A stretch of 33,459 bases of DNA. It comes from Collinsella bouchesdurhonensis. GTDB taxonomy: Bacteria; Actinomycetota; Coriobacteriia; Coriobacteriales; Coriobacteriaceae. The notes below the pieces were generated by a model that saw nothing but the letters and a program-made list of their open reading frames with translations, was not told where the DNA came from and ran no database searches. How positions within the stretch are numbered: position 1 is the first letter of the stretch; each line of letters starts with the position of its first letter. This document shows, piece after piece, positions 1-33,459 of the stretch. Made by a program: the position numbers and the translations under genes. Location: assembly GCF_900155365.1 (NCBI RefSeq), contig NZ_LT699743.1, positions 417,921-451,379 of the forward strand, read 5' to 3'.

Positions 1-95
1 TTGTGAAATGAATGTCCCATAATCGACGCAAATAACCTGTTCCAAAAGAACGAATTGGTACGTGATAACACGGTGTGGGGGCTATTAAACTGACT

Positions 96-130
96 CAAAA
101 GAGAAAGGGCCGCGCTTGGAACGCAGCCCT
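96..130 (-). terminator. Terminator after topA
   Basis: On the minus strand an interrupted hairpin lies about 60 bases beyond the topA stop. Its arms are 106-114 and 122-130: five pairs (AGGGC/GCCCT), one mismatch and three pairs, around a 7-base loop. A T-rich run (TTTCTCTTTT) follows at 106-97. I see no gene in 1-191. The stem is imperfect, so confidence is moderate. Confidence 0.55.
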
Positions 131-191
131 GCACGTTTGGAAGTGTCCATGCCACGCAACCCGCAAATGGCATCCTTGGCATGTTGGGATA

Positions 192-2786
192 TTACTCGGC
201 CGACTTCTTTGTCGTCGACTTCTTTGCAGCCGTTTTCTTGGCCGTCGACTTCTTTGTAGCCGCCTTCTTTGCAGTCGTTTTCTTAGCCGTCGTCTTCTTG
301 GCTGCAGAGGTCTTCGACCCGGCGGCGCCGCGTCCGCGAGATGTTGTTTTCTTTTCCTTGCTGGGGCATTCCATATTCACGCAGATGCGCCATGGACCAC
401 GCGCTGTCTCGACCACCACAATGGGGGCGCCGCACTCCGGGCAGGTCTCACCCGTTGCCTGCAGCTTACCGCGCGCCGGCAACGGATAGCTCACCTGGCA
501 TTCTTCGTAATTTGTGCAGCGAATAAAGCGCTTGCCGCTTCTCTCGGACTTATGGGCGATTAAATCGCCATGGCGTCCCGCCTCGGCACACACCTTGCAC
601 TCGCCCACCTTGAGGTCGGGCTCAAAATTGGTGGGGCATTTGGGGTTCACGCACTGCTCATATGCCTTGCTGCGGAACGGCTGACACTTGATGCGCGGTG
701 CCCCGCACTCGGGGCACACGCCGGCCTCGCCCTCCAGCGGGCTCACCTTGACGCCCGAAGGGACAGGATAAGTCACATCGCAATCCGGCCAGCCCATGCA
801 GCCAATAAAGCTGCCACGCGTCTTGGCGCTCGTCTTCATGACCAGATCCTTGCCGCACTTGGGACACTCGCCTACCTTTGCGTCGGCGGTCACAGCGTCG
901 GAGATGGCCTCCCCCAGGTCATCTTTATGCTCAATCAACGCATCGAGCATGCCTGCGAGCAGAGCGCGCGAATGGTCAACCACGTGCTCCTGCGTGTCCT
1001 TGCCCTCTGCCACGCGCGTCATATCCGCATCCAGCTCGGCAGTCATCTCGGGCGTGGTAATACGCGGAGCAAACTCGTGCAGGGCGTCGATGATAGCCAT
1101 GCCCAGCTGGCTTGGCTCGATGGGGTCGTTTTTAAGATAGCGAACGGTATAGAGACGCTCGATGATGCTTGCGCGCGTAGACTTGGTGCCCAGGCCGCGC
1201 TTCTCCATCTCCTGCACGAGCTTGCCTTGGCTATAGCGCGCGGGCGGCTCGGTCTGCTTCGCCTCAAGCTTGATGTCGTGTACATCGATAACGTCGCCTT
1301 GCACCAGCGCCGGAAGTTGCTCATCACGCTTGAGGCCATACGGATACGCCTCACGAAAACCCGGATCTACCAGCACGTCACCGGTCGCCGTGAACGGCTC
1401 GCCCGCAACGTCGATAGAAAGCTTGGTGTTCTCGATGGTTGCAGGGCCCATAAGCGTAGCCAGGAAACGGCGTGCGATAAGGTTATAGAGCTTCTTCTGG
1501 CCGCCATCGAGGGTCTCGGGGTCGCCCTGACCGGTAGGATGAATGGGCGGATGGTCGGTGGTCTCGGTCTTGCCGCGCGTGGGCTTCATGGGACCGGCGA
1601 GGACCTTTTTGCATACGGGGGCAAGCGCCGGCGAACCCGACGACAGCCCTTTGACGATACCCTCGAGATCGAGTGAGCGCGGGTAAACCGTGTTGTCGAC
1701 ACGGGGATACGAAATAAAACCGCTCATATAGAGGGACTCGGCAATGCGCATGGTACGTGCAGGCGAAATGCCCTCTGCAGCAGCGGCGGCCTGGAGGGAC
1801 GTGGTGTTAAACGGCACGGGGGGCTGCTGCTTGCGCGAGCGCTTGGACACCTCGACGATCGTGCCCGTCGTCGCATGCTCAACATGGGAAAAAGCATCTT
1901 CTGCCGCAGCCTTATCGGTAAAACGCGGCGTCTTATGCGAAATCTTAAACTCAGACTCGGCCGTAGCGCCCATACCGCGGATCTGCCAATAATCCTCGGG
2001 CATAAATGCCCTGCGCTCGCGCTCGCGCTCGACAACCAATGCCAAGGTAGGCGTCTGCACACGGCCGGCAGAACGAACATTGCCAAAACCGCCAAACTTG
2101 GCAAGAGTCAGGTAGCGCGTAAGCACCGCGCCCCAGATCAGGTCGATATACTGTCGGCTCTCGCCGGCATCGGCCAAATTCTCGTCAAGCTCAACAAGGT
2201 TATCGAACGCAGCCGTGACCTCAGCCTTAATGAGTGCAGAGTAGCGCGCACGCGAAGCGGGCACATCGGGGGCCACCTCGCGTACCATGCTAAGGGCATC
2301 GGCACCGATAAGCTCGCCCTCACGGTCAAAATCGGTAGCGATAATCACGGAATCGGACTTCTTGGCAAGATTCTTGAGCACACGGATGATCTCGCGCTCT
2401 GCGGGATTCTTAATAATGGGAGACCATGTAAGGTACGGGAGGCTCTCTACCTTCCAACCCTTGATGTTGATTCCGTTGGGCAAAAAAGGACGACGCTTGC
2501 TCTCGTAAGGCGGGCGCGCCAGGCCATCGGGCACATCGGCAGGCAGAACCTCGCCGTCTTCGGTCAGCGAGTACCAACCTTGTTTCTCGTCGAACAGAAT
2601 CTCATCGGGAAAATCGGGAGCCAAAATATGGCCCGCCAGGCCCATAGAGACCCACTCTTCGCCATCCACCGTAAAACGATAGACCGCGGTGTTGTACACC
2701 TTGTCGTTTTTAGGCTTGCCGGCATCGCTCAGCAGCTGAGCGATCTTCTGTGCGGCGATATTCTTCTCGGCGATTACGAGCTTCAC
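192..2786 (-). CDS. topA: DNA topoisomerase I (type IA), archaeal-like active site
   Basis: This type IA topoisomerase relaxes negative supercoils by cutting one strand through a 5'-phosphotyrosine link. Residue numbers count from the upstream ATG at 2792. A TOPRIM domain is at the N-terminus, with Glu9 in VIAEK and the metal-binding DxD at Asp154/Asp156 (ATDFDREGE). SAGRVQTPTL is at 241-250. The likely catalytic Tyr362 lies in FISYPRVDN. Four four-Cys zinc ribbons follow at about 643-671, 693-719, 732-765 and 784-809. A Lys/Ala/Thr tail at about 812-866 probably binds DNA. Start: AGGAG (2798-2794) is 1 base from the ATG at 2792 but 7 bases from a GTG at 2786, so I chose the GTG (864 aa). A minus-strand TATACT at 2830-2825 is a candidate -10 box. 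The active-site context ISYPRxDN is more like archaeal topoisomerase I than the usual bacterial ITYMRTDS. Confidence 0.95.
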   Translation of the reverse strand: MKLVIAEKNIAAQKIAQLLSDAGKPKNDKVYNTAVYRFTVDGEEWVSMGLAGHILAPDFPDEILFDEKQGWYSLTEDGEVLPADVPDGLARPPYESKRRPFLPNGINIKGWKVESLPYLTWSPIIKNPAEREIIRVLKNLAKKSDSVIIATDFDREGELIGADALSMVREVAPDVPASRARYSALIKAEVTAAFDNLVELDENLADAGESRQYIDLIWGAVLTRYLTLAKFGGFGNVRSAGRVQTPTLALVVERERERRAFMPEDYWQIRGMGATAESEFKISHKTPRFTDKAAAEDAFSHVEHATTGTIVEVSKRSRKQQPPVPFNTTSLQAAAAAEGISPARTMRIAESLYMSGFISYPRVDNTVYPRSLDLEGIVKGLSSGSPALAPVCKKVLAGPMKPTRGKTETTDHPPIHPTGQGDPETLDGGQKKLYNLIARRFLATLMGPATIENTKLSIDVAGEPFTATGDVLVDPGFREAYPYGLKRDEQLPALVQGDVIDVHDIKLEAKQTEPPARYSQGKLVQEMEKRGLGTKSTRASIIERLYTVRYLKNDPIEPSQLGMAIIDALHEFAPRITTPEMTAELDADMTRVAEGKDTQEHVVDHSRALLAGMLDALIEHKDDLGEAISDAVTADAKVGECPKCGKDLVMKTSAKTRGSFIGCMGWPDCDVTYPVPSGVKVSPLEGEAGVCPECGAPRIKCQPFRSKAYEQCVNPKCPTNFEPDLKVGECKVCAEAGRHGDLIAHKSERSGKRFIRCTNYEECQVSYPLPARGKLQATGETCPECGAPIVVVETARGPWRICVNMECPSKEKKTTSRGRGAAGSKTSAAKKTTAKKTTAKKAATKKSTAKKTAAKKSTTKKSAE

Positions 2787-2856
2787 AAGCATGCTCCTGA
2801 AATCGGTAGGCTTTCAAGCGGTACAGTATACAGGTTTAAAGAATATTTGCGCAGGT

Positions 2857-2940
2857 ACCCGTGCTCATGACACACAAAAGCACGGGTTCCCTTCAAATGG
2901 ACGCCACAAATGGCATCGCACATCAGGAAACCCGTGCCGG
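2857..2940 (-). terminator. Terminator of the tat genes, with a competing hairpin
   Basis: Three copies of an ACCCGTGC-type arm lie between tatC and topA. In minus-strand order, arm 1 (2938-2927) can pair with arm 2 (2891-2880) over about 12 bases, enclosing a smaller GATGCCA/TGGCGTC hairpin. TTTTGTGTGT follows, giving a good terminator. Arm 2 can instead pair with arm 3 (2865-2857, AGCACGGGT) over 9 bases, which would break the terminator. The likely topA -10 box lies further downstream, so the simplest role is ending tatAC transcription. A switch is possible but unproven. Confidence 0.6.
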
Positions 2941-2976
2941 TATTCGTAGGGCTATTAAGCGGTTGGAGTGCGAGCG

Positions 2977-3762
2977 CTACTCGTCGTCCTCATCGGAGAA
3001 GAAGTCCAGGCGACCCTCCGTAAGGCCCTTCTTGCCGTCGCGCGCAATGATGACCGTGCGCGTCACCGCAAGCGAAATCTCATAGAGCGAGAGCATGGCA
3101 GCATACATGAATATCAAGGTGACAGGGCTTGCATCGGGCGTGATCGAGGCCGAAACCACCAGCATTGCAACGTAAATATAGCGCCATGCCGAACGGAACT
3201 TGGAATACGGCACGATGTGGAAGACAGCCAGGTAGAAAACGATCAGCGGCAACTCGAATGCCACGCCAAAACCAATCATCAGCAAAATCTCGATGTTGAT
3301 ATAGTCCTCAAGATTCGCAAAGACCGAGGCAATGGCGTCGGCCTCTCCCAGCAGCCATTCAAAGCCTGCCGGGACAATGATGAAGTAGCAAAAGACCGCG
3401 CCGATGAAGAACAACGCCGTAGCGGCAAGAACAGTGGGAACAACCCAACGACGCTCATTGGGCTTGAGCGCCGGCAGGAAAAAGCCCAAAATCTGCCAGA
3501 TGATCATCGGCGTACACATGACCACAGCGATCTTGATGGCGATAGAGAATCTCAGGGCAAAGCCGCCGAGCGAGGTAGTGATGTAGAACTTGCCATCCGG
3601 GACGTACGGGACAATGGGCTCCTTCAGGATGTCCACCAGCACGGGCGTGGCAAAGTACATGACGACGGTAGCAACCACAATGGTGACGATCACAATGGTA
3701 AGACGGCGACGAAGCTCTCCCAGGTGATCGAGAAGCGGCATGCGCGCAGGTCCGATGGGCAT
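2977..3762 (-). CDS. tatC: Twin-arginine translocase subunit TatC
   Basis: TatC is the membrane receptor of the Tat system and, with TatA, exports folded proteins that carry a twin-arginine signal. The 261-residue protein starts with the typical MPLLDHLGELRRRL segment and then shows about six hydrophobic membrane segments. Family landmarks are the loop P-x-LKPNERR after helix 3 and FGVAFELPLIVFYL in the second half. The C-terminal tail is short and acidic (SDEDDE). The ATG overlaps the tatA stop by one base (TAATG), so translation is probably coupled. A likely Tat substrate in this window is the peptide-binding lipoprotein at 14876-16585, which has SRRGFV near its N-terminus. Confidence 0.95.
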   Translation of the reverse strand: MPIGPARMPLLDHLGELRRRLTIVIVTIVVATVVMYFATPVLVDILKEPIVPYVPDGKFYITTSLGGFALRFSIAIKIAVVMCTPMIIWQILGFFLPALKPNERRWVVPTVLAATALFFIGAVFCYFIIVPAGFEWLLGEADAIASVFANLEDYINIEILLMIGFGVAFELPLIVFYLAVFHIVPYSKFRSAWRYIYVAMLVVSASITPDASPVTLIFMYAAMLSLYEISLAVTRTVIIARDGKKGLTEGRLDFFSDEDDE

Positions 3763-4370
3763 TATCGGTCGCCTCCTTCCACAGCATCGCCGGGCTGGGC
3801 AGAAGCCTCAGCATCCTGGGCGTCGGTTTGCTCCGCCTCCGCCTTGCGCTTGCGCGGGCGGCGAGCGTAAAGGTCGGCCGTGGCACGGTCCTCGGATTCG
3901 GCCTCGATGTCCGCGGTGGCGGTATCGGTCGCGGCATCGGTAGCATTGGCGGCATCGCCTGCAGGTGCAGGTTCGGAGGCAGTAGCGGCAACATCAGCAA
4001 CCGCGGTGTCCTTCTCGGCGGCATCGCCTTCCTGCGCTGCCTGCTCGGCGGCAGCCTTCTCGGCGGCCAGGCGAGCACGGCGCTCGGCAAACGTCTCCTT
4101 GCGAGCGGGGGCCTCGGCCTCCTCGGCAGAAGCATCGGTGTCGTCATCATCGTCGTCAACGCGACGCGGGCGTGTGGGCTCGTTGACCGCAGCGGTCATG
4201 GGGTCGACCACCTCGGACTGCACCACGCTGGTGAGCTTTTCTTGCGTTTCACGGAACTGACGAAGCGCACGTCCAATGGTGCGACCCATCTGGGGCAGTT
4301 TATCCGGCCCAAAGAGAAGAAAGCCGAAGACCAAAATGATCGCCAGCTCAGTCGATCCAATACCGAACAA
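3762..4370 (-). CDS. tatA: Sec-independent translocase TatA/TatB-type subunit
   Basis: The protein has one N-terminal membrane helix (STELAIILVFGFLLFGPDKLP), containing the FGP hinge, then an amphipathic helix (RTIGRALRQFRE). This is the pore-forming TatA/B pattern. I place the start at a TTG at 4370, giving MFGIGSTEL; GGAGG at 4380-4376 is 5 bases upstream. TTG codons at 4385 and 4382 are in frame but lack a well-placed ribosome site. At about 202 residues it is much longer than a usual TatA. The rest is an Ala/Glu/Asp-rich, low-complexity tail ending in a basic patch (RRPRKRK). That length resembles TatB, but no second TatA/B gene is in this window, so this subunit may do both jobs. Confidence 0.88.
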   Translation of the reverse strand: MFGIGSTELAIILVFGFLLFGPDKLPQMGRTIGRALRQFRETQEKLTSVVQSEVVDPMTAAVNEPTRPRRVDDDDDDTDASAEEAEAPARKETFAERRARLAAEKAAAEQAAQEGDAAEKDTAVADVAATASEPAPAGDAANATDAATDTATADIEAESEDRATADLYARRPRKRKAEAEQTDAQDAEASAQPGDAVEGGDR

Positions 4371-4462
4371 GGAAACCTCCAACAAGCATGCGCTACGGCA
4401 CCTGCGACCGTGCCCTCAGCGCAGCATCATGCGAACAAGCGAGCAAAAGTATACCCCGAAGT

Positions 4463-4483
4463 AGGGCGGCTCGAGGCCGCCCT
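4463..4483 (-). terminator. Candidate terminator after the STAS gene
   Basis: A perfect 8-base-pair hairpin (AGGGCGGC/GCCGCCCT, 5-base loop) lies between the STAS gene and tatA. No T tract follows directly on the minus strand; a TTTT run comes only about 15 bases later. It is therefore a weak terminator candidate or a structure in the tatA leader. Confidence 0.4.
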
Positions 4484-4529
4484 AAACAAGACTGTGGATT
4501 GTTTACGCAGCGCTCATAGGTTCCGCTGT

Positions 4530-4844
4530 CTAAGCGGCGCTCATGCCAATCTCTTTGTCGACGCCCAGAAGCTGCGCCACGCGCATCACGCCCATCTGAG
4601 CGCCCGTGATGGCAAAGCTCTTCTGGTGGTCACGCGCATGATGTGCGGCGCCCACAAGTACGCCGATGCCCGTGGAGTCGATATAGGACACCTGCGAAAA
4701 ATCGAGCTCGACCTCCGCCGGAGGCTGCTCGAGCGCAAGATCGATCGCGGTGCGCAGTGCATCCGCATTGGAAATATCGACCTCGCCCGCAACGTGGACG
4801 GTATAGCGTTCAGGCGTGGGGCTGGTGGTGATGCCGAGTTCCAT
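4530..4844 (-). CDS. STAS-domain anti-sigma-factor antagonist
   Basis: This 104-residue protein is a single STAS domain of the SpoIIAA/RsbV type. In that family an unphosphorylated antagonist binds an anti-sigma kinase and frees the sigma factor, and phosphorylation of one serine reverses this. The motif D-S-T-G-I-G-V-L at 56-63 places the expected phospho-Ser at Ser57. FSQVSYID before it and the C-terminal helix fit the fold. AAAGGAGA precedes the ATG at good spacing. No kinase or sigma factor gene is nearby, so its partner must be elsewhere or it serves another STAS role. The fold is secure; the pathway is not. Confidence 0.85.
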   Translation of the reverse strand: MELGITTSPTPERYTVHVAGEVDISNADALRTAIDLALEQPPAEVELDFSQVSYIDSTGIGVLVGAAHHARDHQKSFAITGAQMGVMRVAQLLGVDKEIGMSAA

Positions 4845-4865
4845 GTCGTCTCCTTTGCCTTTGAT

Positions 4866-4905
4866 GAAAACAGCCGTGCATCAACCAGACATGGTGACGC
4901 ACGGC
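4866..4905 (-). terminator. Terminator between amidohydrolase and STAS gene
   Basis: The arms at 4873-4883 and 4895-4905 (GCCGTGCATCA/TGACGCACGGC) form 11 pairs including one wobble, around an 11-base loop. TGTTTTC follows on the minus strand. It probably ends the amidohydrolase transcript. It sits about 20 bases before the STAS ribosome site, so it could also act in the STAS leader. A TTGACA lies upstream at about 4953 but no good -10 box is spaced from it. Confidence 0.6.
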
Positions 4906-4976
4906 GAGATGAAACTACCTTGCGAACAGCGAAGGCCCTCGCTTTGTCAATTGTAACGTGCGAAAGGACAGCTTCC

Positions 4977-6365
4977 CTAGTCGCGTAACCTGATTCGCAA
5001 TTCCTCTGCACGGCGCAAGATGGCATCCACGTCGTCCCGCTCGGCCTCACATGGAAGCGAAAAACCCTCGGCGCGATCGTAAACCACACGACCGTCGATC
5101 ATCGTCATCATGACGTCGTTGCGGCTGGCAGAATGCACTACCGCAGCATGCGGCGAGTTGGTGGGAACCTGCATGGAGTTCGAGAGGTCCACCGCCACGA
5201 TATCGGCGCGCTTGCCAATCTCCAGCGAGCCAATCTCCTTGTCCATGCCAATAAGGCGCGCCGCATCGATGGTGGACATGCGAAGCATATCGTGCGCAGA
5301 CAGGAATCCCTTGTCACCTGAGGTCGCACGCTGCAGCAGCAGGCCAAAGCGCATTTCCTCCAAAGGATCGGTGGAATCTGCTGCGGCGGGAGAGTTGGTG
5401 CCCAGCGCCACGGGAATGTGCGCATCGCGGAATGCCAGCAGCGGGGTCACGCCGTTGCCGAGCTTGGCGTTGGAACGCGGGCAGGCAACAACGCCCACGT
5501 TTTGCTCGGCCAAGCGCTCGATGTCACCCGGTTCGATGCAGATTGCATGAATCGCCACGACCTCGGGTGCGTAGAGGATGCCCCAGTTGAGCGCATAGCG
5601 GATGGGGGAAACGCCCGTGGGCAGGAAGGTATCGGATTGCAGTCCCTCGTACGCATGGGACTCCTCGCTATCGGCGGCAAGAGCAAACGGCGAGGAACCG
5701 TAGCGGATAAAGTCTGCCTCCTCACGAGAACCCGCCACATGGACGGCAACAGGGGTCTGCTCGTCGGCATATTCGCCAATGGCACGCAATACCTCGGGGT
5801 GCACGGCATAGATCGAACCCGGTCCGATGCCCACGCGCACGAGCATATCGCGATCGGCGGCAAAGGCGCGCCAGTCCTGAATGTCGCGATCGGCAGCGGC
5901 CATATCGGCCTCGACGTCGCATTTCTTTGGAGTGATGACCTCGCGATAGATCACGCCGTGCTGGCCGGTAGCGGCGATGGCGCGCAGGGGCGCTCCCGTC
6001 TGCGTTACATCGGCAATAGCGGTGATGCCCGCAGACAGAGCCTGCACGGCTCCCAACAGCGCTGCGTCCTCCCAATCCTGCGGAGTGAGCAGGCGGCTCT
6101 TCTCCACGATGCGAGCCTTCCAGGGCGCATACGGCACATCCTCAAAAATGCCGCCCATGGTGGAGTACTCCAAATGGCTGTGTGCGTCCACAAAACCGGG
6201 AATGAGCGCTGCGGTGCCAAAGTTGCGCACCTCGTCATCCGGATACCAATAGCGCAGCTCATCAAGGGTACTTACAGCAGCAATGCGACCGTTTTGCACC
6301 ACAACGGCGCCGTTTTCGATGGCACGCCCCACAACGGGCAAGACATATCGAGCGGTTAAGATCAT
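4977..6365 (-). CDS. Amidohydrolase-family metal enzyme (TRZ/ATZ deaminase-like)
   Basis: This 462-residue protein belongs to the amidohydrolase superfamily, near the TRZ/ATZ and S-adenosylhomocysteine/aminofutalosine deaminase groups, which hydrolyse C-N bonds on ring compounds. Metal ligands visible are His62 and His64 (DAHSHLEY), His209 (VAVHVAGS) and His273 (VVAIHAIC). ACPRSNAKLGNG at about 294-305 is typical of the subfamily. The usual metal-binding or catalytic Asp in the GTD(G/S) motif is Asn324 here (LGTNSPAA); the codon is AAC, so this is not an ambiguous reading. That change may alter metal use or activity. Substrate unknown. AGGGGGA precedes the ATG. It lies 78 bases after an aminotransferase on the same strand and may be co-transcribed with it. 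Confidence 0.85.
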   Translation of the reverse strand: MILTARYVLPVVGRAIENGAVVVQNGRIAAVSTLDELRYWYPDDEVRNFGTAALIPGFVDAHSHLEYSTMGGIFEDVPYAPWKARIVEKSRLLTPQDWEDAALLGAVQALSAGITAIADVTQTGAPLRAIAATGQHGVIYREVITPKKCDVEADMAAADRDIQDWRAFAADRDMLVRVGIGPGSIYAVHPEVLRAIGEYADEQTPVAVHVAGSREEADFIRYGSSPFALAADSEESHAYEGLQSDTFLPTGVSPIRYALNWGILYAPEVVAIHAICIEPGDIERLAEQNVGVVACPRSNAKLGNGVTPLLAFRDAHIPVALGTNSPAAADSTDPLEEMRFGLLLQRATSGDKGFLSAHDMLRMSTIDAARLIGMDKEIGSLEIGKRADIVAVDLSNSMQVPTNSPHAAVVHSASRNDVMMTMIDGRVVYDRAEGFSLPCEAERDDVDAILRRAEELRIRLRD

Positions 6366-6443
6366 GACAATCCCCCTGAATACATGGGTGCGCCCCGCAT
6401 GCAGTCGCAGGCTCGGGCGCTCGAACGGTATGTGCTATTCGAG

Positions 6444-7748
6444 CTACTCGAGCGCCTCGGCGGCGAGCTCGGCGGACACGAGTTTGACGGCAAGTACGAG
6501 AACGTCAAGGGCGGCAGAGAGCTCCTCCACCGTGGGATAGCTTGGGGCGATACGGATATTGGTGTCGTGCGGATCCTCCCCATACGGCCAAGTGGCGCCC
6601 ACCGTGGTAAGCTTGACGCCCATCTCGGCGCAGAGCGCCCCCACACGCTTGGCAGAGCCCTCGGGACCGTCGAAAGAAACAAAGTAGCCGCCGCGTGGAT
6701 GCGTCCAGGTAGCGCAACCGGTGCCGCCCAGCCCCTCGGCAAGCTTTTCCTCCACGCACTCAAAGCGCGGACGCAAGAACTCGGCATGCTTCTTCATGTG
6801 CTGGCGCACCGCATCGAGCGTGGGCAAAAAACGTACGTGGCGCAGCTGGTTGAGCTTATCTGCGCTGATAAGGCCTGCCTTGAGGTGATGCGCAAACTCG
6901 GCAAGCACCGCAGGCGAAGCTCCCACAAATCCGATGCCCGCACCCGGGAAGGTGATCTTGGAAGTCGAGGCAAATGCGACCACGCGGTCCTCGGTTCCCG
7001 CCTCGCGGGCAATGTCAAAAATGTTTGCGAGCTCGTCGCTCTCATCATAGAGGTCATGGACACAGTAGGCGTTATCCCACAGGATACGGAAGTCGGGGGC
7101 AGCGCAAGTCATAGTAGCCAGTCGACACACCGTATCCTCGCTAAAGGTGATGCCCGTGGGGTTGGAGTACTTGGGAACGCACCAGATGCCCTTGATGGAA
7201 TCATCCGACGCGACCAGGCGCTCGATCTCATCCATATCCGGACCATCCTCGGTCATGGCAACCGGGATGTTGACGATGCCCAGATCCTCCGTGATACCGA
7301 AGTGACGATCGTAGCCGGGCACGGGGCACAAAAACTTGACCGGCTTGTCCTCGTGGGCGGCGGCATAGGCCGACCAGGGTTCAGACCCGCATGTTCCGCA
7401 ACGCCAGAAGGTGCCCACGATATCGTGCTCGATCAGCAGGCTCGAAGAACCCAGCACGAGCGTCTGCTCGGCAGGGCAACCCAAAAATTCGCCAGCAAGC
7501 TTACGCGCAGAAGGAATGCCCTCGAAACAACCGTAGTTGCTGCAGTCCACGCTACCATCATGCAGATCGGAATCGGCGCCCAAGATATCGAGCATGGGGC
7601 GCGAGATGTTCACTTGCGACGGAGAGGGCTTGCCGCGGGCCATGTCGAGCGCCAGGCCACGAACCTTGACAGCGGCAACCTCGTCTTTGAGCGAGGCAAT
7701 CGTCTGTGCAAGCTCACCTGAATCCATCTGCTGATATATCGTCTGCAT
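6444..7748 (-). CDS. PLP-dependent class I aminotransferase (aspartate aminotransferase Ic / MocR-like group)
   Basis: This 434-residue fold-type I aminotransferase shows the expected cofactor residues. Lys264 in STSKITFPGAG should form the Schiff base. Asn196 (YSNPTG) and Asp225/Tyr228 (LWDNAYCVHD) contact the cofactor, and an Arg in DTNIRIAPS near the C-terminus should bind the substrate carboxylate. The overall pattern matches the Aminotran_MocR-type family, which includes a class of bacterial aspartate aminotransferases; it has no DNA-binding domain. The substrate is probably an amino acid such as aspartate, but that is inferred. AAAGG precedes the ATG. It is upstream of the amidohydrolase on the same strand. 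Confidence 0.85.
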   Translation of the reverse strand: MQTIYQQMDSGELAQTIASLKDEVAAVKVRGLALDMARGKPSPSQVNISRPMLDILGADSDLHDGSVDCSNYGCFEGIPSARKLAGEFLGCPAEQTLVLGSSSLLIEHDIVGTFWRCGTCGSEPWSAYAAAHEDKPVKFLCPVPGYDRHFGITEDLGIVNIPVAMTEDGPDMDEIERLVASDDSIKGIWCVPKYSNPTGITFSEDTVCRLATMTCAAPDFRILWDNAYCVHDLYDESDELANIFDIAREAGTEDRVVAFASTSKITFPGAGIGFVGASPAVLAEFAHHLKAGLISADKLNQLRHVRFLPTLDAVRQHMKKHAEFLRPRFECVEEKLAEGLGGTGCATWTHPRGGYFVSFDGPEGSAKRVGALCAEMGVKLTTVGATWPYGEDPHDTNIRIAPSYPTVEELSAALDVLVLAVKLVSAELAAEALE

Positions 7749-7848
7749 AATCGGCCTTTCACTCGCCGGCGTTGATACACTCCGCTAAAGTATAGCTTTA
7801 CCGACGCCTCGCTTTATGCGTGGGCGCAAAAGAGCGCGAGGAGGAAAC

Positions 7849-8103
7849 ATGCGCATTGGCTCCTTTCAAGCAGATGAGTACGGAGAACTTCAGCGTCTAG
7901 TCGACAGCCTGTATTCCAACAAGCATGAAATCGACCGGCTGGACCTTGTAGTGCAAGCCGAGATCCTCGACCTACCCGCCGACCTCATGGAGATCGTGAC
8001 CCTGTTGCCGCCTGGCATATACGAGCGCTCGCGCCTCTGCGACCAGCTCAACTCCTCCCTCGCCGCCCACGGCTGGGGCTCCCTCTACGGCACCGTAGAA
8101 TAA
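7849..8103 (+). CDS. Small conserved-looking protein of unknown function
   Basis: I do not recognise this 84-residue protein. A strong AGGAGG (7839-7844) lies 4 bases before the ATG, which decides the start. An upstream in-frame ATG at 7816 would add an Arg-rich segment and has no clear ribosome site. The sequence looks helical and acidic at the start (GSFQADEYGELQRLVDSLY), with no membrane segment or cysteine cluster. The middle (LVVQAEILDLPADLMEIVTLLPPGIYERSRLCDQLN as a whole) suggests a compact fold. It stands alone, divergent from the aminotransferase and convergent with nhaA. The gap before it holds TAAAG-TATAG-CTTTA, a possible operator. Confidence 0.7.
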   Translation: MRIGSFQADEYGELQRLVDSLYSNKHEIDRLDLVVQAEILDLPADLMEIVTLLPPGIYERSRLCDQLNSSLAAHGWGSLYGTVE

Positions 8104-8122
8104 TCCCCCCCTCTCCCCTAGA

Positions 8123-8156
8123 TGTGACAAAAAGTCGACAGGTTTAATTTGTCACA
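8123..8156 (+). repeat. 34-base palindromic repeat, copy 1
   Basis: TGTGACA, 20 bases, then TGTCACA, with internal CGACAGGTTTA. In this copy the stem extends to 9 pairs (TGTGACAAA/TTTGTCACA). The same layout recurs at 24928-24961 and, inverted, at 10833-10866. It lies between the 3' ends of the small gene and nhaA. Confidence 0.85.
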
Positions 8157-8194
8157 TTTTGCTGTTTGGGGGCGGAATCACACCGTTCACCGCC

Positions 8195-8234
8195 AAAAAG
8201 TCCGCCGCGCATCAAATCAGACACGGCGGCGGAC
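8195..8234 (-). terminator. Terminator after nhaA
   Basis: The arms GTCCGCCGC (8200-8208) and GCGGCGGAC (8226-8234) form 9 perfect pairs. TTTTT follows on the minus strand, about 30 bases beyond the nhaA stop. The plus side is also T-rich beyond 8235, so it may also stop readthrough from the small gene. Confidence 0.75.
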
Positions 8235-8266
8235 TCATTCTTATCTTGTTTTATTGAGGGCGGGCG

Positions 8267-9610
8267 CTAACGACGCGGGCAAGCACGACTCATATAGATC
8301 ATGCCCACGACTGCAGCCGTGACCGAGGCGCCCAAGATGGCAGCCTTGGCCGCCAAGACCTCGAACTCGGCAGCCGGGAACGCCAGGCCGGCAATAAGAA
8401 TCGACATGGTGAAGCCAATGCCACCCAAGATGCCAACGCCCACGATATGCTTCCAGTTCACACGACGCGGAAGCTCGGCCAGACCAAGCTTCACCAGGAC
8501 AAACGTCACTCCAAAAATACCAACGGGCTTGCCCAGCAGCATGCCAAGGTACGTGCCAAGCGTCACGTGGTCGACGAGCAAGGCGCCCATGTCCACGCCC
8601 ACCAGGCGTACCTGCGCGTTCACAAAAGCAAAGATGGGCAGAATCAAGAAGTTCACCGGTGTGCTGATGTAGTGCTCCAAGCGCTGCAGCGGCGGAGTCA
8701 CACGGTGCATCACGCGTTCCACGCGCGTAGCGGCATGCGTGAAGTCGTGCTGGCCGAGCACATGCGCGTCCTCGTCAAAATGCTCGTCCAGCTCGGGCAT
8801 AATCTCGCCAAGCCAGTCGGTAAGATTCGAAAGTTTGACACCGCACTTGGCGGGCACGGTAAAGGCCAAGATCACCCCGGCGAGCGTAGCGTGAACGCCC
8901 GATCTGAACATGCAGAACCACAGCAGCAAACCCAGAATAATGTAGGGCGCAAGCCTAAAATGACGCGTGCGATTGAGCACAATCAGAAGCACTGTTACCA
9001 CCACAGCGGCGGCCAGCCATAGCAAATTGGGGCTCTGGCCATAGAAGATGGCAATGGCGAGAATCGAGATAAGGTCGTCGGCGATAGCCAGCGTGGAGAA
9101 GAACACGCGCACGCCGTTAGGCACGCGATTGCCCAACAGCGACATAACGCCCAGCGCGAACGCGATGTCGGTCGCCATCGGAATTGCCCAACCATGAATT
9201 GCCCCGCCTTTATTTAGGAAGGCATAGATGCATGCGGGAACCACCACGCCGCCCACGGCGGCAAGCATCGGCAGCATCGCCTGGCGCGGGTTGGTGAGCT
9301 CGCCCACGGTCATCTCGTATTTAAGCTCGATACCAACCAACAGGAAGAAGATCGCCATGAGGAAATCGTTTACGAAGACCTCAACGGTAAACCCCGCCGT
9401 TAGCGAGCCCAAGCCCACAAAGAGCTCTTGTTCCAGGAAATGATGGATGGGTTCGTACGCAGCTGTGTTGGCACACACGACGGCGGCGATTGCAGCGAGC
9501 ACCATCACCGCAGCCGATATCGTACCGTTTGACGTGACCCGATCCCATAGATCATGGCGCTCAAGGCGCTTTCTCTGGGCGGCGTCGAAGAGCTGGTCGC
9601 ATGATTCCAT
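8267..9610 (-). CDS. nhaA: Na+/H+ antiporter NhaA
   Basis: NhaA exchanges internal sodium for external protons across the cell membrane, for pH and salt control. The protein has about 12 hydrophobic segments. The essential aspartates are visible: Asp148 in PMATDIAFALGV and the pair Asp178-Asp179 in TLAIADDLIS, matching D133 and D163/D164 of the E. coli protein. I use the ATG at 9610 because AGGAGG lies 6 bases upstream, giving 447 residues; an in-frame ATG 33 codons earlier has no such support. A hydrophilic insert rich in Asp, Glu and His (about 280-330) separates the two halves and is longer than in E. coli. Confidence 0.95.
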   Translation of the reverse strand: MESCDQLFDAAQRKRLERHDLWDRVTSNGTISAAVMVLAAIAAVVCANTAAYEPIHHFLEQELFVGLGSLTAGFTVEVFVNDFLMAIFFLLVGIELKYEMTVGELTNPRQAMLPMLAAVGGVVVPACIYAFLNKGGAIHGWAIPMATDIAFALGVMSLLGNRVPNGVRVFFSTLAIADDLISILAIAIFYGQSPNLLWLAAAVVVTVLLIVLNRTRHFRLAPYIILGLLLWFCMFRSGVHATLAGVILAFTVPAKCGVKLSNLTDWLGEIMPELDEHFDEDAHVLGQHDFTHAATRVERVMHRVTPPLQRLEHYISTPVNFLILPIFAFVNAQVRLVGVDMGALLVDHVTLGTYLGMLLGKPVGIFGVTFVLVKLGLAELPRRVNWKHIVGVGILGGIGFTMSILIAGLAFPAAEFEVLAAKAAILGASVTAAVVGMIYMSRACPRR

Positions 9611-9635
9611 AGGCGGCCTCCTTGTTTGAACCTTA

Positions 9636-9670
9636 AAAGAAGCGCGGCCCGCTGTTATGCGAGTCGCGCT
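9636..9670 (-). terminator. Candidate terminator in the nhaA leader
   Basis: AGCGCG (9641-9646) pairs with CGCGCT (9665-9670), and TCTTTT follows on the minus strand. It lies 85 bases after the pyrophosphatase stop and about 30 bases before the nhaA start. It may end the pyrophosphatase transcript or control entry into nhaA. The stem is short. Confidence 0.4.
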
Positions 9671-9754
9671 AAACCTTGCGTCTGGAATTATCCTACCCAC
9701 CGCGCGCAAATCTACACCGTTTTAGGCAGACTTACGCGACATATGCAACCGAAA

Positions 9755-10681
9755 TTACTCAGCAGCAGCGATAATGGGGGCAGCAACCTGCTTTTTGCGG
9801 GAAAGCACGCCGGGCATCCACACGCCATCATGCTCGTCAGAAATGGACAGGCCCTTCTGAGCGAACTCCGTGTCGCCCTCGAGAAGCACCTGCGAGCCCT
9901 CCTCCATGATATCGGTGATGCACAAGACGATGCCGTCGGCACCCTTCTCGGCAGCGTAGGCACGCATGGCCTCGCGAATCTCGTCAATCATGCCCAGAGC
10001 GCGAGACTTATCGACCGTCTCATACTGACCGATGAGGAGCTTCTTGCCAGCAGGCTCGAACATCTTGATGTCGTTGCCCACCATCTCGGCAGCAGTGAAG
10101 GAACCGGACGGACGGGTAAGGAAGACCTCCATGCCAAACTTAACGGGATCGACGCCCACCTGCTCGCCCAGCTGGGCGGCCACAGTGCGGTCAACATCGG
10201 TAGTGGTGGGGCTCTTGAGCATGAGCGTATCGGTCATCATGGCGGAAAGCAGCAGCTTGGCCTGAACATCGGTGAGCTCGATGCACAACATCTGGGCAAC
10301 CTTGGTCACAATCGTGCAGCTGGAACCCCACGGGAAGGCGAGGTAGTGCAGGGGGCCGGCGGTCTCGAAATCGCCAATGCGGTGATGGTCGACCACACCA
10401 AAGACGGTTGCAGACTTTAGGCCCTCAACGGACTGAGCGCTCTCGTTATGGTCGGTGAGGAGCACGAGCTGGCCTTCCTCAACCGAGTCGATCTGACGCG
10501 GCTCCGCCACGCCAGCGTCGGCAAGAAGCTTCGCAGACTCGGCAGGCAGAGCGCCCAGAGCGCAAGCCTCGTAGGTATTGCCGGCATACTCAACCTGATT
10601 GAGAAGCTGAGACAGCACGACAGCCGACATGATGGCATCGTTATCGGGGTTCTGGTGGCCAAAAACAAGAACGTTAGCCAT
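9755..10681 (-). CDS. ppaC: Manganese-dependent inorganic pyrophosphatase (family II)
   Basis: This 308-residue DHH-family enzyme splits pyrophosphate into two phosphates in the cytoplasm, pulling biosynthetic reactions forward. Metal ligands seen are His9, Asp13 and Asp15 (GHQNPDND), Asp77 in TDHN, and Asp98-His99-His100 in VVDHHRIGDF. The C-terminal DHHA2 domain carries the substrate-binding SRKKQ block near the end. There are no CBS domains, so the short unregulated form is predicted. GGAGG lies upstream of the ATG. The gene is followed on the same strand by nhaA. Confidence 0.95.
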   Translation of the reverse strand: MANVLVFGHQNPDNDAIMSAVVLSQLLNQVEYAGNTYEACALGALPAESAKLLADAGVAEPRQIDSVEEGQLVLLTDHNESAQSVEGLKSATVFGVVDHHRIGDFETAGPLHYLAFPWGSSCTIVTKVAQMLCIELTDVQAKLLLSAMMTDTLMLKSPTTTDVDRTVAAQLGEQVGVDPVKFGMEVFLTRPSGSFTAAEMVGNDIKMFEPAGKKLLIGQYETVDKSRALGMIDEIREAMRAYAAEKGADGIVLCITDIMEEGSQVLLEGDTEFAQKGLSISDEHDGVWMPGVLSRKKQVAAPIIAAAE

Positions 10682-10765
10682 GGATTTTCCTCCATTTGCA
10701 CAGGTGTACTCAAACGAATAAATGGTAGCACGAACTCAAGGTGTGCCCGCCATACGACACGCCCC

Positions 10766-10781
10766 GGGTTTATTCGTCACA
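10766..10781 (+). repeat. Half copy of the 34-base repeat
   Basis: GGGTTTATTCGTCACA resembles the right half of the 34-base repeat (AGGTTTAATTTGTCACA) with one base missing. It lies 51 bases from full copy 3, in the opposite orientation. It may be a decayed copy or chance. Confidence 0.4.
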
Positions 10782-10832
10782 TCTCGCGAGGGGACTCGTC
10801 ACCCAGCACACGATATGAAGGACATGTGAAAG

Positions 10833-10866
10833 TGTGACAAAATAAACCTGTCGTTTTGCTGTCACA
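10833..10866 (-). repeat. 34-base palindromic repeat, copy 3 (inverted)
   Basis: Read on the minus strand this is TGTGACA, 20 bases, TGTCACA, with CGACAGGTTTA at the same offset as in the copies at 8123 and 24928. It lies between the opp terminator and the pyrophosphatase start. The internal bases differ more than between copies 1 and 2 while the arms are unchanged. Confidence 0.85.
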
Positions 10867-10900
10867 TAAGAAGGGGGAGGCGTTCTTGGACGTCTCCCCC
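10867..10900 (-). terminator. Terminator of the opp operon
   Basis: GGGGGAGGCG (10873-10882) pairs with CGTCTCCCCC (10891-10900) over 10 bases including one wobble, with an 8-base loop. TTCTTAT follows on the minus strand. It is about 30 bases past the oppF stop. Confidence 0.75.
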
Positions 10901-10929
10901 CTGGATGCATATATATGCCGAACGATCTG

Positions 10930-11919
10930 TTAGATCTTCACGCCCGGGAAGTGGCACTTCACAAAGTGGCCCGGGGTGTGCTCTTTCATCTGCGGAACCT
11001 CGGTCTTGCACTTCTCGGTAGCATGCGGGCAGCGCGTGTGAAACGGGCAGCCCGAAGGAATGTTCGTGGGGCTCGGCAGGTCGCCCTCAATAAGCACGTG
11101 CTTCTTCTCAATCGAAGGATCGGGGATGGGCACAGCGGAAAGCAGGGCCTGCGTATACAGATGCAGCGGGTTGCTGTAAAGATCCTCGTTGGGAGCGACC
11201 TCCATCAGCGAACCCAAGTACATGACGCCAATGCGATCGGAAATCATCTCAACAACAGCAAGGTCGTGGGAGATGAAGAGGTACGTCAGGTTGTACTGCT
11301 CCTGAACATCACGAAGAAGATTCAGAACCTGAGCCTGAATGGACACGTCAAGTGCCGAAACGGGCTCGTCGGCCATGATGAGCTTGGGGTTAACCGAAAG
11401 CGCGCGGGCGATGCCGATACGCTGACGCTGACCGCCAGAGAACTCGTGCGGATAGCGCTCGCCATGAGTGGCCGAAAGGCCAACGACCTCGAGCAGCTCC
11501 TGCGCCTTCTTCAGACGCTCGCCCTTGCTCATCTTGGTGTGAACAAGCAGCGGCTCGCTAATAATGTCCTGCACCTTCATGCGAGGATTGAGCGATCCAT
11601 ACGGGTCCTGAAACACCATCTGCATCTCGGCACGCAGCGGACGAACCTCCTTCTCGGAGAGCTTCGCCACGTCTTTGCCCTCAAAGAGAATCTCTCCCTC
11701 GTTGGGCTTGATGAGGTGGTTGATCAGACGGCTGGTGGTGGACTTACCACAGCCGGACTCGCCTACGAGCGAGAACGTCTCGCCGGGCATGATGTCAAAG
11801 GACACGTCGTTCACCGCGTGCACAAACTTGTTGGCACGACCGAAGAAGTCTTTGCCCACAGGGAACTTCTTGCTCAGGTGACGAACGGACAGCAACGGCT
11901 TGGTCTCAGTTGCACTCAT
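10930..11919 (-). CDS. oppF: Oligopeptide ABC transporter ATP-binding protein (OppF-type)
   Basis: This is one of two ATPases that drive the peptide importer from the cytoplasmic face. It is 329 residues from the ATG at 11919, which overlaps the oppD stop by one base (TAATG) and has a GAGGGGG ribosome site. Walker A is GESGCGKST at 53-61; the signature FSGGQRQRIGIARAL and Walker B LIMADEP follow, then SALD. The C-terminal oligopeptide/dipeptide domain has the Cys motif CPFHTRC-x5-C seen in this family. It is the last gene of the operon. Dpp, Opp and glutathione importers cannot be told apart from this subunit. Confidence 0.92.
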   Translation of the reverse strand: MSATETKPLLSVRHLSKKFPVGKDFFGRANKFVHAVNDVSFDIMPGETFSLVGESGCGKSTTSRLINHLIKPNEGEILFEGKDVAKLSEKEVRPLRAEMQMVFQDPYGSLNPRMKVQDIISEPLLVHTKMSKGERLKKAQELLEVVGLSATHGERYPHEFSGGQRQRIGIARALSVNPKLIMADEPVSALDVSIQAQVLNLLRDVQEQYNLTYLFISHDLAVVEMISDRIGVMYLGSLMEVAPNEDLYSNPLHLYTQALLSAVPIPDPSIEKKHVLIEGDLPSPTNIPSGCPFHTRCPHATEKCKTEVPQMKEHTPGHFVKCHFPGVKI

Positions 11920-12914
11920 TATTGCTGAGCCCCCTCTCGAGCATTGCGATAGAACGGACACGCGCAACGATGGCCCTCGGCAACCGTCTGGAGCTCAGGC
12001 AGCTTCTGCTTGCAGGAGTCCTGTGCATACTTGCAGCGCGGAGCGAAACGGCAGCCCTCGGGCATGACGGACAGATCGGGAACGGAGCCGGGGATGGACG
12101 GCAGGCGATGCAGGCGCTTGCCCAAACGCGGCACCGAAGCGATAAGGCCCTCGGTGTAGGGGTGCTGCGGGTTAGCGAACAGCTCTTTGACCGGTGCTTC
12201 CTCGACAATATTGCCAGCGTACATAACGATGACGCGGCTGCAGGTCTCGGCAACAACACCCAAGTCATGCGTGATGAGCAGGATGCCGGTGTTGCGACGG
12301 TTGCGAATGTCCTCCATCAGCGCCAAGATCTGCGCCTGAATGGTCACGTCGAGAGCCGTGGTGGGCTCGTCGGCAATCAGAAGCTTGGGCTCGCAAGACA
12401 TAGCCATAGCGATCATGACGCGCTGGCACATACCGCCCGAAAGCTCGTGCGGATAGTTGCGAAGCGTCATCTCGGGCTCGGGGATGCCCACGAGCTTGAG
12501 GGAGTTAACGCAACGCTCGTGAATCTCGGCCTTGCTCATGTTGCTGTTATGCAGGCTAATGGCCTCGGCAAGCTGGTCCTCGATGCGCATGATCGGGTCA
12601 AGAGCGCTCATGGGCTCCTGGAAGATCATGGACATCTCGTTGCCGCGCATGGACTGCATCTCGCTCGTAGTGAGGTCGAGAACCTCTTTGCCGCCAAACT
12701 TGATGGAGCCGGAAATCTTGGTCAGGCGCTCGTTATGCAGGCGCATGACAGAAAGCGAGGTTACGGATTTGCCGCAGCCGGACTCGCCAACCAAGCCCAC
12801 GATCTCGCCAGCGTTGACATTAAAGGACACGCCGTTTACCGCCGTAATCCAATCCTTCTTGCCACGCTTAAATTGCGTTCTGAGGTCCTTGACCTCCAAA
12901 AGAGTTTCAGACAT
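11919..12914 (-). CDS. oppD: Oligopeptide ABC transporter ATP-binding protein (OppD-type)
   Basis: This 331-residue ATPase is the partner of the next gene. Walker A GESGCGKS is at 43-50. The signature is LSGGMCQRV, with Met where many members have Gln. Walker B is LLIADEP, followed by TTALD. The C-terminal [14 protein letters not shown] is the family Cys cluster. AAGGAGG lies just before the ATG, inside the 10-base gap after oppC. This spacing and the TAATG overlap with oppF indicate one translated block. Confidence 0.92.
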
Positions 12915-12924
12915 CAGGGCCTCC

Positions 12925-13824
12925 TTAGTTCAGTCGCGGGTCGAGCGTGTCGCGCAGACCGTCACCGAACAGGTTGAAGGCAAGCACGGTCAAGAAAATC
13001 ACCAAGCCGGGGAAAAGGACCAGGTGCGGAGCAATAGCCAGGTAGTTGCGGCCCTGAGACAGGATCGCGCCCCACTCGGCTTGCGTCACGGATGCGCCGA
13101 AGCCCAGGAAGGACAGGGATGATGCCGAAAGGATGGCGCCACCGATGTTCATCGTGAAGTTGACGATGAGGGCCTGCATGGTACCCGGGAAGATGTGCAC
13201 GAACATGGTGCGAGCGGACGAGCAGCCAATGGACTGCGCCACCTCGACGTACAGCTCACCACGCACCTCGAGCACCGCGCCGCGAATAATGCGCGCAAAC
13301 GACGGCACCGTGAAAACGGCAACACCAATCATGATGTTGGTGATGCCCGGACCGATGATAGCCACGATGGCGATGGCGAGCAGGATGCCCGGGAACGCGA
13401 ACATAACGTCACAAACGCGCATGATAAGGGAGTCGACAATGCCGCCAAAGAAGCCGGCGATAAGACCAAAGACGACGCCCGCGGCGGTACCGATGATCGA
13501 AGCGGTAAGCGCCGTGCCAAGCGACAGCTGCGTGCCGGCAAGGATGCGGCTAAAGACATCTCGGCCAAACTCGTCGGTGCCCCACAGATGCCTAGCGGAA
13601 GGGCCAGCCAAAATCGCGCTGTAGTCGTACGCGTTGGGATCGTACGGCGTGATGTTGGGTCCGATCACGGCAAGAATCAGGATGAAGACGATAAACAGAA
13701 AGCCGATAACGGCGGTCTTGCGGCGCAAGAACTTTTTGACAAACTGCCTAACGGGGCTTTGCGCCTTCGGCAGCTCCTCAGCCTCACGCGTTGCGGAGGC
13801 AGCATTAGCAGTGGTATCAGACAT
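12925..13824 (-). CDS. oppC: Peptide ABC transporter permease (OppC-type)
   Basis: This 299-residue membrane protein has an N-terminal cytoplasmic stretch, a first helix (VIGFLFIVFILILAVIGPNI), an OppC/DppC N-terminal domain, and a BPD permease domain with about five more helices. The EAA-type loop that contacts the ATPases is near VEVAQSIGCSSARTMFVHIF. It pairs with the OppB-type permease to form the channel. AGGAGG precedes the ATG, 9 bases after the oppB stop. Confidence 0.92.
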   Translation of the reverse strand: MSDTTANAASATREAEELPKAQSPVRQFVKKFLRRKTAVIGFLFIVFILILAVIGPNITPYDPNAYDYSAILAGPSARHLWGTDEFGRDVFSRILAGTQLSLGTALTASIIGTAAGVVFGLIAGFFGGIVDSLIMRVCDVMFAFPGILLAIAIVAIIGPGITNIMIGVAVFTVPSFARIIRGAVLEVRGELYVEVAQSIGCSSARTMFVHIFPGTMQALIVNFTMNIGGAILSASSLSFLGFGASVTQAEWGAILSQGRNYLAIAPHLVLFPGLVIFLTVLAFNLFGDGLRDTLDPRLN

Positions 13825-13833
13825 GGCAACCTC

Positions 13834-14754
13834 CTATTCGTAGCGCACGCGCGGGTTAATGATGCCGTACAGGATGTCCGCAAGCAGGTTGATCACCATG
13901 TACTCCAGCGAGAAGAACAAAATGAGCGCCTGCACAACCTCGTAGTCGCGGAAGCCGATGGAATCGACGAGCAGACGGCCGAGGCCCGGAATCGAGAAAA
14001 CCGACTCGACCACGACGGAACCGGCGATCAATGCGCCGATCTGAAGCGCGGTGACGGTGATGACGTCGATGGAGGAGTTCTTGAACGCATGGCGCATAAT
14101 CACGCGATGCTCGGGCAGACCCTTGGCACGTGCCGTGCGAATGTAATCCTTGCCCAGGTTCTCAATCATCGAAGAACGCGTCACGCGCGCCAGAATACAC
14201 ATGATGCCCGCGCCCATGGCGATGGAGGGCAGGATGTAGCCCTTCCACGACTCAAGACCACCTGTAGGCAGGATCCTCAGGTTCACGGCGAAGATCTGCA
14301 TGAGCTGCAGACCCAGCCAGAAGTTAGGCAGCGAGATGCCGGCGATGGCGATAACCATGCCGATAAGATCGAACGCACGACCGCGGTTCACAGCGGCAAG
14401 AACGCCGATGATGATACCCATGATCGCAGACCAAGTAATGGAGCAAATGGTCAGGTAGATGGTGATGGGCAGGCGGGGCGCAAGGAGCGCGATGACGGTG
14501 GTCTTATTGGCATAAGAGACACCGAAATTACCCGTGAAAATACCGGTAATCCACTTGATGTACTGCGGTACCAAAGGCTGATTCAAACCAAGCTGGTTAC
14601 GAATCTCGTCCACTTCGCCGATGGTCGCGGTAGGACCGGCAATCTGGCGGGCGGGGTCACCGGGGATAAGGTGGATGAACAAGAAGATGATGATGGAGAT
14701 AACGAATAGCAGCGGAATCATGTTGATGATTCGCTTAACGGTGTATTTCCCCAT
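13834..14754 (-). CDS. oppB: Peptide ABC transporter permease (OppB-type)
   Basis: This 306-residue permease begins with a membrane helix (MIPLLFVISIIIFLFIHLIP) and the GDPA motif typical of OppB/DppB/GsiC. The EAA loop is YIRTARAKGLPEHRVIMRHA. It has about six helices. GGAGG lies upstream of the ATG. A strong hairpin separates it from oppA, so it is probably expressed at a lower level than the binding protein. Confidence 0.92.
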   Translation of the reverse strand: MGKYTVKRIINMIPLLFVISIIIFLFIHLIPGDPARQIAGPTATIGEVDEIRNQLGLNQPLVPQYIKWITGIFTGNFGVSYANKTTVIALLAPRLPITIYLTICSITWSAIMGIIIGVLAAVNRGRAFDLIGMVIAIAGISLPNFWLGLQLMQIFAVNLRILPTGGLESWKGYILPSIAMGAGIMCILARVTRSSMIENLGKDYIRTARAKGLPEHRVIMRHAFKNSSIDVITVTALQIGALIAGSVVVESVFSIPGLGRLLVDSIGFRDYEVVQALILFFSLEYMVINLLADILYGIINPRVRYE

Positions 14755-14794
14755 TTAGCTCCCTCCCCTTTCAAATCAAGGACAATCAAACCGC

Positions 14795-14829
14795 AAAACT
14801 GCCGGCCTCCGCGGACGGGAGGCCGGCAG
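14795..14829 (-). terminator. Hairpin terminator or attenuator between oppA and oppB
   Basis: CTGCCGGCCTCC (14799-14810) pairs perfectly with GGAGGCCGGCAG (14818-14829) over 12 bases. TTTT follows at 14798-14795 on the minus strand. Such a partial stop after the binding-protein gene is a common way to make more binding protein than permease. It may also protect the oppA message. Confidence 0.8.
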
Positions 14830-14875
14830 CCAAAACTGCTTGCTTGTCAGCTTACAGAATCAAACACGCGCAGCC

Positions 14876-16585
14876 TTAAGCGTTGAGCTTAGCGTGAGTG
14901 ACGTCGATGCCCTGAGCAACGTACTTGATGCCGGTAAGGTAAGCCTTGTAGGACATCAGCGTGTTGTCGGAAGCGAGGTACAGCCACGGGCACTCGGGCC
15001 AGACGATGTCCTGGCACTTGGCGTAGTGCTGGTTCTGCTCGTCCTCGGTCTTGCCCTCGTTGCCAAGCTGGAGCTCGTTGTCGAACTCTTCGTTCTTCCA
15101 GAAGGCGGTGTTGTAGCCGGTCGGAGGAGTCATAGCGGTGGAAAGCAGCGAACGCATGAAGCCGTCAGCGTCAGACTGGGACCAGTTAACGTACCACATC
15201 TGAATCTTGGTGGTGTCCTCGGGCTCGGCAGCGATCTCGGCGTTGGTAGCGGCCTCGTTGGGGACAACCTTGACCTCGATGCCAACTTTCTTGAGCTGCT
15301 GCATGACAAAGGTCATGCCCTTGGTCTCCTGCGTGGAGTTATCGCCGATGATCTCGACCTCGAAGCCATCCTCGTAGCCGGCCTCCTTGAGAAGGGACTT
15401 GGCCTTGTCGAGGTCGTAAGCAAACGGCTCCTGCTCCTTGTAACCGGGAACGAGAGCGGGGAGCACGGAGGTAGCCGGGGTAGCGGCACCAGCGTACATA
15501 ACCTTGACGTACTCGTCCTGGTTGAAGGCGTAGTTCATGGCCTGACGCACGCGAACGTCGGAGAGCTCCTTGACGTTGGTGTTAAGAGTCACATAGCGCA
15601 TGGTGGTGGAGGGCATGGAAACCATGTTGATGTCGCCAGCGCTGCGGACGGTAGCGACCTGGTCGGTCGGCATCGGGTAAATGACCGTAGCCTCACCAGT
15701 CTGAAGAGCGGCGATACGGGAACCAGCCTCGGGAATGATCTTGAAATCGACGCGGTCGATCGTGACCTCGCCCTCGTCCTTCTGGCCGCCCCAGTACTTG
15801 TCGTTCTTGACGAGCGAGCAGTGGTCGCCCTTTGCATACTCTTCGAGGACGTAAGGACCAGAGCCAGCGGACTTCTTGCCGTAATCGTAATCCGGATCGG
15901 TGACGACCTTAGGATTAACGATGTAGAACTGCGTGATGGAGTTCATGAACGGAGCGTAGGGCTTCGGCAGGTGGAAAGCGACCTTCAACGGATCGTCGTC
16001 AACCTTGTACACGTTGTCGATGCGAGTCTCTTCGGTGTTGTCATCGATGGTGCGGATGAACATGCGGCGGCGGCGCCAACCGTTCTCCTTCTTGATGCAC
16101 TCCTGATAGTTGGTGACGATAGCGTCTGCATCGAGCGGCGTACCGTCCTCAAAGGTGATGCCCTCATGAAGATGGAAGGTGTAGGTGCAGGCGTCCTCGG
16201 AAACCTCATAGGAGTCGGCAGCCTTCGGGATGAGGTTGTAGTCCTCGTCGAACGCATACAGGGAATCGTAGATGTAGTACACGACGTTGCCGGAGTTGCC
16301 GTCGGACCAGTTCATGGGGTGCATGTTCTGGATCTCGCCCTCGAGCGCGATGACGCACTCGTTCTTGGGGGCCTTGCCGTCGGTCTTCTCAGCCTTGACG
16401 ACGAAACCGTCCTTGTCAGCAACGATCTCCTCGACGGAGCTAGAGCTGGAGCCGGCTGCGGAGCCCTTGGTGTCGGAACCGGTGTTGCCGCAAGCAGCAA
16501 GACCGAGAGCGGCGGCGCCAGCAGCAGCGGCACCGACGAAACCACGGCGGGAAACGGCGGGGTTAAGCTTGTTTTCCAAGTCCAT
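14876..16585 (-). CDS. oppA: Peptide-binding lipoprotein of the ABC importer (family 5), Tat signal
   Basis: This is the surface-anchored binding protein that delivers peptides to the OppB/C channel. From the ATG at 16585 (AAAGGAGAG upstream) it is 569 residues. The N-terminus has a twin-arginine motif SRRGFV (12-17), a hydrophobic stretch, and a lipobox LAAC with Cys32 as the predicted lipid site. A Ser/Gly linker follows. The family 5 solute-binding fold runs from about 60 on, with landmarks such as LHEGITFEDGTPLDADAIV and the SGPYVLEEY block. The ligand (oligopeptide, dipeptide, glycopeptide or other) cannot be told from the sequence. It is divergent from the fucosidase gene across 273 bases. 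Confidence 0.9.
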   Translation of the reverse strand: MDLENKLNPAVSRRGFVGAAAAGAAALGLAACGNTGSDTKGSAAGSSSSSVEEIVADKDGFVVKAEKTDGKAPKNECVIALEGEIQNMHPMNWSDGNSGNVVYYIYDSLYAFDEDYNLIPKAADSYEVSEDACTYTFHLHEGITFEDGTPLDADAIVTNYQECIKKENGWRRRRMFIRTIDDNTEETRIDNVYKVDDDPLKVAFHLPKPYAPFMNSITQFYIVNPKVVTDPDYDYGKKSAGSGPYVLEEYAKGDHCSLVKNDKYWGGQKDEGEVTIDRVDFKIIPEAGSRIAALQTGEATVIYPMPTDQVATVRSAGDINMVSMPSTTMRYVTLNTNVKELSDVRVRQAMNYAFNQDEYVKVMYAGAATPATSVLPALVPGYKEQEPFAYDLDKAKSLLKEAGYEDGFEVEIIGDNSTQETKGMTFVMQQLKKVGIEVKVVPNEAATNAEIAAEPEDTTKIQMWYVNWSQSDADGFMRSLLSTAMTPPTGYNTAFWKNEEFDNELQLGNEGKTEDEQNQHYAKCQDIVWPECPWLYLASDNTLMSYKAYLTGIKYVAQGIDVTHAKLNA

Positions 16586-16695
16586 GAATACTCTCCTTTC
16601 GCGCCTGCGAGCCATCCAGAATCGCGGGCACCCTTTTTTCCTCTACGCGGCCTTCGAAGTCTTTCGTCTCCGCGAAGAACCACGCATCACATCTT

Positions 16696-16763
16696 ATTGT
16701 ATTAAATTCGCCCTGTTTCTCCGTTTACGATGCTTTAACATGACTATCCGAGCAGGTAAACGG
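16696..16763. promoter_or_regulatory. Shared control region of oppA and the fucosidase gene
   Basis: The 273-base divergent gap holds a perfect inverted repeat, CCGTTTAC (16721-16728) and GTAAACGG (16756-16763), separated by 27 bases. GTAAAC half-sites are typical of LacI-family operators, though here the halves are far apart. A minus-strand TACAAT (16701-16696) is a candidate -10 box for oppA, without a clear -35 box. No convincing plus-strand promoter was found by eye. Confidence 0.4.
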
Positions 16764-16858
16764 TGGGTCGACTTACCGCTCACACCTAAATAACTACCTT
16801 TCACGGCCCACAACACGTGATTTGTACACAAAACGTCGGCAGCAGAACGGAGATTGCC

Positions 16859-18208
16859 ATGACCTATCAGTTTGACCGCGTTCGGTATAACGAACGCATG
16901 AAATGGTACCTGCACGATCGCTTTGGCCTTTTCCTTCATTTCGGTTTGTACTCCATCCCCGCTCGCGGCGAATGGGTTCGCAGCGATGAGGAGATGCCTG
17001 AGGAACTATATCAGCCCTACTTCGATGAGTTCAACCCCTATGCCTTCGATGCCCGCGCCTGGGCACGCGCCGCACGTGAGGCCGGTATGAAATATGCCGT
17101 ACTCACCGCAAAGCATCACGACGGCTTTTGCCTCTTCGACACCCAGACCACCGACTGGAAATCAACCAAGACTCCCTTTGGGCGCGATATCGTCGCCGAG
17201 TTCCTCGAGGCGTTTCGTGCCGAGGGTCTAAAAGTAGGCCTGTACTACTCGATCATCGACTGGCACCACCCCGACTTCCCCCAGTACGGCGATCGCCAGG
17301 CCCCGCTGCGCAACGACCCCGTAGCAGGCTGCAACGATAAACGCGATTTCAACCGCTATCTCGACTACATGCACGAGCAGGTGCGCGAGCTGTGCACCAA
17401 TTACGGCAAGCTCGACCTGCTGTGGTTCGATTTTGCCTACGACTCGCCCGTCAACGGCATGAAGATGCGCGGCGAAACCTGGCGCGCAACCGAGCTCATG
17501 AGCATGGTGCGCGAGCTGCAGCCGCAGGTCATCACCGACAATCGCCTCGAGGTCTCGGGTGAGGGCTACGGATCGCTCGCAGAGTGCAACCCCACACCCT
17601 ATCACGGCGACTTCGTAACGCCCGAGCGCATCATCCCGCCGACCGGCATCCTGGACGCTGAGGGCAACCCCCTTGCCTGGGAATCTTGTATCACCATGAA
17701 CGACAACTGGGGCTACTGCTCTACCGACACCAACTACAAGCCCTCGTCGCTGCTCATCCACAAGCTGGTGGAGTGCGTCTCCAAGGGCGGCAATCTTATT
17801 CTCAATGTGGGCCCCGACGCGACAGGTCGCTTCCCCGAGCAGTCCTGCGCCATCCTGAAGGAGATCGGTGCCTGGATGGCGCGCAACTCCCAGAGCATCT
17901 ACGGCGCGGGCATGGCCGCAGGCGGCCCCATCGAGCCCGAGCGCCCCGAGTGGGGTCGCATCACACGCAACGGCAATACGTACTACTTCCATCTATATGA
18001 GAATGCCCTGGGCCCCGTGCCGCTCATGGGCGTGCCCAAAGATCGCATCGAGTCCATTCGCCTTCTGCGCGATGGCAGCGAGGTCAAGCTCTCTACCAGC
18101 TGGACGCACAGCGACTATCCCGACATCGCGTTCGCCGATCTGGGTCCCTCGCCCTATCTGCCCGATCCCGTTGACACCGTCTTGGCCGTCAAGATCAAGG
18201 AGAACTAA
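16859..18208 (+). CDS. GH29 alpha-L-fucosidase, cytoplasmic
   Basis: GH29 enzymes remove alpha-L-fucose from glycans by a retaining mechanism. From the ATG at 16859 (GGAGA upstream) the protein is 449 residues. Family landmarks are RFGLFLHFGLYSIPARGEW (about 21-39), the substrate-binding HHDGF at 86-90, and LDLLWFDF with the likely nucleophile Asp191. WESCITMNDNWGY at 274-286 is also typical. A small C-terminal beta domain follows. There is no signal peptide, lipobox or wall anchor, so it should act inside the cell on imported substrates. The next gene starts 3 bases after its stop, and its ribosome site overlaps the end of this gene, indicating coupling. The upstream in-frame ATG at 16817 is less likely. 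Confidence 0.93.
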   Translation: MTYQFDRVRYNERMKWYLHDRFGLFLHFGLYSIPARGEWVRSDEEMPEELYQPYFDEFNPYAFDARAWARAAREAGMKYAVLTAKHHDGFCLFDTQTTDWKSTKTPFGRDIVAEFLEAFRAEGLKVGLYYSIIDWHHPDFPQYGDRQAPLRNDPVAGCNDKRDFNRYLDYMHEQVRELCTNYGKLDLLWFDFAYDSPVNGMKMRGETWRATELMSMVRELQPQVITDNRLEVSGEGYGSLAECNPTPYHGDFVTPERIIPPTGILDAEGNPLAWESCITMNDNWGYCSTDTNYKPSSLLIHKLVECVSKGGNLILNVGPDATGRFPEQSCAILKEIGAWMARNSQSIYGAGMAAGGPIEPERPEWGRITRNGNTYYFHLYENALGPVPLMGVPKDRIESIRLLRDGSEVKLSTSWTHSDYPDIAFADLGPSPYLPDPVDTVLAVKIKEN

Positions 18209-18211
18209 CAC

Positions 18212-20854
18212 ATGCGTATTCTCTCCCCCGCCTTCGCATCCTTTGCCCAAGCTAAATTTGACGAGCGTGCCGAGCTGCTCAAGCCGCTCGCGAGCACCAT
18301 CGCCGCGGGCCTTGCCCGTGTCGACAACGCCGACGTCGCTGCGCTCATCAAAAATTACTATGGCACCCTACCGCTCACCGACGTATTCGACGCCGATTTC
18401 TCCGTGTTCGAATCCATCGCACGCCAAGCCGTCGAGCTTCGTACCACCTCGCCGTGGTGCCGCGATGTTGACGAAGATATCTTTATCCACTTTGTGGCAA
18501 CCCCGCGCGTGAACAACGAGCCGTTTGTCGATTCCTGGCCTATCCTGCGCAAGGAGCTTGCAGAACGCATCGCGGGCATGAGCGCGCACGACGCCGTGCT
18601 CGAGACCAACTACTGGTGCTGTGAGACCGCAACCTATCAGACTGCCGACGAGCGCACCCTGGGACCGCTGGGCATGCTGGCCTCCGGCAATGGCCGCTGT
18701 GGCGAAGAGTCAACCTATCTGGTCACCGCACTGCGCGCAAACGGCATCCCCGCTCGTCAGATTTACACCCCGCTTTGGGCCCATTGCGATGACAACCACG
18801 CCTGGGTCGAAGCGTATGTCGATGGCGAATGGTACTATCTGGGCGCCTGCGAGCCCGAAGAGGCGCTTAACCGCGGTTGGTTCACCGCCGCCTCCGGACG
18901 CGCCATGCTGGTGCACACCCGCTTGTTCTCCGACTACGGCTGCGATTTTGAGCGTGATCGCAGCATCCTCGCGCGCGAAGGCAGTCAGGTCATCGTGAAC
19001 CAAACGGCGGCCTACGGCCCCACCGTTAAGCTCACGGTTACGGTCACCAGTGAGGACGGCGCGCCCGTCCGCAATGCCTACGTGCGCCTGACGCTTGTAA
19101 ACTCCGCCGAATGGGGCGACATCGCGCACCTCATCACCGATGAATGCGGCCATGCCCAGATTGTGATCGGCGAGGGCACTCTGCGCGTTATCGCCGCAAC
19201 CGAACATCAAATGGCAGATGCCTTGGTCGACACCGATGAGTGCGATCACGTGGAACTTACCCTGCACGACGTGGACACGGCTGCAGCCGCCGCATGGCGC
19301 GATATCGACGTCCACGCACCGGCAGACCATCCCGCCCCCTCCTGCCCCCTCACGCCCGAACAGACAGCATCTGGCCGTGCTCGCAAGCAAGAGGCCGACC
19401 AGATGCGCACCGAGCGCGTGGCAGGCTTTGTCGAGGAGGCGCGTCGCCTGGCAAACGCCGCAGGCCATGGCAAAGACGAATGTCTCGCCTATTATGAGCA
19501 GGCTTTTGCCAATGCCCCCGAAGTTGATCGCTTCCTCTCCGTGGACAACGGCGCCGATCGCGTCCAGCTGCTCTCGACGCTCACCTCAAAGGACTTCCGC
19601 GACCTTACCGCCGATGTTTTGGAAGACCATCTGGCCGGCGCCCGCGCCATGCACGACGCCGCCATCGCTTACCTCGAGCGCGAGGGCGCAAAAGACGATG
19701 CCGAGGAGCTCTACGTCAAGTACGTCCTCGCTCCGCGCATCATGTTCGAGCAGCTCTCGAGCTTCCGCTCCTATTTTGTCGAGACTTTTGACGCGACGAC
19801 AGTCGAGGGGTTCCGCGCAGACCCGCGCCGTGTTTGGGACATGATTTGCGAAAACCTCGACTTCACCGCTTCCGAGCACGTCAAGAAGCTCTGCGCCAGC
19901 CCGCGCGGTGCCTGGCTCTCTCGCCAGGGCAGCCCCGTCACCTGCCGCGCGCTGTTCGTGGCAATCTGCCGCACCTTTGGTATCGCCGCTCGTCAAAACC
20001 CGCATGATCGCGCCATCGAGTATTACCACCAGGGCGCATTTGTGGCCGTCGAGCGCGCCGAGCATACCGCCGACGTCACGTTCACTTCCACCGTGGAGCC
20101 CGGTCCTGGATATTTCCAGGCCTGGAGCGTTGCCCGTCTGGAGACAAGCGTTACGGTTGCCGGAACTCGCGCGCTGGGCTTCGAGGCCCTCGACTTCTGG
20201 GGCGCCTCGGTCCAAGACGGCTCGTGCACGCTGCCGCTTCCCGCCGGCGATTATCGCCTGGTGTGCAGCACGCGCTTGCCCAACGGCGATACGCAGGCAG
20301 CCGAGCGCACCTTCCATGTAAGCGACGCAGGCACCGACAAGCCCATCGAACTCGTCCTGCGCGAGCCCGAGGCATCACAGATGCTCGAGGATATCGCACT
20401 CGAGGCCTTCGCCCTGTGCGACGCCGACGGCAACGTTGTCGATGCCGCAAAAATCGCTGCCGAGCACGGATCGGATTCACACCCGGTTGCCATCTCGTTC
20501 CTGGAGCCTGGAATGGAGCCTACCGAGCACCTGCTCAACGAGCTTCGTGAGCAGGCAGAGCGCGTCGCCGAAGCCGATCTGCCGCTCGTCCTCGTGATCA
20601 GCGACCCCGCCCAACTCGATGACCCCACACTCGCTCGCACGCTTCCCACGCTCACCGGCGCGACCATCGCCTACGACGACTTTACCGAGCTGCCCGAGAA
20701 GCTCGCTCGCCGCATGTTTGCGAATCCCGAGAAGCTGCCGCTCACGGTGCTTGCCTGCAAGCAGCCCGACGGCAGCCTGCGCGGCGTCTATGCAACCGCC
20801 GGTTACAACGTTGGCACTGTCGATTTGCTGATGAAGCTCATCACTCTCGTCTAG
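18212..20854 (+). CDS. Large transglutaminase-fold protein, PNGase-like motifs, function unknown
   Basis: This 880-residue protein has no signal peptide. An N-terminal helical part (1-130) leads to a transglutaminase-like core: Cys163 in GNGRCGEESTYLV, His196 in NHAWVEAYV, then WYYLGACEPE at 207-216. GRCGE, HxWxE and W-x5-ACE are the pattern of eukaryotic peptide:N-glycanase, but the third catalytic residue, Asp in PNGase (D-S/A-C-E), is Gly211 here. A beta domain like carboxypeptidase regulatory repeats follows (about 270-350). A second region (about 540-630) has GSPVTCRALFVAICRTFGIAARQNP as a whole, with Cys578, and resembles a decayed second core. Another beta domain (about 640-715) and a C-terminal part with a thioredoxin-like pattern end the protein. 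Homologues with GRCGEE and GACEPE exist in other gut bacteria, to my memory uncharacterised. Hydrolysis of glycopeptides is inferred from the fucosidase partner. Confidence 0.8.
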   Translation: MRILSPAFASFAQAKFDERAELLKPLASTIAAGLARVDNADVAALIKNYYGTLPLTDVFDADFSVFESIARQAVELRTTSPWCRDVDEDIFIHFVATPRVNNEPFVDSWPILRKELAERIAGMSAHDAVLETNYWCCETATYQTADERTLGPLGMLASGNGRCGEESTYLVTALRANGIPARQIYTPLWAHCDDNHAWVEAYVDGEWYYLGACEPEEALNRGWFTAASGRAMLVHTRLFSDYGCDFERDRSILAREGSQVIVNQTAAYGPTVKLTVTVTSEDGAPVRNAYVRLTLVNSAEWGDIAHLITDECGHAQIVIGEGTLRVIAATEHQMADALVDTDECDHVELTLHDVDTAAAAAWRDIDVHAPADHPAPSCPLTPEQTASGRARKQEADQMRTERVAGFVEEARRLANAAGHGKDECLAYYEQAFANAPEVDRFLSVDNGADRVQLLSTLTSKDFRDLTADVLEDHLAGARAMHDAAIAYLEREGAKDDAEELYVKYVLAPRIMFEQLSSFRSYFVETFDATTVEGFRADPRRVWDMICENLDFTASEHVKKLCASPRGAWLSRQGSPVTCRALFVAICRTFGIAARQNPHDRAIEYYHQGAFVAVERAEHTADVTFTSTVEPGPGYFQAWSVARLETSVTVAGTRALGFEALDFWGASVQDGSCTLPLPAGDYRLVCSTRLPNGDTQAAERTFHVSDAGTDKPIELVLREPEASQMLEDIALEAFALCDADGNVVDAAKIAAEHGSDSHPVAISFLEPGMEPTEHLLNELREQAERVAEADLPLVLVISDPAQLDDPTLARTLPTLTGATIAYDDFTELPEKLARRMFANPEKLPLTVLACKQPDGSLRGVYATAGYNVGTVDLLMKLITLV

Positions 20855-20883
20855 TGCAAGGCGAGCTGTATTCGCCAACAAGC

Positions 20884-20917
20884 AAAGGGGGCGCCTCGTC
20901 TGAGGCGCCCCCTTTTT
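20884..20917. terminator. Strong bidirectional terminator
   Basis: GGGGGCGCCTC (20887-20897) and GAGGCGCCCCC (20902-20912) form 11 perfect pairs around a 4-base loop, flanked by AAA on the left and TTTTT on the right. It ends both the fucosidase operon (plus) and the ROK kinase gene (minus). Confidence 0.92.
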
Positions 20918-20942
20918 GCTGTGATCGATATGACAAGGCGTG

Positions 20943-21887
20943 TTACGCGTTGGTCACCGCGTAGTAGGCGGCGCCGAGCATGCCGGCGTCGTTGCCAAGA
21001 GAGGCAACGGTGATGGGCGTGTCCGCGCAACAAGACAGCGTCATCTTCTTGAACACCTCGGTCACGCGGTCAAGATAATGCTCAGCACCGGCAGAAACGC
21101 CACCGCCCAGCACGAAGACCTCGGGATCGAAAGAGCATGCGGCGTTGGCGAGCTCGAAACCCAGAGCGCCTGCCATGGTATCGACAGCGGCACGCGCGGC
21201 TTCATCGCCTGCAACGAGGGCTTCGAACACGCTGCGCGAATCGGAAGGACCGGAAAGCTCAACAGGCTCGCTACCACGCTTCTCGCACTCCAAGCGATAG
21301 CTGTTCACGATGCCCGTAGCCGAAGCATACTGCTCCAAGCAGCCATAACGACCACAGCCGCACTGACGCGTCTCGGCAGGATTGACAATCACGTGACCCA
21401 GCTCGCCCGCAGCGCCGTTCGCACCTGCAAGAACCTTGCCGTCGCACACAACGCCCGCACCGATGCCAGTGCCGAGCGTCACGAACACGAGGCTGTTATA
21501 GCCCGCACCGGCGCCGCGCCAAAGCTCTCCCATAGCGGCCGCGTTGGCATCGTTGAGAAAACCAACGTATACGCCCGGGAAGGAAGCCTGGAGCGCGTCG
21601 TGCACGCCCAACAAATTGAGACTCAGGTTGGCGATGACAGAAATGTTTCCGTCGGCAGGAACGGGGCAGGGAACTGCAAGGCCGATACCCTTGAGCAGGG
21701 AAGCATCGACATCGGCACCCTCGAGCACGGACTTGACGCCATCCGTGACGGCGGTATAACCGGCCTCGTCAACCAGCGGAGGCGTGGGGACGCCCGCCTT
21801 GGCAACGACGTCACCTTCTTTGGTCATAACGCCGATCTTGACCGAAGTACCGCCCACGTCGATGCCAACATAGAGTTCGTCTGCCAT
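20943..21887 (-). CDS. ROK-family sugar kinase (glucokinase-like)
   Basis: ROK kinases phosphorylate glucose or related sugars with ATP. The 314-residue protein starts with the phosphate-binding loop GIDVGGTSVKIG. It has the catalytic Asp in FLNDANAAAMGE, GTGIGAGVV, and the ROK signature E-L-G-H with the zinc-binding CGCGRYGCLE. It lacks the DNA-binding N-terminus of ROK repressors, so it is an enzyme. Glucokinase is the usual call, but N-acetylglucosamine or N-acetylmannosamine kinase is possible. AAGGGA lies before the ATG. It follows pcrA on the same strand after a repeat-rich gap. Confidence 0.9.
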   Translation of the reverse strand: MADELYVGIDVGGTSVKIGVMTKEGDVVAKAGVPTPPLVDEAGYTAVTDGVKSVLEGADVDASLLKGIGLAVPCPVPADGNISVIANLSLNLLGVHDALQASFPGVYVGFLNDANAAAMGELWRGAGAGYNSLVFVTLGTGIGAGVVCDGKVLAGANGAAGELGHVIVNPAETRQCGCGRYGCLEQYASATGIVNSYRLECEKRGSEPVELSGPSDSRSVFEALVAGDEAARAAVDTMAGALGFELANAACSFDPEVFVLGGGVSAGAEHYLDRVTEVFKKMTLSCCADTPITVASLGNDAGMLGAAYYAVTNA

Positions 21888-22030
21888 GTTCGTTCCCTTT
21901 CCACCGCGAGCGCTTATCGCCCGTAATTATCGCTATGCCCGAATGATAGCGCGATACGCCCCAATCGTGCCTCAGGCATCGTGGAGTGGTAGTAACCACA
22001 CGCCTATCCGGCGTTCCGCACGGATCAAGA

Positions 22031-22242
22031 CCCATCGGCACACTGTAGTGCCGAAGGTTCGCCCAAAAGAGGAGGGTACCGCGCCTAGCGTGCGGCGCCC
22101 GACGTCCCCAGCTAGTCCCCTGCGGGACCAGGTCATCGGCGCGCTGTAGTGCCGGAGGTTCGCCCGAAAGAGGAGCGCCGCGTACTTAAGTACGCAAGCG
22201 ACGATTGAGGGTGAAGATCCGGTGCTACAGCGTGCCGATGGG
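22031..22242. repeat. Repeat element with inverted ends between pcrA and the ROK gene
   Basis: The 356-base gap 21888-22243 holds no gene. Its left end, CCCATCGGCACACTGTAG (22031-22048), matches the reverse complement of its right end (22225-22242) at 17 of 18 bases. A 42-base unit at 22033-22074 recurs directly at 22134-22175 with 38 identities, all differences being A to G. Inside are a 16-base perfect palindrome (22180-22195, GCGTACTTAAGTACGC) and GTCCC-CTGC-GGGAC. The last pcrA codons (22244-22261) resemble the same end sequence. It could be a MITE-like element or a structured RNA. Confidence 0.6.
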
Positions 22243-22243
22243 G

Positions 22244-24802
22244 CTACAGCTTGACGATGGGGGCGAAACCCTTCATGAGCTTCTTGGTTTTCCCGCTCTT
22301 CTCGAACTGGACCTCGATCATGTCGCCATCGACCGAGATAACGGTGCCGGCGCCAAACGTCTTGTGGCTCACAGCGTCACCCACGGCAAAGACCTCGGCA
22401 GCACGCGCGGCATCGGGACGGCGCTGCTCGACCGGAGCGGATGCCTTCTGTTGACGCGGACGCGCGGCACCGCTGCCAAACGTAGCTGGCTTGCGACCCG
22501 CATCGGGGCTCACGCCGCGATGGCGCTCGGTTCCCGCCACGCCAAAGAAGCTGTCATACGACCCGGCAGAAGCGCCTGAGCCTCCCGTCGAACGCGTATA
22601 CGAGCCAAACACGCGCCCACCGTACATGTCCGATCCCTGACCGGATCCAAAGGTTCCACGGCGGTCGCCGCGCTTCTCCCAGCCCGTGCCGGAAAAACCG
22701 GATGATCCGATACCGGAAAACTCGATATCCTCATCGGGAATCTCATTCATGAAGCGCGAACGAGGATTGGCCTGCGTAGAGCCGTAGGTACGACGGGTGG
22801 CAGCATAGGTAAGGAATAGGCGCTTGCGCGCACGCGTGATAGCAACATATGCCAAGCGACGCTCTTCCTCGAGCTTCGCCGCGTCCTCTCCACCAAAGCC
22901 GGCAACATGCGGGAAAATGCCCTCTTCCATGCCGGCAACGAATACCGCAGGAAACTCCAGACCCTTTGCCGAATGGATAGTCATCATGGTGATGGCGCTC
23001 GACTGGCCCGAAAGCGCGTCGAGGTCCGAGCGAAGGGCGAGCCATTCCATCAGCGCAGGAAGCGCTTTGCACGCCAGCGGACCATAGGTGCGCTCGATCT
23101 CCGAGGCGGCCTGCGCCGCGCTTGACGCGAAAGGCGCATCTGCAAGCGTGGACGCCGGAGCAGACTGTGGCACGTCGCCGACACCGGCAGCGCGCAGCTC
23201 CTCCAAACTCTCCAAGGTGCCCTCGATATCCTCGTGGCTCTCTTCGAATTCGGCAGCTACACCCATGAATTCCTGAATGTTCTCGGCGCGCCCCTCGGCC
23301 TCCATCGTGCCCTCGCTGCGATACGCCTGGACAAGACCCGCGCTCTCCACAATAGCCTCGACCACGTCTTTGAGCTCGCCATCCATACGGCGACCACGGC
23401 GCACGATGTTGACGAAATCGGCCAGGCCGTTGCGAACCTTGGCCGAGAACATGCCTGTCTCGGCACAAGCGAGTTCGCACGCCTGGAAAAACGAGCAGCG
23501 GTTGGAGACGGCAAGCATCTCAATCTTTTGGATGGATGTGGAGCCGATACCACGACGGGGCGTGTTGATCACACGCTTGACGCTCATCTCGTCGGCAGGA
23601 TTCACCACCATCTTGAGATAGGCCATCACATCGCGCACCTCGGCACGATCAAAGAACCTCGTGCCGCCCACAATCTTGTAGGGCACGCCTGCGCGCAGGA
23701 ACATATCTTCCAAGATACGCGACTGCGCGTTCGTGCGATAGAACACGGCGATGTCGTCGTACGGAGTGCCGCCGTCATGAAGCTTGTCGATTTCCGAGGC
23801 GATCCAGCGCCCCTCATCGCGCTCGTCACTTGCCTGATAGGCCTGAATCTTCTCGCCATCGCCCGCGGCGGTGAACAAACGCTTGTCCTTACGCTGCGAG
23901 TTATGGCGCACCACGGCATTTGCCGCCGAAAGGATATGGCCGGTCGAACGGTAATTCTGCTCGAGCTTAACCACCTTGGCATCGGCAAAATCCTGCTCGA
24001 AGTCAAGGATGTTGGAGATATCGGCGCCGCGCCAGGAATAAATCGACTGGTCGTCGTCGCCCACAACCATCAGGTTCTTGTACTTGGCAGCGAGCAGGTT
24101 CGCGATCTCGTACTGCACGTGATTCGTATCCTGATACTCGTCTACGCTGATATAGCGGAAACGCTCCTGATATTTTTCGAGCACCTCGGGGCGGCTGCGC
24201 AAAAGCTCAAGCGTCCGCACGAGCAAGTCGTCAAAGTCCATCGCGTTCGCGGCACGCAGGCGACGCTCCAGCTCTGCGTAAACACGCGCGGCCTTCTCTT
24301 CCTGAGGACTCGACGCGCGGGCGCTCATCTCGTCCGGGCCGATCATGGCGTTTTTCGCCGCCGAGATCTTGGAGCGAATCATGTTGATGGGGTACTGCTT
24401 TTGCTCGATGGAAAGCGCCTGCATGATATCGCGCACCATGCGGCGAGAATCGTCATCATCGTAGATGGAGAACTGGCCGGTATAGCCCAAAAGATCAGCA
24501 TCCTCGCGAAGCATGCGCACGCACATAGCGTGGAACGTGCATACCCACATGCCACGCGTGCCCTCCGGCAAAAGAGAGCTTAGACGCTCGCGCATCTCAG
24601 CCGCAGCTTTATTGGTAAAGGTGATGGCAAGGAGCTGCCACGGACGCACGCCCAGGTCGGCAACCATGTGAGCGATGCGGAAGGTGAGCACGCGAGTCTT
24701 ACCGGAACCGGCGCCGGCAAGCACCAGAAGCGGCCCCTCGGTAGTAAGCACGGCTTCGCGCTGGGCGGGATTGAGCGAATCGATATCGACGGCGTACGCC
24801 AT
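22244..24802 (-). CDS. pcrA: ATP-dependent DNA helicase PcrA/UvrD
   Basis: PcrA unwinds DNA 3' to 5' in excision repair, plasmid replication and clearing of stalled forks. The 852-residue protein shows the superfamily 1 motifs: Q motif LNPAQREAV (10-18), Walker A GAGSGKT (30-36), motif Ia TFTNKAA, motif II VDEYQDTN, motif III VVGDDDQSIYSWRGA, motif IV QNYRST, motif V MTIHSAKGLEFPAVFVAGMEEG and motif VI AYVAITRARKRL. The C-terminal extension is Gly/Ser-rich and disordered, then ends in a Tudor-like domain (GDAVSHKTFGAGTVISVDGD) that in PcrA binds RNA polymerase. The ATG has GGAG 12 bases upstream, a weak site. Confidence 0.95.
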   Translation of the reverse strand: MAYAVDIDSLNPAQREAVLTTEGPLLVLAGAGSGKTRVLTFRIAHMVADLGVRPWQLLAITFTNKAAAEMRERLSSLLPEGTRGMWVCTFHAMCVRMLREDADLLGYTGQFSIYDDDDSRRMVRDIMQALSIEQKQYPINMIRSKISAAKNAMIGPDEMSARASSPQEEKAARVYAELERRLRAANAMDFDDLLVRTLELLRSRPEVLEKYQERFRYISVDEYQDTNHVQYEIANLLAAKYKNLMVVGDDDQSIYSWRGADISNILDFEQDFADAKVVKLEQNYRSTGHILSAANAVVRHNSQRKDKRLFTAAGDGEKIQAYQASDERDEGRWIASEIDKLHDGGTPYDDIAVFYRTNAQSRILEDMFLRAGVPYKIVGGTRFFDRAEVRDVMAYLKMVVNPADEMSVKRVINTPRRGIGSTSIQKIEMLAVSNRCSFFQACELACAETGMFSAKVRNGLADFVNIVRRGRRMDGELKDVVEAIVESAGLVQAYRSEGTMEAEGRAENIQEFMGVAAEFEESHEDIEGTLESLEELRAAGVGDVPQSAPASTLADAPFASSAAQAASEIERTYGPLACKALPALMEWLALRSDLDALSGQSSAITMMTIHSAKGLEFPAVFVAGMEEGIFPHVAGFGGEDAAKLEEERRLAYVAITRARKRLFLTYAATRRTYGSTQANPRSRFMNEIPDEDIEFSGIGSSGFSGTGWEKRGDRRGTFGSGQGSDMYGGRVFGSYTRSTGGSGASAGSYDSFFGVAGTERHRGVSPDAGRKPATFGSGAARPRQQKASAPVEQRRPDAARAAEVFAVGDAVSHKTFGAGTVISVDGDMIEVQFEKSGKTKKLMKGFAPIVKL

Positions 24803-24927
24803 GAATAGAACTCCATTCCAAACGGCGCGATGGCGCCAGACACATGAGCCGTACCAGTATAGCCGCCCGCACGGACGCGCGGGGCAAGCAACCCTGTGAC
24901 CATCAGGGGCTCACGAGCGGGCACCAA

Positions 24928-24961
24928 TGTGACAAAAAGTCGACAGGTTTAATGTGTCACA
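24928..24961 (+). repeat. 34-base palindromic repeat, copy 2
   Basis: TGTGACA, 20 bases, TGTCACA; 33 of 34 bases match copy 1 at 8123-8156, and TTTT follows in both. Here it lies in the divergent gap between pcrA and the dehydrogenase gene, 25 bases before a long hairpin. Confidence 0.88.
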
Positions 24962-24985
24962 TTTTCACAGTCCCTTCATATAACG

Positions 24986-25019
24986 CGCCCGCACCACAAT
25001 ACCGATTGTGGCGCGGGCG
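24986..25019 (+). terminator. Long hairpin upstream of the dehydrogenase gene
   Basis: CGCCCGCACCACAAT (24986-25000) pairs with ATTGTGGCGCGGGCG (25005-25019), with one mismatch in 15 and a 4-base loop. No strong T tract follows (TTACGTTATT). It may be a terminator or a leader structure of the gene starting at 25098. The rest of 24803-25097 holds only repeat copy 2 and no gene that I can see. Confidence 0.5.
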
Positions 25020-25097
25020 TTACGTTATTCCCTCCTCCTCGCAAAAGCGCGCACGCCGTCGCATAATGAGGGGCGAATAAACGAAGGAGAAAACCCA

Positions 25098-26096
25098 ATG
25101 GCGCATCGCATCCTGTACTACATGGTGGACGGCTCGACAGCAAAGGCCCAGCAGATCCTGAAAGAATGGGGCGTAGACGATCAGATCGAGCTCATCGGGT
25201 GCGCACATGAACCGCTTGTCGACCCCAGCCCCGCACAGATGGTTGGATGCGAGGGCTTTATTGGCGAGTTCGGCCCTGTATCGCCAAAGACGGCAGGCGC
25301 CATGGCGGACGCGGGCATCCGCATCGTCTCGAGCATGTCTATCGGAATCAATCACGTCGATGTGTCGGCCCTTGCACAGCACGGCATCATCACCACCAAC
25401 TGCCCTGGCTACTGTTCCCTCGATGTCGCCCAGCACGCAGCAGGGCTCATGCTCGACCTCATGCGCAGCATCACCTTCTCCAACCGAGAAGTACTCGCCG
25501 GTGCCTGGGAGCCCACTGGAGGCTATACCGCGCACCGCACGCAGGGGCAAACAATCGGCCTCGTATTTTTTGGCAACATCGCCCGCGCCATGGCAAGCAT
25601 CGTGCAGGCGCTCGGCATGAACGTCGTGGTGTGGGCGCCTACCAAGACCCGCGAGGACCTTGCCCAAGCAGGTTGCACTAAAGCCGAAACTCTCGACGAG
25701 CTGCTCGCTGTCTCCGACGTGGTGAGCCTGCACTGCCCGCTTATTCCGCAAACCGAAAAACTCATTGGCACCCACGAGCTCGAGGCCATGAAGCCTAGCG
25801 CCTTCTTGATCAACACCGCCCGCGGCCCCGTCATCGACGAGGAAGCGCTGCTCGCCGCGTTGGACGAAAACATCTCCAGCAACGGCACACGCGGCATCCG
25901 CGCTGCCGCTCTCGATGTCCTTGCCGATGAGACCGCTCCCAATCGCGCCCTTATCGAGCACCCCCGCTGCATCGTCACGCCGCATACCGCCTACTGCACC
26001 GAGGAGGCCAACGACACCTTGCGCCGCATGACGCTCAAGGCACAGGTCGACTATCTTGTTCGAGGCATCATGCCCGAGCACGTCGTCGCGGTATAG
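25098..26096 (+). CDS. D-2-hydroxyacid dehydrogenase family protein (CtBP-like), unusual nucleotide loop
   Basis: The family reduces 2-keto acids to D-2-hydroxy acids with NAD(P)H. The ATG at 25098 has AAGGAG upstream and gives 332 residues. The catalytic set is present: Arg242 (INTARGPVID), Glu278 (LADETAPN) and His296 (TPHTAY). The following CTEEA resembles the end of CtBP and glyoxylate-reductase relatives. The dinucleotide loop is odd: canonical GxGxxG reads F157-F158-G159-N160-I161-A162, so two of its three glycines are lost. Cofactor use or activity may differ from the family. It stands alone, convergent with uppP; the substrate is unknown. Confidence 0.85.
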   Translation: MAHRILYYMVDGSTAKAQQILKEWGVDDQIELIGCAHEPLVDPSPAQMVGCEGFIGEFGPVSPKTAGAMADAGIRIVSSMSIGINHVDVSALAQHGIITTNCPGYCSLDVAQHAAGLMLDLMRSITFSNREVLAGAWEPTGGYTAHRTQGQTIGLVFFGNIARAMASIVQALGMNVVVWAPTKTREDLAQAGCTKAETLDELLAVSDVVSLHCPLIPQTEKLIGTHELEAMKPSAFLINTARGPVIDEEALLAALDENISSNGTRGIRAAALDVLADETAPNRALIEHPRCIVTPHTAYCTEEANDTLRRMTLKAQVDYLVRGIMPEHVVAV

Positions 26097-26129
26097 CAAA
26101 AGCGCCGCTCAGCCCAAGCCGAACGGCGC
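26097..26129 (-). terminator. Terminator after uppP
   Basis: GCGCCG (26102-26107) pairs with CGGCGC (26124-26129), with TTTT next on the minus strand. It lies in the 56-base gap between the convergent dehydrogenase and uppP genes. The stem is short but GC-only. Confidence 0.6.
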
Positions 26130-26152
26130 ACCATCACCACAAGCAAAAAGCG

Positions 26153-27088
26153 CTATAGCCCCAGCACGGGGACAGCGACGAGGAAGTACGCAAGTACGAC
26201 CACGCCTAAAACGATGCGGTAGACGCCAAAGACCTTGAAGTCGTGACGCTTCACAAAGCCCATGAGCCATTTGATGGCCGCGAGGGAAACAACAAACGCA
26301 ACCACGCAGCCCACGCCCAGAATCGCCGCCTCGGACGCACCAAACGTACCGCCCTTGATAAAGAACTTGACGAGCTTGAGCGCGCTTGCACCAAACATGA
26401 CGGGGATGGCCAAAAAGAACGTAAACTTGCTCGCCATCGCACGCGTGCAGCCCAAAAGCAAGCCGCCGATAATGGTCGAACCCGAGCGCGACGTGCCCGG
26501 CACCAGCGAGAGCACCTGGAACAAACCGATTCCCAAAGCAGTCTTCCAAGACAGATCATCCAGCGTGGCGATGGAGCCAAAGTCCCCGCCGTCATCCTCG
26601 CTCACAGAAGGCGTTGCAAAATGAGCGCCGGCAGGACGCGCGCCAGGCAGCACATCCACGGTCTCGCGCGTGCGGGCACGGCGCGTCTCGATAACGATGA
26701 AAGCGATACCATAGACGATCAGCGCGATGGCAACCACGGGAGCATTGTAAAAATGATCTTCCATCCAATCGTTCAACGGCAAGCCGACAACCGCCGCAGG
26801 AATGCATCCGAGCACGATCTTGCCCCAAAGCTTCCACGTGTCGCGGCGCCCCTCCTTGCCCTTGCTGGGCGAAAACGGATTGAGCTCATGAAAAAACAGC
26901 ACGCAGACAGCAAGGATTGCACCCAGCTGAACAACCACCAAAAACATGTTGAGAAATGTCTTGCTCACGTTGAGCTTGATAAACTCATCGACCAAGATCA
27001 TATGACCGGTAGACGAGATGGGCAGCCATTCCGTGATGCCCTCGACCAGACCCAGGAAGGCCGATTTAAGCAGTTCGATGATATCCAA
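26153..27088 (-). CDS. uppP: Undecaprenyl-diphosphatase UppP (BacA)
   Basis: UppP removes a phosphate from undecaprenyl pyrophosphate so the lipid carrier can be reused in wall synthesis; it also lowers bacitracin sensitivity. The two active-site signatures are present: [15 protein letters not shown] (16-30) and PGTSRSGST (197-205). About eight membrane helices are seen. The best start is a TTG at 27088, with AAAGG 7 bases upstream, giving the typical [13 protein letters not shown] and 311 residues; the ATG at 27130 has less support. A hydrophilic loop rich in Asp and Arg (about 135-178) is longer than usual. A Bce-like two-component system, a class often tied to bacitracin response, lies about 750 bases away but on its own. 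Confidence 0.95.
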
Positions 27089-27279
27089 AAGAAGCCTTTC
27101 GCCTGAGCTGCGGCCATGGACCCGCAGCAACTCCGTGCACCATTATCCCACGCTGCAGGCATGCTCGAAAAAAAGCAGCGTCATTTACAGAATTTAGAGG
27201 TACCGGGTGATTAAAGCCGGGTATAACCGCTGTAAGGCAACGCAGCCAAAGGAGCTGCAGAGCCATTGAGGAGGCAAAC

Positions 27280-27717
27280 ATGAACGAGGGTTATTCAAAA
27301 GTATTCGTCGCGCTCGACGGCACTGAACAGCAGGATTTTGTTCTCGCGCGCGCTATCAAGGTCGCCGCGAATAACAAAGCCAAGCTCATCATCGGCCATG
27401 TAATTGACTCGACAGCGCTCGAGTCCGCCGGTTCCTACCCCATTGATTTGGTAAACGGCCTTGAGGAGGCATTTAAGAACTCGATCGAAAAGCAGGTTGA
27501 GGAAGCAAAGGCAAACCCCGATATTCCCGAAGTCGAAGTCATCATTCGCGCCGGCCGCATTCGCGAGACCCTCAAAGACGAGATGCTCGACATTATTCAG
27601 CCCGATCTGGTGCTCTGCGGCGCTCGCGGCCTCTCTTCGATCAAGTACGCCCTGCTCGGCTCCATCTCCACGTTCCTGCTTAGGAACACCGAGTGTGACA
27701 TCCTAGTTGTGAAGTAG
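27280..27717 (+). CDS. Universal stress protein (UspA family)
   Basis: This single-domain Usp protein has 145 residues. The ATP-binding motif G-2x-G-9x-G-S is intact (GARGLSSIKYALLGSIS), and the N-terminal VFVALDGTEQ has the usual Asp, so it should be the nucleotide-binding form. Usp proteins bind ATP and help survival under growth arrest or stress; the exact target is unknown. GAGGAGG lies 5 bases before the ATG. TATAAC at 27222-27227 is a candidate -10 box without a good -35 box. Confidence 0.92.
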   Translation: MNEGYSKVFVALDGTEQQDFVLARAIKVAANNKAKLIIGHVIDSTALESAGSYPIDLVNGLEEAFKNSIEKQVEEAKANPDIPEVEVIIRAGRIRETLKDEMLDIIQPDLVLCGARGLSSIKYALLGSISTFLLRNTECDILVVK

Positions 27718-27753
27718 CTCGACGCTCCGCCCAATCGTCATCAAACGCATTCG

Positions 27754-27789
27754 ATAAAGCTCCGGCCACAAGACCGGGGCTTTATTTAT
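27754..27789. terminator. Terminator between the Usp and histidine kinase genes
   Basis: The arms 27754-27765 and 27774-27785 (ATAAAGCTCCGG/CCGGGGCTTTAT) form 12 pairs with one wobble and an 8-base loop, with T-rich flanks on both strands. It serves both convergent genes. Confidence 0.85.
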
Positions 27790-27835
27790 GCGGGCGCCTA
27801 AAGGCAGGCATCCGCCGCCAAACCCGTCACCATGT

Positions 27836-28897
27836 CTACGACTCAAAATAGTGCATATGATTGGTTGGGAACGTGATCTCGACTTCAAAGAATTCCCCAT
27901 GCTCGGAGCGGGCCACGATTCCCAACCCCATTTTGTCGCATAGGCGCTTGACCAAATAGAGCCCAATACCAGTGGAGCGCTTGCCGTTTCTGCCGTTCTC
28001 GCCGGTAAAGCCGCGGTCAAACACACGGTCCAAATCTGCGGCAGGAACGCCGCAGCCATTGTCGCGAACCACAAGCTTCACGCAATCATCAGTGCCCCCT
28101 GCGTTCGCACGAGTCGCCGCAAAGAGTAGCTGAGCACCTTCGTCGCGGGCGTATTTCACACTGTTTTGAATGAGCTGCCCCAAGATGAACTCAACCCATT
28201 TTTCGTCGGCAAACACCCCAAGCTCAAGGCCGCGGCAAACGGGCGCCACATGGGCAGAAATCATCGCACGCGCGTTGCGCTTAAGTGCCGAAGAGACAAT
28301 GGACTGCAAGGAGACATTTCGCACTACATAATCGCGGTCGAGCGATTCCGAGCGAGCGTAAAACAGCGCCTGTTCGATGTATCCCTCAACGCAGTCAACC
28401 TCCTCCGCCAGAGCATCGACCTTTTCGTGCACCTCCTGAGGCTGAACATTGTTCACAAGGGCATCATCCAGGTTTTCGAGCATCAAATAGGCTGCAACCA
28501 GCGGCGTCTTCGCTTCGTGCACCCACGTTTCGACATACTCTCGGTAATTCGCAGTCTGGCGGCGATAGCCTGCGACCTCATCGTTTGCAGCCTTAGCGAT
28601 AGCACGGATGACGTCATACACGGCCTCGCCCTCGGCATCCTCCGGATATTCCATCATCTCCATCGCCCAAGAAACGCTCTCGAGATGTTCTGCACAGCGT
28701 TCGAGCCCGCGATAGAACTTCCGGTGACGAAGCCAGTCCGACACAGCGCCGATCAGCGTGCCGGCAACTCCAATAAGGGCGACCAAGACCACGATCTGCA
28801 CGTACACGCTCGTGGTGAGCAAAACGCTGCAGGCAAGCCCCGTAGCGAGCAGGGGCAACAGCACCACAGCGCCATGTGACCTCAAATACCTGCCCAT
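27836..28897 (-). CDS. Sensor histidine kinase, BceS-like intramembrane-sensing type
   Basis: The 353-residue kinase has two N-terminal membrane helices (about 10-29 and 33-53) with almost no external loop. This is typical of BceS-type kinases that sense through a partner ABC transporter. The phosphorylated His127 lies in ETWVHEAKTPL. The ATPase part shows the N box (LIQNSVKYARDEG), G1 box (VRDNGCGVP), F box (VFDRGFTG) and G2 box (STGIGLYL). It starts 6 bases after the response regulator stop with only a weak ribosome site, so translation is probably coupled. No BceAB-type transporter is in this window, so its sensing partner is not seen. Confidence 0.9.
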   Translation of the reverse strand: MGRYLRSHGAVVLLPLLATGLACSVLLTTSVYVQIVVLVALIGVAGTLIGAVSDWLRHRKFYRGLERCAEHLESVSWAMEMMEYPEDAEGEAVYDVIRAIAKAANDEVAGYRRQTANYREYVETWVHEAKTPLVAAYLMLENLDDALVNNVQPQEVHEKVDALAEEVDCVEGYIEQALFYARSESLDRDYVVRNVSLQSIVSSALKRNARAMISAHVAPVCRGLELGVFADEKWVEFILGQLIQNSVKYARDEGAQLLFAATRANAGGTDDCVKLVVRDNGCGVPAADLDRVFDRGFTGENGRNGKRSTGIGLYLVKRLCDKMGLGIVARSEHGEFFEVEITFPTNHMHYFES

Positions 28898-28903
28898 AAG
28901 CCG

Positions 28904-29569
28904 CTACACCGAATAGCCTTGGCCGCGATGCGTGGTCAGATACCCATGTACCCCAATCTTATCGAGCGTAGCGCGCAGGCGATTGATGTTAACCGTCAAG
29001 GTGTTGTCGTCGATAAACGTATCGGAATTCCAAAGGTCGCGCATGATGGCCTCGCGCGAGACAATCGTTCCCGCATGGCGCATAAGCAAACTCAAGATCC
29101 TCAGCTCGTTTTTGGTCAGCTCGACTTCCGAGCCCTCGTACAGCGCGCGAGAACGGGCAACATCGAGCTCAAGCCCATCATGTCGCAACACAGTCTTTCC
29201 CTGCGCGGAGGAGCTGCGACGCAAAAGCGCTTGCATGCGCGCAATGAGAACACGCAGGCTATAGGGCTTGGGAATAAAGTCGTCGGCGCCAAGCGTCATA
29301 CTCATAACCTCGTCGACCTCCGTCGTGCGAGAGGTAAGCACGATAATGGGCACGTCCGAATGCGAGCGCAGTTCGCGACAGATAAACTGCCCGTCCGTCT
29401 GAGGTAGGCTCAAGTCGAGAAGCACAAGGTCGGGAGACGCCTCCAGCACGTCGTCGACCACATGGTCAAACGTCGCGCAAGCAAGCGCCTCATAGCCGTT
29501 GTGCTCAAGCGCCAAGGCGAGCTCTGTGCGAATGGCGTCGTCATCTTCGACGATGTAGATCTTCGACAT
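28904..29569 (-). CDS. OmpR-family response regulator (BceR-like)
   Basis: This 221-residue regulator has a receiver domain (about 1-118) and a winged-helix DNA-binding domain (about 125-221). The acidic pocket is VEDDDA, the phosphorylation site is Asp52 (LLDLSLPQTDG), Thr79 is in VLTSR and Lys101 is in PKPYS. The output domain has LTKNELRILSLLMRHAG and VNINRLRATL. AAAGGGG lies before the ATG. It is the first gene of the pair. Its targets are unknown; uppP and the Usp gene are nearby but are separate transcription units. Confidence 0.92.
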   Translation of the reverse strand: MSKIYIVEDDDAIRTELALALEHNGYEALACATFDHVVDDVLEASPDLVLLDLSLPQTDGQFICRELRSHSDVPIIVLTSRTTEVDEVMSMTLGADDFIPKPYSLRVLIARMQALLRRSSSAQGKTVLRHDGLELDVARSRALYEGSEVELTKNELRILSLLMRHAGTIVSREAIMRDLWNSDTFIDDNTLTVNINRLRATLDKIGVHGYLTTHRGQGYSV

Positions 29570-29655
29570 GGAAAAGCCCCTTTCGGTTGCCCTCCATTAT
29601 GGACGAGACAAAGGCGATGCCACCGCATGTGGCAACAATGTAAGCAAGCGTCCCG

Positions 29656-30384
29656 TTAGGAGAAGAGCTTTGATACGCCCGTGGCCAAGAACTCGGCAAT
29701 AGAGCGATCCTCTGCCGAATCTCCCTGACCAGCGTCCTCCACAACCACGCCGTGCTCATCGGAGACAAGCACATGCGCACCGCCAAGGTCGTTTAGCGAA
29801 AGCACGATATCGTCCGCGGCCCCAGGCGTCGCGCGCAACACGTGATAGCCACGCGTTGCCGCTAGCTGCTCAACCAGCGTCATTGAGCCACACAGGTGCT
29901 CGCCTTCCGCGGCAGCCACATAAAGCGTGCCCGACTTCACGCAGCAAAGCGCCTCCGGAGCCACACCCGTCTCAATTTGCTCGGCGTGAGCAAGCTCGGC
30001 ACGCGCGCACAGTGCATCATGGGAAGTCGAGGCCAGGGGTTCGTAAGCGCCCACGGTCATGGCAGCGTTACCGTTTACGTCAATCACCAGCATGAGCACA
30101 CCGTTGGGATCCGCATAGGTACCCTCGGCAAGAGACCACTCCACGTGCTGCTTTGCCCAAGAAAGCATATTGGTGGTGAGGGGGCGACCCTGTACCAAGC
30201 GCTGCGAAAGAGCCCGGATATGTCTGTTAAGCAAAGGAACCTGTCTGCGCGCCATGCGCCAGCGGCATACAAGCGCGGGCTGATCGAGCTGAAAATCCGG
30301 TACAGCCTGCTGCGTCTCGCAAAACTCCCTGTAGGCACGAAGGTCCTCGGGATTGGAGAAAAGATCCTCGTCACGCACCGTCAT
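29656..30384 (-). CDS. Protein of unknown function downstream of purH
   Basis: I do not recognise this 242-residue protein. The ATG at 30384 has AAGGAG upstream at a slightly long spacing of 11 bases. It is soluble, with no signal or membrane segments. The N-terminal third is helical and Arg-rich (CRWRMARRQVPLLNRHIRAL). The middle has an alternating beta-like pattern (GVLMLVIDVNGNAAMTVGAYEPL). The C-terminal half repeats this (LLxxDLGGAHVLVSDEHGVVVED in outline). Two cysteines are adjacent (ALCCVKSG). It lies between the two-component genes and purH on the same strand, each separated by gaps; a GCGGGG-CATGCA-CCCCGC hairpin lies just upstream (30415-30432). Confidence 0.65.
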   Translation of the reverse strand: MTVRDEDLFSNPEDLRAYREFCETQQAVPDFQLDQPALVCRWRMARRQVPLLNRHIRALSQRLVQGRPLTTNMLSWAKQHVEWSLAEGTYADPNGVLMLVIDVNGNAAMTVGAYEPLASTSHDALCARAELAHAEQIETGVAPEALCCVKSGTLYVAAAEGEHLCGSMTLVEQLAATRGYHVLRATPGAADDIVLSLNDLGGAHVLVSDEHGVVVEDAGQGDSAEDRSIAEFLATGVSKLFS

Positions 30385-30548
30385 GGCAGACACGGCTCCT
30401 TTTCGTCTAAGCACGCGGGGCATGCACCCCGCCATTCCCGCAGGCTTCGAAAAAGCGCACGGGCCAAACTCTCGATAGCGAAAACGCCCCAGCAAAAGCA
30501 AGATGCTGCACGCTCATGCGGCAGGTTGCCCAGCTGGGACGCCTTTAG

Positions 30549-30591
30549 CAAAAGCCAAATCCCAATGCTCGAACAAACAACAGGATTCGGC
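30549..30591 (-). terminator. Terminator after purH
   Basis: GCCAAATCC (30554-30562) pairs with GGATTCGGC (30583-30591) with one wobble; the loop is 20 bases. TTTTGC follows on the minus strand, just beyond the purH stop. An AAAAA run lies on the other side. Confidence 0.6.
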
Positions 30592-30599
30592 AAAAACTC

Positions 30600-32234
30600 C
30601 TAGTGGCGGAAGTGACGAGCACCTGTGAACACCATAGCGATACCGTGGTCGTCACAAGCCTGGATGGACTCCTCGTCGCGCATCGAGCCACCGGGCTGGA
30701 TAATCGCGGTCACGCCATGGGCCGCAAGCACGTCCACGTTGTCGCGGAACGGGAAGAACGCATCGCTCGCAGCAGCAAAGCCGCCCGCCTCAACGCCCAT
30801 GCGCTTGCAGGTCTCCTCGGCGCGCTCGCACGCAAAGAGCGCAGAGTCGACGCGATTGGGCTGGCCAGGTCCCATACCGATACCGGACTGATCCTTGGCG
30901 ATCAAGATGGCGTTGGACTTAACGGTCTTCACCACGCGCCAAGCGAACAGGAGGTCGTCCATCTCCTTGTCCGTGGGCTTGCGAGTCGTGGGGAAGGTAA
31001 AGGTCGAGGGATCCTCGGAAACGGTGTCCACGGCCTGAACGAGCATACCGCCGTCAACGGTACGAGCCTCGAGGTGAGCGTGGCCATCGGCAGCGCCGGT
31101 CTCCAACACGCGCAGGTTCTTGCGGCGGCTCAAACGCTCCAGAGCCTCGTCGGTAAAGGACGGGGCAATGAGCACCTCGACAAAAAGCTTGTCGCGATCG
31201 GCAAAGTGCTCCACAAGCTCAAGGGGAACCTCGCGGTTCAAGGCGATAATGCCGCCGTAGGCGCTCTTGGGATCGCATGCAAAGGCGCGATCATAGGCCT
31301 CGGTCACCGTCTTGGCAACAGCAGAACCGCAGGGATTTTGATGCTTGAGGATGATGGCAGCAGGCTCATCAAACTCGCGCACGGCATTCCAAGCGGCATC
31401 GGCGTCGAGCAGGTTGTTATAGGAGAGTGGCTTGCCCTGGATCTGCTTGGCGCCAACGAGCGGATTTGTCGAAGAGGCAAAGTTGCCAAACTCATCGGCA
31501 AAGCGATAGACGGCAGCGGCCTGATGCGGGTTCTCGCCATAGCGAAGGTCCTCGACCTTCTCGAGATGCAGATCGATTGCCGCAGGCGGAACAAAAGCAG
31601 CAGAGGCGGGAGCCTCGGGGGCCTCCTCTGCCAAGTAGCTGTTGAGCCACGTGGAGATAGCGGTATCGTAGGCGGCGGTACGCGTATAGGTCTTGGCAGC
31701 CAGGCGACGACGCGTGCCCAAGGTGGTTGCGCCCTTGTGGCGATGCATCTCGTCGAGAACCATCGCGTAATCGGAGGGATCGCACACCACGGTCACCGAG
31801 TCGTTGTTCTTGGCGGCAGAGCGCAGCATGGAAGGGCCACCGATATCGATATGCTCGATGGCGTCGGCAAAGGTCACATCGGGAGAGGCAACGGTCTTCT
31901 CAAACTCGTACAGGTTAACCGCCACGAGATCGATCATCTTGATATCGTGCTCGCTGGCCTGAGCCATGTGCTCCTCGGAGTCACGACGGCACAGCAGGGC
32001 GCCGTGCACCTTGGGGTGCAACGTCTTCACACGGCCATCCATCATCTCGGGGTAGCCGGTAAACTCCTCAATCGGGGTAACGGGAACGCCCGCAGCCTCA
32101 ATCGCCTTGGCGGTTCCGCCCGTCGAGATAATCTCAACGCCAAAATCGTCAACCAGTGCTCGTGCGAAATCGACGACGCCGGTCTTATCGGTGACCGAGA
32201 TAAGCGCGCGCCCGATCTTCACATCAGCGGCCAT
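30600..32234 (-). CDS. purH: Bifunctional AICAR formyltransferase / IMP cyclohydrolase
   Basis: PurH carries out the last two steps of purine synthesis: formyl transfer from 10-formyltetrahydrofolate to AICAR, then ring closure to IMP. From the ATG at 32234 (AGGAGG, 5-base spacing) it is 544 residues. The N-terminal MGS-like cyclohydrolase domain has RALISVTDKTG, STGGTAKAI and MDGRVKTLHPKVHGALL. SAAKNNDSVTVV leads to the formyltransferase domain with LRYGENPHQAA and the catalytic Lys-His in KHQNPCG. The C-terminus ends in ARHFRH as in the family. No other purine genes are adjacent. The upstream in-frame ATG at 32285 is not favoured. Confidence 0.96.
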   Translation of the reverse strand: MAADVKIGRALISVTDKTGVVDFARALVDDFGVEIISTGGTAKAIEAAGVPVTPIEEFTGYPEMMDGRVKTLHPKVHGALLCRRDSEEHMAQASEHDIKMIDLVAVNLYEFEKTVASPDVTFADAIEHIDIGGPSMLRSAAKNNDSVTVVCDPSDYAMVLDEMHRHKGATTLGTRRRLAAKTYTRTAAYDTAISTWLNSYLAEEAPEAPASAAFVPPAAIDLHLEKVEDLRYGENPHQAAAVYRFADEFGNFASSTNPLVGAKQIQGKPLSYNNLLDADAAWNAVREFDEPAAIILKHQNPCGSAVAKTVTEAYDRAFACDPKSAYGGIIALNREVPLELVEHFADRDKLFVEVLIAPSFTDEALERLSRRKNLRVLETGAADGHAHLEARTVDGGMLVQAVDTVSEDPSTFTFPTTRKPTDKEMDDLLFAWRVVKTVKSNAILIAKDQSGIGMGPGQPNRVDSALFACERAEETCKRMGVEAGGFAAASDAFFPFRDNVDVLAAHGVTAIIQPGGSMRDEESIQACDDHGIAMVFTGARHFRH

Positions 32235-32255
32235 GCCTTCCTCCTTGTCGCGAAA

Positions 32256-32293
32256 GGGGCCTTGATACCGCAAAAGTTGCGGCATCGACCCCC
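32256..32293 (-). promoter_or_regulatory. Structured purH leader hairpin
   Basis: On the minus strand GGGG (32293-32290), GAT and CCGCAA (32282-32277 side) pair in order with TTGCGG, ATC and CCCC (32259-32256), giving a three-part stem with small internal loops, followed by TTTC. It lies 22 bases before the purH start. It could be an attenuator. I do not see the conserved ZTP or purine riboswitch motifs. Confidence 0.4.
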
Positions 32294-32485
32294 TCTTTCA
32301 CATACATCTCTAATGTAGCGCATCGACACGCCAACTCGCAGGCGATACGCATGTTATTTGAAGAAAATACCGAGAGGCGATGGCGCTTTCGCGTAGAAAT
32401 GACGCAGTTGACGTGTGAACATGAAGGCACCATATTCCGCGCCCCAAACGGTGGTATTAAATCTGCCGAGAGAAAGGTGCGCTGC

Positions 32486-33124
32486 GTGTCGACCGTGCTG
32501 TACAGACCATTTGAAGATGAAGATTTCGAACCGCTTGTCGAGATCGTCCGTACGCTATGGCACGACGACGATGACGTCCCCGACGCTGCCTTTGGCACCC
32601 TCGAGGCGACATGCGATCTTGCGCATTGCCTCTCGGTATCCACCTTCTCACAGGTAGCCCTTATCGACGGTGCGCCGCGCGGCATCATCCTCGCCCGCTC
32701 GGAAAACGACTACAATCAAGATCTATCCCGTTGGGCGACCATCGAAGCAAAATCGGCTTGCGCCATGGATTCCTACGACGCCAAAGCCGCCCACACGTTC
32801 CAAACGTGGTACGACGGCATGCGCAAAGTAGACGAGCGCCTCTTGGCATCGAGCGGCCTTACACTCGACAATGAAATCACGCTGCTCGTTGTAGACCCCT
32901 CGGCACAGGGGCTCGGAATCGGAACGGTGCTGTTTGACGCCGTATCTTCGTACTACGCCGCACTCGGCGATCTTAAGGCGTATCTGTATACCGACAGCGA
33001 TTGCAGATGGTCGTTCTACGAGCTCCGCGGCATGAAGCGTTTAGGGAGATACAAATCGACACGCGAAGAGCGCAGTCTGCTTCCGCGAGAGATGTATCTT
33101 TACGGTTTAGACCTCAGTGCCTAA
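32486..33124 (+). CDS. GNAT-family N-acetyltransferase
   Basis: GNAT enzymes move an acetyl group from acetyl-CoA to an amine. The acetyl-CoA loop Q-G-L-G-I-G at about 141-146 follows the strand EITLLVVDPSA, as in motif A. The C-terminal part has KAYLYTDSDCRWSFYE and a Tyr-rich strand typical of motif B. I prefer a GTG at 32486 with AAAGG 8 bases upstream, giving 212 residues; an ATG at 32351 would add 45 residues that do not look like a GNAT start. Substrate unknown. It is divergent from purH. The gap 32235-32485 otherwise holds only the purH leader. Confidence 0.82.
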   Translation: MSTVLYRPFEDEDFEPLVEIVRTLWHDDDDVPDAAFGTLEATCDLAHCLSVSTFSQVALIDGAPRGIILARSENDYNQDLSRWATIEAKSACAMDSYDAKAAHTFQTWYDGMRKVDERLLASSGLTLDNEITLLVVDPSAQGLGIGTVLFDAVSSYYAALGDLKAYLYTDSDCRWSFYELRGMKRLGRYKSTREERSLLPREMYLYGLDLSA

Positions 33125-33215
33125 CCTGCGAGGAATTGGACGTCTTGAGGGCAGCTTGACGCCCAACGCGCCCGCAGGGGAAAACACATAGGCGGTACGG
33201 ACACACGCCCGTGCC

Positions 33216-33251
33216 TGGACGCGATCGCAACTCTCTCCGCGATCGTGTCCA
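33216..33251. other. 13-base-pair hairpin after the GNAT gene
   Basis: TGGACGCGATCGC (33216-33228) pairs with GCGATCGTGTCCA (33239-33251) with one wobble and a 10-base loop. It lies just before the terminator at 33258, with no T tract of its own. Role unknown. Confidence 0.5.
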
Positions 33252-33257
33252 GATATG

Positions 33258-33294
33258 AAAGGGTCCGACGGAAACATTCCGTCGGACCCTTTTG
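33258..33294. terminator. Strong bidirectional terminator
   Basis: The arms 33258-33273 and 33277-33292 form 16 perfect pairs around a 3-base loop (ACA), with T runs on both sides (TTTT to the right, TTTC on the minus strand). It separates the GNAT gene from the convergent truncated gene. Confidence 0.92.
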
Positions 33295-33317
33295 CATGAA
33301 CTATCGAAACTCGCAGG

Positions 33318-33444
33318 TTAAAACGTGCCGCCGCCTCCACCGCCGCAGCCGCCGCCTCCGCCGCCGGAAAAGCCACCACCGCCGCCACCGCCGGAGCTGG
33401 ACTCCGAAGCTGCCACCGCGGACACGGAATTGTGGTAGACTTGA
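33318..33444 (-). CDS. C-terminus of a glycine-rich protein, cut by the contig end (DUF2207-like)
   Basis: Reading back from a TAA at 33318-33320, the minus strand encodes about 40 residues: QVYHNSVSAVAASESSS, then runs of 6-7 glycines broken by Phe-Ser and Cys, ending in TF. Such Ser then Gly-rich tails end DUF2207 and related membrane proteins, so that is the best guess. It is too short to be sure. The rest of the gene lies beyond the window. Another minus-strand frame stays open here only because of GC content and the adapter. Confidence 0.55.
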
Positions 33445-33459
33445 CTCTTATACACATCT
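33445..33459 (+). other. Likely Nextera transposon-end adapter remnant
   Basis: The last 15 bases, CTCTTATACACATCT, equal the 3' part of the 19-base Tn5 mosaic end used in Nextera libraries; with the four bases before, 17 of 19 match. This is probably library sequence, not genome. Confidence 0.85.

Follow-up and report, generated by a model that had tools for sequence, protein, structure and literature searches.

This locus of Collinsella bouchesdurhonensis raises the question of whether a bacterium may import fucosylated N-glycopeptides and cut the glycan-peptide link inside the cell with an enzyme of the same fold as eukaryotic peptide:N-glycanase (PNGase; Png1/NGLY1). The window analysed is a stretch of 33,459 nucleotides, in which the genes for a GH29 alpha-L-fucosidase and for an 880-residue transglutaminase-fold protein (TG) face a peptide importer. 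Bacteria using N-glycoproteins are commonly described, in an excerpt of the review PMC10154615, as removing the glycan extracellularly. The initial interpretation is supported in part, and we lean slightly towards the reading that the cassette scavenges N-glycopeptides and that TG would be its cytoplasmic amidase for GlcNAc-Asn peptides.

Organization of the locus

The GH29 gene (16859..18208, plus strand) starts with ATG at 16859 and stops at 18208, and the TG gene (18212..20854, plus strand; assigned by Pfam, an AF2 model and alignments) begins after the 3 bases given in the initial annotation. The ribosome site claimed to overlap the GH29 end is likewise present, as AAGGAG at 18197-18202 within the GH29 3' end, 9 nt 5' of the TG start. 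Both products had been thought to have no signal peptide, and read by eye their N-termini (MTYQFDRVRYN... and MRILSPAFASF...) look soluble; residues 6-18 of TG are predicted to form a helix within the domain (block pLDDT 95-98). GH29 membership of the fucosidase is clear from the Pfam family Alpha_L_fucos (E 2.9e-88, 297 bits, threshold 25.2). Its nearest solved structure is 6gn6 (E 5e-163, 546 bits), and AlfC scores only 140 bits. Because the literature on GH29s of the P. thiaminolyticus iso1 kind is mixed, reporting little action on natural fucosides or an alpha-1,2 preference in excerpts of PMC11189522 and PMC7872956, a specificity for core alpha-1,6 linkages cannot be taken for granted.

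Across the divergent intergenic region of 273 bases (16586..16858), which lies between the binding-protein start at 16585 and the GH29 start at 16859, a complete peptide ABC importer had been proposed, and Pfam and NCBIfam searches find all of its parts on the minus strand. These are a solute-binding lipoprotein, P0003 (14876..16585; SBP_bac_5, with a TAT-signal match), permeases of the GsiC/OppB type (13834..14754) and GsiD/OppC type (12925..13824), whose best NCBIfam models, GsiC and GsiD, are matched under their cut-offs, an OppD/DppD-type ATPase (11919..12914; PF00005 and PF08352, NCBIfam) and an OppF/DppF-type ATPase (10930..11967; PF00005 and PF08352; 414.8 bits against NF008453, cut-off 408), given as the listed reading frame with its true start perhaps further in. 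An importer of the Opp type may carry plain peptides, which counts against the glycopeptide reading.

The divergent region contains an 8-nt inverted repeat (16721-16728 and 16756-16763), a possible operator; a consensus promoter scan gave 2 sites against 0.9 expected, neither of them inside these 273 bases. The TG gene is followed by an intrinsic-terminator-like hairpin with a T run (20886..20917, plus strand), which is supported by folding energy (MFE -34 kcal/mol for 20875-20928, z -5.9), though it is missing from the output of the consensus scan. Convergent with TG lies the gene for a ROK-family sugar kinase (20943..21887, minus strand; Pfam and NCBIfam), which matches the NCBIfam ROK glucokinase model best, under its cut-off, and which belongs to a block in common with Olegusella. 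The importer, GH29, TG and ROK genes sit together and look as if transferred as a block. A nagA gene is located elsewhere in the genome, outside the cassette, and GH18 and GH85 endoglycosidases were not found in this genome by profile search.

Association with glycan enzymes and importers

The neighbourhood survey bears out the expectation that homologues would be associated with glycosidases or peptide uptake: their linkage with fucosidases, further glycan enzymes and importers of peptides is strong. Families were picked from the 81 closest loci, among the matches listed, and then counted in Lachnospiraceae, with neighbour matches counted if over 100 bits. The close GH29-TG junction (3-6 bases) occurs in 9/81 loci, namely eight of Coriobacteriia, including the present one, and one of Lachnospiraceae (L058). 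The Lachnospiraceae sample comprised 20 loci from 19 of the 24 TG genomes (G205, G242, G296, G312 and G423 were left out); seven of the loci are shorter than 19.9 kb, and three (L114, L117 and L118) are already among the 81 (as L013, L052 and L051). An importer pair, GH29, GH18, CutC or M17 was present in 17/20 of these loci and in 2/20 control regions (Fisher 3e-6), the controls being taken from TG-bearing contigs of 7 of the sampled genomes at hand-picked, not random, positions. Partners are carried by 14/17 loci when the three shared with the discovery set are removed (P 1e-5), and GH29 alone is found in 8/20 TG loci against 0/20 controls (P 0.003); all of these P-values assume independence between genomes, which does not hold. 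In one locus (L130; L124 is similar) a single same-strand run contains SBP5, OppB, OppC, two ATPases, GH29, DeoR, CutC and TG.

Since the GH29s near TG form six groups at 40% identity, their recruitment to TG loci has probably recurred. Where the importer is of the sugar type (LplB/YtcP), relatives often have GH29 with GH18, and single loci have GH20, GH2 or GH38. Aminopeptidases of M17, M28 and M18 are present in sister loci. CutC, the old 'copper homeostasis' family, is among the commonest neighbours (29/81) and has no known place in a glycopeptide scheme. Minority neighbours among the 81 loci include a GH2 beta-mannosidase-like enzyme (4), D-lyxose-isomerase family (4), NagA-like (5) and NagB-like (6) proteins and L-fucose isomerase (2); a scan of 84 of the 116 listed neighbours added GH20 in 2 sampled neighbours and GH38 in 1. 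The genes for mannose, GlcNAc and fucose at this minority of loci correspond to the sugars of the N-glycan core. None of the partners lies within 9 kb in 22/81 loci, half of which (11) come from a single Olsenella/Thermophilibacter-like group, where the surroundings are conserved but of another kind.

Genomics does not fix the substrate, and TG might cut amides or transfer acyl groups in some other branch of glycan catabolism, acting for example on glycosylamines, muropeptides or amide-linked sugars other than N-glycans; a set of NagA, NagB, ROK, GH3, GH18 and an Opp importer is one that muropeptide recycling could use too. We regard this as improbable. Muropeptide recycling in particular is given a low rank in view of neighbours related to fucose and mannose: the fucosidase, fucose isomerase, beta-mannosidase-like enzyme, lyxose-type isomerase and alpha-mannosidase do not fit peptidoglycan.

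Co-occurrence was also counted across genomes. TG was found in 17/197 genomes of the window's order, while the window-type GH29 and P0003 are found in the same 11/197, all among these 17 (hypergeometric P 4e-14, uncorrected for kinship); the other 6, all of one genus, are without both. Among 200 Lachnospiraceae genomes, TG was found in 24 and the binding protein in 5, all within the 24 (P 1.7e-5, again on the assumption of independence, which does not hold). Orthologues of P0003 at E up to 1e-100 were confined to TG-bearing genomes in the order and Lachnospiraceae samples. Of the five Firmicutes genomes with a P0003 match over 370 bits, four have it at the TG locus by coordinates, contig identity being assumed for two (G216 and G221); G212 has a window-type importer away from TG, beside M17 and ROK genes. 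Lacrimispora-type TG loci have a different binding protein from that of the window. The linkage of GH29, TG and importer is far beyond chance. The glycosylasparaginase family PF01112 is missing from 26 of the 29 TG genomes searched, the remaining three being Bifidobacterium, which leaves the GlcNAc-Asn amide without that candidate enzyme.

The TG protein family

TG belongs to the transglutaminase superfamily by its two stretches of match to PF01841 (Transglut_core; E 9.3e-23, 81 bits, gathering score 23). It consists of a TG domain with Cys and His (about residues 1-255), an Ig-like domain (about 270-350), a TG-like domain without a conserved Cys (about 520-625), and beta strands followed by a thioredoxin-like C-terminus (725-880). 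The Ig-like domain is homologous to the Bacteroides fragilis fragment 3e8v (profile E 2.3e-17). We rejected the idea that the second TG-like domain holds another active site, since its residue in register with Cys163 is mostly Pro, Glu, Leu or Ala. NCBIfam has no family for TG or for GH29 of the window at E up to 1, and the Asparaginase_2 profile (PF01112, AsnA2-type glycosylasparaginase) has no match in TG by Pfam; at least 574 relatives were found in one scan.

Conservation was studied with 102 sequences (the window, a copy in its own genome, 80 loci and 20 sampled loci, with at least four duplicates) and with alignments A1 and A2, which contain the window and 59 of the 80 fetched loci after fragments and near-duplicates were left out. 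Residues C163, R182, H196, W198, E200, W207, C213 and E214 are invariant in 102/102. TG might instead be a non-catalytic or regulatory partner whose association reflects glycan loci generally, as the Cys-less second TG-like domain and a thioredoxin-like domain with CxxC after residue 720 in just 2/102 sequences would allow. We think this very improbable, because the Cys, His and over a dozen more residues of the first TG domain are invariant at full-length identities as low as 34% (A1) and 32% (Lachnospiraceae sample), a pattern expected of an active enzyme.

The PNGase-like motifs GRCGEE, NHAWVE and ACE named at the outset are all there, with the spacing corrected from W-x5-ACE to W-x4-ACE. 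For a motif control, 30 transglutaminase loci were fetched, comprising 8 of the TG family, 16 others fitting the search pattern (including four pairs at 70-92% identity) and 6 dropped as non-fitting: motifs of the GRCGE and xCE types were found in 8/8 TG family members and 0/16 other bacterial transglutaminases, and HxWxE is common to many transglutaminases and does not discriminate. The Png1/NGLY1 signature (GRCGE-x, HxWxE, Trp, D-x-CE) is present in TG except for D, which is replaced by G. The Cys-His-Asp triad is incomplete, C163 and H196 being kept and the PNGase Asp position being Gly211 in 102/102 sequences; this Asp is essential in PNGase according to an excerpt of PMC3502110.

In a sequence-profile search of PDB, 3isr was the best match of TG, PNGases were matches 2-4 and TG3 ranked below; hhalign with a mouse PNGase stretch gave 95.6%, and PNGase alignments were made to 2f4m and 1x3w. 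Because the thioredoxin-like C-terminus dominated the fold search with all 880 residues, the TG domain was modelled again by itself (pLDDT 90.9), and it matches transglutaminases at Z up to 11.3. The fold came out nearer to other transglutaminases than to PNGase, an outcome named at the outset as refuting the proposal: TG2/factor XIII (6a8p_C; Z 11.3, rmsd 3.2, 169 aligned) and 3isr_B (Z 10.2, rmsd 3.2, 146 aligned) precede yeast PNGase (3esw_A; Z 7.9, rmsd 6.2, 166 aligned) and mouse PNGase (2f4o_A; Z 7.7, rmsd 4.7, 149 aligned). The likeness to TG2, factor XIII, 3isr from Cytophaga and 3e8v is one of fold, and 3isr is without RCGE as judged from the alignment only.

The best match by both sequence and Foldseek, 3isr, is a putative cysteine protease, and together with the missing Asp and the aminopeptidases of sister loci it suggests that TG could be a cysteine peptidase that cleaves the peptide moiety of glycopeptides after import, or that of fucosylated peptides generally, with the glycosidases handling the sugar and the sugar-Asn bond cut otherwise or not at all. 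A plain peptidase, however, need not track fucosidases, the GRCGE and xCE motifs of TG are PNGase-like and missing from 16/16 other transglutaminases, and the amide would be left without the PF01112 candidate in most TG genomes; we hold this reading to be rather unlikely.

TG likely works like a PNGase; that it is a Png1 is not supported. It has in common with Png1/NGLY1 the transglutaminase core, the GRCGE, HxWxE, W and xCE motifs and a presumed cytoplasmic setting, and differs in the Gly, in a TPxWAHCDDN insertion before the His and in its extra Ig-like, TG-like and thioredoxin-like domains. Png1/NGLY1 also has a pair of CxxC motifs close to the core and, in animals, PUB/PAW domains, features that are not all universal in the excerpts consulted; TG residues 1-262 have no CxxC on reading the sequence, and Pfam gave no PUB or PAW match at E up to 1.

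Proposed pathway and related systems

What the data show is the gene order, family membership, conservation, co-occurrence and the enrichment over control regions; we infer the cytoplasmic location, the imported substrate, the sequence in which the steps follow one another and, most of all, which bond TG cuts. The substrate would be short peptides with a trimmed N-glycan stub (fucosyl-GlcNAc-Asn), produced outside by the endoglycosidases and proteases of other microbes and brought in by the lipoprotein-dependent Opp/Gsi-type ABC importer. GH29 would take off fucose in the cytoplasm, and Cys163 with His196 of TG would attack the GlcNAc-Asn amide, giving 1-amino-GlcNAc and an Asp-containing peptide. 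The process would be completed by aminopeptidases (M17/M28 in many sister loci) and by catabolism of GlcNAc, with the ROK kinase of the cassette and nagA elsewhere in the genome. In relatives with the LplB/YtcP importer, GH29 and GH18 (in single loci GH20, GH2 or GH38) would trim larger glycans.

The secreted bacterial PNGases (PNGase F, PNGase H+ and those of Bacteroides) would share the proposed reaction with TG, but act outside the cell; at E up to 1, Pfam matches TG to none of them. Their fold is different from that of TG. An excerpt of PMC10154615 names no transglutaminase-fold bacterial PNGase, and no description of such a system was found in the literature covered, which excluded subscription journals and preprints. 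The closest counterpart is the alf-2 cluster of L. casei (AlfH, AlfC, PepV, AsnA2 and SugK), where, according to an excerpt of PMC6960285, a permease, GH29, peptidase, AsnA2 and ROK kinase do the job proposed here: import of fucosylated GlcNAc-Asn, GH29 defucosylation and cytoplasmic GlcNAc-Asn cutting, the peptidase and the ROK kinase being encoded in the same cluster. L. casei uses an MFS permease, an AlfC-type GH29 and the Ntn glycosylasparaginase AsnA2, whereas the TG locus has an ABC importer, an iso1-like GH29 and a transglutaminase-fold protein. Our best reading gives TG the place that AsnA2 has in L. casei.

More tentatively, and with less confidence than in the scavenging scheme, the whole TG family may be cytoplasmic transglutaminase-fold PNGases of gut-type Actinomycetota and Bacillota, with an active site rewired without the canonical Asp, in which the His would be helped by the xCE Glu or by an acidic residue from the HCDDN insertion; the duplicated Cys-less TG domain would be a support, and CutC perhaps a partner for the released sugar or glycosylamine. 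The family would then be a counterpart of NGLY1 for feeding; Png1/NGLY1 serves protein quality control, whereas TG would serve bacterial nutrition.

If true, this cytoplasmic transglutaminase-fold route would be a second chemistry beside the intracellular pathway of L. casei, and would explain how an organism without GH18/GH85 endoglycosidases could use the leftovers of others. It would also be a source of new deglycosylation enzymes and a bacterial model for the NGLY1 fold, and would provide a testable function for a large family of proteins and perhaps for CutC.

GENE ORGANIZATION AND PROBABLE TRANSFER

A complete Opp/Gsi-type importer with two ATPases, two permeases and an SBP_bac_5 lipoprotein (the binding protein) is encoded on the minus strand (10930-16585), and the alpha-L-fucosidase gene GH29 (16859-18208, plus strand) diverges from it across a 273-base spacer. 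After a gap of 3 bases follows the gene for the 880-residue transglutaminase-fold protein (18212-20854, plus strand), which is called TG here together with its family. The TG gene is followed by a strong hairpin and T run and then, in convergent orientation, by the gene of a ROK kinase (20943-21887). The spacer contains an inverted repeat, CCGTTTAC/GTAAACGG (16721-16763), partly kept in Olegusella as judged by eye, which is a possible candidate operator. An RR motif is present in the binding protein, as is a Cys downstream of an Ala/Gly-rich stretch, and the score of this protein against the NCBIfam TAT-signal model (18.5 bits) is above the cut-off (16.7).

The eight-gene block from OppF to ROK (10930-21887) is 85-93% identical to the corresponding genes in Olegusella massiliensis, a member of another family within the order, while TGs of same-genus Collinsella loci have only 62-64% identity to the window TG. 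Next to the Olegusella block, the available stretches showed none of the genes that flank the window block (pyrophosphatase, NhaA and PcrA). Because of these identities and the differing flanks the block appears to be a transferred unit, and the whole cassette, including the ROK kinase, has probably been moved by transfer.

NEIGHBORHOOD SURVEY OF TG GENES

The window locus and 80 related loci, the closest among the matches listed, were surveyed within 9 kb; these were derived from Collinsella, Olsenella, Olegusella, Thermophilibacter, Lachnospiraceae, Oscillospiraceae, Clostridium, Paenibacillus, Bifidobacterium and others. GH29 was found in 20 of the 81 loci, CutC in 29, M17 in 11, GH18 in 6 and an importer permease pair in 41 (23 Opp and 20 Lpl type, 2 having both); at least one of these was present in 59 loci and none in 22, and GH29 occurred together with the importer pair in 17. 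At a threshold of 40% identity, the GH29s near TG separate into six groups. One of the commonest neighbors is CutC ("copper homeostasis", PF03932), as in L016, L018, L021, L023, L025, L059, L130 and others. A GHL6-type putative glycosidase of about 665 aa, adjoining M17 and an LplB/YtcP importer, is present near TG in L073, L079, L115, L121 and L123; that of L073 matches the GH29 profile weakly (E 5.5e-4), and this is possibly a further fucosidase-like family. In an Olsenella/Thermophilibacter-like group (L015, L017, L020, L024, L029-L031, L033-L035 and L038), TG has other surroundings, conserved within the group, and these include no fucosidase, importer pair, CutC or M17.

Lachnospiraceae were sampled evenly and independently of likeness to the window, and 17 of 20 TG loci from this sample had at least one partner, compared with 2 of 20 control regions at hand-picked positions (GH29, 8 vs 0; CutC, 8 vs 0; M17, 7 vs 0; GH18, 3 vs 0; importer pair, 11 vs 2). 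The initial annotation asked whether GH29 or peptide importers recur beside TG homologues, and in this survey they did. Within the taxonomic order of the window, 11 of 197 genomes contain both GH29 and the binding protein, all 11 bear TG, and none of the others contains either; six TG genomes of a single genus thereby have neither; in Lachnospiraceae, the binding protein occurs in 5 of 200 genomes, again exclusively TG-bearing ones. The gene order takes two forms, divergent in Coriobacteriia and a single same-strand run in L124 and L130, which speaks for a linkage that is functional and not purely historical. L154 (G212:C27, 8281-16439) carries an importer of the window type with an M17 gene and a ROK gene after it, and the 20-kb stretch has no TG; this suggests that such an importer serves peptide and sugar breakdown independently of TG.

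DOMAINS AND RELATIONSHIP TO PNGases

The AlphaFold model of TG, built from 60 sequences, is confident (pLDDT 92.1, pTM 0.91). From the N-terminus it shows helices and the TG domain (both within about 1-255), then an Ig-like domain for which 3e8v, a fragment from Bacteroides fragilis, is a homolog by profile (E 2.3e-17). A second TG-like region spans about 520-625; it is followed by beta strands and, at the C-terminus, by a thioredoxin-like part that matches ResA 2f9s (Z 13.8, rmsd 2.8, 135 aligned). In all 102 TG sequences compared, at least 4 of them duplicates, C163, R182, Q183, W189, H191, C192, D194, N195, H196, W198, E200, W207, G211, C213, E214 and P215 are invariant; no Cys is conserved across the second TG-like region of this set, and CxxC beyond residue 720 is found in two sequences. 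A TG search of the window's genome matched TG itself only, and the Transglut_core profile gave two more matches there.

In a sequence-profile search of solved structures with the TG domain, 3isr was nearest (E 0.0032), followed by mouse and yeast PNGases (E 0.009-0.013) and TG3 (E about 1); hhalign of TG with a stretch of mouse PNGase gave 95.6% over 62 columns with 34% identity. The fold ranking is different: TG2 and factor XIII (Z 11.3) and 3isr (10.2) precede PNGase (7.9 and 7.7), and Foldseek places 3isr first (E 5.6e-6) and mouse PNGase sixth (4.7e-3). This order, with other transglutaminases ahead of PNGase, is an outcome that the initial annotation had listed as refuting its proposal. 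Among the proposed PNGase-like motifs, RCGE and xCE are common to PNGase and 8/8 TG-family members and found in 0/16 other bacterial TGases from the same genomes, while HxWxE does not discriminate between TG and other TGases. The Asp that is the canonical third catalytic residue of PNGase was looked for and is Gly in TG; the 16 other TGases have Asp (11) or Glu (5) there. Since papain-like enzymes with migrated or altered catalytic residues are among those described in PMC10318531, loss of this Asp may be compatible with catalysis.

PREDICTED ROLE IN GLYCOPEPTIDE CATABOLISM

The GH18 near TG matches chitinase 5gzu/5gzt best and then the solved N-acetylglucosaminidase 6inx (E 3e-92); five of the six GH18s of the 81 loci start without a signal peptide as judged by eye, and that of L028 may have one. 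Minority neighbors include a GH2 beta-mannosidase-like gene paired with a D-lyxose-isomerase family gene, L-fucose isomerase, NagA-like and NagB-like genes, GH20, a GH2 beta-galactosidase and GH38. Combined with fucosidase and GH18, these match the sugars of N-glycans, and the M17, M28 and M18 peptidases match the peptide moiety; TG, with an amide-cutting fold, stands between the two.

We consider it very probable that the TG family is part of glycan or glycopeptide catabolism, with reservation for the Olsenella/Thermophilibacter-like group. The prediction that TG cuts the GlcNAc-Asn amide has about an even chance of being correct: the motifs, the absence of the glycosylasparaginase family from 26 of 29 TG genomes searched and the parallel with L. 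casei favor it, while the replaced Asp and the fold comparison are against it. TG should not be labeled as a member of Png1. The window's genome encodes nagA (296 bits, over the cut-off), and GH18 and GH85 profile searches of it gave no match; the organism would therefore rely on glycan stubs produced by others.
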